Shown here: piece by piece, positions 1-64,000 of the stretch | Layout of the letters: every line of letters starts with the position of its first letter | Numbering within the stretch: position 1 is the stretch's first letter | DNA from: Thermohalobaculum sediminis | GTDB lineage: Bacteria > Pseudomonadota > Alphaproteobacteria > Rhodobacterales > Rhodobacteraceae | Length of the DNA: 64,000 bases | NCBI RefSeq assembly: GCF_023487995.1 | Contig: NZ_JAMFKN010000001.1 | Coordinates: 558,001 to 622,000 of the forward strand | Direction: 5' to 3' | The notes under the pieces: model-generated | Database searches by the model: none | What the model saw: only the letters and a program-made list of their open reading frames with translations | Told to the model about the DNA's origin: nothing | Program-made: the position numbers and the translations under genes

Positions 1-1064
1 TCGACCTTCAGCACATAGTCGCGCGTCGCCGCCGTCGCCGAGGTCGCACCGTCGTCGTAAAGCGGGCGCACCCCGGAATAGGTCCAGACCACGTCGTCCG
101 CGGTCACCGGGCGCGCGAAATACTCCGACGCCGCGGCGCAGAGGTACTCGCGCTCCTCGTCGGTGCAGCGCGCCTCGCCCGGGCCGCCCTGATGGTCGCG
201 ATCGGTGGTGCCGATCAGGGTGAAATCGGTCTCGTAGGGGATGGCGAAGACGATCCGGCCATCGGCGTTCTGGAAGATGTAGGCCCGGTCGTGGTCGAAC
301 AGGCGCCGCGTCACGATGTGGCTGCCCCGCACCAGCCGGATGCGGTCCGAGACGTTCTCGCGCACGCGGTTGCGGATCACCTCGTCGACCCACGGGCCGC
401 CGGCGTTGACCAGCGCCCGCGCCCGGATCTCGCGCGTGGCGCCGGTGCTGCGGTCCTCGAGCGCCACGCGCCACAGATCGCCCTCGCGCGTCGCCGCGAC
501 ACAGCGCGTGCGCGTAAGGATCGTCGCGCCCCGCGCCGCGGCGTCGCGGGCGTTCAGCACCACGAGGCGCGAATCCTCGACCCAGCAGTCGGAATACTCG
601 AAGCCCCTGGCGAAGCCGGGCTTCAGCGGCGCGCCCGCGGGGTCCGTGCGCAGATCCAGCGTCCGCGTCGGCGGCAGGATCTTCCGGCCGCCCAGGTGGT
701 CGTAGATGAACAGGCCCAGCCGCAGCAGCCAGGCGGGACGCAGGCCCCTGTGGTGCGGCAGCACGAAACGCAGCGGCCACGAGATATGCGGCATGGCGAC
801 CAGCAGGGTCTCGCGCTCGATCAGCGCCTCGCGCACCAACCGGAACTCGTAATACTCCAGATACCGCAGACCCCCGTGGAACAGCTTGGTCGAGGCCGAC
901 GAAGTCGCCCCCGCCAGATCGTCCTGCTCGCAGAGGATGACACCAAGCCCCCGGCCCGCCGCGTCGCGCGCGATCCCGGTGCCGTTCACACCGCCCCCGA
1001 TGATCGCGAGGTCGTGGATGTCGGGCTCGGGCAGGGTCGCATCGGGCACGGCTGGGCTCCGCAT
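1..1064 (-). CDS. glpD: Aerobic glycerol-3-phosphate dehydrogenase, 3' part cut by window edge
   Basis: FAD-dependent enzyme that oxidises sn-glycerol-3-phosphate to dihydroxyacetone phosphate at the inner membrane and passes electrons to quinone. Translating the minus strand from an ATG at 1064 gives MRSPAVPDATLPEP, then a dinucleotide-binding motif IIGGGVNGTGIARD at about residues 21-34, followed by the GlpD hallmarks SSASTKLFHGGLRYLE, VNAGGPWVDEV, RLVRGSHIV and FTLIGTTDRDH, and it is still open at base 1 (about 354 residues visible; the family is about 500-530). The C-terminal portion lies outside the window. It diverges from the DeoR-type regulator at 1318, the usual glpD/glpR arrangement, and palindromes lie in the shared intergenic region. 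A downstream GTG start is possible. Identification is secure. Confidence 0.95.
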   Translation of the reverse strand, partial: MRSPAVPDATLPEPDIHDLAIIGGGVNGTGIARDAAGRGLGVILCEQDDLAGATSSASTKLFHGGLRYLEYYEFRLVREALIERETLLVAMPHISWPLRFVLPHHRGLRPAWLLRLGLFIYDHLGGRKILPPTRTLDLRTDPAGAPLKPGFARGFEYSDCWVEDSRLVVLNARDAAARGATILTRTRCVAATREGDLWRVALEDRSTGATREIRARALVNAGGPWVDEVIRNRVRENVSDRIRLVRGSHIVTRRLFDHDRAYIFQNADGRIVFAIPYETDFTLIGTTDRDHQGGPGEARCTDEEREYLCAAASEYFARPVTADDVVWTYSGVRPLYDDGATSATAATRDYVLKV

Positions 1065-1128
1065 CGGCAGTCCGGGACGGCACGCAAGGATGATCGACAC
1101 TGCGCGGAGCAAGTCAACGATATTTTCG

Positions 1129-1160
1129 TTTTTGCGCAAAAATCTTCGCTTTCGCGCGAA
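1129..1160. promoter_or_regulatory. Palindromes in the glpD-glpR divergent region (candidate GlpR operators)
   Basis: The glpD/glpR intergenic region holds a perfect 14-bp palindrome TTTTTGCGCAAAAA (1129-1142) and, 8 bp further, a perfect 10-bp palindrome TTCGCGCGAA (1151-1160). The TTTTCG/TTTCGC words resemble the T-rich, CG-containing half sites seen for DeoR-family repressors. Position between the repressor and its expected target gene supports an operator role; binding by GlpR is inferred. Confidence 0.5.
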
Positions 1161-1317
1161 GTCGAACATTGCGAATCCCGGTAGATTCCGTCTACAGAGA
1201 TGATATCATTTGATTTTCACCTGCAAGCTCTTGCTTTCACCCGCGCGATCGCAGTCTTGATCGCGCCCGCGCATCGTGCAAATCTTTCCGCCATCCGAAA
1301 ATGAAGATGGCCCGCGC

Positions 1318-2100
1318 ATGACCCTTTCCTTCCGGCAGCACGAGATCGTCGAGCTTGCGCGACTGCATGGCCGTGTCGTGGTCGAGGAACTGGCCGAGCG
1401 CTTCGCCGTCAGCCCGCAGACGATTCGCCGCGACCTGACCGAGTTGTGCGACGCCGGCGCACTCCAGCGAGTGCATGGCGGCGCGGTACTTGGCTCGGGC
1501 GTGGCCAATCTCGGCTACGACGCGCGGCGCGCCCTCGCCAGCGCGCAGAAGGAGGCGATCGGTCGCCTCTGCGCCGCCGCGATCCCCGAGAACGCCTCGC
1601 TGTTCATCAACATCGGCACGACGACCGAGGCGGTAGCGCGCGCCCTCGCCGGCCACCGCGACCTGATGGCGATCACCAACAACCTCAACGTCGCGAACAT
1701 CATGGCCGCGAACGCGCAGGCCGAGGTGATCGTCGCCGGCGGGGTGCTGCGCCGCTCGGACGGCGGCCTGATCGGCGAGGCGACGACGGACTTCGTCCGC
1801 CAGTTCAAGGTGGACTTCGCCATCATCGGCGCCTCGGCGCTCGACGAGGAGGGATGGCTGCTCGATTTCGACTACCGCGAGGTGCGGGTGAGCCGCGCGA
1901 TCATCGAGAACGCGCGCGAGGTCTTCCTGGTCGCCGACGGCTCGAAGTTCGCGCGCTCCGCCCCTGTCCGGATCGCCGAGATCTCGGCGGTCACGGCGTT
2001 CTTCACCGACCGGCCGCCGCCCCCGGCCTTTGCCGCGCGCTGCGCCGAGACGGGCGTGCGCATCGAGATCGCGCCGGCCCTGCTCGAGGCCGCGGTATAG
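1318..2100 (+). CDS. glpR: DeoR/GlpR family transcriptional repressor of glycerol-3-phosphate metabolism
   Basis: Predicted 260-residue DeoR-family regulator. The N-terminal winged helix (about residues 6-57) contains VVVEELAERFAVSPQTIRRD and RVHGGAV, the classic DeoR signature. The C-terminal DeoRC sugar-phosphate sensor domain has INIGTTTEAVA, TNNLNVA and FLVADGSKF motifs. The ATG at 1318 is chosen because family members begin with a short run before the RQ-E/H-I helix; an upstream GTG at 1276 has no recognisable ribosome site. It diverges from glpD, so it most likely represses glpD and itself, with glycerol-3-phosphate as inducer. Known for the family: ligand binding releases the operator. 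Confidence 0.9.
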   Translation: MTLSFRQHEIVELARLHGRVVVEELAERFAVSPQTIRRDLTELCDAGALQRVHGGAVLGSGVANLGYDARRALASAQKEAIGRLCAAAIPENASLFINIGTTTEAVARALAGHRDLMAITNNLNVANIMAANAQAEVIVAGGVLRRSDGGLIGEATTDFVRQFKVDFAIIGASALDEEGWLLDFDYREVRVSRAIIENAREVFLVADGSKFARSAPVRIAEISAVTAFFTDRPPPPAFAARCAETGVRIEIAPALLEAAV

Positions 2101-2124
2101 CGGCGCGCAGGCCGCCCGGCCCGT

Positions 2125-2832
2125 TCAGACGACGGCGAGGTCGAGCTCCCCTACCCCCTCGATCGAGGCATGCATCCGGTCGCCGCGCTGCACCGGGCCA
2201 ACCCCGGCTGGCGTCCCGGAAAAGATCAGGTCGCCGGGCGCCAGCACGAACAGGCGCGAGAGACAGGCGATCATCTCGGGCACCTTCCAGATCATCTGCG
2301 CGATGTCGCCCTCCTGCCGCCGCGCGCCGTTGACATCGAGCGAGATGATCCCGCGCTCGGGGTGGCCGATCTCGAACACCGGCTCGATCGGGCCGATCGG
2401 CGCGGAATGCTCGAAGGCCTTCCCCACCTCCCAGGGGCGGCCCATCCTCTTCGCCTCGCCCTGCAGGTCGCGCCGCGTCATGTCGAGCCCGACCGCGTAG
2501 CCCCAGACATGATCGAGCGCGCGCTCGGCGGGAATGTCCGCGCCGCCCTGCCCCAGCGCCACCACGAGTTCGACCTCGAACTGCACGTCGGCGCTCATCG
2601 GCGGATACGGGAAGTCAGTGCCATAGAGCAGGTTGTCGGGGTTCTTCTGGAAGAAGAAGGGCGGCTCGCGGTCCGGGTCGTGACCCATCTCGATCGAGTG
2701 CTCGGCATAGTTGCGGCCGACGCAATAGACCCGGTGGATCGGGAAGAGGCCGCCGCCACGCACAGGCACCGTCACCGCCGGCGGCGGCGCGAACACGTAG
2801 GGCTCGGCGCCCGGGGCCTCGTCCTCGGTCAT
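2125..2832 (-). CDS. Fumarylacetoacetate hydrolase (FAA) family protein
   Basis: Predicted 235-residue metal-dependent hydrolase/isomerase of the FAH superfamily, single-domain type. Visible landmarks are YCVGRNYAEH, the metal-binding E-x-E in FEVELVVALG (E86, E88), D117 in GLDMTRRDLQ, and the C-terminal GDLIFSGTPAGVGP signature. TRRDLQGEAKRMGRPWEVGKAF closely resembles fumarylpyruvate hydrolases, which cleave fumarylpyruvate to fumarate and pyruvate, but related proteins act on other acylpyruvates, so the substrate is open. The start at 2832 is preferred since GAGGAG sits 9 bases upstream; an ATG at 2841 is alternative. The frame stays open further upstream but that stretch is not family-like. 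It is divergent from the ABC operon at 3120, without proof of a functional link. Confidence 0.85.
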   Translation of the reverse strand: MTEDEAPGAEPYVFAPPPAVTVPVRGGGLFPIHRVYCVGRNYAEHSIEMGHDPDREPPFFFQKNPDNLLYGTDFPYPPMSADVQFEVELVVALGQGGADIPAERALDHVWGYAVGLDMTRRDLQGEAKRMGRPWEVGKAFEHSAPIGPIEPVFEIGHPERGIISLDVNGARRQEGDIAQMIWKVPEMIACLSRLFVLAPGDLIFSGTPAGVGPVQRGDRMHASIEGVGELDLAVV

Positions 2833-3119
2833 GCGGCTCATCTCCTCGACTGCACCGGGCGCCCGCGGCGACTCGGTCACCCGGCGCGCCGCAGTGTTCC
2901 ACGGCGCGGCGCCGCCGCCTATCCCCGCACGACGCGACCGGGCATGGCATCGCCCACGAATGCGGCAGGGCGAGCGGGGTTTCCCGGCCATCCGCGCCCG
3001 CTTCCCCTGCGTCATGGCGCCGGTTCCATTTGACACATCCGACAAGGCTGGTCAGCTATACGCACCGATGGCGGAGCGCCCCGAACGCAGCGACCGCCCG
3101 AAATGACAGGGAGAACGAC

Positions 3120-4703
3120 ATGAAACGGCTCGTGACAGCCATGATGCTCGGGACCGCGGCCCTCGCCCTCGCCGCGCCCGCCAGCGCCGAGACCCTGCGC
3201 TGGGCTGCCGCCGGGGACAGCCTCACGCTCGATCCCCACGCGCAGAACGAAGGCCCCACCCACACCATGTCGCACCAGGTCTACGAGACCCTGCTGCACC
3301 GCGACATGGCGGGCAAGATCGTGCCCTCGCTCGCGACCGAATGGGCGCCGACGGACGATCCCAACAAGTGGGAGTTCAAGCTGCGCCCCGGCGTAAAGTT
3401 CCACGACGGCGCGGACTTCACCGCCTCGGACGTGGTTTTCTCGCTCAAGCGCGCGATGCTGCCAGACAGCGACATGAAGGAGCTGCTGGCGTCCGTCTCC
3501 GACGTCGTCGCGGTCGATGACCTCACGGTGCAGATCGTCACCAACGGGCCGAACCCGATCCTGCCCTCGAACCTCACGAACCTGTTCATCCTCGACGAGG
3601 GCTGGGCCAAGGCGAACGGGGTCGAGAAGCCGCAGGACTTCGAGGGCGGCGAGGAAACCTTCGCCGTGCGCAACGCCAACGGCACCGGCGCCTTCATGCT
3701 GGTCGAGCGCGCGCCCGATTCGAAGACCGTGCTCAAGCGGAACCCGAACCACTGGGGCAAGGACCAGTTCTCGCAGGACGTGACCGAGATCGTCTTCACG
3801 CCCATCCAGAACGCCGCGACCCGCGTGGCGGCGCTGCTCTCGGGCGAGGTCGATTTCATCCAGGACGTGCCCGTCCAGGACCTCGGTCGCGTCGAGGCCG
3901 CCGACGGGCTGGTGGTGCGCACCGCGCCGCAGAACCGCGTGATCTTCTTCGGCATGAACGTGGGCGATGCCGACCTCAAGACCGACAACATCGAGGGCAA
4001 GAACCCCTTCGCGGACCCGCGCGTGCGCGAGGCGATGAACATGGCGATCAACCGCGACGCCATCCGCCAGGTGGTGATGCGCGGCCAGTCGCAGCCGGCG
4101 GGTGTGATCATGCCGCCCTTCGTGAACGGCTGGACACCCGAGCTCGACGCCGTGCCCGCGACCGATGTCGCCAAGGCCAAGGCCCTGATGGCCGAGGCCG
4201 GATATGGCGACGGCTTCTCGGTCACGCTCAACTGCCCGAACGACCGCTACATCAACGACGAGGCGATCTGCCAGGCGGCCGTCGGCATGATGGGCCAGAT
4301 CGGCATCAAGGTGGCGCTCGACGCCAAGCCCAAGGCGCAGCACTTCCCGCTGATCGGCGGCTACGAGACCGACTTCTACATGCTGGGTTGGGGCGTGCCG
4401 ACCTTCGACTCGGAATACATCTTCAACTTCCTCGTCCACACAAAGGGCGAGAAGTACGGCTCGTGGAACGGCACCCGCTACTCGAACCCCGAGCTCGATG
4501 CCAAGATCGAGTCGCTTGCGTCCGAGACCGACCTCGCCAAGCGCGACGCCACGATCGCCGAGATCTGGCAGGTCGTGCAGGCCGAGACGATCTACCTGCC
4601 GATCCATCACCAGGTGCTGAACTGGGGCATGAAGTCCGCGATCGACTTCCCCGTCCAGCCCGAGGACCAGCCGCACTTCAAGTATCTCACCTTCAAGAAG
4701 TGA
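3120..4703 (+). CDS. ABC transporter substrate-binding protein, family 5 (peptide/opine type)
   Basis: Predicted 527-residue periplasmic lipid-free binding protein of the DppA/OppA cluster. A signal peptide is clear: basic MKRLV, hydrophobic core, and cleavage after APASA (about residue 23). The mature protein has SBP_bac_5 landmarks: TLDPHAQNEGPTHTMS, VYETLLHRD, LATEWAP, WEFKLRPGVKFHDGADFTASDVVFS, and RVREAMNMAINRDAI. It opens a five-gene import operon (binding protein, two permeases, two ATPases). The start at 3120 follows a GGGAGAACGAC Shine-Dalgarno region. Substrate (di/oligopeptide, opine or other small peptide-like compound) cannot be told from the sequence. Confidence 0.93.
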   Translation: MKRLVTAMMLGTAALALAAPASAETLRWAAAGDSLTLDPHAQNEGPTHTMSHQVYETLLHRDMAGKIVPSLATEWAPTDDPNKWEFKLRPGVKFHDGADFTASDVVFSLKRAMLPDSDMKELLASVSDVVAVDDLTVQIVTNGPNPILPSNLTNLFILDEGWAKANGVEKPQDFEGGEETFAVRNANGTGAFMLVERAPDSKTVLKRNPNHWGKDQFSQDVTEIVFTPIQNAATRVAALLSGEVDFIQDVPVQDLGRVEAADGLVVRTAPQNRVIFFGMNVGDADLKTDNIEGKNPFADPRVREAMNMAINRDAIRQVVMRGQSQPAGVIMPPFVNGWTPELDAVPATDVAKAKALMAEAGYGDGFSVTLNCPNDRYINDEAICQAAVGMMGQIGIKVALDAKPKAQHFPLIGGYETDFYMLGWGVPTFDSEYIFNFLVHTKGEKYGSWNGTRYSNPELDAKIESLASETDLAKRDATIAEIWQVVQAETIYLPIHHQVLNWGMKSAIDFPVQPEDQPHFKYLTFKK

Positions 4704-4757
4704 TCCCGAAACGTCCGGGGGCGCGCGCCGCCCCCGGGCACCATTCGGGGAGGTCCG

Positions 4758-5741
4758 ATGCTCGCCTTCGTCATCCGCCGCGTATTCCAGTCGGTGATCG
4801 TGCTCCTTGTCGTGGGGCTCGTGGCCTTCTCGCTGTTCCGCTTCGTCGGAGACCCGGTCGAGAACATGCTGGGGCAGGAGCGCACGCAGGCCGACATCGA
4901 CCGGCTGCGCGCCCAGCTCGGCCTCGACCAGCCCTTCCCGGTCCAGTACTGGCGCTTCCTGCAGAATGCCGCCGACGGCAATTTCGGCATGAGCTATCGC
5001 CAGGGTCGCCCGGTCACCGACCTTCTGATCGAGCGCGCGCCGGCGACGCTCGAGCTGGCCTTCGTCTCGGGCCTGTTCGCGCTGGCGGGTGGCATCGTGC
5101 TGGGCATCTACACGGCGATCCGCAAACGCGGTTGGCTTGCGAACTTCATCATGACCGCCTCGCTGATCGGCGTATCGCTGCCCACCTTTCTCATAGGTAT
5201 CCTGCTGATCTGGATCTTTGCCGTCGAGCTTGGCTGGCTGCCCAGCTTCGGGCGGGGCGAGACGGTCAGGATCGGCTGGTGGACCACCGGGTTCCTGACG
5301 GAAAGCGGCCTCAAGGCCCTGATCCTGCCGTCCATCACGCTCGGGCTCTACCAGATGACGCTGATCATGCGCCTCGTGCGCTCCGAGATGCTCGAGGTGC
5401 TGCGCCAGGACTATATCCGCTTCGCCCGGGCCCGCGGCCTGTCGGAGCGCGCGGTCAACTTCGGGCATGCGCTCAAGAACACGCTGGTGCCGGTCATCAC
5501 GGTCACGGGCCTGCAACTCGGCTCGATCATCGCCTTTGCCATCATCACCGAGACCGTGTTCCAGTGGCCGGGGGTGGGCCTTCTGTTCATCAACGCCGTC
5601 CAGTTCGTCGATATTCCCGTCATGGCGGCGTATCTCATGCTCATCTCGGTCATGTTCGTCGGCATCAACCTGATCGTCGATCTTCTCTATGTCGCGATCG
5701 ACCCGCGGCTGCGCGCCGACCGCGCGGCGGCGGCGAAGTGA
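4758..5741 (+). CDS. ABC transporter permease, DppB/OppB type
   Basis: Predicted 327-residue inner-membrane permease, first of the pair. An N-terminal transmembrane helix (about residues 13-31) is followed by the family-typical periplasmic segment with DIDRLRAQLGLDQPFPVQY, then the BPD_transp_1 core with five more helices. The ATPase-coupling loop reads RQDYIRFARARGLSE, the EAA-type motif. The C-terminal IDPRLR motif is also typical of DppB. The start at 4758 has GGGGAGG 7 bases upstream. It lies 54 bp after the binding protein and 9 bp before the second permease, in one operon. Confidence 0.93.
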   Translation: MLAFVIRRVFQSVIVLLVVGLVAFSLFRFVGDPVENMLGQERTQADIDRLRAQLGLDQPFPVQYWRFLQNAADGNFGMSYRQGRPVTDLLIERAPATLELAFVSGLFALAGGIVLGIYTAIRKRGWLANFIMTASLIGVSLPTFLIGILLIWIFAVELGWLPSFGRGETVRIGWWTTGFLTESGLKALILPSITLGLYQMTLIMRLVRSEMLEVLRQDYIRFARARGLSERAVNFGHALKNTLVPVITVTGLQLGSIIAFAIITETVFQWPGVGLLFINAVQFVDIPVMAAYLMLISVMFVGINLIVDLLYVAIDPRLRADRAAAAK

Positions 5742-5750
5742 GGGGCGGGC

Positions 5751-6665
5751 ATGAACGCCATCCGCCGCGCACTCGACAGCGATCTGGGGCATTCGTTCCG
5801 GCACAGCCCGGTCACGATCGTGGCCGCGTTCTTCGTCGTCGTGCTGTTCGCGGGCGCCATCTTCGCGCCGCTGATCGCGCCCTACAGCCCCTTCGACCCG
5901 GCGACGCTGAACCTGATGAACGGCTTCACGCCGCCGATGGAGCCCAACGCCTTCACCGGCGAAACCTTCTGGCTCGGCACGGACGACCAGGGGCGCGACG
6001 TGTTCTCGGCCATCCTCTACGGGATGCGGATCTCGCTGTTCGTGGGCTTCGCGGCCGTGTTGCTCGCACTGATCCTCGGCGTCGTCGCAGGGCTGGTGGC
6101 AGGCTATGTCGGCGGCTGGTTCGACACGGTGATCATGCGCGTGGCCGACGTGCAGCTCACCTTCCCCTCGATCCTCGTGGCCATGCTGATCTTCGGCATC
6201 GCCAAGGGGCTGACGCCGCCCGACATGCGCGACCAGATGGCGATCTGGGTGCTGATCGTCTCGATCGGGCTCAGCGACTGGGTGCAGTTCGCCCGCGTCG
6301 TGCGCGGCGCCACGCTGGTCGAGCGCGGCAAGGAATACGTTCAGGCCGCCCGCCTGATCGGCCGCAGCCCGGGCGCCATCATGTTCCGCCACGTGCTCCC
6401 CAACGTCATGTCGCCGGTGCTGGTGATCGCAACCATCGGGCTGGCGCTCGCCATCATCGCCGAGGCCACGCTCAGCTTCCTCGGCGTGGGCGCGCCGCCG
6501 ACGCAGCCCTCGCTCGGCACGCTGATCCGCATCGGGCAGGGGTATCTGTTCTCGGGCGAGTGGTGGATCCTGTTCTTCCCCGCCATGACGCTTCTGGTGC
6601 TCGCGCTCTCGGTCAACCTGCTGGGCGACTGGTTGCGCGAGGCGCTGAACCCTAGGCTGCGCTGA
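5751..6665 (+). CDS. ABC transporter permease, DppC/OppC type
   Basis: Predicted 304-residue inner-membrane permease, partner of the DppB-type protein. It has the OppC_N helix (about residues 22-45), then FWLGTDDQGRDVFSAILYG, a signature of this half of the transporter, and five core helices. The coupling loop is GKEYVQAARLIGRSPGAIMF, followed by RHVLPNVMSP. C-terminal TLSFLGVGAPPTQPSLGTLI and LLGDWLREALNPRLR match the family. Its stop codon abuts the ATG of the next gene without a gap, so translation is probably coupled. Confidence 0.93.
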   Translation: MNAIRRALDSDLGHSFRHSPVTIVAAFFVVVLFAGAIFAPLIAPYSPFDPATLNLMNGFTPPMEPNAFTGETFWLGTDDQGRDVFSAILYGMRISLFVGFAAVLLALILGVVAGLVAGYVGGWFDTVIMRVADVQLTFPSILVAMLIFGIAKGLTPPDMRDQMAIWVLIVSIGLSDWVQFARVVRGATLVERGKEYVQAARLIGRSPGAIMFRHVLPNVMSPVLVIATIGLALAIIAEATLSFLGVGAPPTQPSLGTLIRIGQGYLFSGEWWILFFPAMTLLVLALSVNLLGDWLREALNPRLR

Positions 6666-7664
6666 ATGACCCACCCCATCCTCTCGGTCCGCGATCTCGT
6701 CGTCGAGATCCCCACCCGCCGCGGCGTGCTGCGCCCGGTCGACCGCGTGAGCTTCGACATCGCCCGCGGCGAGGTGCTGGGCGTGGTGGGCGAGTCCGGC
6801 GCGGGCAAGTCGATGACCGGCACCGCCGTGATCGGCCTGATCGACCCCCCCGGCCACATCGCGGGGGGCGAGGTCGTGCTGGGTGGCGAGCGCATCGACC
6901 ACCTGCCGCCCGAGCGGATGCGGCGCATCCGCGGCAAGCGCATCGGCATGGTGTTCCAGGACCCGCTGACCTCGCTCAATCCGCTCCTGCGGATCGGCGA
7001 TCAACTCACCGAGACGATCCTGACGCATCTGGGCGTGACCGAGGCGCAGGCCCGCGCCCGCGCGGTGGCCGCGCTCGAGGAGGTCGGCATCCCCGCCGCC
7101 GCGCGCCGGATCGGCAGCTATCCGCACGAGTTCTCGGGCGGCATGCGCCAGCGCGTGGTGATCGCGCTGGCGCTGGCGGCCGAGCCAGACCTCGTGATCG
7201 CCGACGAGCCCACCACCGCGCTCGACGTCAGCGTGCAGGCGCAGATCATCGCGCTTCTCAAGCGCCTCTGCCGCGAGCGCGGCACCGCGGTGATGCTCAT
7301 CACCCACGACATGGGCGTGATCGCCGAAGCCGCCGACCGCGTGGCCGTGATGTATGCTGGCCGGCTGGCCGAGATCGGCCCCGTGGCCGAGGTCATCGCC
7401 CGGCCGCAGCACCCCTACACCCGGGGACTGATGGCCGCGACCCCGATGGCGACAGCGCCGGGGGCGCGGCTCAACCAGATCCCCGGCGCAATGCCCCGGC
7501 TCGACGCGATCCCGCCCGGCTGCGCCTTCCACCCGCGCTGCCCACTGGCCGAGGCGCAGTGCAAGACCGGCGCGCCGCCCACCGTCGCCGGCTGCGGCGG
7601 TCGCGCCTCCTGCTGGGTGGTGGCCCGCGAGGCGGGCATCGTTGCGCAGGGAGCCCACGCATGA
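6666..7664 (+). CDS. ABC transporter ATP-binding protein, DppD/OppD type
   Basis: Predicted 332-residue cytoplasmic ATPase. Walker A is GESGAGKS (42-49), Q-loop in [11 protein letters not shown] (about 97-106), signature FSGGMRQR (156-163), Walker [13 protein letters not shown] (176-187) and switch histidine in LITHDMGV. The C-terminal oligopeptide/dipeptide extension has the cysteine-containing [17 protein letters not shown] segment, which binds a 4Fe-4S cluster in some members. It starts at 6666 directly after the permease stop and overlaps the next ATPase gene by 4 bp (ATGA). Confidence 0.93.
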
Positions 7665-8638
7665 CGGCGCTGGTCCGCATCGCCCACCTCGTGCGCCGCT
7701 TCGACGTCTCGAAGCCCTGGCTCAACCGCGTGCTGGAGCGCCAGCCGCGCCAGATCCTCACGGCGGTGGCCGATGTGAGCCTCGAGATCCCCGAGCGCGG
7801 CGTCTACGCGCTGGTGGGCGAGTCGGGTTCCGGCAAGTCCACCATCGGCAAGATCGCGGTCGGCCTGCTCGCGCCGACCGAGGGCGCGGTCGAGATCGGC
7901 GGCGTCGACCTGCACCGCGAGCGCGACCCCGCCCGCCGCACCGAGACGCGCGCCCATATCCAGATGATCTTCCAGGACCCCTACGCCTCGCTCAACCCGC
8001 GCTGGCGCGTGCGCGATATCATCGAGGAGCCGGTGCGCGCCCGCGGCGAGAAGGCGAACGGTCTTGCCGGGCGGCTGCTGGAACAGGTGGGCCTCTCGGC
8101 CCGCGATGCCTACAAGTTCCCGCACGAATTCTCGGGCGGCCAGCGCCAGCGCATTTGCGTGGCCCGGGCGCTGGCGTCGGAGCCACGCTTCATCGTCTGC
8201 GACGAGCCCACCTCGGCGCTCGACGTGAGCGTTCAGGCGCAGGTGCTGAACCTGATGAAGGACCTGCAGGAGCGGCTGGGCCTCACCTACCTGTTCATCA
8301 GCCACGACCTCTCGGTGGTGCGCTACATGGCCGACCGGATCGGCGTGCTCTACCTGGGCCGGCTGGTCGAGGAGGCGCGGCGCGACCGGCTGTTCTCGGC
8401 GCCGCTCCACCCCTACACCCGGATGCTGCTGGATGCCGCCCCCCGCATCGACGCCTTCGGCCGCGAGGTCGAGCCGCCGAAGGGCGAGATCCCCGACCCG
8501 ATCAACCCGCCACCGGGCTGCGCCTACCACCCGCGCTGCCCCTTCGCGAACGACCGCTGCAAGCGCGAGCGCCCCGAGATGCTCGACTTCGACGGCAGCC
8601 GCGTTGCCTGCCACGGCGTCGAGGAAGGCCGCATCTGA
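7661..8638 (+). CDS. ABC transporter ATP-binding protein, DppF/OppF type
   Basis: Predicted 325-residue ATPase, second of the pair and last gene of the importer operon. Walker A GESGSGKS (53-60), Q-loop [14 protein letters not shown], signature FSGGQRQR, Walker [13 protein letters not shown] and [16 protein letters not shown] are all intact. The C-terminal [18 protein letters not shown] again carries the cysteine motif. The ATG at 7661 overlaps the previous stop (ATGA), which decides the start over longer in-frame possibilities. The insert between the first strand and Walker A ([15 protein letters not shown]) is slightly long but is common in this subfamily. Confidence 0.93.
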
Positions 8639-8730
8639 GCCTTTGGGCTGACCCTCTGATCCGCCGGCGCGCCTCGCTCCGTCCCGCAAGAGCTGCCCCC
8701 GATGCCGCGACGGGGCCGTGACACAAATCA

Positions 8731-8749
8731 GGACCCATGGGGCGGGTCC
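8731..8749. terminator. Possible hairpin between convergent ABC operon and GGDEF-like gene
   Basis: GGACCC (8731-8736) and GGGTCC (8744-8749) form a 6-bp stem with a 7-base loop in the 116-bp gap between the DppF-type stop and the opposite-strand gene end. There is no T-run, so this is only a weak terminator candidate. Confidence 0.3.
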
Positions 8750-8754
8750 GCCCC

Positions 8755-10007
8755 CTACCCGGCCCTGCGCCATCGCGCGCTGCGGCGCGCCGCCCTGTCG
8801 TTCTCCGGCGCGATGGCATCCGGGGCGGACACGAGACTCCGGACCATCGAGGACCCCAGCACCTCGACATTGCCGGCACCCGCGCGCCGCGCGCGCGCAA
8901 TGGCCTGCCGCGCCGCGCGCGCGCAATGGCCTGCCGCGCCGCGCCCGCCGCCTGTGCCGCCAGCATCCGCCCGCCCGTCGCCGCAGCCGCGCCGACCGTC
9001 GCGCCGAGATCGAGGGACCGGCCGCCCACCACCACCGGCTCGGACAGGCGCGCCGCGACCTGCCGGGCGCGCTGCTCGAGCTCCGCGTCGTCGAGCACAT
9101 CGGTGAAGACGGCCGCGAACGCCGCCCCGTCGAGCCGCGCCACGATGTCGTCGCCCTGCCGCATCGCCGCCAGCCGCGCCGCGCATTCGCGCAGCGCCGC
9201 CTGCCCCGCGTCGTGATCGAGCGCGCCGGTCTCGTGCTCGAAGCGCATGAGCTGCACCTCGACGAGGCCAAGGATCTGGCCATCGAGCCCCGGATCGCCC
9301 AGCGCAAGATCGAGCTGCAACATCAGGCTGTCTCGGTTCGGCAGGCCCGTCGCCGGATCGTGGAACGCCGCGTGCTGCACGGCGTCGTGCGCCGCGATCA
9401 GGCGGCGCATCTGCGAGACGACGGCCAGCACTATGGGCCGCACCAGCCCCAGCATGATCCCGGCCAGCGACACGAGGAAGGCCACCGCGAAAGCCGCGTC
9501 GAGCCGGTCGCGCAGCCGGGCGATTCCCGCCGCGCCGGCGCTCTGGCGCTCATGCGCCATCGCCAGCGCGCCCATCATCGCGCGCTTCGCGGCCGGGTCG
9601 GCACCGGGGGCGCGCTCGAACTTCGCCATGGCCTGCGCAAGATGGTGCGGCGCGCGGAACAGTATCGCCGCGACCTCGTCCGTGCCCGGCCGAACGAGGC
9701 CGCGCGCGGCATCGCCTTCGCTCAGGGCATGGCGATTCGCGGCGAACCGCCGAAGCGCCCCGCTGGCCGCGTCGCCGTAGGCCCCCGCCTGCAGGACCTG
9801 CCCCGCGAGCGCCTGCTGTTCCAGCAGCAGCGCCGCCACCTGCGCCTCGCGCGCGGCCAAAGTGCCCGCCCAGCGCGTCACCACGAAATCGGTAAACGCG
9901 ATCGTCACGAGGATCGCGGCGGATGCCCCAAGCACCGCGCCCATGCGCCGCTGCAAGGCCCGAGGCTCGGCCTCGAGCCTCTCTGCCACGCCCTTCTGCC
10001 CGCCCAT
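8755..10007 (-). pseudogene. Membrane protein with degenerate GGDEF domain, frameshifted by a tandem duplication
   Basis: Minus-strand gene starting MGGQKGVAERLEAEP at 10007. A first transmembrane helix (about residues 23-45), a periplasmic stretch of roughly 160 residues, and a second helix lead into a GGDEF-type fold beginning AFHDPATGLPNRDSL. The active-site loop reads RLDGAAF instead of R-Y/F-GGDEF, so diguanylate cyclase activity is unlikely; the RQGDD before it resembles an RxxD inhibitory site. Near the C-terminus a 26-bp tandem duplication (8883-8934) shifts the frame. Removing one copy restores a plausible end, QAIARARRAGAGNVEVLGSS, stopping at 8755. As written, the frame instead runs into the opposite ABC gene to 8502. 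It is therefore a decayed or phase-variable gene; a sequencing or assembly error in this GC repeat is the alternative. Confidence 0.65.
8883..8944. repeat. 26-bp GC-rich tandem repeat, about 2.4 copies
   Basis: Copy 1 is 8883-8908, copy 2 is 8909-8934, and ten more matching bases run to 8944; each full copy contains the word CAATGGCCTG (8898 and 8924). The period, 26, is not a multiple of three, and the repeat lies inside the 3' coding part of the GGDEF-like gene, so copy number changes switch its reading frame. Confidence 0.9.
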
Positions 10008-10164
10008 GTCGCTCACCCAGCCCACGCCACCCTCGCATCCGGCCACGGGCACCATGCTGCGCCCGGCCGGAAAGGATCGGTTTGCGACGCCGCCTGTCGC
10101 GCGTCCGGGTAGACAGCGCCGCGCCCCCCTGTTCTGACTGCGGCAAGCCACAGGGAGCCGGACC

Positions 10165-12579
10165 ATGAAAAGCCATGCGCGTGTCGTCGTGATCGGGGGC
10201 GGCGTCGTCGGCTGCTCGGTGCTCTATCACCTGACCAAGCTCGGCTGGACCGACGTGATGCTGATCGAGCGGTCTGAACTGACCAGCGGGTCCACATGGC
10301 ACGCCGCGGGCGGCTTCCACACGCTCAATGCCGACACCAACATGGCGGCGTTGCAGGGCTACACGATCCGGCTCTACCGCGAGCTCGAGGCGATCACCGG
10401 CATGTCCTGCGGGCTGCACCATGTGGGCGGCCTGACGCTGGCCTGCGACCGCGACCGGCTGGACTTCCTCAAGGCCGAGCATGCCAAGCACGCCTATATG
10501 GGCCTCGAGACCCGGATCGTGGGACCGGAGGAGATCCGCGAACTCTCGCCCATCACCAACACCGAGGGCGTCCTCGCGGCGCTCTACGATCCGCTCGACG
10601 GCCATCTCGACCCCTCGGGCACGACTCACGCCTATGCCAAGGCCGCGCGCATGGCCGGGGCCGAGATCGTGCTGCGAACGCCGGTCCTCGCCACCCGCCC
10701 GCGCCCCGGCGGCGGCTGGGACGTGGTGACCGAGGCGGGCACCGTGACCTGCGAGCACATCGTCAACGCAGCCGGCCTCTGGGCGCGCGAGGTCGGGGCG
10801 CTCGCGGGGATCTACCTGCCGCTGCACCCGGTCGAGCACCAGTATCTGGTCACCGAGGAGACGCCCGAGGTCTATGACCTGCCCTCGGAGCTGCCTCACG
10901 TGATGGACCCCGCCGGCGAGAGCTATCTGCGCCAGGAGGGCCGCGGCCTCGTCATCGGCTTCTACGAGCAGGCGATGGACCTCTGGGCCGAGGGCGGCAC
11001 GCCGTCGGGCTTCGGCCATGAACTCCTGCCGGACCAGCTCGACCGCATCGGCGAGAGCCTCGAGTTCGCCTTCCGCCGGTTCCCGGTGCTGGAGCGCGCG
11101 GGCATCAAGCGCGTGATCAACGGCCCCTTCACCTTCGCGCCCGACGGCAACCCGCTGGTGGGCCCCGTGCCGGGCCTGCCGGGCTATTGGACCGCCTGCG
11201 CGGTGATGGCGGGCTTCAGCCAGGGCGGCGGCGTGGGGCTCGCGCTCGCGCAATGGATGGTCGAGGGCGAGCCCGAGCGCGACTGCTTCGCCATGGATGT
11301 CGCCCGCTTCGGCGACTGGATCACGCCCGGCTATACCCGCGCCTGCGTGCGCCAGAACTACCAACGCCGGTTCTCGATCTCCTATCCCAACGAGGATCTG
11401 CCGGCCGGGCGCCCACACCACTGCACCCCCGCCTGGGGCATCTGGGACGCCCAGCGCGCGGTCTGGGGGCACGGCTATGGCCTCGAGCACGTCAACTACT
11501 TCGCCCCCGAGGGCGAGCCGCGGGCCGAGACGCCCAGCTTCCGCCGCTCGAACGCCCACGCCATCGTGGCCGAGGAATGCCGCGCCGTGCGCGAGGCTGT
11601 GGGGATCAACGAGATCCACAACTTCGGCAAGTACGAGGTGACGGGGCCGCGCGCCGAAGCCTGGCTCGACCGGACCATGGCGGGCCGGATGCCGAAGGCG
11701 GGCCGCCTGACGCTCACGCCAATGCTCAGTCCCAAGGGCAAGATCATCGGCGACTTCACCGTGACGAAGCTGGCCGAAGGGCGCTTCCAGCTCACCGCCT
11801 CGTTCGGCGCACGCGCCTTCCACATGCGCTGGTTCCTCGCCCATCTCGAGGATGGCGTCGAAATCCGCGACGTCTCGCTCGAGCGCATCGGCTTCCAGAT
11901 CGCGGGGCCGAACGCGCGCGAGCTGCTGGGGCGCGTCGCGCGAGGCGATGTCTCGACCGCGGCCTTTCCCTTCATGGCGGTGCGCGAGTTCGAGATCGGC
12001 ACCTCGCGCGCCATTGTGCAGCGCGTCAGCTACACCGGCGATCTCGGCTACGAGATCTACGTCCCCGCGGCCGAACAGGTCGCGCTCTACCACCGCCTTG
12101 CCGACGCGGGGCGGGACCTCGGCCTCAAGCCCTTCGGCATGCGCGCGATGATGAGCCTGCGGCTGGAAAAGGGCTTTGGCAGCTGGATGCGCGAGTTCCG
12201 CCCCGACTACATGCCGGCCGAAACCGGGCTCGACCGCTTCACGGCGTACAACAAGCCCGCCGACTTCATCGGCAAGGCCGCGGCCCTGCGCGAGAAGGCC
12301 GAGCGGCCGGAGCGCCGGCTCTGCGTCATGGTGGTCGACGCGCTGGACGCCGACGTGGTTGCGGACGAGCCCATCCGGGTGGACGGCACCCTCGCCGGCT
12401 TCTGCACCTCGGGCGGCTACGCGCATTACGTGGGCAAGTCGGTCGCCAACGGCTTCCTTCCTGCCGGGTTGATCGAGGAGGGCCGCGCCGTCGAGATCGA
12501 CATTCTTGGCGAGCGCCGCCCGGCCCGCGTCATCACCCGCCCGCTGTTCGACCCCGAAGGCGCACGCATGCGCGGCTGA
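10165..12579 (+). CDS. FAD-dependent dehydrogenase with GcvT domain (dimethylglycine/sarcosine dehydrogenase family)
   Basis: Predicted 804-residue two-part enzyme. The N-terminal DAO-type FAD domain shows VVVIGGGVVGCSVLYHL (7-23) and GSTWHAAGG, where His46 matches the histidine that carries covalent FAD in mammalian dimethylglycine dehydrogenase. From about residue 465 a GcvT/aminomethyltransferase domain follows (FGKYEVTGPRAEAWLDR, SYTGDLGYEIYVP, GMRAMMSLRLEKGFGSW). Family enzymes demethylate N-methylated glycines and capture the one-carbon unit on tetrahydrofolate as 5,10-methylene-THF. The actual substrate (dimethylglycine, sarcosine or another N-methyl amine) is not determinable. Start at 10165 has CAGGGAGCCGG upstream. 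It is monocistronic as far as seen. Confidence 0.9.
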   Translation: MKSHARVVVIGGGVVGCSVLYHLTKLGWTDVMLIERSELTSGSTWHAAGGFHTLNADTNMAALQGYTIRLYRELEAITGMSCGLHHVGGLTLACDRDRLDFLKAEHAKHAYMGLETRIVGPEEIRELSPITNTEGVLAALYDPLDGHLDPSGTTHAYAKAARMAGAEIVLRTPVLATRPRPGGGWDVVTEAGTVTCEHIVNAAGLWAREVGALAGIYLPLHPVEHQYLVTEETPEVYDLPSELPHVMDPAGESYLRQEGRGLVIGFYEQAMDLWAEGGTPSGFGHELLPDQLDRIGESLEFAFRRFPVLERAGIKRVINGPFTFAPDGNPLVGPVPGLPGYWTACAVMAGFSQGGGVGLALAQWMVEGEPERDCFAMDVARFGDWITPGYTRACVRQNYQRRFSISYPNEDLPAGRPHHCTPAWGIWDAQRAVWGHGYGLEHVNYFAPEGEPRAETPSFRRSNAHAIVAEECRAVREAVGINEIHNFGKYEVTGPRAEAWLDRTMAGRMPKAGRLTLTPMLSPKGKIIGDFTVTKLAEGRFQLTASFGARAFHMRWFLAHLEDGVEIRDVSLERIGFQIAGPNARELLGRVARGDVSTAAFPFMAVREFEIGTSRAIVQRVSYTGDLGYEIYVPAAEQVALYHRLADAGRDLGLKPFGMRAMMSLRLEKGFGSWMREFRPDYMPAETGLDRFTAYNKPADFIGKAAALREKAERPERRLCVMVVDALDADVVADEPIRVDGTLAGFCTSGGYAHYVGKSVANGFLPAGLIEEGRAVEIDILGERRPARVITRPLFDPEGARMRG

Positions 12580-13028
12580 GCGGTCCGCTTTTCGCCCACA
12601 TGATCGCGGCTCGCCCAAGCCAGTGAGCGGAGACCCCGTTGGCCGCGCTGGGATGCGGGCGAGGCGGTCACGGCCGTCACGCCGGCCCTGTCAGGCTTAC
12701 GCCGCGCGAAACGCGAGCTCCCAGGGGCGTCCACTTCCGGGACATGGTTGCTCCATTATCAACCTATAGTTGAGTATCTATCCGTCACATATTGCTACGG
12801 TTGTCAAATTGTGGTAATAATAAGGCTGAATTGATCGAGCAGATTGCTGTTCGCGCATGGCGGGGCCGCTACGCCCCCCCAACGAGAAACTCGACAGGCT
12901 TCGAGATTGTCGTCTCCGCCGCAATGGTTTGCGGGAGAGTGAGCATCTGCGTGCCGCTGTTCCGGCCTTCGACGGAGGCTCCCGGCCTCGTTCCCACGAG
13001 CGCCACCGGAACATGAGAGGCGGTCATC

Positions 13029-13202
13029 ATGAATAACCTCTCCAATGCTATCGTAAAGATAGTCAGATCTCCAATTGTTCTACAATACTATCTTAATTTA
13101 ATTGAGACTTTTAATATCATCAAGCCGCCAATGAACCGAGATTCGCCGTCATTTTCGGCAAAAGAAATCGGATTTTTATTCGTATCAACCGTCAGATCGT
13201 GA
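13029..13202 (+). CDS. Possible small ORF, 57 residues, in AT-rich leader (unrecognised)
   Basis: Starts ATG at 13029 with GAGAGGCGG about 6-12 bases upstream, a reasonable ribosome-binding site, and reads MNNLSNAIVKIVRSPIVL to a TGA at 13200. The predicted peptide is basic with a weakly hydrophobic middle (YYLNLIETFNII). Codon use is AT-rich and unlike all neighbours. No family is recognised, and chance is a serious alternative because the region looks like a leader. It ends 43 bp before the giant gene. Confidence 0.2.
   Translation: MNNLSNAIVKIVRSPIVLQYYLNLIETFNIIKPPMNRDSPSFSAKEIGFLFVSTVRS
13056..13094. promoter_or_regulatory. Inverted repeat upstream of the giant repeat protein
   Basis: AAGATAGT (13056-13063) and ACTATCTT (13087-13094) are perfect 8-bp arms separated by 23 bases, within the AT-rich leader about 150 bp before the gene at 13246. 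It could be a regulator site or an mRNA leader hairpin; which is unknown. Confidence 0.3.
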
Positions 13203-13245
13203 TGATCGATGGCAACCACTCTGACTTTGTCAGAGCAAGTGATGG

Positions 13246-16200
13246 ATGGATGACATGGCCACCTTCGAATTCACCGATCTGTCGAACACGAAGATCGTCC
13301 TGGACGAAAGCTCCGGCGAAACCGATGACGATATCTTGAAAGTCAATTTCGCAGCAGCATTCCCGGCCTTCGACACTCTCCTGTTCACCACGCTCGGCCT
13401 CGACCCGAACTTCGCATCCGGCGGCCGGATTGCTGGCGAGACCAATTTCATGACCGTCAGCTTCGAGGGCTCGCTGACCGATCTCTCGCTCACGGGCTGG
13501 AACAGCGGCACCGGCACGGCGGTCGCGCTCACGAACTACGACCCCGGAGTGACCGACCCGACGACCGGCCATCTGACGACCATCGTCACGACCGATGGCG
13601 AGCAGGCCGTCTACCTGTTCGGCGACTACGACGGCATGGCGGGGGCGCTCGAGGGTCAGGTCGTCTTTGGCGTCGATGCTGGCGGCGATCTCGCCTTCGC
13701 GGCCTACATGAAGGTCGCCGACGCCGATGCCACGGATGGCGAGAAGGAACTCAGCTTCGCGATCGTCACCTTCCAGGCGATCCGGGACACCCTGGCCTCG
13801 TCCGACGATCCGGACAACACGATCAGCTTCGACAACTTCATCGGCATCAGCGCCTCGGAAGTCAGCGGCTTCAACTTCGGCGACAACCCGGCCACGAATG
13901 TCCTGTTCCAGGCGGCTCCCGCGTTCAGCGGCGGCGAAGTGCTGCTGATCACCGGACTTTATGAACTCAACAAGCTCAACTCCTCGAAGACAGATCCCAC
14001 CGCCTTCGGCTGGGCGAACCAGCAGGCCGATCCGGGCGAGACGCTCGTCGCGACCTTCGTGGCGAACTGGACGGGCAGCTTCCTTCTTCCCGACGACCTG
14101 ACCAACCAGCAGGCCAAGGACATCAACAACATCGCCTACAGCGCGCTGGACAACATCGACGAGGCGACGTTCAAGATCGCCCAGGACTTCGGCACGATGA
14201 GCGTGCTCATCGCGGCGGCAGCCGCTGGTCTCGGTCCTGCGGAGGATGGCGGGGCCGACTTCTTCTCGACCGAGCTCCAGAACGACGTGGCCGTCCAGAT
14301 CGTGAGCGTGACCGTCGACCTCGCGGGCGGCGGCTCGATCACCTTCGACAGGGCCGATGCGAACGCAATAACCGGGCTTCTCACCTACACCGACTTCGGC
14401 CGCACGATCACCGTCGATTTCACCCCGAGCAACTGGGGCGCGACAACTCCCAACGAGGCCAATGGCGGCGTCGAGGTGATGGGCCTGCTGAAGGACGACT
14501 TCACAACCGTCGGCACCGGCCTCAACACGTTCTCGCGGATGTACACCACGGTGACCTCCAGGGTCGACCCGGACGCGGGCGGTGGCAACAAGGGCGACAT
14601 CGGCGGCTTCACGACAAGCGATTCCAACGACACCGCGCAGCCGCTCAACATCTTCCAGCTCGACGATGCGGGCCCGACCCTGACGCTGAGCGCGAACGGC
14701 AACTCGCTCACGGGGCTCGAGCTCGACGAGACCATCGGGGCAGACCTGCCCGGCGTGGGCGAGGACATCGATGACCGCTACGCCGACGCGGCCGAGGCCG
14801 CGGCTGGCGACGACAATGCAGACGACGACGAAGGGGGCGTCCTGCCCGCAGGTGCCATCGGCCAGGTCACGTCCAACGAGACGGTGGGATCGCTGTTCAA
14901 CACCACGTCGACCTTCGACACCGACCTCAATGGCGCACCGACGAACGCGGCCGGACAGTCGCCCTCGGACACCGTGCAACTGGTCCTGATCGACGGCTCC
15001 GGCACGCCGGTGACGGAACTGGCGACGGATCTCAGCGTCTCGGATGCCGCCGGTGCGTTCACCGACGACAGCATCGATCTCGTGCTGTCGGGCGGCAAGG
15101 TATACGGCATGGTCGATGGCGAGACCGACACGACGGTCACGGCGAATATCGCCTTCATCATCGAGCTGACCAGCTCCGACCCCGCGACCGCCTATGTCAA
15201 GGTCACGCATAACCTGCCGATCCTGCATGGCAACAACGCGCTGCATGACGAGAACCTCGTCCTGTCGATCACCGAGACCGACGCCTACCTGGGCGTGCAG
15301 CGCGACAAGACGATCGTGGACGGCGACGACGACAGCGAAAGCAAGACCGCGATCGCCGACATCACGAATGACATCTCGTTCGACGACGACGGCCCGCATC
15401 AGGTCGTGTCCGCATCCGCGGTCGACGTTGACACGGCGCTCGGCGTCAATCTTGACGAGACCATCGGAACGGATCGCTACAATCCGCTGCACACCAACGG
15501 CGCACCCGTCACGGCGGACGACCCTGACCAGCAGGACAACAACGGCGCCTTCGACGACACGGTGACCGACTTCAATGGTCTCACCCCGATCGGCCAGCTC
15601 GACACCACGGCGGCGGGCGGCATCGGCTCGCTGTTCAGCCTGTCCGGCTCGTACGGCTCGGACGGCTCGGGCGGGGCCCTCGACTACCTCTTCGAGTTCG
15701 ACTTCACCGAGGTCGGCGGCAACGGTATCGCGACCAACCTGACCACGACGGTGAATGGCGAAACCGTGGTGCTGTTCCTGGAGGGCGGGGAGATCATCGG
15801 GCGCGAGACGAATGCAACCGGCGACATCGCGCTGAGGATCGCGATCCTCGACCCGACCGACCCGACGTCGCAGATCCGGGTGCAGCAGTTCCTCGCCTAT
15901 GACAACGGCGGGACCGAGAACCCGTCGGTCTTCGACGAGCAGATCACGCTCGCGACCCTGCTGGGAGACGAGAAGGTCGAGCTGAAGCTGACGGTAACGC
16001 GGACCGATTTCGAGGGCGACACCGATGCGGACAGCGCCTCGCGCGATCTGATCACGCAGTCCGGCTCGCCCTTCGACTTCGACGACGACGGGCCTTTGGT
16101 GGACGTTGAGGCGGTGGAGGCGGACGATCCCGAACTCGCCGACATCGCGCTCAACCTCGACGAGTCGACCAACACTGATGGTGACAACCTTCGCGATGGC

Positions 16201-19200
16201 GCCGATCTCTACAATGCGCCGCCGCACACCAACGGCGCACCCGTCACCGACGACGATCCGGACCAGCAGGACGACAACGGCGACCTCGATGACGTCATCA
16301 TCGCGGGCGTCACCAACGAGACCGCCGCGACGCCGTCCGAGACGCCTGCGGCCAACGACGCGATCGGCGTGCTGTCGACAGCGGCGGGCGAGATCGCCGA
16401 CCTCTTCGGCGTCACCGCCAGCGACTTCGGAACGGACGAGGAAGGCGGGACCAACCCGGGCGACGGGCGTTCGGACCAGCTCAGCCTCGTGCTGTCGAGC
16501 GATCCGGTCGAGACCAACCTCGTCGTGACCGCGCTCGACATCCCCGAGCTTTCGGGGCTCACCGAAGCGCAGCGGACGATCTGGCTGGTCTCCGACGCGA
16601 CCAACCCCGACACTGTCGTCCACGGCGTGATTGAGGGCACGACGGCGGGGCTCGGCAACGACGACAACGAGTATGTCGCCTTCACGATCGAGATCGAGAA
16701 CGCCACCGACCTTGAGAACGCGACGCTCAAGACCACCCACTGGCTGCCGATCGACCATGACGGCAGCGAGGACCCATCGGTCTTCGACGAGGAGCTGGTG
16801 ATGACGCTCGCCACCGGCGAGACGCTGTCGCTGCGCCTCGAGACCACGGTGACAGACGGCGACGGCGACGTGAACTCGGATGCCGACCAGGTGGTGATCG
16901 GCGACGACGCCGGAAGCTTCCTGTCCTTCGACGACGACGGCGTGGTGGCTGCGATCCGCGAGACCGGCGTCACGGTGCTGCATGACGAGACGACCGGCGT
17001 CGACACCGGATCGGACGATCAGGCGCTGGGCAGCCTGCCGGCCGCCTTCGCCGCGCTCGCGCTCGCAGCAGGCGCAACCGTTCAGGGATGGGCCCAGAGC
17101 GACGGCGGCGTCGTCGAGGTCGACACGCTGCTCACGGGCGAGGGCACCCCCGCAGACCCGGACGACGACGTGAACGACTTCGGCACCGACGGGCCCGCCC
17201 TGACGGATGCGACCGTGTTCTCGCTCGCGATCCCGACTCAGGGCCAGCCTTCCAACCTGACGGCGATCATCAGCGACACCACGGGCGAGACGCGCGAGGT
17301 CTCGCTGTTCGCCGAGACCTGGGACGGCGTCGACATGATCGTCGGTCGCTACGACGATGACGACGGCACGGCCAACCAGTTGAATGGTGTCGTCTTCGCG
17401 GTGATGATCGACGGCGAGACGGGCGTGCTCAGCACCGCCCAGATGCTGCCGATCTTCAACCCGGTCGTCGGCGGCGTGAACATTGACCAGGCCATCGCGG
17501 ACGACGCGTTGCAGGCGGTCCTCACCAGCACCGATGGCGACGGCGATTTCGACACCGACGCCGTGAACATCGGCAGCGCCGTGATCTTCCGCGACGACGC
17601 GCTGAGCGCTGGCCCCGGTCAGGTCCGGAACATCGAGGAGGACGACATCGACAATCTACAGTCGGTGGGCCTCAACGAGGACGACTCGGTCAATGCGCAT
17701 ACCGACCAGATCAACCTCTCGCCCTCGATCACCGGCGGCTACGATGACCCGTTCACCTTCTCGCTGAAGGCCGCCGACGCGGCCGAGAAGGCAGCGACCG
17801 AGGCGGCCCTCGCCGCGGCGAATACGGGGCTCACGTCGCAGGGCGAGACGGTGCTGTTCGACGTGAATGGCGGGACGAACACGGTCACGCTCTATGTCGA
17901 GAACACGATCTCGAATGACGGCGTGCTGGGCCTGGACGACCGGATCGTCGGGACCTGGACAGTGACGGCTGCGGGTCTCGCGACCTACACCGCCATCGAC
18001 CAGCTCGACCAGGCCACCGCCGAGGTCCGCGACGAGAGCAACTCGGACGACGACGACCAGGAGGAAACCGTCGTCATCACGCTCACGGCGGCCCTGAGGG
18101 TCCTAGATGCGGACGGGACCGAGGTCGACTTCTCGGCCGAGCCCGACTTCATCCAGTATGCAGTCGCGGACGACATGCCCGACATCGGCGATGCGGGCGC
18201 CGACGACGTCGCCGCCGGGGACGAGGACAAGATCGCCTTCGCGGTCATCGACTTCGCCGAGCCGGGCACGGCGGGCGAGGTCAGTAGCGCGACCCGGAAT
18301 CTCGAGGCGGTGATCGGCACCGACGAGAATGTCGGCGGCGGCGGCGTGCGGATCACGTCGTGGGATTCCGAGATCCTCTACGGCACCCAGCCGACGCCCG
18401 ACCTGCGCCTCATCGCCGTCCCCGACGACGACACCGAGGCCAACGTCAAGTCGGTCAGCTACTTCCGCGACGTCAACAACGACGGCGAGATTGACGGGGA
18501 CGACGAGGTCGGCGGCAGCCTGGTCGAGTATTTCCGTCTGAGCATCGACGACACCGACGCCGATTCGACCAACTGGACCTACACGTGGCAAGCGTTCGAG
18601 TCGCCCCCGCCGACCGAGGAGCCCGTCGACTTCAATGCCATCAAATCGGGCGGACCGCAGGAGATCCTGAGCCCGCCGGTGGGCGGTGACGGGCTGGTCG
18701 TCGACTTCGACGGCCTGCTGTTCGACGCGACGGAGTTCAGCCAGTTCATAGCCAACGACTGGAGCCCCGACGCAACGGCCCCGATCGACCCCACGCAGGA
18801 TCAGTCGCATGACGGCATCGACGATCGCGGCTTGACCGACGATGCCGACGACGGCAACCCGGATGCCGAGGGCTTCGGCATCAAGGACGGCCAGGCCTCG
18901 CAGTTCAACCACAACGAGGGTTTCTACGCCGTCCTGCGGGACACCAATGGCACGATGAGCACGGCCGACGACACGTTCGTCGAGATGTCGTCTCTCTCCT
19001 TCGCGGTCGAGGGCATCGGCAAGGAGGGTCTCGAGTATCACATCGACTGGCAGATCATAGATGATGACGCGGTGGTCGATACGGGAACCGCGACCCGGTT
19101 CACCCTCGGCGGCAATGCCGAGGATCCGTTCGACGAAATCCATCTCGATGACGGCTCGTCCTTCGATGCGGTCTATGTCCGCGTCTGGCTCAGCGAGGGC

Positions 19201-19404
19201 GATGCGAACAAGGGCATCCGGCTGCTCGACTTCTCGATCGGCCTTCCGCAGCCGGTGGACGACCAGTCGCTCGACTGGACGGTCGAGATTGCCGACCACG
19301 ACGGGGACACCGATACCGCGACCTTCAGCACCGGGATCGACGGCACGCTCGACAACGACGACGACACGGTCACTATCGACGGGACGGACTACTTCGTCCT
19401 GTGA
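13246..19404 (+). CDS. Giant acidic DUF5801 repeats-in-toxin type surface/secreted protein
   Basis: Predicted 2052-residue protein, extremely rich in Asp, Gly and Thr, with no Sec signal peptide. After a unique N-terminal region (about 1-480) come roughly 235-275-residue repeats, each preceded by an F/SFDDDGP-like linker and opening with an L-x-L-D-E-T-I-G type motif: LELDETIGAD (about residue 492), VNLDETIGTD (736), LNLDESTNTD (970), VLHDETTGVD (1245), VGLNEDDSVN (1475). This is the DUF5801 repeats-in-toxin pattern found in large type I-secreted adhesins. The C-terminus ends DTDTATFSTGIDGTLDNDDD and no tandem GGxGxDxL block is obvious. ATG 13246 or 13255 may be the true start. The role (biofilm or cell-surface adhesion, calcium-binding) is inferred; no transporter gene is adjacent. 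The convergent neighbour is an RTX metalloprotease. Confidence 0.8.
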   Translation: MDDMATFEFTDLSNTKIVLDESSGETDDDILKVNFAAAFPAFDTLLFTTLGLDPNFASGGRIAGETNFMTVSFEGSLTDLSLTGWNSGTGTAVALTNYDPGVTDPTTGHLTTIVTTDGEQAVYLFGDYDGMAGALEGQVVFGVDAGGDLAFAAYMKVADADATDGEKELSFAIVTFQAIRDTLASSDDPDNTISFDNFIGISASEVSGFNFGDNPATNVLFQAAPAFSGGEVLLITGLYELNKLNSSKTDPTAFGWANQQADPGETLVATFVANWTGSFLLPDDLTNQQAKDINNIAYSALDNIDEATFKIAQDFGTMSVLIAAAAAGLGPAEDGGADFFSTELQNDVAVQIVSVTVDLAGGGSITFDRADANAITGLLTYTDFGRTITVDFTPSNWGATTPNEANGGVEVMGLLKDDFTTVGTGLNTFSRMYTTVTSRVDPDAGGGNKGDIGGFTTSDSNDTAQPLNIFQLDDAGPTLTLSANGNSLTGLELDETIGADLPGVGEDIDDRYADAAEAAAGDDNADDDEGGVLPAGAIGQVTSNETVGSLFNTTSTFDTDLNGAPTNAAGQSPSDTVQLVLIDGSGTPVTELATDLSVSDAAGAFTDDSIDLVLSGGKVYGMVDGETDTTVTANIAFIIELTSSDPATAYVKVTHNLPILHGNNALHDENLVLSITETDAYLGVQRDKTIVDGDDDSESKTAIADITNDISFDDDGPHQVVSASAVDVDTALGVNLDETIGTDRYNPLHTNGAPVTADDPDQQDNNGAFDDTVTDFNGLTPIGQLDTTAAGGIGSLFSLSGSYGSDGSGGALDYLFEFDFTEVGGNGIATNLTTTVNGETVVLFLEGGEIIGRETNATGDIALRIAILDPTDPTSQIRVQQFLAYDNGGTENPSVFDEQITLATLLGDEKVELKLTVTRTDFEGDTDADSASRDLITQSGSPFDFDDDGPLVDVEAVEADDPELADIALNLDESTNTDGDNLRDGADLYNAPPHTNGAPVTDDDPDQQDDNGDLDDVIIAGVTNETAATPSETPAANDAIGVLSTAAGEIADLFGVTASDFGTDEEGGTNPGDGRSDQLSLVLSSDPVETNLVVTALDIPELSGLTEAQRTIWLVSDATNPDTVVHGVIEGTTAGLGNDDNEYVAFTIEIENATDLENATLKTTHWLPIDHDGSEDPSVFDEELVMTLATGETLSLRLETTVTDGDGDVNSDADQVVIGDDAGSFLSFDDDGVVAAIRETGVTVLHDETTGVDTGSDDQALGSLPAAFAALALAAGATVQGWAQSDGGVVEVDTLLTGEGTPADPDDDVNDFGTDGPALTDATVFSLAIPTQGQPSNLTAIISDTTGETREVSLFAETWDGVDMIVGRYDDDDGTANQLNGVVFAVMIDGETGVLSTAQMLPIFNPVVGGVNIDQAIADDALQAVLTSTDGDGDFDTDAVNIGSAVIFRDDALSAGPGQVRNIEEDDIDNLQSVGLNEDDSVNAHTDQINLSPSITGGYDDPFTFSLKAADAAEKAATEAALAAANTGLTSQGETVLFDVNGGTNTVTLYVENTISNDGVLGLDDRIVGTWTVTAAGLATYTAIDQLDQATAEVRDESNSDDDDQEETVVITLTAALRVLDADGTEVDFSAEPDFIQYAVADDMPDIGDAGADDVAAGDEDKIAFAVIDFAEPGTAGEVSSATRNLEAVIGTDENVGGGGVRITSWDSEILYGTQPTPDLRLIAVPDDDTEANVKSVSYFRDVNNDGEIDGDDEVGGSLVEYFRLSIDDTDADSTNWTYTWQAFESPPPTEEPVDFNAIKSGGPQEILSPPVGGDGLVVDFDGLLFDATEFSQFIANDWSPDATAPIDPTQDQSHDGIDDRGLTDDADDGNPDAEGFGIKDGQASQFNHNEGFYAVLRDTNGTMSTADDTFVEMSSLSFAVEGIGKEGLEYHIDWQIIDDDAVVDTGTATRFTLGGNAEDPFDEIHLDDGSSFDAVYVRVWLSEGDANKGIRLLDFSIGLPQPVDDQSLDWTVEIADHDGDTDTATFSTGIDGTLDNDDDTVTIDGTDYFVL

Positions 19405-19411
19405 GCATGAC

Positions 19412-19444
19412 GACGCCGGCCGCGGCGCTGCCGCGGCCGGCGTC
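19412..19444. terminator. Bidirectional hairpin between convergent giant gene and protease gene
   Basis: A perfect 15-bp stem, GACGCCGGCCGCGGC (19412-19426) with its complement at 19430-19444, closes on a 3-base loop GCT. It lies 8 bp after the stop of the giant gene and about 30 bp beyond the opposite-strand protease stop, so it can serve both transcripts. Confidence 0.75.
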
Positions 19445-19473
19445 ACATCCGGCGCCCGCCCCGCCCGGCGCCA

Positions 19474-21723
19474 TCACGCCAGCACGAAATCCCCCTGACC
19501 GAGCGACGACACGCCCTCCAGAACGACGCTGTCGGCGCCATGCGAAAGGATGGTGTCGCCACCCGAGGAGGTGATCGTCAGATCCCCAAAGCCGAGACCG
19601 GCCAGCGAGAAGTCGAGCAGGTCCTCGCCGCGCGTGAAGTCGGCGATCACGTCGTCGCCCCAGTTTGCCGCGAACTGGAACGTGTCGGCACCGCCGTTTC
19701 CGGTCAGCCGGTTCGCCGACTCGTTGCCCGTGATCAGGTCGGCGTAGGCACCGCCGATCGCATCCTCGATCACCGTTCCGAAGGCGATTGCCAGCGTGTC
19801 CTGGCCACGGCTCGCCACGCTGCTGAAGGCTCCCTCGCGCAGGTCGATGGAGACGCCGAACGTCGCCGCCGACAGGTCGATGGTGTCATGGCCGCCGCCG
19901 TCCCAGATCGTCATCAGCGTCGTATTGAGCTCGGCGAAGCCGTAGACATCGTTGCCGGTCGCAGTATCCGTGTTCGTGCCGTAGATGTATTGCAACGTCG
20001 CGATGTCGTAGAGCATGTAGGTCTGCGGCTCGACGCTCAGCGATATCGGCTTGTTGGCCGACATCACGCTGTGCTGCCGGTTGTTCTCGTCGCTCGGCAA
20101 CTCGGTGCTCGAGATATGGTCCATGCCAAGGACGTGACCAGTCTCGTGCAGCAGGGTCGAGTAGATCCAGCTTCCGGCGACGAAGGTGTCTCCCGCAGCA
20201 GTGGCGTCGAGCCAGATGTCGTTCGACTGGGTGCCGATCCCGTCGGACGACGGCGACAGCGCCCATGCGCCCCCGCCCAGATCGGCCAGCCCGAAGGTGA
20301 TGTCCGCCTCCTCGGGGTTGGTCACCTCGATGAAAGTGATGTTGGCGAAGCCGGTGATCGACTCCAGCACGGCGCGCGTCGCCTCCTGCTGCTGCTCGGA
20401 GAAGGCCTGGAATCCGTTCTCCGCCCAGCTGCCAGTGCCATAATAGGCGGGTACTTCGGTCAGAAAGGCGAAGGTCACCGTGTCGGCGGTGCCGTAGGCG
20501 TCCGGATAGTTCATCCGGTAGGTGTCTTCGAGGAGCGCCGCGACATAGTAGGGCATCTCCTCCGGCGCGGGCGCGGGCGCGGGCGCGGGCTCCTCTGGCG
20601 CGGGCGCGGGTTCCGCCGACGCGACCGAGACGCTGACCGTCGCGCTTGCCGTGCCGCCATTGCCGTCCGAGACGGTGTAGGTAAAGCTGTCGCTCCCCGA
20701 AAAGGAGGCGCTCGCCGTGTAGGTGATGCGCCCGTCCGCCCCGATCGAGAGGGTACCCCCCGCCGCGCCGCCCGCATCGAGCACGGCGAGCCCGTCCCCG
20801 TCCGGGTCGGAATCGTTCGCCAGCACGCCGATGGTGACCGACTGTCCCGCGACCACCTGCGCCGCGTCGTCGGCCGCGATGGGCGCGTCGTTCACGGCGG
20901 CCACGGTCACAGTGAGCGTGGCGCTCGCGCGCTGGCCCGTGGCGTCGACGACCTCGTAGGTCAGCGTGTCGGTCCCCCAGGCGTCGGCATCCGGACGGTA
21001 GGCGATCGTACCGTCGGCATTCACGCTGGCCGTCCCCATTGTGCCGCCGGACACCGAGACGAGCGTGAGCCCCGTGCCGTCGTCATTGCCAAGCACGTCG
21101 AACACCGCCGCGCGGTCCTCGAGCGTCGCGCCCGTGTCGTCGCGCGCCACCAGCGGCTGGCCGGTCAGCGCGTCGGGCGCGAAGCTGCCGTCGGCAAAGA
21201 CGAGGCGCTCGATGCCGATCAGCCTGTCGGTCTCGCCGGTTGCAGCATGGACCACCTGAACGCTGCCATCCGCCAGCAGCGCGATGCGGTAGTCGGAGGA
21301 AAGGCCCTCGAACAGCGCCCAGTCCTCGCCGTCGCCACCGTCGATGAGGTCATCCCCCGCGCCGCCCGACAGGGTATCCGCCCCTCCCAGCCCGGTCAGC
21401 GTGTTCGCCCCGGAATTGCCGGTGATCACGTTGTCGTCGCCATTGCCCGTGCCATCGATGTCGGCCGCCCCGGTGAGCACCAAGTTCTCGACATTGTTGG
21501 GAAGGGTGTATGTGATCGAGGCCTCGACCGTGTCGGTGCCTCGGTTGCGCCGCTCGACGACCGCGTCGCCCTCGTCGTCGATGCGATAGAGGTCGTTGCC
21601 GTCCTGTCCTTCCAGCCGGAAGGACCCTCCGAACCCCTCCAGCGTGTCGTCCCCGTCCGTGCCGGAAAGCACCGTCGTGCCGGCGCCCGACCCGGCCCTC
21701 GCGCCCTTTTCCTGCTTCGGCAT
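19474..21723 (-). CDS. Serralysin-type (M10B) zinc metalloprotease with N-terminal RTX and Ig/cadherin-like repeats
   Basis: Predicted 749-residue secreted protease. The ATG at 21723 has GGAGAGAG just upstream; the open frame before it is not protein-like. Order: N-terminal RTX-like repeats (TVLSGTDGDDTLEG, NTLTGLGGADTLSGGAGDDL), two tandem-95/cadherin-like modules (LGNDDGTGLTL, VLANDSDPDGDGL), a Pro-Ala-Glu linker, then the catalytic domain with HETGHVLGMDH at 526-536 (HExxHxxGxxH zinc site) and Met-turn Met554 in HSVMSA. The C-terminal Peptidase_M10_C/RTX part has DLITGNESANRLTGNGGADTFQF and ends in LGQGDFVLA, compatible with a type I secretion signal. The N-terminal RTX and Ig-like block is unusual because classical serralysins begin with the protease domain. 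It converges on the giant repeat protein. Confidence 0.9.
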   Translation of the reverse strand: MPKQEKGARAGSGAGTTVLSGTDGDDTLEGFGGSFRLEGQDGNDLYRIDDEGDAVVERRNRGTDTVEASITYTLPNNVENLVLTGAADIDGTGNGDDNVITGNSGANTLTGLGGADTLSGGAGDDLIDGGDGEDWALFEGLSSDYRIALLADGSVQVVHAATGETDRLIGIERLVFADGSFAPDALTGQPLVARDDTGATLEDRAAVFDVLGNDDGTGLTLVSVSGGTMGTASVNADGTIAYRPDADAWGTDTLTYEVVDATGQRASATLTVTVAAVNDAPIAADDAAQVVAGQSVTIGVLANDSDPDGDGLAVLDAGGAAGGTLSIGADGRITYTASASFSGSDSFTYTVSDGNGGTASATVSVSVASAEPAPAPEEPAPAPAPAPEEMPYYVAALLEDTYRMNYPDAYGTADTVTFAFLTEVPAYYGTGSWAENGFQAFSEQQQEATRAVLESITGFANITFIEVTNPEEADITFGLADLGGGAWALSPSSDGIGTQSNDIWLDATAAGDTFVAGSWIYSTLLHETGHVLGMDHISSTELPSDENNRQHSVMSANKPISLSVEPQTYMLYDIATLQYIYGTNTDTATGNDVYGFAELNTTLMTIWDGGGHDTIDLSAATFGVSIDLREGAFSSVASRGQDTLAIAFGTVIEDAIGGAYADLITGNESANRLTGNGGADTFQFAANWGDDVIADFTRGEDLLDFSLAGLGFGDLTITSSGGDTILSHGADSVVLEGVSSLGQGDFVLA

Positions 21724-22215
21724 GTCCGCTCTCTCTCCGTCCTTGCATGTTCGACCCAGGAGGAGAGGCAGTCGTCGGGCGCACCGGCCGGTGCATCGCA
21801 CCAGACCGGTTGCGGCCGGCAGGGTGCCGGCACGGTCGCGACATCACAGGCATGCGCCCGAACGGGCACATGCATCACGTCATCTTGCGAGAAGACGCCT
21901 GTCGACTGCCTCTCGACCGCCGCGACTGTTCTTGAACTCCAATGGGCCGCTCGGGGCCCTTCCGGAGTGACGCGAGAACGACGCTGCACACTGCCGCGGT
22001 TTGGTCACTGCTCATTCTGCCGGGGGAAGCCTACTTGCCACTCTCGCTCCCGGCTCTCTCTAGAACGCCTCGAGCGAGTGCCGGTTCCCGGCGGAACACG
22101 GAATCATTTCCAAAACGAAACTAACATCCCAGCATCGCCGGCGCGAGGCATTTCACCCACATTTCGCGGAGCGATGCTTCGGCGGAACAACATGTCGTGC
22201 GGCGACCGGCGCGGA
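21724..22215. other. 492-bp intergenic region upstream of the protease
   Basis: No convincing gene on either strand. It contains a perfect 14-bp palindrome, GCACCGGCCGGTGC at 21781-21794, 58 bp ahead of the protease start, which may be a regulator site. GC content dips around 22060-22180 near the 3' end of the IclR gene, without recognisable structure. Confidence 0.5.
21781..21794. promoter_or_regulatory. 14-bp palindrome upstream of the protease gene
   Basis: GCACCGGCCGGTGC is a perfect palindrome placed 58 bp before the protease start codon on the minus strand. Operator function is inferred from position and symmetry only; GC-rich palindromes also arise by chance here. Confidence 0.25.
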
Positions 22216-23037
22216 TCACCCCCGCGCGACCGTCGCCCCCGGCGTGCTGAGCTCCCGGCCAATCTCGACCAGCCTTGGCCCGTGGCGCCCGATCAGCGCC
22301 TCCACCGGAGTCGAGAAGGACGGCCCGCCGCAGTTCAGCCCGTAGATGCGCTGCCCGTCGGGTGCCACCACCGGCACGCCAACGGCGTTCACGTCCGCCA
22401 TCCAGTCGCCGAACGAGGTGCAGAATCCCTGCGTCTCGATCTCGCGGATGGCCCGGGCAACCCCCTTCTCGATGGCGGGGAACTCATCGGGCATCCGCTC
22501 GCGCGCGGCGCGCATCAGGTAGTCGCGCTCGCCCGCCGGCAACACCGCCAGGATTGCGCGCCCCATCGCGGTGGTCGCCAGCGGGATGCGCGACCCCGCC
22601 TCGAGCGACAGCGTGACCGTCGCCGGCCCCCGGTAGCAATCGAGATAGACCACCGACAGCCGATCCCGCGCGCCCAGCGCCACCGAACAGGCCGCCTCGT
22701 TGGCCAGCGCCTGAAGCATCGGCCGCGCCCGCTCGCGGATCTCCAGCCCCGCCAGCATCGCATAGCCCAACGCCAGCACGCCGGGACCAAGCGAGTACGA
22801 GCCCATCCGCCCGTGATCGACCAAGTAGCCCAGCTCGCGCAGCGTGTTGGTCAGCCGCGAGACGGTTGGCTTGGGCAGGCCGGTGCGCTCGGCCAGCTCC
22901 TGGTTGCCCAGCGCGACCTCGCCGGGCCGGAAGGCGCGCAGGATCGACAGCCCCCGCGCAAGCGCGGTGACGAACTGGCGGTCCTTGCCGTCCTCGCCCT
23001 CGGTCTCGGGGGTGCGGGTGGTGTCGGTGCGGGTCAT
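22216..23037 (-). CDS. IclR family transcriptional regulator
   Basis: Predicted 273-residue regulator. Residues about 22-85 form the IclR winged helix (FVTALARGLSILRAF, LGNQELAERTGLPKPTVSRL, LGYLVDH). The C-terminal IclR effector domain has LATTAMGRAILAVLP, FGDWMADVNAVGVPV and the family's cysteine-containing C-terminal loop (GLNCGGPSF). ATG at 23037 overlaps the stop of the TRAP permease gene (ATGA), so the regulator is the last gene of that operon. It probably controls the TRAP operon and the divergent ThDP-enzyme gene; a 19-bp dyad at 26351 is a candidate binding site. The effector is unknown. Confidence 0.9.
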   Translation of the reverse strand: MTRTDTTRTPETEGEDGKDRQFVTALARGLSILRAFRPGEVALGNQELAERTGLPKPTVSRLTNTLRELGYLVDHGRMGSYSLGPGVLALGYAMLAGLEIRERARPMLQALANEAACSVALGARDRLSVVYLDCYRGPATVTLSLEAGSRIPLATTAMGRAILAVLPAGERDYLMRAARERMPDEFPAIEKGVARAIREIETQGFCTSFGDWMADVNAVGVPVVAPDGQRIYGLNCGGPSFSTPVEALIGRHGPRLVEIGRELSTPGATVARG

Positions 23038-24974
23038 GCGGCGGCCTCGCGATGGCGCGACCGGGCATAAAGGATCGGACCCACCGCGAGCAAGAGCCCG
23101 ATGCCGCTCAACTCCCAGTGGCCGAGCCCGATCATCTCCGACCCCGGCGCAGCGAAGAAGAGGCCCGCGGCCCCCAGCAGAAGCCGCAGCATATAGCCCG
23201 CGGCGCTGCGCCCGAAGCCGCCGATCAGGCTCAGATGCCCCTGCAGCGCCGAGCCGATGAACCAGACGCCGATGATGGCGGTGGCCATCACCGCCACCAC
23301 CTCGCCCGCCGGCGCCTGCCCCACCAGCGCGGGGTTCAGCACGAAGAAGAATGGCACGACATAGAGGATTCCGCCCAGCCGCATCGCCTCCCAACCCGCG
23401 CGGAAGGGCGTGGTCCCCGCAAGCGTCGCCGCCGCGAAGGCGCCCAGCGCCACCGGCGGCGTGATGAAGCTGACCATCCCCCAGTAGATGATGAACAGGT
23501 GCACCGCGAGCTGGTTGAGCCCGGCCTGCTCCAGCGCCGGCGCCAGCACCACGGCAAGGAAGATGTAGACCGCCGTCACCGTCATCCCCATGCCAAACAC
23601 GAAGGCGGTGAGCGCCCCCATGAGCAACAGCGCCAGCGTCGAGTCGCCCGCCATGAACACCAGATCGTTGACCAGCGTCCCCGCGAGCCCGGTGGCCGAG
23701 AAGGCGCCGACGATCAGCCCCACCCCCAGCAGCACCGCCGTCAACTCGGCCAGCGCGCGCCCCACCCCGACGACAAGATCTCCGGCCGAGCGCCAGGTGA
23801 AGCGATGCCCCTTGATCGCCTGGTTGATCAGCAGCAGCAGCGCGGTCGCGTAGAACGGCGCCAGCGTCTCGATCCGCCAGCCGACCATCATGAAGATCAG
23901 GACCGCAAAGACCGCGATGTAGACCCAGCCCTCGGCCAGCGCCGCGCGCATCGAGGGCAGCTCGTCCCGCGTCATCCCCCGCAGCCCCCGCCGCGCCGCG
24001 TAGGCATCGACCTGCACGAACAGCGCGAGGTAGTAGAGCAGCGACGGGATCGCCGCCGCCAGCGCGATCTCGACATAGGGCCGCGACAGGAAGGACGCCA
24101 TCACGAAGGCCGTGGCCCCCATGATCGGCGGCATCAGAACGCCGCCGGTCGAGGCGCAGGCCTCGGTCGCCGCGGCATAGCGCGGCTCGAAGCCGGTCTT
24201 CTTCATCGCCGGGATCGAGACCGCGCCCGTCGTCAGCACGTTCGAGATCACCGAGCCCGACATCGACCCCATGAATCCGCTCGCGAAGATCGCGACCTTC
24301 GCCGCCCCCCCGCGGTAGCGGCCGACCAGCGCCAGCGCGAGGTCGTTGAAGAACTTGCCGCCCCCCGTCTTCTGCAGCACCGCGCCGAACAGGATGAAGC
24401 CGATCACGAGGTTGCCGAAGGCCTTCATCGGGATGCCGAACGAGCTCTCGGCCGACAGGATGTGATAGGGGATCGCGTCCCAGAAGGGCTGCGAGAACCC
24501 GTTGAGCGGGTCCGGCACGCGATCCGCGAAGGTCGGATAGAGCGAGACCAGCACCACGATCGCGAACAGCGCCGTTCCCCCCGCGCGCCGCGTCGCCTCG
24601 AGGATCAGCGCCCAGACCAGCACCGACAGCCACTGCGCCGTCTCGGGCGGCGCGTATTCCCATCCCGACTCGAGGCTCGTCTCGGCCGTCCAGGCGAACC
24701 AACCGACCGCGGCACCCGCCGCCACCGCCAGCGCCCAATCGTGCCAGCGCGCCCCAGCGCGGCGGTCGAGCGGAAAGACCAGGAAGGCCATGGCAAGGAA
24801 GATGCCGCCCAGCAGGTAGAGATAGCGACCCTCGATCAGCACCACCCCTGCGATCCGCAGGTTGAAAAGCTGATGGATCGCCAGCCCCACGGCCGCCAGC
24901 GTGGCGAGGATGACCACCGCGCGCGCGGGGCCGCTCAGGGCGGCGGGGGCGGTATCGGCTGCATTCTCGGACAT
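23034..24974 (-). CDS. TRAP transporter fused permease subunit (DctQM fusion, TAXI type)
   Basis: Predicted 646-residue inner-membrane protein with about 17-18 hydrophobic segments. The N-terminal four-helix region corresponds to the small DctQ-like subunit, fused to a DctM-like domain (FGIPMKAFGNLVIGFILFG, FMGSMSGSVISNVLTTG, ACASTGGVLMPPIMGATAF, YWGMVSFITPPVALGAF). These SGS and TPPV motifs are diagnostic of TAXI-TRAP fused permeases, which use ion gradients for solute uptake. It is separated from the upstream binding-protein gene by 141 bp containing a 17-bp hairpin, and overlaps the IclR gene by 4 bp. Confidence 0.92.
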   Translation of the reverse strand: MSENAADTAPAALSGPARAVVILATLAAVGLAIHQLFNLRIAGVVLIEGRYLYLLGGIFLAMAFLVFPLDRRAGARWHDWALAVAAGAAVGWFAWTAETSLESGWEYAPPETAQWLSVLVWALILEATRRAGGTALFAIVVLVSLYPTFADRVPDPLNGFSQPFWDAIPYHILSAESSFGIPMKAFGNLVIGFILFGAVLQKTGGGKFFNDLALALVGRYRGGAAKVAIFASGFMGSMSGSVISNVLTTGAVSIPAMKKTGFEPRYAAATEACASTGGVLMPPIMGATAFVMASFLSRPYVEIALAAAIPSLLYYLALFVQVDAYAARRGLRGMTRDELPSMRAALAEGWVYIAVFAVLIFMMVGWRIETLAPFYATALLLLINQAIKGHRFTWRSAGDLVVGVGRALAELTAVLLGVGLIVGAFSATGLAGTLVNDLVFMAGDSTLALLLMGALTAFVFGMGMTVTAVYIFLAVVLAPALEQAGLNQLAVHLFIIYWGMVSFITPPVALGAFAAATLAGTTPFRAGWEAMRLGGILYVVPFFFVLNPALVGQAPAGEVVAVMATAIIGVWFIGSALQGHLSLIGGFGRSAAGYMLRLLLGAAGLFFAAPGSEMIGLGHWELSGIGLLLAVGPILYARSRHREAAA

Positions 24975-25066
24975 GGGGGCTCGCTCAGGGCTCGGCGCGC
25001 CTGCTCCGCCCGAGGCGGGGGCGGGCGGGGCACATTCATCCGCGCAGCGCGCGGCCGGCGGTCGCG

Positions 25067-25104
25067 CGCGCGCCCCACAGCCCTCGCGGGCTGTGGGGCG
25101 CGCG
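25067..25104 (-). terminator. 17-bp hairpin between TAXI binding protein and permease genes
   Basis: A perfect 17-bp stem runs from 25067-25083 to 25088-25104 with loop TCGC; its stem includes GCCCCACAGCCC. It sits 12 bp after the binding-protein stop. In transport operons such structures usually stabilise or terminate part of the transcript so that the binding protein is made in excess over the membrane subunit. No T-run follows on the minus strand, so full termination is doubtful. Confidence 0.65.
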
Positions 25105-25115
25105 GGGACATCGGC

Positions 25116-26291
25116 TCAGAACACCACCTCGAAGCCGCCCGCCGCCAGCGCCTCGCGCCGGCGCGCGTCCCAGGCGGCCGCCCAGTCGGCCGGCTTCTCG
25201 GCCGCCAGCGCGTCCCACGCGGCCTTGAGCGCGGTCTGGCGCGCCACCAGCCGGTCGTTGTGCGCCTGCGCCGCGTCGGTCCACTTGCCGATCTCGCGGA
25301 AGTAGCGGATCGCCCCCTCGTGATAGGGCACCACCCACTCGAAATCCTGGCTGTCGATCGACCAGCCGCCGATCCCCGGCGCGTTGCCGTCGTATTCGGG
25401 GAACAGCTCCACCATCGCCCTGGTCATCTGGTAGACAAGCTCGGCGTCCTGCGTGTCCATGGCGATCAGCACCGGGTAGGCATAGCCGGCGGTCGGCGTG
25501 CCGGGGCCGCCGTCGATGTTGGCGCCCACGGTGGCGGTCATCGGCGCGAAGAAGGGCGCGATCTCCTTCATCCGCTTCAGCCCTTCCTCGTTCGCCGGAT
25601 CGATCGGGGGCCAGACCAGCCCACGGGGCGTCGTCGCCTGCTCGTAGACCAGACCCGAATTGGTCGAGGCGAAGGCCGCGTCAACCTGGTCCGCGCCCAT
25701 GCCCTTCCAGGCATCGCCGAAGCCGCCGAACTCGACACGCTCGACATCGTCCCAGGTCAGCCCGCCATAGGCGAGATATGCCGTGTTGTTGACGTTGAGC
25801 GCGGGCGCGCCCTTCACCCAAGCGATCCGCATCCCCTTGAGGTCGGAATACTGGAACCCCTCGCAGCCCGGCTTGCCGACCTTCTCGCAGACATCGGCCG
25901 CCACGCCCATCGCAAGGCCCACGGCTCCGCCATTGTTCGCCACCAGGACCCGCACCGGCTGCGGGCCCCAGCCCTCGGCGCCGAACTCGAACACGCCCTC
26001 CTGCGCCATGAACGAACCTCCGACGCCCGTGGCCGAGAAATCGACCTTGCCCTGCCGCAGAGGCTCGGAGCGCGCGACGTCGTTCTTGCCCGGCAGCACG
26101 CGCAGGTTGGTGCCTGTCGCGTTCTTCAGCGCGGCCCCGATCGCCACCGCCTGGTTGTAGCCGGCCGAGCCGGTGTCATATGCGGTCCAGGCCAGTTGCC
26201 CCGGCAGCGTCAGCTCGGCCGCGCCCGCTGGAGCGGCCGCGATGATGGCCGCCGCGCAGGCGCCCGCGAGGACGGATCCGATCCGTGTCAT
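25116..26291 (-). CDS. TAXI family TRAP transporter solute-binding protein
   Basis: Predicted 391-residue periplasmic protein, with signal peptide MTRIGSVLAGACAAAIIAAA and cleavage near PAGAA (about 23-25). The mature protein shows TAXI features: WTAYDTGSAGYNQAVAIGAAL, LPGKNDVARSEPLRQGKVDF, and VEFGGFGDAWKGMGADQVDAAFAS. ATG 26291 has GGAGGAAG 6 bases upstream. It is the first gene of the TRAP operon. TAXI proteins often bind glutamate or other carboxylates; the ligand here is not known, but the divergent ThDP-dependent enzyme suggests a 2-oxo or sulfonated/aldehyde-type substrate (inference). Confidence 0.92.
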   Translation of the reverse strand: MTRIGSVLAGACAAAIIAAAPAGAAELTLPGQLAWTAYDTGSAGYNQAVAIGAALKNATGTNLRVLPGKNDVARSEPLRQGKVDFSATGVGGSFMAQEGVFEFGAEGWGPQPVRVLVANNGGAVGLAMGVAADVCEKVGKPGCEGFQYSDLKGMRIAWVKGAPALNVNNTAYLAYGGLTWDDVERVEFGGFGDAWKGMGADQVDAAFASTNSGLVYEQATTPRGLVWPPIDPANEEGLKRMKEIAPFFAPMTATVGANIDGGPGTPTAGYAYPVLIAMDTQDAELVYQMTRAMVELFPEYDGNAPGIGGWSIDSQDFEWVVPYHEGAIRYFREIGKWTDAAQAHNDRLVARQTALKAAWDALAAEKPADWAAAWDARRREALAAGGFEVVF

Positions 26292-26350
26292 GGCATCTTC
26301 CTCCCTGTGTTGCCCCGGCCTTCGCGCCGGGCCGCCCGCATCTCCGGACT

Positions 26351-26369
26351 TGCGAAACAGGATTTCGCA
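26351..26369. promoter_or_regulatory. 19-bp dyad between TRAP operon and ThDP enzyme (candidate IclR operator)
   Basis: TGCGAAA (26351-26357), 5 bases, TTTCGCA (26363-26369) is a perfect inverted repeat, the size and spacing usual for IclR-family operators. It lies in the 121-bp gap between divergent genes, upstream of both, in an otherwise GC-rich stretch. The only regulator in the neighbourhood is the IclR-type protein encoded at the end of the TRAP operon. Confidence 0.55.
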
Positions 26370-26412
26370 TTTGAGAGTGAGCGTCAAACAGGAATGACGC
26401 CGGGGGGAGACG

Positions 26413-28062
26413 ATGCGCGCAGCCGACCTGATGGTGGAATGCCTCGCGGCGCAGGGCGCCGACCGCATCTTCTGCGTGCCGGGCGAGAGCTACCTCGCGC
26501 TTCTGGACGCGCTGCGCGACGACGCGCGCATCGACCTCGTGGTCTGCCGGCACGAGGGCGGCGCGGGACTGATGGCGGTGGCGGACGCGAAGCTCACCGG
26601 CCGCCCCGGCGTGGTGGCGGCAAGCCGCGGGCCCGGCGCCACCAATGCGTCCATCGCAATCCACCTCGCCCAGCAGGACGCGGTGCCACTGGTCGCGCTG
26701 ATCGGCCAGGTCGCGCGGCAAGAGCGTGGCCGCGGCGCCTTCCAGGAGGTCGACTATTCCGCGATGTTCGGCACCATCGCCAAGGCGGTCTGGGAGATTT
26801 CGGACGCCGACCGCCTGCCCGAGGCCATCGCCCGCGCCTGGCAGACCGCGCTCGCCGGCACGCCCGGCCCGGTGGTGCTGGCGCTGCCCGAGGACATGCT
26901 GGGGGACGCGGCCTCCGCCCCCGTGGTCCCGCCCCTGCCGCTCCCCTCGGCCCGCCCCGCGGCCGACGAGGTGGCGCGCGCCGCGGCTCTGCTGGCGCGC
27001 GCCGAGCGCCCGCTCCTGATCGCGGGCGGCGCGCTGTCGCACGGCATCGGGCGGGCGGCGCTGGCGCGGGCGGCGGCGGCGCATCACGTCCCCGTGGCGC
27101 TCACCTTCAAGCATCAGGAGATCTTCGACAACGCCTCGCCCCTCTTTGCCGGGCATCTCGGTTTCAAGATTCCGAAAGCCCAGGTCGAGGCGCTGGCCCG
27201 CGCCGATCTCGTGCTGGCCGTGGGCACGCGGCTGGGCGATACGCCGACGCAGGGCTACACCTTCCCCCGCGCGCCAGTCCCCGACCAGCCGCTGATCCAT
27301 GTCTATCCCGACCCCGCCGTGCCGGGGCGGCTGCACCGGGCCGAGATCGCGCTCGCCTGCGACCCCGCGGCCTTCCTCGAGGCGCTGGCAGCCCATCCCG
27401 CCACGATCACCGACGCCCGCCGCGCATGGACGGCCGAGACAGGCGCGAAGGGCGCGGCCACCAAGCGCTACCAGCCGCGCGCGCACCCCGATGGCGTGGA
27501 TCTGGGCGCCGTGGTCGCGGCCCTTGCGCGCCTCGCGCCGCCCGACACGGTGATCACGACCGATGCGGGCAATTTCTCGAGCTGGGTGCACCGCATCTGG
27601 CCCTGGGACGGCGGCAGCCTCGCCATCGGCGCGGTGGGTGGCGCCATGGGGCTTGGCATCCCCGGCGCGATCGCCGCCTGCCTGCGCCTGCCGGGGCGCC
27701 GAGTGATCGCCTTCGCTGGCGACGGCGGCGCGCTGATGACCGGCAGCGAGCTCGCGACCGCCCGCGCCACCGGCATCAGGCCCATCGTCGTGATCGCGAA
27801 CAACGGCAGTTACGGCACCATCCGCCAGCACCAGGAGCGCGCCTTCCCCCACCGCAGCGCGGGCACCGACCTCGCCAATCCCGACTTCGCCCAATGGGGC
27901 GCATCATTCGGCGCGCTGGGCCTGACCGTCGCCCGCGACGAGGACGCGCCCGATACGGCCGCCCGCGCCATGGCCCATGACGGCCCCGTGGTGATCGACG
28001 TCCGCACCTCGCTCGAGGCGATCTCGGCCAACGCCACCCTCACCGCGCTGCGGGGCGGCTGA
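26413..28062 (+). CDS. Thiamine diphosphate-dependent enzyme of the acetolactate synthase family
   Basis: Predicted 549-residue protein with the three ThDP-enzyme domains. The N-terminal PYR domain contains FCVPGESYLALLDAL and CRHEGGAG with the cofactor-activating Glu48. The central domain is around 190-330. The C-terminal PP domain has GDGGALMTGSELATA (from about 436) ending in NNGSYG (Asn463/464), the ThDP-Mg motif. It starts at 26413 behind GGGGGGAGACG. Family members include acetolactate synthases, benzoylformate decarboxylase and sulfoacetaldehyde acetyltransferase; the reaction here is open. No small regulatory subunit is adjacent, arguing against biosynthetic acetolactate synthase. It diverges from the TAXI-TRAP operon, so it likely acts on the imported solute. 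Confidence 0.85.
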   Translation: MRAADLMVECLAAQGADRIFCVPGESYLALLDALRDDARIDLVVCRHEGGAGLMAVADAKLTGRPGVVAASRGPGATNASIAIHLAQQDAVPLVALIGQVARQERGRGAFQEVDYSAMFGTIAKAVWEISDADRLPEAIARAWQTALAGTPGPVVLALPEDMLGDAASAPVVPPLPLPSARPAADEVARAAALLARAERPLLIAGGALSHGIGRAALARAAAAHHVPVALTFKHQEIFDNASPLFAGHLGFKIPKAQVEALARADLVLAVGTRLGDTPTQGYTFPRAPVPDQPLIHVYPDPAVPGRLHRAEIALACDPAAFLEALAAHPATITDARRAWTAETGAKGAATKRYQPRAHPDGVDLGAVVAALARLAPPDTVITTDAGNFSSWVHRIWPWDGGSLAIGAVGGAMGLGIPGAIAACLRLPGRRVIAFAGDGGALMTGSELATARATGIRPIVVIANNGSYGTIRQHQERAFPHRSAGTDLANPDFAQWGASFGALGLTVARDEDAPDTAARAMAHDGPVVIDVRTSLEAISANATLTALRGG

Positions 28063-28067
28063 GGCGC

Positions 28068-28706
28068 TCAGGCGCGCTGCACCACGAGGTTGGCGCCAAG
28101 CCCGATCAGCACCGTGCCACCCACCCAGCGCGCCACCCGCTCGGCCCGGCGCGAGCGGCGCAAGCCCTCGCTCACCGCGCCCGCGAGCCACACGCAGACC
28201 AGATCGGCCGAGGTGAAGGTGAGGTTCACGACCGTCCCCAGCACGACCAGTTGCGCCCAGACCGGCAGGCTTGCGGCGGGATCGACGAACTGCGGCAGGA
28301 ATGCCAGGAAGAACAGCGCGGCCTTGGGGTTCAGCACCTCGACCGTGACGCTCTCGACGAAGGCGCGGCGGCCCGTCCGGACCGCGACCACCGGCTGCGA
28401 GTGCGCCCCCTCGCCCGCCATCCGGCTGCGGATGATCTGCACGCCCAGCCAGGCGAGATAGATCGCCCCCGCCGTCTTGAGCGCGACATAGGCCGCCGGC
28501 ACGGCATGAAAGACCGCCGACAGCCCGGCCGCGGCCGCGACGACGTGGAAGTATCCGCCCGCATGGATGCCCAGCGCCGCCATCAGTCCGGCCCGGCGCC
28601 CGCGGGCCAGCGTCTGCGCCGCGGTGTAGAGCATTGCGGGCCCCGGCATGTAGGCGAAGATCAGGGTCGCGACGGCAAAGGCGGCGAGCAGGTCGGCTGA
28701 GGGCAT
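28068..28706 (-). CDS. LysE/RhtB family amino-acid exporter
   Basis: Predicted 212-residue inner-membrane protein with about six helices. It has the N-terminal family hallmark YMPGPAMLYTAAQTLARGRRAGL (proline-glycine in helix 1) and GIHAGGYFHVVAAAAGLSA, plus VLNPKAALFFLAFLPQF, the conserved LNPK motif. Such proteins export lysine, homoserine, threonine or related compounds. The start at 28706 has CGGAG 10 bases upstream. It converges on the ThDP enzyme gene with only 5 bp between stops. Confidence 0.9.
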   Translation of the reverse strand: MPSADLLAAFAVATLIFAYMPGPAMLYTAAQTLARGRRAGLMAALGIHAGGYFHVVAAAAGLSAVFHAVPAAYVALKTAGAIYLAWLGVQIIRSRMAGEGAHSQPVVAVRTGRRAFVESVTVEVLNPKAALFFLAFLPQFVDPAASLPVWAQLVVLGTVVNLTFTSADLVCVWLAGAVSEGLRRSRRAERVARWVGGTVLIGLGANLVVQRA

Positions 28707-28825
28707 GGCGCATGGCTCCGGCTGGATGGCGCGATCATGCGCCGCCGCGCGCACGGTGTCACGCGGGCGCGCGCAGGCCGTATCCCGGCGCGATGCCCTC
28801 GGCCCGGACGCCGCCGCGTTCCGGA

Positions 28826-28846
28826 TCGGCCGCGTGGCGCGGCCGA
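28826..28846. terminator. Hairpin in the LysE-baeRF intergenic gap
   Basis: TCGGCCGCG and CGCGGCCGA (9-bp stem, loop TGG) lie between the LysE-type and baeRF-like genes, about 110 bp downstream of the latter's stop on the minus strand. No T-run follows. Confidence 0.35.
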
Positions 28847-28930
28847 CGCGCGGGGTCGCGCGATCCTGACGGCGCACGGCACCGGAAGACGGTTGCAATC
28901 GCCACTGTCGAGGTCAGCCGCCCCGCGGCG

Positions 28931-28948
28931 ACCGCGCGCCCGCGCGGT
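28931..28948 (-). terminator. Short GC hairpin just after the baeRF-like gene
   Basis: ACCGCGC and GCGCGGT flank a 4-base loop, 7 bp beyond the minus-strand stop codon at 28955. It is strong but lacks a T-run, so it is a candidate 3' end structure only. Confidence 0.3.
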
Positions 28949-28954
28949 GCGCCC

Positions 28955-30073
28955 TCAGATCGGGTAGCGCAGGATCGCTGCCAGGCTGCCCCCGCCTGGA
29001 ATGTCGCCCCGGCGCGCGGCGACCAGCGTGGCGCCCGAGCGCAGCGCGCGGCTCGCGATCTCGTCGACCACGCCATAGGTCCCGGCGCAGGGGCCATCGG
29101 CGAAGCTCACGGCGCCGCTCTCGTCATCGACCGTGCCATGCACCACCTCGTCGATGTCGAAGATCAGCGTGTGGACCGCTCCGAAGGTCGCGGCGCGGGC
29201 GGCATGGACGACATCGGTCGTGGCCCGCTCCTGAATCTTTCGCGTCTCGAACAGGGCTCCCAGAGTCGAGATCTGCGCCGCATAGATCGCGTCGAGGATG
29301 CCGCGCCCTGCGGCCGCGATCTCGTGGTCGCGGGTGTGATCGGCGCTGCCCGCGATCACCTGCGCCGCGGTGTGCGGATAGGTCGAGACCGAGCGGTAGA
29401 TCGACGCCAAAGGCTCGCTCGCCGCCACGATCAGCGGCCGCTCGTGCCCGGCCAGGAACGGCCGGAGCGCCTTGTCCACGACCCGCGAATAGCGGTTGAA
29501 CAGCGCGCTTTCGCTCATCGCCTCGCTGCCGCCCATCGCGCCCTTCTCGACATGGCTGCTCTTGCCGGTCGCGTCGTTGAAGTCGCGCGGCAGGCCGGGC
29601 ACCCTGACCTCGCGCGGCGGCAGGTCGGCGGAAAGCTCGATCAGCCGGCAATGACCCACGCTGATCGCCAGCACATAGGCGTTGTGCGGGAAGGTCACGG
29701 CGCGCAGCAGGGGCTTGAGATGCGCACGATCCGAGACCTCGACCATGCTCTCGAGCCTGTTAGGAAGGCGGAAGGTCCGGATCCGGTCGGACGATGCGAA
29801 GATCGCCAGGCTGTTCGCCTGGTCCACCCAGAACCCGTCGTCCGCGACCAGGGCCGAGATCGCCTCCTCGATGGGCCAGATGCTGCGCTTGGGCGTGCCT
29901 GCGGTCTCCATCTGCCCGACCGCCGCCTTTAGCAGGTTCTTCAGCTCCAGCCGGTCGCGCGGGGCGTCCTGCGTCAGCGGCGTCGTCGGCAGGTAGATCG
30001 ACACTGTCGGCTGGCTGCGATGCGCCGCGAGGTCGGCGATATCTGCGCGGGTCGGCAGGTCGATGTGCAGCAT
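28955..30073 (-). CDS. Bacterial archaeo-eukaryotic release factor (baeRF)-like protein
   Basis: Predicted 372-residue soluble protein. It opens LHIDLPTRADIADLAAHRSQPTVSIYLPT and continues with a three-domain layout reminiscent of the eRF1-related baeRF families: an SIYLPT start, a central YVLAISVGHCRLIEL strand with nearby basic region, and a C-terminal Pelota/eRF1-like domain with RPLIVAASEPLASIYR and a late GGGSLAAILRY ending. A GGQ motif is not evident. baeRF proteins are proposed ribosome-associated factors, but most have no tested function; a translation-related or stress role is inference. Upstream spacing to the DUF5765-like gene is 98 bp. The assignment rests on overall pattern, so treat it as moderate. 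Confidence 0.55.
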   Translation of the reverse strand: MLHIDLPTRADIADLAAHRSQPTVSIYLPTTPLTQDAPRDRLELKNLLKAAVGQMETAGTPKRSIWPIEEAISALVADDGFWVDQANSLAIFASSDRIRTFRLPNRLESMVEVSDRAHLKPLLRAVTFPHNAYVLAISVGHCRLIELSADLPPREVRVPGLPRDFNDATGKSSHVEKGAMGGSEAMSESALFNRYSRVVDKALRPFLAGHERPLIVAASEPLASIYRSVSTYPHTAAQVIAGSADHTRDHEIAAAGRGILDAIYAAQISTLGALFETRKIQERATTDVVHAARAATFGAVHTLIFDIDEVVHGTVDDESGAVSFADGPCAGTYGVVDEIASRALRSGATLVAARRGDIPGGGSLAAILRYPI

Positions 30074-30171
30074 GGATGGATCCCTTCGGGTTCGGATGGG
30101 CTCAAGATACGCGCGGGTCCGTCGAGATCAAACGATGGCGAGACGCCGCAGCACAATGGCGGCGCTGCCGC

Positions 30172-30906
30172 TCAGACCCGCCACGCCGGCGGCCACAGCG
30201 GCCAGCGGGTGGCGCTGAAGCGCCGCCGGATCGCCGGGCTCAGCCCGGCCAGCACCAACCCGATCGAGAACAGGCACCAGATCGCCGGCATCTCGTTTGG
30301 GTTGTCGGTCAGCAGGCGCGCCAGAAGCGGACCTGCCAGCAGATGGAACAGCACGAAGCGCCAGGCGCCGTAGAGGAGCGGCATCACGAAGACCGCAAGC
30401 ATGTAGCTGGGGAACCCCGGCGACGTGCCCAGCGCCGTCTCGAGCGGCACGAGAAGACCGTTGTAGGGAATGTCCCAGGCGATGTGCCACTCGCCCGAGA
30501 CGAGGCAAAGCCGCTCGGCGCACAGCAGAGCCCCTGGCGCGCAGGCCCCCGCCCAGTCGAACGGCGCAAGCTGCGCCAGCATCACCGCGGCCGAGGCGGC
30601 GCAGACTGCAAAGACCGCCCGCCGCATCCGCGCCTTCACCGGGGCGGGCACCAGCTCCATCATGAAGGCGTTGATGACGAAGGGCTGGAAAACGATGTGC
30701 AGGAAAGAGAGCAGCGTGATCGCCTGGTTCGCCGCCGTGCCGCATTCGTCGACGACCTGGTAGCCCGCGAATTGCAGGGCCTCCATGAGCGTGAAGTAGC
30801 CGAGCGCAAAGGGTATCGCCGGCGGCTCGCGGCGCATCACCGTCACCCCGGTTGCGACAGTGCCCAGCCCCACCATCCCCAGCGAGGCCGCCTCGCTCCA
30901 GCACAT
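30172..30906 (-). CDS. DUF5765-like multi-pass membrane protein of unknown function
   Basis: Predicted 244-residue integral membrane protein with about seven hydrophobic helices. It begins MCWSEAASLGM, the MCWS start that marks this group of proteins, followed by a family-like FALGYFTLMEALQFAGYQVVDEC segment. Several cysteines (positions around 2, 55 and 123-132), His-Trp in EWHIAWDIPYN, and a conserved-looking FPSYMLAVFVMP stretch stand out. No catalytic function can be assigned. It is transcribed in the same direction as the baeRF-like gene and is separated from the crotonase gene by 91 bp. Confidence 0.65.
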   Translation of the reverse strand: MCWSEAASLGMVGLGTVATGVTVMRREPPAIPFALGYFTLMEALQFAGYQVVDECGTAANQAITLLSFLHIVFQPFVINAFMMELVPAPVKARMRRAVFAVCAASAAVMLAQLAPFDWAGACAPGALLCAERLCLVSGEWHIAWDIPYNGLLVPLETALGTSPGFPSYMLAVFVMPLLYGAWRFVLFHLLAGPLLARLLTDNPNEMPAIWCLFSIGLVLAGLSPAIRRRFSATRWPLWPPAWRV

Positions 30907-30997
30907 TGCGCCAACCCTCCGCCGCCGCTCGCCATCCCGGCGCCGACAGGTTAACGCGCGTGCATCCCGGATCGCGAGGGCTTTCTCCGGCGCGCCC

Positions 30998-31774
30998 CTA
31001 CTCGCCCCGGAAGTCCGGCCGGCGCTTCTCGATGAAGGCCGCCATGCCCTCGCTGCGGTCGGCGGTGGCGAACAGGAGCTGGAACGACTTGCGCTCGAGC
31101 GCGAGCGCGGCCTCCAGCGAGGCGTCGGCCCCCTTCACCACCGCCTCCTTGATCGCTTGCACGGCGAGCGGCGGCATGCGCGAGATGCTGCCCGCGATCT
31201 TCAGCGCGGTGTCCAGAACCTCGGCGTCCGGCACGCAATCGCAGGCAAGCCCCATCCGCAGCGCCTCGGGGCCGGTGATGGGCTTGCCGGTCAGGCACAT
31301 CTTCATCGCGTTGAACTTGCCCACCGCCCGCGTCAGGCGCTGGGTGCCGCCCGCGCCCGGCATGATGCCCACCCGCACTTCGGGCTGGCCGAGGCTCGCG
31401 GTTTCGCCCACCACGATCAGGTCGCAGGCCATGGCCAGCTCCAGCCCTCCGCCCAGCGCGTGGCCGCGGATGGCGGCAATCACCGGCTGGGGCGTGGCGG
31501 CCACGGTGTTCCAGTAGCGCTCGGCCCGGCGCTGCATGATCTCGACCGGCGTGGCGGTCGCGAACTCCTTGAGATCCGCCCCGGCGGCGAAGGCCCGCTC
31601 GTCGCCGGTCAGCACGATCGCCCTGACGCCTGCGTCGTCATGCAGCGCCGCGAAGGCCGCGGCCAGCGCCTTGCGCGTCGCCATGTTCAGCGCGTTCATC
31701 GCCTCGGGCCGGTTGAGGCGCACCAGCGCCACGCCCGGCTCGGGCCGCTCGGTGATCACGGGCTGGTCCGACAT
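30998..31774 (-). CDS. Enoyl-CoA hydratase (crotonase family)
   Basis: Predicted 258-residue crotonase that hydrates trans-2-enoyl-CoA in beta-oxidation-type pathways. Both catalytic glutamates are present, in GHALGGGLELAMACD and GQPEVRVGIMPGAGGTQRL; the oxyanion-hole FAAGADLKEF segment is also intact. C-terminal AFIEKRRPDFRGE is typical. Start ATG 31774 has GGAGG 5 bases upstream. It diverges from the 3-hydroxyacyl-CoA dehydrogenase gene at 31867 across a 92-bp region with a 17-bp dyad, so the two are probably co-regulated. Confidence 0.92.
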   Translation of the reverse strand: MSDQPVITERPEPGVALVRLNRPEAMNALNMATRKALAAAFAALHDDAGVRAIVLTGDERAFAAGADLKEFATATPVEIMQRRAERYWNTVAATPQPVIAAIRGHALGGGLELAMACDLIVVGETASLGQPEVRVGIMPGAGGTQRLTRAVGKFNAMKMCLTGKPITGPEALRMGLACDCVPDAEVLDTALKIAGSISRMPPLAVQAIKEAVVKGADASLEAALALERKSFQLLFATADRSEGMAAFIEKRRPDFRGE

Positions 31775-31788
31775 GCTGCCTCCTTTTC

Positions 31789-31805
31789 GTTTTGTCTGGC
31801 AAAAC
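31789..31805. promoter_or_regulatory. 17-bp dyad in the divergent acyl-CoA gene promoter region
   Basis: GTTTTG (31789-31794), TCTGG, CAAAAC (31800-31805) is a perfect inverted repeat 15 bp upstream of the crotonase start and 62 bp before the dehydrogenase gene. Its form fits a dimeric repressor such as a TetR-family acyl-CoA regulator, though no such gene is in the window. Confidence 0.4.
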
Positions 31806-31866
31806 ACTATTCCATGAAAGCGCGGCTCTGCTAGTCTCCCCTCAAAACGGGCCGGGAGGACGCGCG

Positions 31867-33372
31867 ATGAAATCGCCGCACGCCACAGACTACGTCCTCG
31901 GCATCGCGGGCGCGGGCGCCATGGGGCAAGGCATCGCGCAGGTCGCGGCGCAGGGGGGCATGAGGGTGCTCCTGCTCGACGCGCGCGAGGGCGCGGCCGA
32001 GGCGGCGAAGGCCACCGTCGCGGGCCACCTGCGGCGCCTCGCCGAGAAGGGGCGCATCAGTGCCGCCGACGCCGAAGCCGCCGCCGCGCGGATCGAGCCG
32101 GTCGCCACCGCCGCCGCCCTCGCCCCCTGCGACGCGGTGGTCGAGGCGGTGTTCGAGGACCTGGAGGTCAAGCGCGCCCTGTTCGCCGAACTCGAGGCGG
32201 TGGTCGGTCCCGACTGCATCCTTGCCTCGAACACCTCGTCCATCCCCATCGCGCTTATCGCCCGAGCCTGCCAGCGCCGCCACCGCGTCGCGGGGCTCCA
32301 CTTCTTCAACCCCGTGCCGCTGATGAAGCTGGTCGAGGTGATCCGCGCGGCCGAGACCGGCGCGGAGGTGGTCACGGCCCTCACCGCGCTGGGCCAGCGC
32401 ATGACCCGCGTGCCCGTCGTGGTCAAGGACAGCCCCGGCTTCCTCGTCAATATGGGCGGGCGTGCCTTCACGACCGAGGGGCTTCGGATCGCGCACGAGG
32501 GCGTCGCCACCCCCGCCCAGATCGACGCCATCATGCGCGACTGCCGGGGCTTCCGCATGGGACCGTTCGAACTGATGGACCTCACCGGCATCGACGTGAA
32601 CTACCCCGTCAGCCAGATCGTGTGGGAGGGCTACCAGCAGGACCGCCGGCTTGCGACCTCGGCCAACCACAAGGCGATGTTCGACGCGGGGCTCCTGGGC
32701 CGCAAGACCGGCGCGGGCTGGTATCGCTACGCGGGGGCCGAGCAGATCGACCCGCCCTCGCCCGATCACGCGACCGACGCCGATCCCGCGGCGACCGTCA
32801 GCCTCGCCGAACCCGACGAGGCGCTGGCGGCCTTCGTCGAATCGCTGGGGCTGCGCATCGCGCCGGACGATGGCGCCTCCCCCATCCTCGCCGCCCCCAT
32901 AGGCGACGATGCGACCCACTTGGCGCTGGCGACGGGGGCCGATTTCCGCCGCCTCGTCTGCCTCGACCTCACCGGCGATACCTCGCGCCGGGTGACGATC
33001 ATGACCGCGCCAGGCGCCGAGCCCGCCGCCCGCGACGCCCTGGCCGCCGCCATCGCCGCGACCGGGCGCAAGGTCACAGCGATCCAGGACAGCCCCGGCT
33101 TCGTCGCACAGCGCATCGCGGCGATGATCGCCAATCTCGGCTGCTACATGGCCGAGATCGGGCTTGCGACGCCCGCCGACATCGAGACCGCGATGCGCCT
33201 CGGCCTCAACTATCCGCTCGGGCCGATGGGGCTTGCGGACGACCTCGGCCATTCCACCTGCCTGCGCATCCTCGAGCGGTTGCAGGCCATCACCGGCGAC
33301 GACCGCTACCGGCCGACGCTCTGGCTCAAGCGTCGGGCGCTCCTGGGTCTTCCGATCGACGCGGGGGCCTGA
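31867..33372 (+). CDS. 3-hydroxyacyl-CoA dehydrogenase with duplicated C-terminal domain
   Basis: Predicted 501-residue NAD-dependent dehydrogenase that oxidises L-3-hydroxyacyl-CoA to 3-oxoacyl-CoA. Rossmann motif GIAGAGAMGQGIAQ (12-25), DAVVEAVFEDLEVK, the signature SNTSSIPI, and the catalytic histidine region RVAGLHFFNPVPLMKLVEV are present. A first 3HCDH C-terminal domain follows (DSPGFLVNMGGRAFTTEGL), and a second copy occurs later (DSPGFVAQRIAAMIANLGC, NYPLGPMGLADDLG). This PaaH/long HbdA-like architecture is common for phenylacetate- or long-branch acyl-CoA routes. ATG 31867 has GGGAGGACG upstream. It is the first of a long plus-strand operon running to 42047. Confidence 0.9.
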   Translation: MKSPHATDYVLGIAGAGAMGQGIAQVAAQGGMRVLLLDAREGAAEAAKATVAGHLRRLAEKGRISAADAEAAAARIEPVATAAALAPCDAVVEAVFEDLEVKRALFAELEAVVGPDCILASNTSSIPIALIARACQRRHRVAGLHFFNPVPLMKLVEVIRAAETGAEVVTALTALGQRMTRVPVVVKDSPGFLVNMGGRAFTTEGLRIAHEGVATPAQIDAIMRDCRGFRMGPFELMDLTGIDVNYPVSQIVWEGYQQDRRLATSANHKAMFDAGLLGRKTGAGWYRYAGAEQIDPPSPDHATDADPAATVSLAEPDEALAAFVESLGLRIAPDDGASPILAAPIGDDATHLALATGADFRRLVCLDLTGDTSRRVTIMTAPGAEPAARDALAAAIAATGRKVTAIQDSPGFVAQRIAAMIANLGCYMAEIGLATPADIETAMRLGLNYPLGPMGLADDLGHSTCLRILERLQAITGDDRYRPTLWLKRRALLGLPIDAGA

Positions 33373-33373
33373 G

Positions 33374-34087
33374 ATGGGACGCGAGCATGTCCTCGTCACC
33401 GGCGTCAGCCGCGGCATCGGGCGCGCCATCGCCACGCGCATGTCGGACGACGGCTACACCGTCATCGGCATCTCGCGCCGCCCCATCACGGGCTTTCGCG
33501 GCATTCACCGCGCGGTCGATCTCGCGGCCCCCGAGGCGCGCGAGGGGCTGGCCGCCATCGCCGCCGAATTCGCCCCCCTGCGCCTGATTGCGAACGCGGG
33601 CGTGGTCGAGGCCGCTCCCCTCGACGGCGTGACCTCCGACCAGTTCGCCCACGCCATGCGCGTGAACGTCGAATCCGTCATCTGGGCGATGCAGGCGCTG
33701 GCCCCCGCGATGCGGGCGGCCCGCTTCGGGCGGATCGTGACGCTCGGCAGCCGCGCGGCTTTGGGCAAGGCGGAGCGCGCGGTCTATTCCGCGTCGAAGG
33801 CCGGGGTCGCGGGCCTCACCCGCTCGATGGCCCTCGAACTCGCCCCCCATGGCATTACGGTGAACTGCGTGGCGCCCGGCCCCATCGACACCGAGATGTT
33901 CGCCGAGAACCAGCCCGAAGGCTCGCCCGCCCGCACGGCACTGGTCTCCCGCGTGCCGCTGGGCCGCATGGGACGGCCTGAGGAGGTCGCCGCCGCCGTG
34001 GCCTTACTCGCCTCGGACGAGGCCGCCTACGTCACCGGCCAGACCCTCTATGTCTGCGGCGGCTACAGCGTCGGGGGGGCCGGGTGA
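33374..34087 (+). CDS. SDR family oxidoreductase (3-oxoacyl-[ACP]/CoA reductase-like)
   Basis: Predicted 237-residue classical short-chain dehydrogenase. It has the NAD(P) motif VTGVSRGIGRAIA (8-20), a catalytic Tyr-Lys pair in AVYSASKAGVAGL, and an NAG motif in LIANAGVV. The C-terminal LASDEAAYVTGQTLYVCGG motif is typical of FabG-like enzymes. The start at 33374 is 2 bp after the preceding stop and its stop overlaps the next GTG start, placing it firmly in the acyl-CoA operon. It may reduce or oxidise a hydroxy/keto group of the pathway intermediate; the substrate is unknown. Confidence 0.9.
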   Translation: MGREHVLVTGVSRGIGRAIATRMSDDGYTVIGISRRPITGFRGIHRAVDLAAPEAREGLAAIAAEFAPLRLIANAGVVEAAPLDGVTSDQFAHAMRVNVESVIWAMQALAPAMRAARFGRIVTLGSRAALGKAERAVYSASKAGVAGLTRSMALELAPHGITVNCVAPGPIDTEMFAENQPEGSPARTALVSRVPLGRMGRPEEVAAAVALLASDEAAYVTGQTLYVCGGYSVGGAG

Positions 34088-36171
34088 CCACGCTCGACGA
34101 CCTGCTCGCGCCCCGCTCCATCGCCATCGTCGGCGCCTCGGACGATGCCCGCCGCATCGGTGGGCGGCCGCTCCGGCACATGATCGAGCAGCGCTTCGAA
34201 GGCGCGGTCTACCCGGTCAACCCCAACCGCGACCGGGTGCAGGGCCTGCAAGCCTATCCCGCGCTTGCCGACATCCCCGGGGAGGTCGATTTCGTCCTCG
34301 TCGCCATCCCGGCCGCGGGCGTGGCCGAGGTCGTGCGCCAGGCCGCCGCGAAACGCGCGAGGACGGTGCTGATCTTCTCATCCGGCTTTGCCGAGATGGG
34401 CGGCGAGGGCATCGCCATGCAGGCCGAAATCACCCGGCTTGCGCGCGAAACCGGCGTGCGGGTGATCGGCCCCAACTGCCTCGGCGCCTTCAACTCGGCG
34501 ATCAGGTTCTACCCCACCTTCACCTCGACCATCGACCGCGCGACGCCCACGCCCGGCGGCATCTCGATCGCCTCGCAGTCCGGCGCCTATGGCAGCCACA
34601 TCTACATGGTCAGCCACCTTCGGGGGCTCGGCATCCGCTACTGGCTCACCACGGGGAACGAGGCCGACCTGCACATCGCCGAATGCATCCGCCTGCTGGC
34701 CGAGGACGACGAGGTCCACACCATCATGGCCTATGCCGAGTCGGTGAAGGACGGCCCCATGCTGTCCGAGGCGCTGGAGACCGCCCGCGCCGCCCGCAAG
34801 CCCGTGATCTTCATGAAGGTCGGCCGCTCGGCCGTGGGGGCGGCGGCGGCGTCCTCGCACACCGCCTCGCTCGCGGGCGAGGATGCGGTTTATGACGCGG
34901 TTCTGCGCCAGCACGGCGCGTGGCGGGCGCGCTCGACCGAGGAGATGCTCGACATCGCCTATGCCTGCCGCCCGCGCATCTACCCCGCCGGGCGCCGGCT
35001 GGGGCTGGTGACGATCTCGGGCGGCGCGGGCGTGCTGATGGCCGACGCCGCCGAGGATGCGGGGCTCGACGTGGCACCGATGCCCGCCGATGCGCAGGCC
35101 GAGATCAAGGCGGTGGTTCCCTTCGCCTCGGCCCTCAATCCGGTCGATGTGACGGCGCAGTTCTTCAACGATCTCAGCCTCGTGCCACGCTTTACCAAGG
35201 CGATGCTGGAACGTGGCGGGTATGACGGGCTGATCGGCTTCTGGACCTCGGTCGCGGGCTCGCCCATCCTCGCGGCGCCGCTCCTCAGGTCCCTGACCGA
35301 AGCCATGGCGGGCCGCGAGAACCAGATCTTCCTGCAATCCGTCATCGCGCCCGACGAGATCCGCCGCGCCTACGAGGATGCGGGCTTCCCCTGCTTCGAG
35401 GACCCCACCCGCGCGGTGAACGCCATGGCGGCGCTGATGGCCTTCGGGCGGGCCTTCGCCAAGGGCCGCGCCGCGGTGCCCCATACCCCCGCCCTGCCGC
35501 CCCTGCCCGCGGGCCCGCTGGGCGAGCGCGAGGCGAAGGAAATCCTCGCCGCCGCGGGGCTGCCGATGGTGCCCGACCGGCTGGTGACCACCGCTGTCGA
35601 GGCCGAGGACGCCGCCCGCGCCTTCGGCCCATCGGCCTTCAAGATCGCCTCGCCCGACATCCTTCACAAGACCGAGGCCGGGGGCGTACATCTCGGCGTC
35701 ACCGCCGCGGACGCCGGGCCCACCTTCGACGCCATCATGGCCGCGGCCCGCCATCACGCGCCCGCCGCCCGGCTCGACGGCGTGCTGGTCTCGCCCATGG
35801 TCTCGGGCGGGGTCGAGATGATCCTCGGCGCCCGCATCGACCCCGTGTTCGGCCCGGTGGTGATGGCGGGCCTTGGCGGCGTGTTCACCGAGGTGTTCCG
35901 CGACGTGAGCTTCCGCCGCGCGCCAATTTCGCCCGATACCGCGCTGGAAATGCTCGACGAACTGAAGGGCGCGGCATTGCTGCGCGGCGCCCGCGGCCAG
36001 CCCCCGGCTGACGCGAGGTCATTGGCCGAAGCCCTCTCGCGACTCTCGATTTTCGCGGCCGCCCATGCCACGACGCTGGAAAGCGTCGAGATGAACCCCG
36101 TCCGCGCCCTGCCCGATGGCGCGGTCGCGCTCGACGCCCTGATCCTAGTGCGAAGGGACCGCGCGTCATGA
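34084..36171 (+). CDS. Acetate--CoA ligase family protein (NDP-forming acyl-CoA synthetase)
   Basis: Predicted 695-residue fused acyl-CoA synthetase. Order: CoA-binding Rossmann domain (SIAIVGASDDARRIGGRPL), succinyl-CoA-ligase-like domain 2 (RTVLIFSSGFAEMG, GPNCLGAFN, SIASQSGAYGSHIY), a phosphohistidine-bearing region near AAASSHTASLAGED, and a C-terminal ATP-grasp domain (FKIASPDILHKTEAGGV, MVSGGVEMILGARIDPVFG). Reaction: acid + ATP + CoA to acyl-CoA + ADP + Pi. The GTG start at 34084 overlaps the SDR stop (GTGA). It probably activates the free acid substrate of this pathway. ADP-forming chemistry is unusual beside classical beta-oxidation enzymes, but fcs-like clusters have it. Confidence 0.9.
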   Translation: MTTLDDLLAPRSIAIVGASDDARRIGGRPLRHMIEQRFEGAVYPVNPNRDRVQGLQAYPALADIPGEVDFVLVAIPAAGVAEVVRQAAAKRARTVLIFSSGFAEMGGEGIAMQAEITRLARETGVRVIGPNCLGAFNSAIRFYPTFTSTIDRATPTPGGISIASQSGAYGSHIYMVSHLRGLGIRYWLTTGNEADLHIAECIRLLAEDDEVHTIMAYAESVKDGPMLSEALETARAARKPVIFMKVGRSAVGAAAASSHTASLAGEDAVYDAVLRQHGAWRARSTEEMLDIAYACRPRIYPAGRRLGLVTISGGAGVLMADAAEDAGLDVAPMPADAQAEIKAVVPFASALNPVDVTAQFFNDLSLVPRFTKAMLERGGYDGLIGFWTSVAGSPILAAPLLRSLTEAMAGRENQIFLQSVIAPDEIRRAYEDAGFPCFEDPTRAVNAMAALMAFGRAFAKGRAAVPHTPALPPLPAGPLGEREAKEILAAAGLPMVPDRLVTTAVEAEDAARAFGPSAFKIASPDILHKTEAGGVHLGVTAADAGPTFDAIMAAARHHAPAARLDGVLVSPMVSGGVEMILGARIDPVFGPVVMAGLGGVFTEVFRDVSFRRAPISPDTALEMLDELKGAALLRGARGQPPADARSLAEALSRLSIFAAAHATTLESVEMNPVRALPDGAVALDALILVRRDRAS

Positions 36172-37190
36172 GCCTGCCCCCCGCCCTCTCCCGCCTGCGG
36201 CTGCCGGTGATCGGCGCGCCCCTGTTCATCATCTCGAACCCCGACCTCGTGATCGCGCAATGCAAGGCGGGCATCGTCGGCGCCTTCCCCGCGCTCAACG
36301 CCCGCGAGGCACCGGGCGAGCCGGTGGAGCTCGAGACGTGGCTCAGGCGGATCACCGAGGAGTTGGACCGACACAACCAGGCGAACCCGGACGCGCCCGC
36401 AGCCCCCTTCGCCGTCAACCAGATCGTCCACCGTTCGAACGCCCGGCTCGAGCGCGACATCGAGATCTGCCACCGCTGGCGGGTGCCCGTCTGGATCACC
36501 TCGCTCGGCGCCCGGCCCGAGGTGAACGCCGCCGCCCATGACTGCGGCGCCATCGTGCTGCACGACGTGATCGACGACCGCTTTGCCCGCAAGGCGATCG
36601 AGAAGGGCGCCGACGGGCTCATCGCGGTCGCCGCGGGCGCGGGCGGGCACGCGGGCACGACCTCGCCCTTCGCGCTGGTGCAGGAGATCAGGGCCTGGTT
36701 CGACGGGCCGCTGGCGCTGTCGGGTGCCATCGCCACGGGGGGCGCGGTGCTGGCGGCGCAGGCAATGGGGGCGGATCTCGCCTATATCGGCTCGGCCTTC
36801 ATCGCCACCCACGAGGCCCGCGCAGTCGAGGCCTACAAGCGCATGATCGTCGAGAGCACCTCGGCCGACATCGTCTATTCCAGCCTCTTCACCGGCGTGC
36901 ACGGGAACTACCTCAAGGGCTCGATCCGTGCCGCCGGCATGGACCCCGACAACCTGCCCGAGAGCGACCCCTCGAAGATGGATTTCGCCTCGGGCTCGTC
37001 GAAGCCGAAAAGCTGGAAGGAGATCTGGGGCGCCGGCCAGGGCATCGGCGCGGTGCGCGAGATCGTGCCTGCTGCCGACCTGATCGCCCGGCTGGCCCGC
37101 GAATACGATGAAGCCCGCGCCCGGCTGGGGCTTGCACGCGCCGCAGCGGCCGAGCGAGGCCCCGCGCCCGCGGCGGTGCGTGGACGGTAG
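36168..37190 (+). CDS. Nitronate monooxygenase/2-nitropropane dioxygenase-like FMN protein
   Basis: Predicted 340-residue TIM-barrel flavoprotein. It has the family start LRLPVIGAPLFIISNPDLVIA, KAGIVGAFPALNA, the central GADGLIAVAAGAGGHAGTTSPF motif (GGHAG phosphate/FMN loop), LSGAIATGGAVLAAQAMGAD, and IGSAFIATHEA. Class I nitronate monooxygenases oxidise alkyl nitronates, but many homologues in acyl-CoA clusters probably serve as oxidoreductases for unsaturated acyl-CoA or as detoxifying oxidases. The start ATG at 36168 overlaps the preceding stop (ATGA). Long C-terminal ALKERAKARL-like tail is replaced by an Ala/Arg-rich end. Confidence 0.85.
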   Translation: MSLPPALSRLRLPVIGAPLFIISNPDLVIAQCKAGIVGAFPALNAREAPGEPVELETWLRRITEELDRHNQANPDAPAAPFAVNQIVHRSNARLERDIEICHRWRVPVWITSLGARPEVNAAAHDCGAIVLHDVIDDRFARKAIEKGADGLIAVAAGAGGHAGTTSPFALVQEIRAWFDGPLALSGAIATGGAVLAAQAMGADLAYIGSAFIATHEARAVEAYKRMIVESTSADIVYSSLFTGVHGNYLKGSIRAAGMDPDNLPESDPSKMDFASGSSKPKSWKEIWGAGQGIGAVREIVPAADLIARLAREYDEARARLGLARAAAAERGPAPAAVRGR

Positions 37191-37203
37191 AGAACGCGCC
37201 ATC

Positions 37204-37310
37204 CCCGGGCTTGACCCGGGACCTCGCGGGACGGTGTGCCATCGAGGCCCCGGCTCGAGGCCGGGGCAGCGTGAAGATGGCGAGCGGTAGCCCCGGCTCG
37301 ACGCCGGGGC
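37204..37310. repeat. Cluster of three short palindromic repeats
   Basis: In the 179-bp gap after the nitronate monooxygenase gene: CCCGGG-CTTGA-CCCGGG (37204-37220), then two near-identical 21-mers, GCCCCGGC-TCGAG-GCCGGGGC (37247-37267) and GCCCCGGC-TCGAC-GCCGGGGC (37290-37310). They look like the scattered REP-like palindromes of alphaproteobacterial genomes and may form mRNA hairpins within the operon. Confidence 0.75.
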
Positions 37311-37369
37311 GGCGGGAACTGACGAACCGGCCGCGCCCCTCGGGGCGCGCGACGAGCGGGAGGAGAGCG

Positions 37370-37759
37370 ATGCAGGACGGATATTTCGACGGCCCCGGCC
37401 CCGAGGCCCGCTTCAAGGCCTTCCTCGCCGAGGGCCGCTTCATGATCCAGCGCTCGCGCGCGACCGGCGCCCATGTCTTCTACCCCCGCGTCGCCGCCCC
37501 CGGCACCGGCGAGACCGATCTCGATTGGGTCGCGCCCTCGGGCCTCGGCACGGTCTACGCCACCACCGTCACCCGCCAGCGGCCCGAGCAGGGTGGCGAC
37601 TACAACATCGCGCTCATCGACCTCGACGAGGGGCCGCGCCTGATGGCCCGAGTAGACGGCATCGCGCCCGAAGCCGTCGCCATCGGCCTGCGGGTGCGCG
37701 CCAGCGTGGGCGAGATCAAGGGCGAGCCCGCCGTCATCTTCCATCCGGTGGAGGGCTGA
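37370..37759 (+). CDS. DUF35 OB-fold protein lacking the zinc ribbon, partner of the thiolase
   Basis: Predicted 129-residue small protein of the DUF35/OB-fold acyl-CoA group: an N-terminal helical stretch (DGPGPEARFKAFLAEGRFMIQR) and an OB domain (DLDWVAPSGLGTVYATTVTR, NIALIDLDEGPRLMARV). Usual members have a rubredoxin-like Cys4 zinc ribbon between these parts; here the segment SRATGAHVFYPRVAAP contains no cysteine. Such proteins partner thiolase-like aldolases (ChsH2-Ltp2) or acyl-CoA dehydratases. It is followed after 3 bp by the thiolase. Start 37370 follows GGAGGAGAGCG. Confidence 0.8.
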   Translation: MQDGYFDGPGPEARFKAFLAEGRFMIQRSRATGAHVFYPRVAAPGTGETDLDWVAPSGLGTVYATTVTRQRPEQGGDYNIALIDLDEGPRLMARVDGIAPEAVAIGLRVRASVGEIKGEPAVIFHPVEG

Positions 37760-37762
37760 GCG

Positions 37763-38929
37763 ATGACCCTGCGAGGAAAAGCTGCCTGCGTGGGCCTCGC
37801 CACCGCCGGCTGCGGCGAGGCGCCCGGCCGGAACGCGATGGAACTGATGGCCGAGGCGGTGGTGAGGGCGCTCGCCGATGCCCAGATCCCGCTGGCGAAG
37901 GTCGATGGCCTCTTCGCCGCCACCGCGTTCCACTCCATGGCCGCGATGTCGCTGGCCGAGCATCTGGGCATCCGCCCCGCCTTCTCCGATGGGTCGAACA
38001 TCGGGGGCTCGTCCTTCATGGCGCACGCGCTGATGGCCGCCATGGCGCTCGACGCGGGGCTGATCAACGTCGCCGTCATCGCCTACGGCTCGAACCAGCG
38101 CACCGCGGGGGGCTTCAAGTCGATCTCGGAACCCATGCCCTTCGAGGCGATCTACGGCCCCCGCAACCCGATCACCGCCTATGCGCTGGCGACCAGCCGC
38201 TACATGCACGAGTTCGGCGCCACCCGCGAGGATCTCGCCGAGGTCGCCGTCGCCGCGCGGGGGTGGGCGAACCTCAACCCCGAAGCCTTCGCCCGCGGCC
38301 CGCTGACGGTGGCCGACGTGACCGGCGCGCGGATGATCTCGGATCCCTTGGGCAAGCTCGACTGCTGCCTCGTAACCGACGGGGCGGCGGCGATCGTGCT
38401 GACGCGCCCCGACCGCGCCAAGGACGGGCCGCGCACGCCCGTATATCTTCTGGGCGCCGCGATGGAGCACCACCACCGCATGATCTCGGCCATGCCGTCG
38501 CTGACGACGACCGCCGCCGCGGCCTCGGGCCCACGCGCCTTCGCGATGGCGGGCTGCGGCCCGCGGGACATGGACACGGTGCAGCTCTACGACGCCTTCA
38601 CCATCAACACGCTACTTTTCCTCGAGGATCTGGGCTTCTGCGCCAAGGGCGAGGCGGCGGCCTTCATCAAGGGTGGCCGCATCGCGCCGGGCGGCGCACT
38701 GCCGGTCAACACCAATGGCGGTGGCCTCTCCTGCGTCCATCCCGGCATGTATGGCCTCTTCGTGACCATCGAGGCGATCCGACAGATCCGCGCCGGCGCG
38801 GGCGACGACGAGGGGCCGCGCGAAGCCGGCGGCTGGATCCCCGGCGCGAAGCTCAGCCTCGCCCACGGCAATGGCGGCGTGCTGTCGAGCCAGGTGACGA
38901 GCGTCTGGGGCCACGGCGACACGCTCTGA
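37763..38929 (+). CDS. Thiolase-like lipid-transfer/aldolase family protein (Ltp2-type)
   Basis: Predicted 388-residue thiolase-fold enzyme. Where true thiolases have their nucleophilic cysteine, this protein reads NIGGSSFMAHAL (Gly81-Gly82-Ser83-Ser84), so classical thiolysis is unlikely. The C-terminal landmarks NTNGGGLSCVHPGMYG and HGNGGVLSSQV are family-like. Cysteine-less members such as mycobacterial Ltp2 work with a DUF35 protein as retro-aldolases that cleave a side chain as propionyl-CoA or acetyl-CoA. The directly preceding DUF35 gene fits this model. Substrate unknown; a carrier/transfer role is the alternative. Confidence 0.85.
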   Translation: MTLRGKAACVGLATAGCGEAPGRNAMELMAEAVVRALADAQIPLAKVDGLFAATAFHSMAAMSLAEHLGIRPAFSDGSNIGGSSFMAHALMAAMALDAGLINVAVIAYGSNQRTAGGFKSISEPMPFEAIYGPRNPITAYALATSRYMHEFGATREDLAEVAVAARGWANLNPEAFARGPLTVADVTGARMISDPLGKLDCCLVTDGAAAIVLTRPDRAKDGPRTPVYLLGAAMEHHHRMISAMPSLTTTAAAASGPRAFAMAGCGPRDMDTVQLYDAFTINTLLFLEDLGFCAKGEAAAFIKGGRIAPGGALPVNTNGGGLSCVHPGMYGLFVTIEAIRQIRAGAGDDEGPREAGGWIPGAKLSLAHGNGGVLSSQVTSVWGHGDTL

Positions 38930-38941
38930 AGGAGGGCCGCG

Positions 38942-40138
38942 ATGGAACTCACCTACACCCCCGAGGAACAGGAATTCCGCACCGAGGCCCGCGCCTTCAT
39001 CGCTGAAAACCTGCCCCCCGCCCTCGCCGCCAAGGTGAAGGGCGGCAAGCGCCTCTCCAAGGCCGACTACGAGCTGTGGCACGCGCGCCTCCAGACCCGG
39101 AACTGGCTCGCCTGGCACTGGCCGGTCGAATACGGCGGCCCCGGCTGGACGCCCGTCCAGAAGCATATCTTCGACGAGGAGATGATCGCCGCCGGCGCCC
39201 CCCGGATCATCCCCTTCGGCGTCAACATGCTGGGCCCGGTGCTGATCCGCTTCGGCACGCCCGAGCAGAAGGCACACTGGCTGCCCCGCATCCTCAGTGG
39301 CGAGGACTGGTGGTGCCAGGGCTATTCCGAGCCCGGCTCGGGTTCGGACCTCGCCTCGCTCAGGACCCGCGCGGTGAGGCACGGCGGCCACTACATCGTC
39401 AACGGCCAGAAGACATGGACGACGCTGGGCCACCACGCGAACATGATGTTCTGCCTGGTCAGAACCGACCCGGACGCAAAGCCGCAGGAGGGGATCAGCT
39501 TCCTGCTGATCGACATGACCTCGCCCGGCATCGAGGTTCGCCCAATCGTCACGCTCGACGGCGAGCACGAGGTCAACGAGGTATTTCTCACCGACGTGCG
39601 CGTCCCCGTGGAAAACCTGGTGGGCGAGGAGAACAAGGGCTGGACCTGCGCGAAATACCTGCTGGGCTTCGAGCGCACCGGCATCGCGGGCGTGGCCTTC
39701 TCGAAAGCCGCCTTCTCGCATCTGAAACGGGTCGCGCGCGAGACCCGCAAGGATGGACGCCCGCTCGCGGACGACCCGCTTTTCGCCGCCCGCATGGCGC
39801 GGCTCGAAATCGACCTCATGGCGATGGACATCTTCAACCTGCGCATGATCGCGGCCGCCGCCCAGGGCCATGCGCCGGGGCCCGAGGCGTCGCTCCTGAA
39901 GATCAAGGGCACCGAGGTCCGGCAGGAAGCCTCGGACCTCATCCGCCGCGCGCTTGGCCCCTACGCCATGCCGTTCCTGCCCGAGGCGCTCGACGAGGGC
40001 TGGAACGGCGAGCCCGTTGGCCCCGGTTACGCCAACCCCGCCGCCAGCCAGTATTTCAACCTGCGCAAGTCCTCGATCTATGGCGGCTCGAACGAGATCC
40101 AGAAGAACATCTACGCCAAGCTCGCGCTCGGGCTCTGA
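38942..40138 (+). CDS. Acyl-CoA dehydrogenase (first of a pair)
   Basis: Predicted 398-residue FAD enzyme that introduces a 2,3-double bond into acyl-CoA. ACAD landmarks: WHWPVEYGGPGWTPVQKHIFDEEM, WWCQGYSEPGSGSDLASL (the FAD/substrate QGYSEPxxGSD motif), YIVNGQKTWTT, and the C-terminal SSIYGGSNEIQKNIYAKLALGL. ATG 38942 follows GGAGGG 6 bases upstream. Its neighbour at 40147 is a shorter, more divergent ACAD. Pairs like this form alpha2beta2 heterotetramers in sterol and bile acid side-chain degradation; heteromer formation here is an inference. Confidence 0.9.
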   Translation: MELTYTPEEQEFRTEARAFIAENLPPALAAKVKGGKRLSKADYELWHARLQTRNWLAWHWPVEYGGPGWTPVQKHIFDEEMIAAGAPRIIPFGVNMLGPVLIRFGTPEQKAHWLPRILSGEDWWCQGYSEPGSGSDLASLRTRAVRHGGHYIVNGQKTWTTLGHHANMMFCLVRTDPDAKPQEGISFLLIDMTSPGIEVRPIVTLDGEHEVNEVFLTDVRVPVENLVGEENKGWTCAKYLLGFERTGIAGVAFSKAAFSHLKRVARETRKDGRPLADDPLFAARMARLEIDLMAMDIFNLRMIAAAAQGHAPGPEASLLKIKGTEVRQEASDLIRRALGPYAMPFLPEALDEGWNGEPVGPGYANPAASQYFNLRKSSIYGGSNEIQKNIYAKLALGL

Positions 40139-40146
40139 GGGGGACC

Positions 40147-41271
40147 ATGGACTTCACGCTCTCCGAGGAACGCCGGATGCTGGCGGACACCGCCGCCCGC
40201 TTCCTCGCCGACCGCTACGACATCGCCACCCGCCATCGCGCGGCCGCGGCGCCCGAGGGGTTCGACCGCAAGCTCTGGGCCGAGATGGCCGACCTCGGCC
40301 TGATCGGCGCGCTCGTGCCGCCCGAGGCCGGCGGCTTCGGCGGCGCTGGCGAGGACGTGGCGCTGGTCTTCGAGCATCTGGGCCGGGCGCTGGTGGTGGA
40401 GCCCTTCCTCGCCAGCGGCATCCTCGGGTTGTGGCCGTTGGTACGCGCGGGCGAGAGCGATCTGGTCGAGGCCGTGATCGCGGGTCGCACGCTCGTCGCG
40501 CTCGCGCATGGCGAGCCCGAATCGCGATACGCGGTCCACGAGGTCGCGACCCGCGCCAATGAGGGCGACGGCTGGCGCCTCACGGGGCGCAAGTCGGTGG
40601 TCATCAATGGCGACAGCGCAGACCTTCTCGTCGTCTCGGCCCGCGTCTCGGGCGACTTGGACGCTCCAGAGGGGCTGGCCCTGTTCCTGGTGGACCCCGC
40701 CGCGCCCGGCGTCACCCGCCGCGGCTATGGCACGGTCGAAGGGGGCCGGGCGGCCGAGATCACCTTGGATTCCGCCCCCGCCCGCCCGCTGGGCGAGCCA
40801 GGCCAAGCCTTCGCCCTGATCGAGGAGGCCATCGGCCGCGGCACCCTCGCCCTCGCCGCCGAGGCCGTGGGGTTGATGGAGGTCTGCAAGGACACCACCC
40901 TCGACTACCTCAAGACCCGCAAGCAGTTCGGCAAGCCGCTCGGCGCCTTCCAGGCCCTGCAACACCGCATGGTCGAGATGGTGCTCGAGATCGAGCAGGC
41001 CCGCTCCGCCGTCATGCTCGCCGCCGGCACCCACCAGGCCGACCGCCTGACCCGCGAGCGCAACGTCGCCGCTGCCAAGCACCTGACCGGCCGCGTCGGG
41101 CGCCGCGTGGCCGAGGAGGCGATCCAGCTTCATGGCGGCATCGCCATGACCTGGGAATACCCGATGTCGCATTACGCCAAGCGGCTCGTCATGCTCGACC
41201 ACTTGCTGGGCGACACCGACCACCATCTCGACCGTTTCATCCGCCTCGGGCGCGAGGGGGGCGCGGCATGA
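40147..41271 (+). CDS. Acyl-CoA dehydrogenase (second of a pair)
   Basis: Predicted 374-residue ACAD-fold protein, a more divergent partner of the preceding gene. Residues early on read FTLSEERRMLADTAARFLADRYD and LGLIGALVPPEAGGFGG. The middle FAD loop is poorly conserved (LAHGEPESRYAVHEVA), and C-terminal landmarks are DYLKTRKQFGKPLGAFQALQHR and EEAIQLHGGIAMTWEYPMSHYAKR. The conserved Glu/Arg arrangement of the C-terminal part is partly altered, as in the non-catalytic subunits of heteromeric ACADs. It starts 9 bp after the first ACAD and overlaps the next crotonase gene by 4 bp (ATGA). Confidence 0.87.
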   Translation: MDFTLSEERRMLADTAARFLADRYDIATRHRAAAAPEGFDRKLWAEMADLGLIGALVPPEAGGFGGAGEDVALVFEHLGRALVVEPFLASGILGLWPLVRAGESDLVEAVIAGRTLVALAHGEPESRYAVHEVATRANEGDGWRLTGRKSVVINGDSADLLVVSARVSGDLDAPEGLALFLVDPAAPGVTRRGYGTVEGGRAAEITLDSAPARPLGEPGQAFALIEEAIGRGTLALAAEAVGLMEVCKDTTLDYLKTRKQFGKPLGAFQALQHRMVEMVLEIEQARSAVMLAAGTHQADRLTRERNVAAAKHLTGRVGRRVAEEAIQLHGGIAMTWEYPMSHYAKRLVMLDHLLGDTDHHLDRFIRLGREGGAA

Positions 41272-42047
41272 CCGACGGCCGCATCGGGCTCGCGCGCAAG
41301 GGCGCGGTGCTCACCGTCACCAACAACGACCCCGCGACGCGCAACGCGCTGGGCTGGGAGTTCTACGACGGCTTCCGCGAGATCGTCGAGGAGGCGGCCG
41401 ACGACCCCCGCACGCGCGCCATCGTGCTCACGGGCGCGGGCGGCTTCTTCTGCTCGGGCGGCAATGTCGCGGTGCTGGCGGAACGGGCGAAGGCCAGCCA
41501 CGCCGTGCGCCGCGCCTCGGTGGAAAAGCTCCACGGCATGATCCGCGCGATGCGGGCGTGCCCCAAGCCCATTGTCGCCGCCATCGAAGGGGGGGCTGCC
41601 GGCGCGGGGGTCTCGATGGCGCTGGCCTGCGACCTGATCGTGGCGGCGCGCGACGCGTATCTCTCGGTCGCCTATGTCCGCATCGGCCTCACGCCGGACG
41701 GCGGCGCGACGGCGATGCTCGCCCGCGCCCTGCCCCGCGCGCTGGTCGCCGAGATGGTGATGACCGGCGATCGGGTGAGCGTCGAGCGGCTCCACCCCCT
41801 CGGCCTCGTCAACCGCCTCACCAACCCCGGCGCGGCGCTGGCCGAGGCCGAGGCGCTGGCAGCGCGCCTCGCCGACGGCCCGCCCGAAGCGCTGGCCGCC
41901 GGCAAGTCCCTGATCTCAGAGGCCGCCGAGGCGCCCTTCGACACACAGCTCAACAGCGAGGCCGCCGCAATCGCCGAGGCGCTGGGCGGGGCCGAGGCCG
42001 CCGAGGGGATCGCCGCGTTCCTCGAGAAGCGCAAGCCGAGGTGGTAA
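41268..42047 (+). CDS. Crotonase family protein without the catalytic glutamates (oxepin-CoA hydrolase-like/isomerase)
   Basis: Predicted 259-residue crotonase-fold protein, last gene of the acyl-CoA operon. The oxyanion-hole region (GGFFCSGGNVAVLA) is clear. The two positions of the hydratase glutamates are altered: AAIEGGAAGAGVSMALACD has Ser in place of the first, and SVAYVRIGLTPDGGATAML has no Glu in the second. It is therefore not a standard enoyl-CoA hydratase; relatives are labelled oxepin-CoA hydrolase (alternative type) or enoyl-CoA isomerase/hydrolase. AFLEKRKPRW at the C-terminus is family-typical. Confidence 0.85.
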   Translation: MTDGRIGLARKGAVLTVTNNDPATRNALGWEFYDGFREIVEEAADDPRTRAIVLTGAGGFFCSGGNVAVLAERAKASHAVRRASVEKLHGMIRAMRACPKPIVAAIEGGAAGAGVSMALACDLIVAARDAYLSVAYVRIGLTPDGGATAMLARALPRALVAEMVMTGDRVSVERLHPLGLVNRLTNPGAALAEAEALAARLADGPPEALAAGKSLISEAAEAPFDTQLNSEAAAIAEALGGAEAAEGIAAFLEKRKPRW

Positions 42048-42050
42048 GCC

Positions 42051-42068
42051 CGTGCCCTTCCGGGCATG
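42051..42068 (+). terminator. Hairpin at the end of the acyl-CoA operon
   Basis: CGTGCCC (42051-42057), TTCC, GGGCATG (42062-42068) form a 7-bp stem (one G.T pair) 4 bp after the crotonase stop codon. No T-run follows. The rest of the 191-bp gap up to 42238 shows no gene. Confidence 0.4.
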
Positions 42069-42238
42069 TTGCAGACGATCGACCGGATGCCGGCGCGCAA
42101 GGCGGGAGGCCGTGGACGAGGTCATGCAAGGCTCATCATTTCAGATCGAAATCAATGCGTTGCCTCCGTTCTCATGCATAATTTCCCCGACAGGGGCGCG
42201 GATCGACCCGTCGCCCGAAACACACCGTCAGGACCGCC

Positions 42239-42712
42239 ATGCCCCCGCGCGCTAGGCTCGCGGCCGTGGCCGCCCTGCTCTTCGGCGCCGGGGCCGCCGC
42301 ACTCCTGGCCCTGCGCGCGGGTGGACACGATCCGGTTGCCCTGACCGATCCGTCCGACCCTGCCCGCGTGGCCGAGGGGGCCCCGCTCTACGCCCGCCAT
42401 TGCGCGGAATGTCACGGCGCGGGTCTCGAAGGACGGGCCGGCTGGGACACGGCGCCCGCCCCCGCCCCCCCGCACGACGCGACCGGCCACACCTGGCACC
42501 ATGGCGACAGGATGCTGTTCGACTATGTGAAGAGGGGCGGCGCGGCGGTGGTCGCCGATCTCGGCATCGCGGGGTTCGAGAGCGGGATGCCGGGTTTTGC
42601 TGGCACGCTGACCGACGCCGAAATCGGCGCCGTCCTCGCCTACATCAAGTCGAAATGGCCCCCGCGCCTCGCCGCCTATCAGCGCGAGGTGACCGCCGCC
42701 GAGGCGGACTGA
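42239..42712 (+). CDS. Monohaem c-type cytochrome
   Basis: Predicted 157-residue periplasmic cytochrome. The N-terminus is a signal/anchor segment, MPPRARLAAVAALLFGAGAAALLALRA. The haem-binding motif CAECH is at 55-59, with axial Met in GFESGMPGFAG and C-terminal LTDAEIGAVLAYIKSKWP of class I cytochromes. It probably moves electrons in the periplasm; partners are not seen. It lies 191 bp after the acyl-CoA operon and 79 bp before the nucleoside operon, with no overlap. Start ATG at 42239 has CAGGACC upstream, not strong. Confidence 0.85.
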   Translation: MPPRARLAAVAALLFGAGAAALLALRAGGHDPVALTDPSDPARVAEGAPLYARHCAECHGAGLEGRAGWDTAPAPAPPHDATGHTWHHGDRMLFDYVKRGGAAVVADLGIAGFESGMPGFAGTLTDAEIGAVLAYIKSKWPPRLAAYQREVTAAEAD

Positions 42713-42791
42713 CCCGAACCCCGCTCCCGCCGGTTGCGCCCCGCACGGCCCCGCGCCATGATCGCTGCCCGCTCACAGCCGGACCCGCCCG

Positions 42792-43442
42792 ATGCGCCTG
42801 CGCCTCAAGATCTGCTGCATCGCCTCACCCGACGAGGCCCGGCTCGCGGCCCGCATGGGGGCGGACCTCTTGGGGCTGGTCGGGCCCATGCCGACGGGCC
42901 CGGGGGTGATCGACCTCGCCTCCGCCCGCGCGATCGCGGTGGCCGCGCCGCCCTGGGCGCGCCCAGTGCTACTGTCCTCGGAGCCCCGCACCGAGGGCAT
43001 CGCGCGCGATGCCGCCGCGGCGGGCGTCGATGCCGTGCAGATCGTGCGCCACGTCGAGCCGTCCGAGCACGACCGGCTCGCCCGCCTCGCGCCGCGCCTC
43101 GCCCGGATCCAGGTGATCCATGTCGAGGACCGCGCGGCGCTCGACCTGATCCCCGCCTATGCCGGGCGCGCCGCCGCCTTCCTGCTCGATTCCGGCCGGC
43201 CCGGCGCGGCGGAACTGGGCGGGACGGGCCGGGTGCATGACTGGGAGATCTCGGCCGAGTTCGTCCGCCGCTCGCCCCTGCCGGTGTTCCTCGCGGGCGG
43301 GCTGGGGCCGGCAAACGCTGCCGAAGCGGTGGCGCGCGTGCGACCCTTCGGGCTCGACATCTGCTCGGGCGTCCGCACGGATGGCGCGCTCGACGCGGGC
43401 AAGCTGGCCGCGTTCATCGCGGCAGCGCAGGGGGTGGCATGA
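42792..43442 (+). CDS. TrpF-like (phosphoribosylanthranilate isomerase family) protein in a nucleoside operon
   Basis: Predicted 216-residue TIM-barrel protein. It retains the TrpF catalytic pair: Cys8 in LKICCI (KICGIT in true TrpF) and Asp133 in AFLLDS. The phosphate loop GGTGRVHDW (143-151) and FLAGGLGPANAAEAV are also TrpF-like. The second position of the motif is Cys instead of Gly. It sits 4 bp before, and overlaps, a ribokinase-like gene and the nucleoside hydrolase/transporter genes rather than trp genes, so it may isomerise another phosphoribosyl compound. Function in tryptophan synthesis is possible but not favoured by context. Confidence 0.7.
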   Translation: MRLRLKICCIASPDEARLAARMGADLLGLVGPMPTGPGVIDLASARAIAVAAPPWARPVLLSSEPRTEGIARDAAAAGVDAVQIVRHVEPSEHDRLARLAPRLARIQVIHVEDRAALDLIPAYAGRAAAFLLDSGRPGAAELGGTGRVHDWEISAEFVRRSPLPVFLAGGLGPANAAEAVARVRPFGLDICSGVRTDGALDAGKLAAFIAAAQGVA

Positions 43443-44317
43443 CCATCGTCAATCTGGGCTCGATCAACATCGACCATGTCCATCGCGTGCCGCACTTCCC
43501 CGCGCCTGGCGAGACGCTGGCCGACACCGGCTATGCCGCGGGGCTGGGGGGAAAGGGGCTCAACCAGTCGCTCGCCGCCGCGGCGGCGGGCGCGCGGGTG
43601 ATCCACGCGGGCGCCGTGGGGGCGGAAGGAGGCTGGGCGGTCGAGCGGCTGAACGCCTCCGGGATCGACACCGCCTCGGTCGCCACGGTGGCGCAGGCAA
43701 CGGGGCACGCCGTGATCCTCGTCGATCCCGCGGGCGAGAACCAGATCGTCATCCATGCCGGCGCCAACCGGGCGATCCCCGAGACCGCGATCCGCGCGGC
43801 GCTGGCCCGCGCCCGGCCGGGCGACTGGCTGCTCACCCAGAACGAGACCAATGGCACGGTCGAGGCGGCGCGCGCGGCGAAGGTGCTGGGCCTGCGCGTG
43901 GCCCATGCCGCCGCCCCCTTCGACGCGGCCGCCTGCGCCGCCATGCTGCCCCATGCCGACCTGATCGCGGTCAACGAAGGCGAGGCGGCGGCGTTGAGCG
44001 CTCATCTCGGTCACGCGCCGGCAGGCGTTGCGATGCTGGTCACCCTGGGCGCCCGAGGCGCGCGGTATCAGGGAGCCGAGGGGCGGGCCGAGACCCCGGC
44101 CTTCCCGGTCACGCCCGTGGACACCACCGGCGCGGGCGACTGCTTCACCGGCTTCTTCCTCGCCGGGATCGACACAGGGCTTACCGTCGCGCGCGCCCTG
44201 CGCCGGGCGGCGGCGGCGGCCGCGATCAGCGTCACCCGCTCCGGCGCCGCCGACGCGATCCCCACGGGCGCCGAGGTCGACCGCTTCCTCGCCGCCCATG
44301 CCCCGGAGGCCCCATGA
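43439..44317 (+). CDS. PfkB family carbohydrate kinase (ribokinase-like)
   Basis: Predicted 292-residue sugar kinase. N-terminal VNLGSINIDHVHRVPHFPAPGETL is typical of ribokinase, as are GLGGKGLNQSLAAAAAGA (substrate-binding GGKG-N motif), LLTQNET, NEGEAAAL, and the ATP/anion-hole signature VDTTGAGDCFTGFFLAG with catalytic Asp. It likely phosphorylates ribose released by the adjacent nucleoside hydrolase, producing ribose-5-phosphate. It overlaps both neighbours (ATGA). Confidence 0.9.
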   Translation: MTIVNLGSINIDHVHRVPHFPAPGETLADTGYAAGLGGKGLNQSLAAAAAGARVIHAGAVGAEGGWAVERLNASGIDTASVATVAQATGHAVILVDPAGENQIVIHAGANRAIPETAIRAALARARPGDWLLTQNETNGTVEAARAAKVLGLRVAHAAAPFDAAACAAMLPHADLIAVNEGEAAALSAHLGHAPAGVAMLVTLGARGARYQGAEGRAETPAFPVTPVDTTGAGDCFTGFFLAGIDTGLTVARALRRAAAAAAISVTRSGAADAIPTGAEVDRFLAAHAPEAP

Positions 44318-45240
44318 CCCCCCACCGCATCATCATCGACACCGATCCCGGCATCGACGACGCGATGGCGATCCTGCTGGCCATGGCCGATCCGCGGATC
44401 GAGCTGATGGGACTGACCACGATCTTCGGCAACGTCTCGACCGCGCGGGCCACCCGCAACGCGCTGTGGCTGACCGAGCTGGCGCACCACCCCTGCCCCG
44501 TGGCCGCCGGGGCGCGCCACCCGCTGATGCGCCCGCCCCAGCCGCATCCCGACTTCGTCCACGGCGTCGAGGGTTTCGGCGCCGAGCCCGCGCCCGCGCC
44601 CGCGGCCGCGCCCGACCCGCGCGGCGCCGCGCGCTTCCTGTGCGAGACCGTGGCAGCCCACCCGGGCGAGATCACCATCATCGCCGTGGGCCCGCTGACC
44701 AACCTCGCCGAGGCGCTGGCGCTCGACCCCGCCATCGCGCGCGGCGTAAAGGGGGTTATCGTGATGGGGGGCGCGCTTCGCGTGCCCGGCAACGTCACGC
44801 CTCACGCCGAGGCCAACATCTGGCACGACCCCGAAGCCGCTGCCGCCGTGTTCTCCGCCACATGGCCGATGACGCTGGTCGGCCTCGACGTCACCGAGGC
44901 GGTGACCGGCACCGCGGCCGACTTCGCCGCCATCGCCCGCGCCGCCCCGCGGGCGGGCGGCTTCCTCGACCGGGCGGTGCAGTTCTACTTCGCCTTCCAC
45001 CAGCAGGCGCACGACCTCGAGGGGTGCCACATGCACGACCCCACCGCCGTGATCGCCCTCACCGACCCCGCCCTTTTCCGGATGCACGAGACCGCCGTCG
45101 AGGTGCGGACCGAGGGGGCCGAGATCGGCCGCACGGTCGAGGGCGGCCGCGGCCCGCGGCTCCGCGCCTGCATCGGCGTCGATTCCGACGCGGTCATGCA
45201 GGTTTACGTGGCGACACTCTCCAATGGCCGCTTGCCGTAG
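44314..45240 (+). CDS. Nucleoside hydrolase (inosine/uridine-preferring family)
   Basis: Predicted 308-residue hydrolase that splits the N-glycosidic bond of ribonucleosides into base and ribose. The family signature DTDPGIDDAMAI (9-20) carries the calcium-binding aspartates. GVEGFG, VGPLTNLAEAL, VIVMGGAL, EANIWHDPEAA and a late MHDPTAVIALTDP segment with the fourth aspartate are all present. ATG 44314 overlaps the kinase stop. With the BMP-type importer and the kinase it makes a complete uptake-and-salvage route for nucleosides. Confidence 0.93.
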   Translation: MTPHRIIIDTDPGIDDAMAILLAMADPRIELMGLTTIFGNVSTARATRNALWLTELAHHPCPVAAGARHPLMRPPQPHPDFVHGVEGFGAEPAPAPAAAPDPRGAARFLCETVAAHPGEITIIAVGPLTNLAEALALDPAIARGVKGVIVMGGALRVPGNVTPHAEANIWHDPEAAAAVFSATWPMTLVGLDVTEAVTGTAADFAAIARAAPRAGGFLDRAVQFYFAFHQQAHDLEGCHMHDPTAVIALTDPALFRMHETAVEVRTEGAEIGRTVEGGRGPRLRACIGVDSDAVMQVYVATLSNGRLP

Positions 45241-45290
45241 GCCGGCCTGCGGATAAACTGTCGCACCCCGATGCCCTGCCGCGAGCGCCG

Positions 45291-46130
45291 ATGTTCCAGA
45301 TCCGCACCGTCTCCTACACCGACCCCGAGGCGCCCGCCGCCTTCGCGCGATCCTTGCGCGAGACCGGATTCGCGGTCCTCACCGACCATCCGATCACGCC
45401 CGACCGGATCGAGGCCGCCTATGCCGCCTGGGGGCGCTTCTTCGCCTCGGACGAGAAGTTCGCCTACAAGGTGAACCCGGACCGGCAGGATGGCTATTTC
45501 CCCTTCAAGTCGGAAAACGCCAAGGACAGCCCGGTCAAGGACCTCAAGGAGTTCTACCATGTCTATCCCGACGGCCGGGTGCCGCCCGAACTCGAGGCGC
45601 TGACGCGGGCGTTCTACGACGATCTCGCCGCGATCGGGCGCACGCTGCTGGGCTGGATCGAGGACAACACGCCCCCTGAGGTGCGCGCCCGCTTCTCGGA
45701 GCCGTTGCCGAAGATGCTCGAGGGCTCGCGCCAGAACCTCCTGCGCATCCTCCACTACCCGCCCTTGACCGAGGCGCCCGAGCCCGGCGCCGTGCGGGCG
45801 GCGGCGCATGGCGACATCAACCTGATTACGCTGCTGGTGGCGGGCTCGGAGCCCGGGCTTCAGGCGCGCGACACCGCGGGCAACTGGCACGACGTGCCCT
45901 GCGACCCGGGCATGATGGCGATCAACGCGGGCGACATGCTCGAGATGGCCTCGGGCGGCTATTACCCCTCAACCGTGCACCGCGTGGTGAACCCTCCGGC
46001 GGCGCGCAACGTCGCGCGATTCTCAATGCCGATGTTCTGCCACCCGCGCCCCGAGGTGGTGCTGAAGCCCGGCACCACGGCGGACGACTTCCTCACGCAG
46101 CGCCTGCGCGAGATCGGCCTCAAGGCATAA
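45291..46130 (+). CDS. 2-oxoglutarate/Fe(II)-dependent oxygenase, isopenicillin N synthase-like
   Basis: Predicted 279-residue oxygenase of the IPNS/2OG-Fe(II) family. Its iron ligands are His173 and Asp175 (AAHGDINLITLL) and His230 (STVHRVVNP), with Arg243 of ARFSMPMF as the 2OG-binding residue. N-terminal FARSLRETGFAVLTDHPI and YFPFKSENAKDSPVKDLKEF are family-like. Context between nucleoside hydrolase and nucleoside transporter genes suggests hydroxylation of a nucleobase or nucleoside, as thymine-7-hydroxylase-type enzymes do in fungi, but the substrate is inferred. It starts 50 bp after the hydrolase. Confidence 0.87.
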   Translation: MFQIRTVSYTDPEAPAAFARSLRETGFAVLTDHPITPDRIEAAYAAWGRFFASDEKFAYKVNPDRQDGYFPFKSENAKDSPVKDLKEFYHVYPDGRVPPELEALTRAFYDDLAAIGRTLLGWIEDNTPPEVRARFSEPLPKMLEGSRQNLLRILHYPPLTEAPEPGAVRAAAHGDINLITLLVAGSEPGLQARDTAGNWHDVPCDPGMMAINAGDMLEMASGGYYPSTVHRVVNPPAARNVARFSMPMFCHPRPEVVLKPGTTADDFLTQRLREIGLKA

Positions 46131-46172
46131 TCAACCCGCGCGATGCCGCGGGATCACACAGGGAGCCTTCAC

Positions 46173-47171
46173 ATGCGTCTGATCAGCCTTCTCGCGGGTG
46201 CAGCCCTCGCCGCCCTCGCCACCGCCGCCTCGGCCGCCGAGTTCAAGCCAGCGGTCGTCTTCGACATGGGCGGCAAGTTCGACAAGTCGTTCAACGAGGG
46301 CGTCTGGGCCGGCGTCAAGCAGTTCATGGACGAGACCGGCGTCGAGGTCATGGAGTTCGAGGTCACCAACGAGACCCAGCGCGAGCAGGCCATGCGCCGC
46401 ATGGTCAGCCGCGGCGCCACCATCGTGCTGGGCGTGGGATTCGCGCAAGCCGACGCCATCGACAAGGTGGCGGCCGACAACCCGAACGTGCAGTTCGCCA
46501 TCATCGACGTGAGCTGGCTCGACCGCCCGAACCTGCGCCAGTACGCCTTCAAGGAGCACGAGGGCAGCTATCTGGTGGGCGTCGCCGCCGCGAAGAAGTC
46601 GGCCACGCAGAAGGTCGGCTTCGTCGGCGGCATGGACATCCCGCTGATCCGCAAGTTCGCCTGCGGCTATGTGCAGGGCGCCAAGGAAGCCATCGCGGGC
46701 ACCGAGGTGCTGCAGAACATGACTGGCACGACGCCGACTGCCTGGAACGACCCGACCAAGGGCGCCGAACTCGCGCAGAGCCAGATCGACCGCGGCGCGG
46801 ACGTGATCTACCACGCCGCCGGCGGCACCGGCATGGGCGTGATCCGGGCGGCGGCCGATGCCGGCAAGCTCGCGATCGGCGTCGACTCGAACCAGAACGG
46901 GCTCGCGCCGGGGCATGTGCTGACCTCGATGGTCAAGCGCGTGGACGTGGCAGCCTACGAGACCTTCAAGGACGCGATGGCGGGCAGCTTCACGCCCGGC
47001 GTGCGAAATCTGGGGCTGGCCGAGAACGGCGTGGATTGGGCGCTCGACGAGAACAATGCGGGCCTGATCACCGACGAGATCAAGGCTGCGGTCGAGGCCG
47101 CGCGCGCGGGCATCGTGGCGGGCACGATCAAGGTGCACAACTACGAGGACACCGGCTCCTGCCCATTCTGA
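46173..47171 (+). CDS. BMP family ABC transporter substrate-binding protein (nucleoside type)
   Basis: Predicted 332-residue periplasmic or lipid-free binding protein of the Bmp/PnrA family. Signal peptide MRLISLLAGAALAALATAASA (about 1-21). Mature protein: VVFDMGGKFDKSFNEGVWAGVKQF, a family signature; QREQAMRRMVSRGATIVLGVGF; EGSYLVGVAAAKKS; VGFVGGMDIPLIRKFACGY; and late VDSNQNGLAPGHVLTSM. Family members bind purine nucleosides. RBS GGGAG precedes ATG 46173. It precedes the ATPase and two permease genes, a full NupABC-like importer. Confidence 0.93.
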   Translation: MRLISLLAGAALAALATAASAAEFKPAVVFDMGGKFDKSFNEGVWAGVKQFMDETGVEVMEFEVTNETQREQAMRRMVSRGATIVLGVGFAQADAIDKVAADNPNVQFAIIDVSWLDRPNLRQYAFKEHEGSYLVGVAAAKKSATQKVGFVGGMDIPLIRKFACGYVQGAKEAIAGTEVLQNMTGTTPTAWNDPTKGAELAQSQIDRGADVIYHAAGGTGMGVIRAAADAGKLAIGVDSNQNGLAPGHVLTSMVKRVDVAAYETFKDAMAGSFTPGVRNLGLAENGVDWALDENNAGLITDEIKAAVEAARAGIVAGTIKVHNYEDTGSCPF

Positions 47172-47178
47172 GATCGGC

Positions 47179-48728
<1,550 letters not shown>

Positions 48729-48732
<4 letters not shown>

Positions 48733-49817
48733 CGCCGCTTCCTCGCTGGGTCGAGTTGGGGCTCCTGCCCCTCGCCAACATCTCGCTCGCCTTCCTGGTG
48801 GCGGGCGCGGTGGTCGCGCTGATCGGCGAGAGCCCGGTCGAGGCGATGGCGGTGATGCTGAAGGGCGCCTTCGTCTATGATGGCGCGCTGGGCTACACGC
48901 TTTATTACACGACGAATTTCATGTTCACGGGCCTCGCCGTCTCGGTCGCCTTCCACGCCATGCTGTTCAACATCGGGGCCGAGGGGGAGGCGGCGATGGG
49001 AGGCCTCGGCGCCGCGCTGGTGTGCATCGCGCTCGATGCCGTCCTGCCGGGGCTGATGGTGATCCCGATCGCCATCGCCGGGGCTGCGGCGTTCGGCGCG
49101 GCGTGGGCGGTGGTGCCGGGCTGGCTTCAGGCGCGGCGCGGCAGCCACATCGTCATCACCACGATCATGTTCAACTTCATCGCCGCCGGTGTGCTGGTCT
49201 CGCTCCTGTCGGGGCCGCTGATGCGCGCGGGGCAAAGCTCGCCGCAAACCCGCGACTTCGCCGAGGCCGCGCGTCTGCCGTTCCTGCACGACATCGCGCG
49301 GGCGCTGGGCTTCCCGGCGACCGCCACGCCTCTCAACCTCAGCTTCCTGATCGCGCTGCTCGCGGCCTTCGGCGTCTGGGTGCTGATCTGGCGCACGCGC
49401 TGGGGCTATGCGCTGCGCGCGGTCGGGCATTCGGAAGGCGCTGCGCGCTATGCCGGCATCCCGGTGCCGCGCATGGTGGTGGTGGCGATGGCGGTGTCGG
49501 GGGCGCTTGCGGGCTGCATGGCGCTGAACGAGATCCTGGGCGCGCAGGGGCGGCTCGTCCTCAACTTCACCTCGGGCTACGGCTTCACCGGCATCGCGGT
49601 CGCGCTGATGGGGCGCAACCATCCGGTGGGGATCTTCTTCGCGGCGCTGCTGTTCGGCGCGCTCTACCAGGGCGGGGCCGAGCTCGATTTCGAGTTCCAG
49701 ACCATCACGCGCGAGATGGTGGTGCTGATCCAGGGGCTGATCATCCTGTTCTCGGGGGCGCTGGCGCTGATGTTCGTCCCGGCGCTTGCGCGCATCTTCC
49801 GGGCGAGGGCGCAATGA
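48729..49817 (+). CDS. Nucleoside ABC transporter permease (NupB/YufP-like)
   Basis: Predicted 362-residue inner-membrane protein of the BPD_transp_2 class, with about 9-10 helices. Landmarks are FTGLAVSVAFHAMLFNIGAEGEAAMGGL, HIVITTIMFNFIAAGVLVSLL, YALRAVGHSEGAARYAGIPV and YGFTGIAVALMGRNHPVGIFF. The GTG start at 48729 overlaps the ATPase stop (GTGA) and the 3' end overlaps the second permease start (ATGA). Extended N-terminal LGLLPLANISLAFLVAGAVVALIGESP is typical of this class. Confidence 0.92.
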
Positions 49818-50788
49818 CCGAGCTGTGGATTGACGCGCTCCGCATCCTCGACGGCTCGCTGCGGCTGGCCACGCCCCTGATCCTCTGCGCCATGGCGGGA
49901 CTGGTGTCGGAGCGCGCAGGCGTGATCGACATCGGGCTCGAGGGTAAGATGCTGGCCGCGGCGTTCGCGGCCGCCGCGGTCGCAAGCCTGACCGGCAGCC
50001 CCTGGGCGGGGATGGCGGCGGCCTTGGGCGTGGCGGTGGCGCTCGCGCTTCTGCACGGCTTTGCCTGCATCACCCACCGGGGCGAGCAGATCATCTCGGG
50101 CGTTGCCATCAACATCCTCGCCTCGGGGGGCACGGTGGTGGCGGGCATCGCCCTGTTCCGGCAGGGCGGCCAGACCCCGCCCCTGATGGCGGGCGAGCGG
50201 TTCCGCCCGATCCGACTGCCGGGGGCAGAGGCGCTGGCCGACATCCCGGTACTCGGCCCGCTCTATGCCGAGTTGGTCTCGGGCCATACCCTGCCGGTCT
50301 ACCTCGCGGTGCTCAGCGTGCCGCTGATCGCCTGGCTGCTGGGGCGCACCACCTTCGGGCTGAGGCTGCGCGCGACCGGCGAGATGCCGCTGGCGGTGGA
50401 CAGCGCGGGCCTCTCGGTCGCCGTCATCCGCTACCGCGCGGTCGTGATCGCGGGGCTCCTATGCGGGCTCGCGGGGGTGTTCCTGTCCACCGCCCATGGC
50501 GCGGGCTTCGTGCGCGAGATGTCGGCGGGCAAGGGCTTCATCGCGCTCGCGGCCATGATCTTCGGCAAGTGGCGGCCCTGGCCGGTGTTCGGCGCGTGCC
50601 TGCTGTTCGGCTTCCTCGAGACGGCGGCCGCGCGGCTGCAGGGCGTCACCCTGCCGCTGATCGGCCCCGCGCCGGTCGAGCTGATCCTGCTGCTGCCCTA
50701 CATCGCGACCGTGGTGCTGCTGGCGGGCTTCTTCGGCCGTGCCGTGCCGCCCAGGGCGCTGGGCGTGCCCTACCGCAAGGAGCGGTGA
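49814..50788 (+). CDS. Nucleoside ABC transporter permease (NupC/YufQ-like)
   Basis: Predicted 324-residue second permease, about 8-9 helices. It begins MTELWIDALRILDGSLRLATPLILCAMAGL and has SERAGVIDIGLEGKMLAAAFAAA, a hallmark of this subunit; TFGLRLRATGEMPLAVDSAGLSV; and MSAGKGFIALAAMIFGKWRPW. Together with the previous gene it forms the translocation channel of the nucleoside importer. It ends the operon; 102 bp separate it from the TupA-like remnant. Confidence 0.92.
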   Translation: MTELWIDALRILDGSLRLATPLILCAMAGLVSERAGVIDIGLEGKMLAAAFAAAAVASLTGSPWAGMAAALGVAVALALLHGFACITHRGEQIISGVAINILASGGTVVAGIALFRQGGQTPPLMAGERFRPIRLPGAEALADIPVLGPLYAELVSGHTLPVYLAVLSVPLIAWLLGRTTFGLRLRATGEMPLAVDSAGLSVAVIRYRAVVIAGLLCGLAGVFLSTAHGAGFVREMSAGKGFIALAAMIFGKWRPWPVFGACLLFGFLETAAARLQGVTLPLIGPAPVELILLLPYIATVVLLAGFFGRAVPPRALGVPYRKER

Positions 50789-50890
50789 GCGCGCGCCCTC
50801 GGGCCGGCAGGGGCCCCGCCCATCCCGTGCTGGACGCAGGCGCGCTGCTGGGATGACCGGCACCCGAGGCGCGGAGCGGAGCGGCAAGGG

Positions 50891-51815
50891 ATGCGCAAGG
50901 CGATCAAACGGTTCATGGCTCGGCGCGCCTCGGGCTGGCGCTCGACGCGCCACCTCGAGGCGCGGCTGCGCTTTCCCGGGATGACCGTTCACGAGGCGCT
51001 GATCCGCGTCACCCACAAGCGCATCTTCGGCGTCTGGCCCGATCTCGACACCCCACGCACCATCTCGGAGAAGATATGCTGGCTCAAGCTCCATGACCGG
51101 CTCGCGGTCTGCGGCGAGATCACCGACAAGTTCCGCATGCGCAGCTATGTCGAACGCCATGGCCTCGGGCACCTGCTGAACGACCTCCACGCCGTCTTGA
51201 ACAGTGCCGAGGCGGTGGATTTCCGCGCCCTGCCCGACGCCTACGCGCTGAAGGTCACGAACGGAAGTGCCTGGAACGTCATCAAGCGCCCCGGCGTCCC
51301 GATCGACGAGAATGCCGCGCGCCGCCGGCTCGACGGCTGGATCAGGACCAACATGGCCGACCACAAGGGCGAGTGGTAGTATGCCGCCTCGCCCTCGCGC
51401 ATCATCGCCAAGCATGACCTATACAACGGCGGCGACATCCCGGACTACAAGCTGTTCGTGTTGAACGGCGCGACGCGCTTCATCCAGTATTGCGAGGGCT
51501 GCTGCCAGAATCTGCGCAGCATCCTCATGAGCCCGGACTGGGAGTCCGCTGCCCTTCTTATACAAGATATTCAAACCCTTCGGCCCGCCGCCGCCCCGGC
51601 CGGAGCAGCTTGGCGAGATGATCGCGGCCTCGCGGGTCCTGACGCAGGGCTTTCCCTTGGTGCGCGCCGATTTCTATGTCCACCGCGGGCGGCTGCTGCT
51701 GGGCGAGCTCTCGCTCAACCCGGTGGGCGGCTACACGGTCTTCCGGCCCGAGGAGTGGAACCGAAGGATCGGCGATTGGCTTGAGCTGCCCGACAAGGCC
51801 GCGCTGGCGGGCTGA
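50891..51815 (+). pseudogene. TupA-like ATP-grasp protein, broken by an in-frame stop and a frameshift
   Basis: The first piece (50891-51379, 162 residues) shows TupA-like ATP-grasp features: TISEKICWLKLHDRL, ITDKFRMRSYVERHG, LPDAYALKVTNGSAWNVI and HKGEW. A TAG at 51377-51379 falls inside the family motif between W and Y; reading through gives YAASPSRIIAKHDLYNGGDIP, DYKLFVLNGATRF, to MSPDWES. After about 51545-51555 the frame changes by one base (probably an extra C in GCCC), and the rest continues as FLYKIFKPFGPPPP, then RADFYVHRGRLLLGELSLNPVGG and the typical GDWLEL end at 51815. The family ligates amino-acid or peptide groups onto surface glycans. Two independent lesions argue for real decay rather than a sequencing slip. 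Confidence 0.8.
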
Positions 51816-51832
51816 GGCACGAGGCGCCGGCC

Positions 51833-53275
51833 TCAGACGAGGCCGGGGCGCTCCTCGACCAGTTCGGCATGGGCCTCGGCCTCGCGCTGGGCTGCGGCTT
51901 CGGCGGCACGGCTTCGCCGGATCCGCTTCTTCAGGAGCCGCCGGCCGATCACCATGAACAGCGCGAAGTAGACGACGTGGAACCCCAGCATGCCGAGGCC
52001 GATGGCAACCAGACCCATCGGGCCGAGCAGCGGCAGCGCGATCGCGACGAACACCGCGGTGGCGATGAGCTGGATCACCAGAAGGGTGCCCGCCTTGTTG
52101 GCCGAGAGGAACGCGGGCTCGAGCGCGAAGCCGAGAACCCGCAGGAGCGATCCCGCGATCAGCAGGTTGAACAGCCAGATCTCGTCCACCAGCTCGCGGC
52201 CGAACAGGAACTCGACGGCGAAGGGCAGCACAGCGAACAGGACAGCGGCAAAGACGGCCAGCGCCATGCCCGTCAGCGCGAGCTGCTTCTTCAAGATGCG
52301 GCGGATGCTCACCCAGTCGTCGCGCGCGGCGAGGCGCGAGAACTCCGGAAACAGCAGCGGCCCCAGGAGCCGCGTCGGCCGCGACAGCGCCGCCGCGAAC
52401 TGGCGCGCGATGTCGAAGATGGCGGCCGAGGCCGCGCCAAGCTGCGCGCCCACCACCAGGACCGTGCCGTAATTGACCACCAGCGGCGCCGCGCTGGCGA
52501 GGTTCGACATCCACAAGTAGCGCCAGACGCCGGGGAACTCGGCCGCGTCGCGCCGCCAGCGCAGCGTCAGGCGGGGCATCAGGCGGCGGCGGCGAAGCTC
52601 GGCGATCGTGGCGGTGTAGACGAACACCCCGCTCAGGACCGACGCCACGAACCAGGCAATGACGATCTCGAGCACGCCGCCGCCCATCGCCCAGGCGATA
52701 ACGACCCCAAGGAAGCGCAGCACCGCGTTCGAGGCGAATTGCAGGGCCACCACGTCCACCCGGTCGAACAGCCGCAGCACCCCGTTCGGCGTCGCATGGG
52801 TGATGAAGATGATCGACAGCATGTAGAGGGGCGCGAGCGCCGCGACCTCGGGCGGCCAGTCGAACCAGTCCTGCGCCCAGGGAATGAAGGCGATGGCACC
52901 GCCGATCGCGATGGCGAAGCTCACGAGGTCGATCGAGAGGGTAAAGCCGATCAGCCGCCGGAAACCCGGCCAGTCGGCCTTCTCCTCGAGGATCGCGCCA
53001 AAGCGCAGCACCGCCTGCCAGGACTGGAACTTGACGATTTCCGAGAACAGCCGCGCATAGCTCTGCAGCAGCAACACGACACCCAGCTCGCCCAGCCCAA
53101 AGGCGCGCGCGACCAGCACGTTGGTGCCGAGGTTCAGCAGCCCGAAGATCACCCGGCTGCCGATGATCATCCCGGCATTCTTCAGAAAGCGCCGGTAGAG
53201 CTCGCCCAGATCCACCCGTGCCCCCTCAGCTTGCCCCGTCCCGTCCGCGGCCGGGCTCGCGGCCCCGTCGCTCAT
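51833..53275 (-). CDS. Oligosaccharide flippase family (Wzx-like) membrane protein
   Basis: Predicted 480-residue polytopic inner-membrane protein with about 12-14 helices. It opens LGELYRRFLKNAGMIIGSRVIFGLLNLGTNVLVARAFGLGELG, the normal start of polysaccharide biosynthesis flippases, and later has SNLASAAPLVVNYGTVLVVGAQLGAASAAIFDIARQFA and LLGPLLFPEFSRLAARDDW. A basic cytoplasmic tail (RRLLKKRIRRSRAAEA) ends it. It should flip a lipid-linked surface glycan unit. ATG 53275 overlaps the preceding stop (ATGA), so it is translated with the GT-methyltransferase gene. Confidence 0.88.
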   Translation of the reverse strand: MSDGAASPAADGTGQAEGARVDLGELYRRFLKNAGMIIGSRVIFGLLNLGTNVLVARAFGLGELGVVLLLQSYARLFSEIVKFQSWQAVLRFGAILEEKADWPGFRRLIGFTLSIDLVSFAIAIGGAIAFIPWAQDWFDWPPEVAALAPLYMLSIIFITHATPNGVLRLFDRVDVVALQFASNAVLRFLGVVIAWAMGGGVLEIVIAWFVASVLSGVFVYTATIAELRRRRLMPRLTLRWRRDAAEFPGVWRYLWMSNLASAAPLVVNYGTVLVVGAQLGAASAAIFDIARQFAAALSRPTRLLGPLLFPEFSRLAARDDWVSIRRILKKQLALTGMALAVFAAVLFAVLPFAVEFLFGRELVDEIWLFNLLIAGSLLRVLGFALEPAFLSANKAGTLLVIQLIATAVFVAIALPLLGPMGLVAIGLGMLGFHVVYFALFMVIGRRLLKKRIRRSRAAEAAAQREAEAHAELVEERPGLV

Positions 53276-54657
53276 TCCAGGGGCGAGGGACTCGACGCGT
53301 CGAAGGTCGTGCGCCGCTTGCCGAAGGTGCCCTTCTCGTCGCAGGCGAGGCGCCACTCGATGCCGGGATAGCGGCGCGCGGCCAGCGCCATCTGCGTGTG
53401 CCACCAGTAGGGCGGCTGCTGCGTCGTGTGCGCGTTGCGCCCGTCCGGCAAGATCTTCTCGGCCGGGTAGCAGGCGGCGACGATGAAGACGAAGCGCCGC
53501 GCGCGGGCGAACATCTGGTCGATCACCCAAGGGACATCGAAGCTCGCCAGATGCTCGACGACGTCGGTCGAGATCACGCCGTCGAACTGCTCGTCGGGCA
53601 GCGTGGCAAAGGGTGGGTGGCCGGGATCGTAGCAGCGCACGCGCACGCCCGGCCAGACGGACACCTGACGCCAGGCGCTGTCGTGGGGCTCGCCCTCGAT
53701 GCGCGAATATTCCTTGCCCTTGCCCGCGCCATAGTCGAGCAGCGTCTCCGCGCCGGTCTTGCGGACCAACTCGGCGACGCTGTCGACATGCTTGCCGAGG
53801 CGGTGGCCGGCAAAGGTCTCGGGCGTCTCGTGCATCTGCTGGTAGAGCGCGACGAGCGCCGAGAACTCGCGGCTCGGGTGGTCGGCAGTGAACATCAGGT
53901 ATCCCGCCGCGTCCGCCGCCTTCTCCATGTCGTGCCACAGGTAGCCCAGCGCGTTCTCGCCATAGCGCAGCATCTCGGGGAAGGGCTTCCAGGGCTGGGT
54001 GTGCAGCGTGGTGTAGTGCAGGCACTTGATCTGCGGCACCGGATGCTCGCCGTCGCGCGAGTTCCAGACGCCGGGCAGTTCGCCGTAGAGGCCGTTCTCG
54101 GACATCACGCCCTTGGAATGGGCATGCCCCTTGCCGGCCTTCACGGCCTCGAGCGTCCAGAGCGGCGCCATCACCTCGCAGTCGATCAGCATCACCGAGT
54201 TCTCCTTCTCGGTGATCGCGAGCACGCCCTTGCCCTGCATGTCGAGGTCGAACATCTCGGCCGGATCGGCAAGGTAGATCTGATCGACATCGTTGTAGAT
54301 CGCCCGGCCCGTGTTCCCGGCAAGGTGCGGGATTGCGTAGCGGTAGTTGGTGAAGCCGGTCTTCCAGCCCTCGCGCGGGATGCCGTCGAGGTCCGACATC
54401 AGCGTGATCTCGTAGGCGCGCGCGGGGTCGCGGTTCTGCATCACCGACCAGATGAAGACGCGGGTGCCGCGATACTGCCGCGGCTCGGTGCCCAGGAAGA
54501 TGCGCACGGGGGGCTTGGGCGACGGCTGGTGGCCGGGGACGGGGTCGAGGCGGATCACCTCGGGCGTCGCGTTGCTTCCCACCGGACGGTGCGGGTCGCG
54601 GTCCAGCCAGAACTGCGGCTGACGGTGATACCAGTGGGTCTTGTAGGGATTTGCCAT
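53272..54657 (-). CDS. Fused glycosyltransferase (GT8-like) and SAM methyltransferase
   Basis: Predicted 461-residue bifunctional protein. Residues about 50-250 form a glycosyltransferase fold: VRIFLGTEPRQYRGTRVFIWSV, YEITLMSDLDG, and NDVDQIYLADP with the metal-binding DVD (123-125). Residues about 285-450 form a class I methyltransferase: LLDYGAGKGKEYSRI (306-320, motif I), VRCYDPGHP and FDGVISTDVVEHL, then a YWWHTQMALAARRYPG end. A hexose or similar sugar could be transferred and then O-methylated. The start ATG 54657 has GAGAGGG upstream. It overlaps the flippase gene, and lies 110 bp after the sialyltransferase-like gene. Confidence 0.82.
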   Translation of the reverse strand: MANPYKTHWYHRQPQFWLDRDPHRPVGSNATPEVIRLDPVPGHQPSPKPPVRIFLGTEPRQYRGTRVFIWSVMQNRDPARAYEITLMSDLDGIPREGWKTGFTNYRYAIPHLAGNTGRAIYNDVDQIYLADPAEMFDLDMQGKGVLAITEKENSVMLIDCEVMAPLWTLEAVKAGKGHAHSKGVMSENGLYGELPGVWNSRDGEHPVPQIKCLHYTTLHTQPWKPFPEMLRYGENALGYLWHDMEKAADAAGYLMFTADHPSREFSALVALYQQMHETPETFAGHRLGKHVDSVAELVRKTGAETLLDYGAGKGKEYSRIEGEPHDSAWRQVSVWPGVRVRCYDPGHPPFATLPDEQFDGVISTDVVEHLASFDVPWVIDQMFARARRFVFIVAACYPAEKILPDGRNAHTTQQPPYWWHTQMALAARRYPGIEWRLACDEKGTFGKRRTTFDASSPSPLE

Positions 54658-54767
54658 GTCGCGGCCCTCTCTCGGCTGGGCGATGTTGTAGTGACGCACG
54701 GGGCAGCCGCGCAAGATGCGCGACGGCCGCCCCTGCGCGGCAGATGCGCGCTGCGCGCCGCGGGGGG

Positions 54768-56036
54768 TCAGGCAGGGGCCGCGCATGCCTCGATCCCGAC
54801 CAGCCGGAAGCGCGCCCCCGGAACGCCGCGGGCCAGGTCGGCGAAGGCCGGGCTCAAGGTCGCGATCTCGCCCTCGTAAGACGCAAGGCAGCCGCGGATG
54901 AAGGCCACATCGGTCTCGTGATCGTGGCTCGGGGTATAGGCGTTCTCGGCCGCGCCGCCGCCCGGATAGGCGCCCGAGGGGTGGCTGAACATGTCCATGC
55001 CGGCGATCACGATCCGCCGCGGGCGCAGCGCCACCGCGGCGGCGATCATGTAGGCCCCCGTGGTGGGCCGCAGCGGCCCCTGGACGGCGGGCAGCACGGG
55101 GCCGGCGATCTCCTCGACCACGGCATAGGTGATGGGCCCGTGCCAGAACTCGACCAGCCGGGCGGCGAGCAGCGCGCGTTCCTTGCGCGGGGTGGCGACG
55201 CCCAGCGGGATCCGGCCAGCCGCGCGCATCGAGCGCTTGACGCCCGCGAAGATCATGTCCGGCCGGGCAAGGAACCCGCGCGCCTTCCACTGGTGGTTCA
55301 CCCGGAACAACGCATCGCGCGGCAGTGCCGCCAGCGCGGGATCCTCGCTGGTCGGCCCGTTGCCGAGGCAGAGGATCGTCCCCGGTCGGCCCAGCCGCTC
55401 GGCCAGCGCCCCCGCCGTCTCGATCCGCGCGCAGAACCGCCCCAGAAGGCGCCGCATCCCGCGCGTCGCGAGGCCCCGTTGCAGCCGCCCGGCCAGCGCG
55501 TCGAGGAGCGGCCCCTGCCCGCGCTCGATCCCGGCCGAGCGCACGAAATGCCGGGCGAGCTCATCGAGATCCGCATTGGCCCTTGGCATCGCCTCGGCCG
55601 CCGTCGCGGACAGCGCCACCACCTCGCCCGAGCCCTGCGCCAGGCCCGCGGGATCGACCGCGAAGACCGGCAGGCCTCGCCTGCGCGCACCCGCGACGAG
55701 ACGGCGGAGCGATGCCGGCAGGGTCCCCGGCGCCCCGGCCACGACCATCGCGCGCGCCCTCAACCCGGCCAGAGCCGCGCGCACGGGGACCATGGGCGGG
55801 ATGCGCGGCACGCGCGTGAGCAGCCGCGGCAGCGTGCCTGCCGCCGGCAGCGCCACCGCGAGCGCCGCGTCCGGCAGCGCCGCGACGATGTCCAGCCGAT
55901 AGGCCCCGCCGGCCAGCCGCGCGAGCAGGCCACCCGCCGCCCTCGCCGCAGCCGCGTCCGGCAGCACGACGACCAGCGCTTCCTCGCCCGGCTTCGGGCC
56001 GCCCGCCAGCCGCCGCAGGATCGCCTTCAGCGCCAT
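54768..56036 (-). CDS. Sialyltransferase-like (GT29-type) glycosyltransferase with unrecognised N-terminal domain
   Basis: Predicted 422-residue protein. Its C-terminal half has a sialylmotif-L-like segment TILCLGNGPTSEDP followed by RDALFRVNHQWKARG at about 220-250, and a sialylmotif-S-like segment PTTGAYMIAAAVALRPRRIV with GMDMF at about 323-350, then SHPSGAYPGGGAAENAY, which is how bacterial GT29-type proteins look. The N-terminal 200 residues are Ala/Leu/Arg-rich and read like a Rossmann half (ARAMVVAGAPGTLP, GLPVFAVDPAGL), of no recognised family. The donor may be CMP-sialic acid or a CMP-keto-sugar; no CMP-sialate synthase is in the window. It overlaps the next gene (CDP-glycerol type) by 10 bp. 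Confidence 0.65.
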   Translation of the reverse strand: MALKAILRRLAGGPKPGEEALVVVLPDAAAARAAGGLLARLAGGAYRLDIVAALPDAALAVALPAAGTLPRLLTRVPRIPPMVPVRAALAGLRARAMVVAGAPGTLPASLRRLVAGARRRGLPVFAVDPAGLAQGSGEVVALSATAAEAMPRANADLDELARHFVRSAGIERGQGPLLDALAGRLQRGLATRGMRRLLGRFCARIETAGALAERLGRPGTILCLGNGPTSEDPALAALPRDALFRVNHQWKARGFLARPDMIFAGVKRSMRAAGRIPLGVATPRKERALLAARLVEFWHGPITYAVVEEIAGPVLPAVQGPLRPTTGAYMIAAAVALRPRRIVIAGMDMFSHPSGAYPGGGAAENAYTPSHDHETDVAFIRGCLASYEGEIATLSPAFADLARGVPGARFRLVGIEACAAPA

Positions 56037-57193
56037 TCCGGCCCCAGCCCCCCGGTCTCGAGGAACTCAGCAATCGCCCGCGCGCCGCGCGCCGAGGCGG
56101 GCTCGGGCTCGCGCAGGAAGGCGTGATCGCGCGCCGCTTCCTGCGCCGGGCGGAACGCCGTCTCGAACCGCGCGCGGGCCTCGGCAAGCGCGGGGCCCAG
56201 ATCGGCCGCCCGCTCGACCACCGGGCCGAAGCGCCACGAGCGGAAGGCGGGATTGCCCTGCCAGTCGAAGCCGTGCGCGTTGAGGAACACGCAGGGACGC
56301 GGCCAGTTGATGAACTCGTAGATCTGGCTCGACAGGTCGCCCAGATAGATATCCGCGGCCATCAGATAGGTGAGATCGACCGATGCCCGGCTGCCCAGGT
56401 CGATGAGCATCCGCGGCCCGCCGCGATAGCGCCGCGGCAGCCGCGCGCCACGGCTCAGCGCGCGCTTGAACAGCAGCACATGCGGCGCGAAGATCAGATT
56501 GTAGTCGTCTGATTGCGCGAAGAAATCCAGAATATCGGTTCCGAACTTCCGCCACGAGGTCGCGGCCGGTGTCTGGGTCGGGTTGTAGAGCACCACGGGC
56601 CGGTCGTCGGCGAACAGGCGCGGGCGGCCCGCCCCCATCTCGCCAATCTCGAATTTCGTATATCCGGCAACAGCATAAAGCGTGTCCTTGAACCTGCCCA
56701 GCGCGTTCAGCTCCTCGGCGATCCGGCGACCCTGCAGCAGCACCATGTCGAAGCGCTCGATGCGCGGGTCGAACATGCCGACAGTGCTGTTGTAGCCATC
56801 CCCCGCGCCATGCCCGGTGAAGATGAGCTTGACATGCGAAAGCCTTGAATCCTCGTGCAATCCAAGACTCGTCAGCTCCGGCACGATCAGCGCATCGAAC
56901 CCGGCGAACAGCCCGACATTCGCCCGTTGCACCGCGAGCTTGCGGGTGAATGCCACGTGCCGCGCGATGGGGTCGATCGCCTCGGCCCAGAGCGGCGCGC
57001 GGATGCGCTCGATGCGCGCGGCATGGCCGGGATAGCGCGCGCCGATCTCGGCCGCGAACTCGGCCTCGGCGCGGGTCGAGCACAGGATGCGCACCCGCCA
57101 GTCGGGCCTCAGGCGCGACAGCGCGAAGCCGTAGGGCACGACATGCGGCACCTGGTGCGGCTCGTAATGGTTGAGGAGAACCCCGATCTGCAT
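56027..57193 (-). CDS. CDP-glycerol glycerophosphotransferase-like glycan polymerase
   Basis: Predicted 388-residue cytoplasmic GT-B-like protein. It starts MQIGVLLNHYEPHQVPHVVPYG and has LIVPELTSLGLHEDSRLSHVKLIFTGHGAGDGYNS, VVLYNPTQTPAATSWRKFG and a C-terminal VDLTYLMAADIYLGDLSSQIYEF region, the conserved Asp/Ser-Ser of Glyphos_transf enzymes. These enzymes transfer glycerol- or ribitol-phosphate, or act as capsule polymerases. With its neighbours (sialyltransferase-like, GT-methyltransferase, flippase) it forms a surface glycan operon. It is divergent from the acyl-AMP ligase gene (57420). Confidence 0.75.
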   Translation of the reverse strand: MQIGVLLNHYEPHQVPHVVPYGFALSRLRPDWRVRILCSTRAEAEFAAEIGARYPGHAARIERIRAPLWAEAIDPIARHVAFTRKLAVQRANVGLFAGFDALIVPELTSLGLHEDSRLSHVKLIFTGHGAGDGYNSTVGMFDPRIERFDMVLLQGRRIAEELNALGRFKDTLYAVAGYTKFEIGEMGAGRPRLFADDRPVVLYNPTQTPAATSWRKFGTDILDFFAQSDDYNLIFAPHVLLFKRALSRGARLPRRYRGGPRMLIDLGSRASVDLTYLMAADIYLGDLSSQIYEFINWPRPCVFLNAHGFDWQGNPAFRSWRFGPVVERAADLGPALAEARARFETAFRPAQEAARDHAFLREPEPASARGARAIAEFLETGGLGPEWR

Positions 57194-57419
57194 GGCCCTG
57201 CCGCGCGGCGTCGCGCGCCCATCCTGCCGTCGCGCGCGGCCCGGCCGTGCGCCGGCGGAGGCCTAAAGCAATTCCGGCCGCATGGCAATCGCGGGCAGGC
57301 GCGCCGGGCTTGCAGCGTCGCGCAGGTCTGATATGAGGACGCCGCGAACGACTCCCGCGCCCGGCGAGGCTGCGGGTTTTCTTGTCGTTGCAGCCTCGGA
57401 GCAAAAGGTCGAGCGGCGG

Positions 57420-59141
57420 ATGAAGGCAGTGGCACGGCAGATCGGAGACGGTCCGACGCATCGGCGCGGGGATTTCCCCACGCTGACGGCCGCGCTCGAC
57501 TACGCCGCGCTGAGCGTGGGCAGCATGCGCTTCCACGGGCCGCGCGGCGAGCTGGTCGAGGATCTGGCCTATGCGAGGCTTGCGCGCGAGGCGCGCGAGG
57601 CGGGCGGGCGGCTGCTCGGCCTCGGGCTCGAGCCCGGCGACCGCGTCGGCCTGATCGCCGAGACCGACGCCGACTTCATGCGCGCGTTCATGGGCTGCCT
57701 CTATGCCGGCCTCGTCCCGGCGCCGATGCCGCTGCCGGCGGCCTTCGGCTCGCGCGAGGCCTATGCCGAGCAGATCCGCCGGATCGGCGCGGTCGCGGCG
57801 GTGCGCGCCGTGCTCACGCCCGAGGTGATCCGCGACTGGGTGGCCGAGGCCTTCGCCGATGCCGGGCTGGTGCATGCCGGAACGCTTGGCGAGATCGGCC
57901 GGGCCGCCGAAGCGCTGCCCGAGGCGGAGCCAGATCTGGGCGCTACGGCCTACCTGCAGTTCTCGTCCGGCACGACCAGCCTGCCCAAGGGCATCGCCGT
58001 CAGCCACCGGGCGATGATGGCGAACATCCGCGCCATGGCCGAGCATGGCCTGGGCATCGGACCGGACGACCGCGGCGTGAGCTGGCTGCCGCTCTACCAC
58101 GACATGGGTCTCGTCGGCTGCATGTTCCTGCCGGTCGCCACGCAGATGCCGATCAGCTACTACGCGACGCGCGACTTCGTGCGCCGTCCCGGATTGTGGC
58201 TCAAGCTGATCTCGGACACTCGGGCGACGCTCTCCTACGCACCGTCCTTCGGCTACGACCTCGCGGCGCGGCGCGCGAAGATCGAGGGCCTGGACCTCTC
58301 GTCGTGGCGCATCGCCGGGATCGGCGGCGACATGATCAAGACCGGCACGCTCGCCGCCTTCGCCAATGCCTTCGCGCCGGCCGGGTTCGACGCGCGCGCC
58401 TTCCTGCCCAGCTATGGCATGGCCGAGGCGACGCTTGGCCTGACCTTCGCCCCGCTGGGTCAGGGCTTCCGTACGGTCAGCGTCGATCTCGCCGCCCTCG
58501 ATCGGGGCGAGGTGGTGCCCGCCGATCCGGGCAGCCCCGGCGCGCGCAGCTTCGCCGTCTGCGGCCCCATCCTGCCGGGCCACGAGATCATGCTGGCCGA
58601 CGCCGGCGGCGCGCCGCTGCCGCCGGACCGGGTCGGGCGCATCCTTGCCCGCGGCCCCAGCCTCATGACCGGCTATTTCGGCGACGCGGACGCCACGCGC
58701 CTCGCCCTGTCGCCGGACGGGTGGCTCGACACCGGCGATCTGGGCTTCATGGATGCGGGCGAACTGGTCGTGACCGGCCGGGCCAAGGACCTGATCATCA
58801 TCAACGGCCGCAACATCTGGCCGCAGGACATCGAGTGGGCGATCGAGAGCGGCACGGACGGCATCCGCTCGGGGGGCGTCGCGGCCTTCGGCATTGCCAC
58901 CTCGGACGGCAACGGTGGACTGGCCGAGGAGGCCGTGATCGTCATCGGCGAATGCCGCGTGGCGGGCGAGGAAGGCCGCGCCGCGCTGCGCGACGAAATC
59001 CACGCGCTGGTCCGCGAGCGCATCGGCATCGAGGTCGCCGTGGTCCTGACCGGCACGGGCGCGCTGCCGCGCACCTCGTCGGGCAAGCTCAGTCGCGCCC
59101 GCGCGCGCGAGATGTTCCTCACGGGCGTCTTCGGCGCGTGA
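57420..59141 (+). CDS. Fatty-acyl-AMP ligase / acyl-ACP synthetase (sphingolipid cluster)
   Basis: Predicted 573-residue AMP-forming enzyme. A3 motif YLQFSSGTTSLPKG (178-191), VSWLPLYHDMGLVG (A4-like), SYGMAEATLGLTFAPLG (A5), LDTGDLGFMDAGELVVTGRAKDLIIINGRNIWPQDIEW (A7-A8), and C-terminal TSSGKLSRARAREMFL (A10 lysine). The HDMGLVG start of the middle section is typical of FAALs, which load ACP rather than CoA. In Caulobacter the counterpart (AasR) charges the dedicated ACP of sphingolipid synthesis. ATG 57420 is preferred by family length; an in-frame ATG at 57282 would add 46 non-conserved residues. It overlaps the next gene (GTGA). Confidence 0.88.
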   Translation: MKAVARQIGDGPTHRRGDFPTLTAALDYAALSVGSMRFHGPRGELVEDLAYARLAREAREAGGRLLGLGLEPGDRVGLIAETDADFMRAFMGCLYAGLVPAPMPLPAAFGSREAYAEQIRRIGAVAAVRAVLTPEVIRDWVAEAFADAGLVHAGTLGEIGRAAEALPEAEPDLGATAYLQFSSGTTSLPKGIAVSHRAMMANIRAMAEHGLGIGPDDRGVSWLPLYHDMGLVGCMFLPVATQMPISYYATRDFVRRPGLWLKLISDTRATLSYAPSFGYDLAARRAKIEGLDLSSWRIAGIGGDMIKTGTLAAFANAFAPAGFDARAFLPSYGMAEATLGLTFAPLGQGFRTVSVDLAALDRGEVVPADPGSPGARSFAVCGPILPGHEIMLADAGGAPLPPDRVGRILARGPSLMTGYFGDADATRLALSPDGWLDTGDLGFMDAGELVVTGRAKDLIIINGRNIWPQDIEWAIESGTDGIRSGGVAAFGIATSDGNGGLAEEAVIVIGECRVAGEEGRAALRDEIHALVRERIGIEVAVVLTGTGALPRTSSGKLSRARAREMFLTGVFGA

Positions 59142-60112
59142 GCGCGCCCGCCCAGCACGGCACGGCCACGCGCGGCGTTGCCGCCGTGACCGGAGCGACC
59201 GGGTTCCTTGGACCGCACGTCCTGAGCGCGCTCGCCGGGCGCGGCTGGCGGCTGCGCATGCTGGCCCGGCGCGCACCCGCGATCGAGGCCGGGCCCGAGC
59301 CGGTCGAGGTTGTTCCCGGCGACCTTGCCGACCCCGCGATGCTGCGCCGGCTGGTCGAGGGCGCGGACGCGATCATCCACCTTGCTGGGACCGTCCGGGC
59401 GCGCCGCCCCGCCGATTTCGATGCTGCCAATACCGAAGGGACCGCGCGGCTGGCGGAGACCTGGCGGCAGGTGGCACCCGGGGCGCATTTCGTGCTGATC
59501 TCGTCCATGGCGGCGCGCGAGCCGCACCTCTCGCCCTATGCCGCCTCGAAGCGGGCGGGCGAGGCGCGCCTCGCGGCGATCGCGGGCGAGGCGGGCGGCT
59601 ACACCATCCTGCGCCCCGCCGCGGTCTATGGCCCAGGCGACCGCGAGACGCTGGCCGTGTTCCGCGCCGCCGACATGGCGGTCCAGCCGTTGATGAACGG
59701 CCCCGCGGCCCGCCTCTGCCTGATCCACGCCGCCGATGTCGGCGCGGCGATCGCCGCCGCCGCCGCCTCCCCTCCCGGGGGCGCCGTGTTCGAACTGAGC
59801 GACGCGCGCCACGAGGGCTACGGCTGGGCCGAGATCGCGGCCGTGGCGGCCGCGGCACTGGGCCGTACTGCGCGCCCGTTGCGCGTCCCGCCGGCCGTGC
59901 TCGCCGCACTTGGCCTCGCGGGCGATGCGGCGACCGCGCTCGGGCTCGGCACGGGCATGCTGACCAGCGCAAAACGGCGCGAGATGCAGCATCCCGACTG
60001 GTCCTCGCGCCCAGCCGCGCAGCCGCCGGCAGACCTCTGGCGCCCGGTCGTCCCGCTCGCCGAGGGCTTCCGCCAGACCGTTTCATGGTATAGGGCGCAT
60101 GGCTGGCTGTGA
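59138..60112 (+). CDS. NAD-dependent epimerase/dehydratase-type reductase (putative ketosphinganine/ceramide reductase, CerR-like)
   Basis: Predicted 324-residue extended SDR. Glycine motif VTGATGFLGPHVLSAL (18-33), LAGTVRARRPADFDAANTEGT, and the catalytic YAASK motif (PYAASKRAGEARL). The C-terminal part is a typical atypical-SDR substrate domain with RPAAVYGPGDRETL. In Caulobacter, CerR between the ACP and acyl-ACP synthetase genes reduces the 3-keto group during ceramide synthesis; the position here, overlapping the acyl-AMP ligase and two genes from the ACP and SPT, suits this role. A GTG start at 59138 is chosen for the 4-bp overlap. Confidence 0.8.
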   Translation: MSAPAQHGTATRGVAAVTGATGFLGPHVLSALAGRGWRLRMLARRAPAIEAGPEPVEVVPGDLADPAMLRRLVEGADAIIHLAGTVRARRPADFDAANTEGTARLAETWRQVAPGAHFVLISSMAAREPHLSPYAASKRAGEARLAAIAGEAGGYTILRPAAVYGPGDRETLAVFRAADMAVQPLMNGPAARLCLIHAADVGAAIAAAAASPPGGAVFELSDARHEGYGWAEIAAVAAAALGRTARPLRVPPAVLAALGLAGDAATALGLGTGMLTSAKRREMQHPDWSSRPAAQPPADLWRPVVPLAEGFRQTVSWYRAHGWL

Positions 60113-60230
60113 GTGCCGCGCGCCGTCGGCGCCGCCCTCGGATTGCGTCATCGCCGCATGATCACGCGCTTCATGTCAATTCGCGAACAAACCGGACGCC
60201 TTTTGTGAAGTATCGCGTGGAGTTTGTGAC

Positions 60231-60258
60231 TTGAGCGTCGTTCCGCGGTAACTATTCT
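60231..60258 (+). promoter_or_regulatory. Candidate sigma-70 promoter before the nucleotidyltransferase gene
   Basis: TTGAGC (60231-60236), 16-base spacer, TATTCT (60253-60258), 31 bp before the ATG at 60290, in a 177-bp gap of lower GC than its surroundings. Suggests that the nucleotidyltransferase-ACP-SPT part has its own promoter. Prediction by eye only. Confidence 0.35.
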
Positions 60259-60289
60259 GTCGTGAAATCGGTGGGAGATCGGCTTCTCC

Positions 60290-61078
60290 ATGACAAATGC
60301 TGTGATCTTGAGCGCCGGGCAAGGCAAGCGTCTCGCCCCGCTTACGGATATGCGTCCCAAATGCCTGGTGAAGGTCGGCGGGCAGCCGGTCCTCTACTGG
60401 CAGCTTCGGGCGCTTGCCGCGGCGGGGATCGAGGACGTGACGATCGTCACCGGCTTCGGCGCCGAGATGGTCGAGACGGCGGTCCGGACCATGGACCTGC
60501 CGCGCCTCCCGGAATGCCTCTACAACCCGTTCTACGCGGTCGCGGACAACATCGGCTCGTGCTGGATGGCGCGCGAGCGGTTTGGCAGCGACACCGTGCT
60601 GCTGAACGGCGATACGGTCATCGACCCGCGCATCCTGCGCCGCGTGCTGGCGGATGCCGAAGCCCCGATCACGGTCACCATCGACCAGAAGCCGGGGTAT
60701 GACGACGACGACATGAAGATCCGGCGCGACGGCCGCCGCCTCACCGCGATCGGAAAGACGCTGAGCGCGCCGGTCGACGGCGAGTCGATCGGCCTCCTTC
60801 GCTTTCTCGGCGATGGCGGCGAGCGCTTCGTCGCGGCGATGCGCGCGGTGCTGGCGGATCAGGCCGCGCTCAAGCGCTGGTATCTCTCGATCATCGACCA
60901 GATCGCCCAGACCGGGGCTGTCGGCGTCGTCGAGATCGCAGGGTTGCCCTGGACCGAGATCGACTTTCCCCGCGACCTCCCGATCGCCGAGAGCCGCGTC
61001 ACCCATTTCGACTGGAGCGGCGCGCAGACCGGCACCGGGCTCGCGGCCAGCATCGGCGCGCCCCAGGGGGGCGCCTGA
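60290..61078 (+). CDS. NTP-transferase domain protein (sugar/alcohol-phosphate nucleotidyltransferase)
   Basis: Predicted 262-residue nucleotidyltransferase. N-terminal AVILSAGQGKRLAPLTDMRPKCLVKVGG (4-31) is the nucleotide-binding signature (GxGxRL...PKxL). YNPFYAVADNIGSCWMARERF, LLNGDTVIDP and YDDDDMKIRR follow; LPWTEIDFPRDLPIAES resembles LicC/choline-phosphate cytidylyltransferase endings, where EID carries the metal ligand. It probably activates a head-group precursor as a CDP- or NDP-derivative for the sphingolipid or surface glycan made by neighbouring genes. Caulobacter sphingolipid head-group loci also contain an NTP-transferase gene. Confidence 0.8.
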   Translation: MTNAVILSAGQGKRLAPLTDMRPKCLVKVGGQPVLYWQLRALAAAGIEDVTIVTGFGAEMVETAVRTMDLPRLPECLYNPFYAVADNIGSCWMARERFGSDTVLLNGDTVIDPRILRRVLADAEAPITVTIDQKPGYDDDDMKIRRDGRRLTAIGKTLSAPVDGESIGLLRFLGDGGERFVAAMRAVLADQAALKRWYLSIIDQIAQTGAVGVVEIAGLPWTEIDFPRDLPIAESRVTHFDWSGAQTGTGLAASIGAPQGGA

Positions 61079-61227
61079 TCTGGACAGCAGGCTCGCGGCA
61101 GGGTATCGGCGGCGCTTCGCCACGAGCAGGATTCCCGGCCGGGGCGGCCGGTGAACAGGTTGCACGCGCGCGGCGAGATGGAATGAACACGCTGCCATCG
61201 CGGCGCACGAGCAGGAAGACGACGAAC

Positions 61228-61476
61228 ATGGCCACGGCCGACGACATCGAGGCGCGCATCCTCGCCCTGCTCACCGCCAAGGTGAAGCAGGACGTTGCGG
61301 TCACGCGCGACACGAACATCGTGGCGGATACGGGGCTCGACTCGGTCAGCGTGATGGACTTCGTGCTGGAGCTCGAGGACGAGTTCGACATCAACATCCC
61401 GCTGGACCGGATCGCCGAGGTCAAGACCGTCGCCGATCTGGCCGCCGCGGTGCAGGATCTGGGCGGATCGAGCTGA
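61228..61476 (+). CDS. Acyl carrier protein of the sphingolipid locus
   Basis: Predicted 82-residue ACP. Phosphopantetheine attachment Ser39 lies in ADTGLDSVSVMDF, and the acidic second helix LELEDEFDINIP and closing VKTVADLAAAVQDL are standard. Start ATG 61228 follows GGAAGAC; an upstream in-frame ATG (61183) would add 15 basic residues and is not ACP-like. Next to serine palmitoyltransferase this matches the Caulobacter AcpR layout, in which the acyl group is supplied to SPT on a dedicated ACP. Confidence 0.93.
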   Translation: MATADDIEARILALLTAKVKQDVAVTRDTNIVADTGLDSVSVMDFVLELEDEFDINIPLDRIAEVKTVADLAAAVQDLGGSS

Positions 61477-61525
61477 GGACGGCATAACCCCGGGCAGCGA
61501 CCCGAAGAGGGGAAGGAACGAGACG

Positions 61526-62839
61526 ATGGGCATCAAGGACAGGATCGCCGCGGTCGAGGCGACGTACGGGCGGCTGAGGGCGCTTGGCCGCGACCCCAGC
61601 AGGCTGGAGTTCCAGAATGTCTGGTCGCCGACCGAGGCGACGCTGGAAGGCCGCCCGATGATGCTCTTCGGGACCAACAACTATCTCGGGATGACCTTCG
61701 ACCCCGAGGTGCTGGAGGCCGGAACCGCCGCCACCCGCGCGCTCGGCTCCGGCACCACCGGCTCGCGCATCGCCAATGGCAGCTATGGCGGCCACAAGGC
61801 GCTCGAGGCCGAGATCACGCGCTTCTACGCCAAGCAGCACTGCATCGTGTTCTCGACGGGCTATGTCGCCAATGTCGGCATGATCACGGCGCTGGGCGGC
61901 AAGGACGACGTGCTGCTGATCGACGCCGACAGCCACGCCTCGATCTATGACGGCTGCAAGATGGCGGATGCCGAGACGATCCGCTTCCGCCACAACGGCC
62001 CCGAGGACCTCGCCAGGAAGCTCAAGCGCCTGGAGGGGCATCCCGGCGACAAGATCATCATCGTCGAGGGCATCTACTCGATGCTGGGCGACACTGCGCC
62101 GCTCGCCGAGTTCGCCGCCGTCAAGCGCGAGGCGGGCGAAGGCGTCTACCTCATGGTCGACGAGGCCCATTCGCTGGGCGTGCTGGGCGAGTCGGGCCGC
62201 GGCCAGTGCCAGGCCACGCATGTCGAGGACGACTGCGACTTCATCGTCGGCACCTTCTCGAAGAGCGTGGGCACGATCGGCGGTTATTGCGTCTCGAACC
62301 TCGCGGGCTTCGACGCGATCCGCTCGTTCTGCCGGCCCTACATGTTCACCGCGTCGATGACGCCGGGCACCGTCTCGACCGCGCGAGCCGCCTTCCGGCG
62401 AATGGCCGAGCGGCCCGAGCTGCGGGCGCGGCTCTGGTCGAACTGCTCGGCGCTCTATCGCGGCCTCGGCGATCTCGGCTTCGAGACCGGGCCCGAAGTG
62501 AGCCCCGTCGTCGCCGTCAAGCTCCGGGCGCCCGAGATCGCGGTGGCGCTGTGGAACAGGCTGATCGACGAGGGCGTCTACACCAACATCGCGATCCCGC
62601 CGGCCACCCCGAACGCGCTGTCGCTGCTGCGCGTGTCGGTCTCGGCCGCGCACACCGAGACGCAGATCGAGCGGGCGCTGAACATCTTCGCGTCGGTCGG
62701 CGCCGAACTCGGCATCATCGAGCCCGGCGCAGGCCGCGCCGAGCGGTTCCACGTGATCACCGGAGGCGCCGCTGCCAAAGCAGGCGGGCGAACACGACCG
62801 GCGCCGCAAGGGCCGGCCAGCGCCGCTGCCACGACCTGA
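61526..62839 (+). CDS. spt: Serine palmitoyltransferase (alpha-oxoamine synthase)
   Basis: Predicted 437-residue PLP enzyme that condenses serine with an acyl thioester to 3-ketosphinganine, the first step of sphingolipid synthesis. Landmarks are MLFGTNNYLGMTFDPEVLEAG, GTTGSRIANGSYGGHKALEAEI, FSTGYVANVGMI, LIDADSHASIYDG, EGIYSMLGDTAPL, VDEAHSLGVLG and FSKSVGTIGG with the Schiff-base Lys246. These fit bacterial SPT (Sphingomonas/Caulobacter) better than AONS/KBL, which share the fold; the neighbouring ACP and FAAL add support. The tail after residue 400 (GGRTRPAPQGPASAA) is a low-complexity extension that overlaps the next gene's end by 83 bp. Confidence 0.87.
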   Translation: MGIKDRIAAVEATYGRLRALGRDPSRLEFQNVWSPTEATLEGRPMMLFGTNNYLGMTFDPEVLEAGTAATRALGSGTTGSRIANGSYGGHKALEAEITRFYAKQHCIVFSTGYVANVGMITALGGKDDVLLIDADSHASIYDGCKMADAETIRFRHNGPEDLARKLKRLEGHPGDKIIIVEGIYSMLGDTAPLAEFAAVKREAGEGVYLMVDEAHSLGVLGESGRGQCQATHVEDDCDFIVGTFSKSVGTIGGYCVSNLAGFDAIRSFCRPYMFTASMTPGTVSTARAAFRRMAERPELRARLWSNCSALYRGLGDLGFETGPEVSPVVAVKLRAPEIAVALWNRLIDEGVYTNIAIPPATPNALSLLRVSVSAAHTETQIERALNIFASVGAELGIIEPGAGRAERFHVITGGAAAKAGGRTRPAPQGPASAAATT

Positions 62840-63668
62840 GTTCGACGGGGCGGCCAGTGTGCCGCTCGACCTTCGAGAGCGCGTAGGCGAGGCCGCCGCG
62901 GAATGTCGCGGCGGCCTTCGTCAGTCGCGCGGCATTGAGAAGCTTGCCGACCCTCCGCCGCCGCGCCCACATCCGGGCCGCCCGCGCGCGCGCCGCTGCA
63001 TCCGGCGCCGGGCTGGGCGCGATGAGCGCGGCGTGGAGCCCCCCGAAATGGGCCGGGTGCGCGTCGAGAATGGCGCCCGCGCGCCCCGCCCCCTCGACCC
63101 GCAACTCGGCGCCATAGGTCCGGGCATAGAGCGCGCCCCAGGCGCCGCGCCAGTCCGCCCCGTCGGGCGCGACATGCGCGGCCCACCAGGCCGCCGCCTC
63201 CGCCGCCGCCGCCAGCGCGTCGAGCACGGCCGCGCGCGCCGCGGCGTCGCTTGCATGGGCCAGCACCACCGGCTGCGAGAACCGCGCCCATAGAGTCGTG
63301 TCCCAGCTTTCCGCCCGCATCCGCGCGCGGAAGGCGTCGAGCCGCATCACCGCCACCTTGGCGTGAATCGCACCCGCCTGCCCCGCAAGCTCGACATGAT
63401 AGACGTTCGGCGGCATCAGCCGCCCCGCCAGCGCCGCAAGCCCCGGCCCGGACCAGTCGGCGTCGCGCGCCGTGAGGCAATAGAAGTCGAGCAGCCCTGC
63501 GGCCCCCACGTCGCGCAGCATGTTGCCGTAGAACAGGACCGCGAGCACGCCCGGCCGCGTGGCCAGATGCGCGGCCATCGCCGCAGCGTCGCCCGAAAGC
63601 GGCCGGTCCGCCGCCGCCTCGATCAGCGCGCCAACCTCCGGGCAGCGGGCCTGCCCGGCAGTGCTCAC
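62757..63668 (-). CDS. Unrecognised protein of the sphingolipid locus, possible nucleotidyltransferase-fold (Tam41-like)
   Basis: Predicted 303-residue soluble protein. The GTG start at 63668 overlaps the preceding oxygenase stop (GTGA), making a two-gene minus-strand unit. A GNMLRDVGAAGLLDFYCL segment (about 48-65) resembles the GSxxR...D-F-x of nucleotidyltransferases, and VYHVELAGQAGAIHAKVAVM with DTTLWARFSQPVVLA resembles Tam41-type CDP-diacylglycerol synthases. This family assignment is tentative. The C-terminal half is Ala/Arg-rich (RRRRVGKLLNAARLTKAAATFRGG). Position opposite SPT suggests a head-group role. Its 3' end overlaps the SPT tail by 83 bp on the other strand, an unusual convergent overlap. 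Confidence 0.6.
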   Translation of the reverse strand: MSTAGQARCPEVGALIEAAADRPLSGDAAAMAAHLATRPGVLAVLFYGNMLRDVGAAGLLDFYCLTARDADWSGPGLAALAGRLMPPNVYHVELAGQAGAIHAKVAVMRLDAFRARMRAESWDTTLWARFSQPVVLAHASDAAARAAVLDALAAAAEAAAWWAAHVAPDGADWRGAWGALYARTYGAELRVEGAGRAGAILDAHPAHFGGLHAALIAPSPAPDAAARARAARMWARRRRVGKLLNAARLTKAAATFRGGLAYALSKVERHTGRPVELRSWQRRWPALAAPVVFARLLWQRRLR

Positions 63669-64000
63669 TTGCGCTCGCTCATGCTTTCGAGGATCTGGTC
63701 GGCGCGCCGGGTCGCGGCCTCGAAGCGGTCCTCGAAATCCTCGATGTTCTTCTTCGGCTCCTTGTAGAAGGCCGTGAACTTCATCGCCCGGATGAAGAGC
63801 CCGGTCAGCAGCCGCGCCGGCCAGCGCATCGGCCGGTCGAAGTCGAACAGCAGGATCACCCGCTCCTCGTCGGTCTCGTTCCAGACCTCGTGTTCGTAGG
63901 TGTCGTCGAGCACGAAGACGCGGCCCGCCTCCCAGGCCCGGATCTCGTCGCCGACGCGGATGCGGCACTTCTCGCGCTCGGCGGGGATGATCAGGCCCAG
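63665..64000 (-). CDS. Aspartyl/asparaginyl beta-hydroxylase (LpxO-like) family oxygenase, 5' part cut by window edge
   Basis: C-terminal part of a 2-oxoglutarate oxygenase, 111 residues visible. It shows CRIRVGDEIRAWEAGRVFVLDDTYEHEVWNET and ERVILLFDFDRP, the Asp_Arg_Hydrox signature with the iron-ligand His in YEHEVWN and the 2OG-binding Arg in ERVILL. The first His-x-Asp and the start are beyond base 64000. LpxO-like members hydroxylate fatty acyl chains of lipids, so in this locus 2-hydroxylation of the ceramide acyl chain is a reasonable inference. Its stop overlaps the next gene's start (GTGA). Confidence 0.85.
   Translation of the reverse strand: MGLIIPAEREKCRIRVGDEIRAWEAGRVFVLDDTYEHEVWNETDEERVILLFDFDRPMRWPARLLTGLFIRAMKFTAFYKEPKKNIEDFEDRFEAATRRADQILESMSERK

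Follow-up and report, generated by a model that had tools for sequence, protein, structure and literature searches.

The region of Thermohalobaculum sediminis analysed here very probably carries a nearly complete CPG/CPG2-type phosphosphingolipid locus that is orthologous to, and largely syntenic with, genes CC_1152-CC_1168 of Caulobacter, the cluster responsible for ceramide and for ceramide mono- and diphosphoglycerate (CPG and CPG2). The window is the whole 64,000-nucleotide stretch of DNA under study, and 56 kb around the locus were compared with the Caulobacter cluster. Counterparts were found for 16 of the 17 Caulobacter genes among matches above 60 bits. The set includes aasR, cerR, acpR, spt and bCerS, all syntenic with Caulobacter, all six of CpgA, CpgB, CpgC, CpgD, CC_1153 and CC_1158 (38.6-51.7% identity), and LptF2 and LptG2. 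A chance grouping of these genes is excluded because the region is syntenic with named loci of Caulobacter, Azospirillaceae and Nevskia. From the gene content we infer that T. sediminis itself makes the lipid, by the route proposed below. A scan for promoters and terminators gave nothing above shuffled sequences.

The first-pass annotation had described five plus-strand genes followed by two minus-strand genes, with an AasR-CerR-AcpR-SPT content like that of Caulobacter. Order, strands and content all hold, the syntenic counterparts being 37.6-55.1% identical. AasR (57420..59141, plus strand) is an acyl-ACP synthetase and belongs with the fatty acyl-AMP ligases; it matches NF006624 at 709 bits (cut-off 600) and is 50.8% identical to its Caulobacter counterpart. 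It would load a fatty acid onto the dedicated acyl carrier protein AcpR (61228..61476, plus strand; PF00550, 37.6% identity to Caulobacter), and the acyl chain would be condensed with serine by serine palmitoyltransferase, SPT (61526..62839, plus strand; 55.1%). An N-acyl chain would be added by the N-acyltransferase bCerS, and the ketone would be reduced by the epimerase/SDR-type ceramide reductase CerR (59138..60112, plus strand; PF01370, 45%); the order of these two steps is disputed in the literature. The bCerS gene, correctly said to be absent from the window, lies about 6.5 kb past its end at window-equivalent positions 70480-71616 (L006:14480-15616; 50.4% identity to the Caulobacter counterpart), within the 15 kb beyond position 64000 in which it had been suggested to look for it.

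The alpha-oxoamine synthases considered here share one common fold family and match the SPT protein to some degree, and the enzyme could on that ground be assigned to a non-sphingoid product, such as a capnine-type sulfonolipid, a biotin precursor or an alpha-hydroxyketone signal, with its neighbours serving that product. We regard this as very improbable. The beta-proteobacterial-type serine palmitoyltransferase equivalog NF047599 is the only one above its own cut-off (618 bits, cut-off 500), whereas bioF scores 304 bits against a cut-off of 426. The best PDB matches are serine palmitoyltransferases (E 1.6e-127), far ahead of the best KBL (9e-56), of AONS and of cysteate acyltransferase (8.4e-50). 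Grouping with AONS or KBL, or a genome lacking any bCerS, had been named earlier as grounds for rejecting the sphingolipid reading; in the SPT tree the protein stands apart from three related paralogues of the host genome, and the genome does have a bCerS. Model scores, PDB ranking and the tree together rule out AONS, KBL and cysteate acyltransferase as its identity, and counterparts of bCerS and of the ceramide kinase adjoin the gene.

Genes for the CPG/CPG2 head group and for transport also belong to the locus, and were absent from the first-pass annotation. In Caulobacter the genetics of the pathway have been established by others, who also showed the activities of CpgB and CpgD. In the host, CpgB would phosphorylate ceramide, CpgC would convert ceramide-1-phosphate and CTP to CDP-ceramide, and a further transferase would add glycerate to CDP-ceramide, giving CPG, which in Caulobacter has m/z values of about 704 and 720. 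No shared extra CDP-alcohol phosphotransferase that could be a candidate for this last step was seen among five genomes. CpgD would make CDP-glycerate, from which CpgA would add the second phosphoglycerate, with the counterparts of CC_1153 and CC_1158 taking part. The plus-strand nucleotidyltransferase recognized at first pass is this CpgD, a CTP:phosphoglycerate cytidylyltransferase (60290..61078, plus strand; 50.2% identity to its counterpart in the Caulobacter locus, L076). Five residues given in the literature for Caulobacter CpgD (R16, K26, D112, M147 and K161) are conserved as R14, K24, D108, M142 and K156. Crystal structures of CpgD are named in preprint PMC13228409; they are not among the PDB matches of the host protein. 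Finally, transport of the lipid to the outer membrane would fall to LptF2/LptG2 and the CC_1166-type flippase, as has been proposed in the literature.

Counterparts of cluster genes extend upstream of position 57420, as far as 51833. The flippase-like counterpart of CC_1166 occupies 51833..53275 on the minus strand, with a start codon picked by eye, and is 29% identical to L076:5672-7003 (E 3.9e-38). The counterpart of CC_1167 (56027..57193, minus strand) is 36% identical to L076:4548-5675 (E 4e-63) and appears to be a remote TagF-like transferase. Its PF04464 score is 18.1 bits, under the cut-off of 22.1; in the CC_1167 family, 13 of the 18 members match PF04464 at E<=10 (best 1.7e-4), and the family profile finds Cps3D at E 2e-5 and TarL at 0.0092. 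CC_1167 has been called probably unrelated to the pathway in the literature.

On the minus strand, the gene at 62757..63668 had been read as a possible nucleotidyltransferase. This reading stands at the level of the fold in the predicted model, and the protein is further identified as CpgC: it is syntenic with CC_1161 and 42.4% identical to the spt-adjacent Caulobacter counterpart. An earlier idea that CpgC was missing, with a lone PF01148 CDP-DAG synthase on another contig, was dropped on account of this synteny. The protein has no Pfam or NCBIfam match, and a Pfam search of nine CpgC members returned nothing relevant. CpgC probably makes CDP-ceramide, because Tam41 CDP-DAG synthases are the best PDB fold matches (Foldseek) of both predicted models, at the fold level only (10-14% identity, rmsd 5.3-8.4 A, TM 0.48-0.56). 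Residues Y40, G41, D54 and K93 (L076 numbering) are invariant in CpgC. PMC11324152 had already put forward an activated ceramide; CDP-ceramide as a liponucleotide is not named in the literature searched, and the May 2026 preprint PMC13228409 calls the mechanism of CpgC unidentified.

A different substrate for CpgC is a possibility to be taken seriously: its target of activation might be a different phosphate or an acid (glycerate or phosphoglycerate, for instance), or it might adenylylate a substrate. Its fold is common to many nucleotidyltransferases, those acting on aminoglycosides included; the latter match the second model too (E 1.7e-5), but with TM values of 0.30-0.36, whereas Tam41 ranks first for both. 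Profile support for Tam41 stays under cut-off. With a threshold as loose as E<=10, the PF09139 (Tam41) model still matches nothing in the host genome; its single match in 398 Pseudomonadota genomes, also below cut-off, is a CpgC homologue adjoining a DAGK-type kinase, and CpgC profiles, among them one of 34 sequences, did not find Tam41 in the PDB. Against such a substrate, Caulobacter genetics place CpgC after ceramide-1-phosphate, and cpgC and the ceramide kinase gene cpgB are never seen apart: among the 48 of 80 named loci that are at least 18 kb long, both genes are present in 26 and both are absent from 22.

The frame of cpgC overlaps by 4 bp with that of the next minus-strand gene (63665..64489, of which 63665..64000 lies in the window). 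This confirms the coupled LpxO-like oxygenase of the first reading, with the full protein matching Asp_Arg_Hydrox (PF05118) at E 1.5e-51 and 174.8 bits (cut-off 22.6). Its occurrence suggests a role as a sphingolipid hydroxylase, because close orthologues were found in six of the seven SPT-positive and in none of the 387 SPT-negative family genomes, some of which are close relatives of one another. The enzyme would hydroxylate an acyl chain of the lipid, the substrate being our proposal. That its substrate is instead lipid A or an ornithine lipid, and its place in the locus happenstance, is somewhat unlikely. The best models are indeed OlsC (221.6 bits) and LpxO (111.6 bits), and the presence of LpxC in the host makes lipid A probable, but neither cut-off (450 and 500, respectively) is passed, the orthologues track SPT, and in four genomes (G000, G001, G145 and G058) the gene has cpgC on one side and cpgB on the other. 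The locus of Albimonas is present without the dioxygenase, and the Caulobacter locus compared has no counterpart of it. The protein of the host genome closest to the best Caulobacter FA_desaturase match, a candidate for CC_0202, is 24% identical to it. In Caulobacter, a hydroxyl group of the sphingolipid has been linked to polymyxin sensitivity (PMC11324152). If CpgC is a Tam41-type CTP:ceramide-1-phosphate cytidylyltransferase, the OlsC-like protein a ceramide hydroxylase and the CC_1167 protein a transferase of phosphoglycerate from CDP-glycerate, all at once, which we put forward as a rather doubtful joint speculation, then head groups would be built via CDP-ceramide and teichoic-acid-like phosphoglycerate units would be placed on a Gram-negative lipid.

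The first-pass annotation had considered the locus atypical for Rhodobacterales, and SPT is indeed rare, being found at E<=1e-90 in seven of the 394 sampled family genomes. It had further suggested that such a locus would widen the known range or mark transfer. The wider range is borne out by the gene set in this Rhodobacterales host; for transfer, the evidence points the other way, and we favour old inheritance on the strength of the trees. Recent acquisition from another alphaproteobacterial order, rather than inheritance within early Rhodobacterales, would accommodate the rarity of SPT, its absence from one congener (G004), the separate kind of SPT carried by G175 and G311, also of this family, and a branching order of the SPT rows that departs from the rpoB order. 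It is nevertheless improbable: the nine SPT rows of Rhodobacterales type group together as a clade (support 100/98), and those of their hosts that are in the rpoB tree branch there before the other sampled family members; this tree covers 26 of 28 genomes, two having no rpoB match. The G+C content of the locus, 0.724 against 0.698 and 0.705 in the flanks, is within the range of 15-kb windows. Membership of the clade was read from one tree drawing, and its support from a second tree with another paralogue outgroup, from which 13 of 92 SPT rows were left out (12 of the Reyranella-like group, and L041, which duplicates L030). One homologue collection was limited to complete open reading frames longer than 75% of the query. 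Albimonas pacifica, of the order Rhodobacterales, belongs to the same family as the host.

With these results, a CPG2-type gene set that lacks none of the ceramide genes or known head-group genes is recorded from early-branching members of the Rhodobacterales, in which sphingolipids are not known as a typical trait. In a 2020 survey (PMC7179689), alphaproteobacterial sphingolipids were still described as apparently confined to Sphingomonadales, a view since overtaken by later work on Caulobacter. The dioxygenase suggests that sphingolipids may also be hydroxylated by a second type of enzyme, unrelated to the first, and the comparison makes the roles of CpgC and CC_1167 directly testable.

Three proteins of the locus resemble enzymes of other pathways. 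CpgC may share with Tam41, a mitochondrial and bacterial CDP-DAG synthase (PDB 6ig4, 6ig2 and 7ecd), the CTP-dependent activation of a lipid phosphate; it differs in its low identity, the lack of a PF09139 match and the proposed lipid, ceramide-1-phosphate. The dioxygenase has the same domain as the lipid acyl 2-hydroxylases OlsC and LpxO (NF052565 and NF033391), the OlsC model aligning over residues 25-260 of 274, but it stays under both curated cut-offs, and context and co-occurrence point to sphingolipids. The C-terminal part of the CC_1167 counterpart remotely matches the TagF/TarL polyol-phosphate transferases; unlike these, it has matches under cut-off and a presumed donor, CDP-glycerate. 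The closest known system to the locus as a whole is Caulobacter CC_1152-CC_1168 (PMC11324152, PMC12275187). In contrast to that cluster, no LptC2 counterpart was found in T. sediminis among matches above 60 bits in the 56 kb compared, the counterparts of CC_1166 and CC_1167 are on the opposite strand with two genes between them, cpgD sits within the ceramide operon, and cpgC and cpgB are separated by an additional gene, that of the OlsC-like hydroxylase.

The genes at the right end of the window stand in the order and on the strands described in the first-pass annotation, and its acyl-AMP ligase and serine palmitoyltransferase (SPT) both exceed the curated cut-offs (709 bits against 600 and 618 against 500, respectively). 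Detected domains include ACP, an epimerase/SDR-type reductase, a nucleotidyltransferase and Asp_Arg_Hydrox; the 303-aa minus-strand protein (62757–63668) is matched by neither a Pfam nor an NCBIfam model at E ≤ 0.001. The window is part of contig C11 (558001–622000) of a 4.31-Mb, 43-contig genome, hence the flanks are readable. Past position 64000, the minus strand carries the remaining part of the putative hydroxylase gene, which extends to 64489, a lipid kinase of the DAGK type (CpgB; 64535 to about 65476) and a CDP-alcohol phosphotransferase (65458–66564). The plus strand carries a metallophosphoesterase (66671–67663), a 144-aa protein (67705–68139), two LptF/LptG-type permeases (68149–69369 and 69366–70412), a GNAT-domain protein of 378 aa (70480–71616) and a MobA-like nucleotidyltransferase (71613–72365). 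The search for a GNAT-type ceramide N-acyltransferase (bCerS) beyond the window, proposed earlier, thus led to the 70480–71616 protein, assigned by its 50.4% identity to the protein at the syntenic place in the Caulobacter vibrioides DSM 9893 locus (L076).

The 62757–63668 protein had been listed as a possible nucleotidyltransferase. Its predicted structure agrees with a nucleotidyltransferase-type fold, and the protein can be further identified as corresponding to CC_1161/CpgC. The conversion of ceramide-1-phosphate to ceramide monophosphoglycerate (CPG) by CpgC proceeds by a mechanism termed 'unidentified' in a May 2026 preprint (PMC13228409). AlphaFold models were built for the window CpgC (9-sequence alignment, mean pLDDT 85.3) and the Caulobacter CpgC (33 sequences, mean pLDDT 94.7). 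Tam41 CDP-DAG synthases occupy PDB ranks 1–3 for the former (E 5.6e-5 to 3.0e-4) and ranks 1–5 for the latter (E 3.5e-7 to 6.9e-6, including the bacterial Tam41 7ecd), with TM 0.48–0.56, rmsd 5.3–8.4 Å and identity of 10–14% for both models. The next matches are aminoglycoside nucleotidyltransferases, from E 1.1e-3 (window) and 1.7e-5 (Caulobacter), with TM around 0.3. At the sequence level the link between CpgC and Tam41 is weak. The host genome has no match to PF09139, and profiles of 9 or 34 CpgC members did not retrieve Tam41 from the PDB. The sole PF09139 match among 398 Pseudomonadota genomes (21 bits, cut-off 24) is a CpgC homologue adjoining a DAGK-type kinase; phmmer with this homologue lists 6ig2 at a non-significant E of 1.6, several CpgC-invariant positions matching. 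Of the 48 named loci measuring 18 kb or more, 26 carry cpgC together with cpgB and the other 22 carry neither gene. A kinase step followed by CTP-dependent activation suggests CDP-ceramide as the product that CpgC, judging from the models, may form. An activated ceramide had been proposed before by Olea-Ozuna et al., who, on the basis of an InterPro domain, raised the possibility that CC_1161 makes an NDP-activated ceramide (PMC11324152); the comparison of predicted folds supports this earlier idea. The term 'CDP-ceramide' does not occur in the openly licensed papers searched.

CpgD produces CDP-glycerate, and R16, K26 and D112 are singled out in it (PMC12275187), with Met147 and Lys161 further linked to enantiomer preference (PMC13228409); in the alignment all five are kept in the protein at 60290–61078. 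The CPG-forming transferase was not found in the present analysis. A second CDP-alcohol phosphotransferase-like gene (L032:18621–19277), with 38% identity to CpgA, the enzyme proposed to add the second phosphoglycerate, lies near the CPG-type locus of genome G096, and its product is a possible candidate for the missing step.

The product of 56027–57193 is the counterpart of CC_1167, which was called probably unrelated to the pathway in a study that reports cofitness of its mutants with spt (0.57) and CC_1159 (0.54) (PMC11324152). PF04464 matches 13 of 18 members of this protein family at E ≤ 10 (best 1.7e-4), the 56027–57193 protein at E 0.0014, below the cut-off; a profile of the family has as its top PDB matches Cps3D, a TagF-like polymerase (E 2e-5), and TarL (0.0092). 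The counterpart is present in 16/26 cpgC-positive versus 1/22 cpgC-negative named loci (Fisher p 4e-5, relatedness ignored). Since CpgD makes CDP-glycerate, this protein may reasonably be guessed to transfer phosphoglycerate in the manner of TagF. Against such a role counts that N. eutropha, A. vinelandii and P. luteola, three species expected to make ceramide diphosphoglycerate (CPG2), are reported to lack a CC_1167 orthologue (PMC11324152).

A search of the host genome found a single PF05118 gene, the hydroxylase gene (63665–64489), whose nearest curated models are OlsC (221.6 bits, cut-off 450) and then LpxO (111.6, cut-off 500); LpxC was also found in this genome. Close orthologues (E 1.4e-129 or better, identity at least 70%) occur in six of 394 sampled family genomes (G000, G001, G058, G145, G175 and G311), all SPT-positive, and in neither the seventh SPT-positive genome, Albimonas pacifica (G362), nor the 387 SPT-negative ones (Fisher p 1.4e-12, relatedness ignored). 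Nine family genomes have only distant relatives (31–42% identity, E 9.3e-33 to 1.7e-23). In G000, G001, G145 and G058 the gene stands between cpgC and cpgB; in G002 and locus L039 it is next to cpgC, close to a contig end; and in G311, where the protein is 73% identical to that of the window, it precedes aasR. No other gene of the set was seen on its contig in G175. In Caulobacter, N-acyl chain hydroxylation is ascribed to the DesA-type CC_0202 (PMC11324152), and by analogy the 63665–64489 enzyme may perform a similar hydroxylation.

At E ≤ 1e-90, a threshold that more divergent SPTs may escape, SPT was found in 7/394 sampled family genomes and in 4/5 genomes of the genus, host included. Nine SPT rows form one clade (support 100/98): the host, G001, G002, G003, G058, G145, A. 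pacifica (Rhodobacterales, same family), L039 and Neomegalonema L040. The SPTs of G175 and G311 are of another kind and fall outside it; loci L035 and L036 of these genomes hold this second kind (47–50% identity), each with its own cpgC. The first-pass annotation had offered transfer as one explanation. Internally, the SPT rows branch in an order that differs from that of rpoB, a gene on the window's contig. The rpoB tree places G058 first, then G145 with the host genus (89/79), then Albimonas, ahead of other sampled family members. The G+C content of the locus, 0.724 versus 0.698 in window 1–50000 and 0.705 downstream, is inside the range of 15-kb windows (0.672–0.732). Given the trees and this range, old presence of SPT followed by loss fits better than recent transfer.

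In Caulobacter, 17 genes (CC_1168–CC_1152) are described for ceramide, CPG and CPG2 (PMC11324152). L076 is unannotated; gene order and protein family served to assign CC numbers to its ORFs. Counterparts of 16 of the 17 are present here, with the following identities to L076: CC_1167 (36%), CC_1166 (29%), the acyl-ACP synthetase AasR (50.8%), the ceramide reductase CerR (45%), the dedicated ACP AcpR (37.6%), SPT (55.1%), CpgC (42.4%), CpgB (38.6%), CpgA (51.7%), CC_1158 (39.5%), CC_1157 (59%), LptF2 (38.3%), LptG2 (34.7%), CerS (50.4%), CC_1153 (43.4%) and CpgD (50.2%). The presumed LptC2 ORF has no match above 60 bits within the 56 kb compared. The best-conserved protein is the CC_1157 counterpart (144 aa, plus strand, L006:11705–12139, L006 being the extended host region, in which 56000 is added to obtain window coordinates); it has no NCBIfam match, and CC_1157 is described as probably having no relation to the pathway (PMC11324152). 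Two minus-strand proteins (53272–54657 and 54768–56036) have no Pfam match at E ≤ 0.001, and relatives of them are found together in Methylopilaceae, upstream of loci L074 and L083; the former has an apparent methyltransferase motif, judged by eye. These two genes separate the CC_1166 and CC_1167 counterparts, which, unlike in Caulobacter, are on the opposite strand. The host locus further differs from the Caulobacter cluster in that cpgD sits within the ceramide operon and the hydroxylase gene intervenes between cpgC and cpgB.
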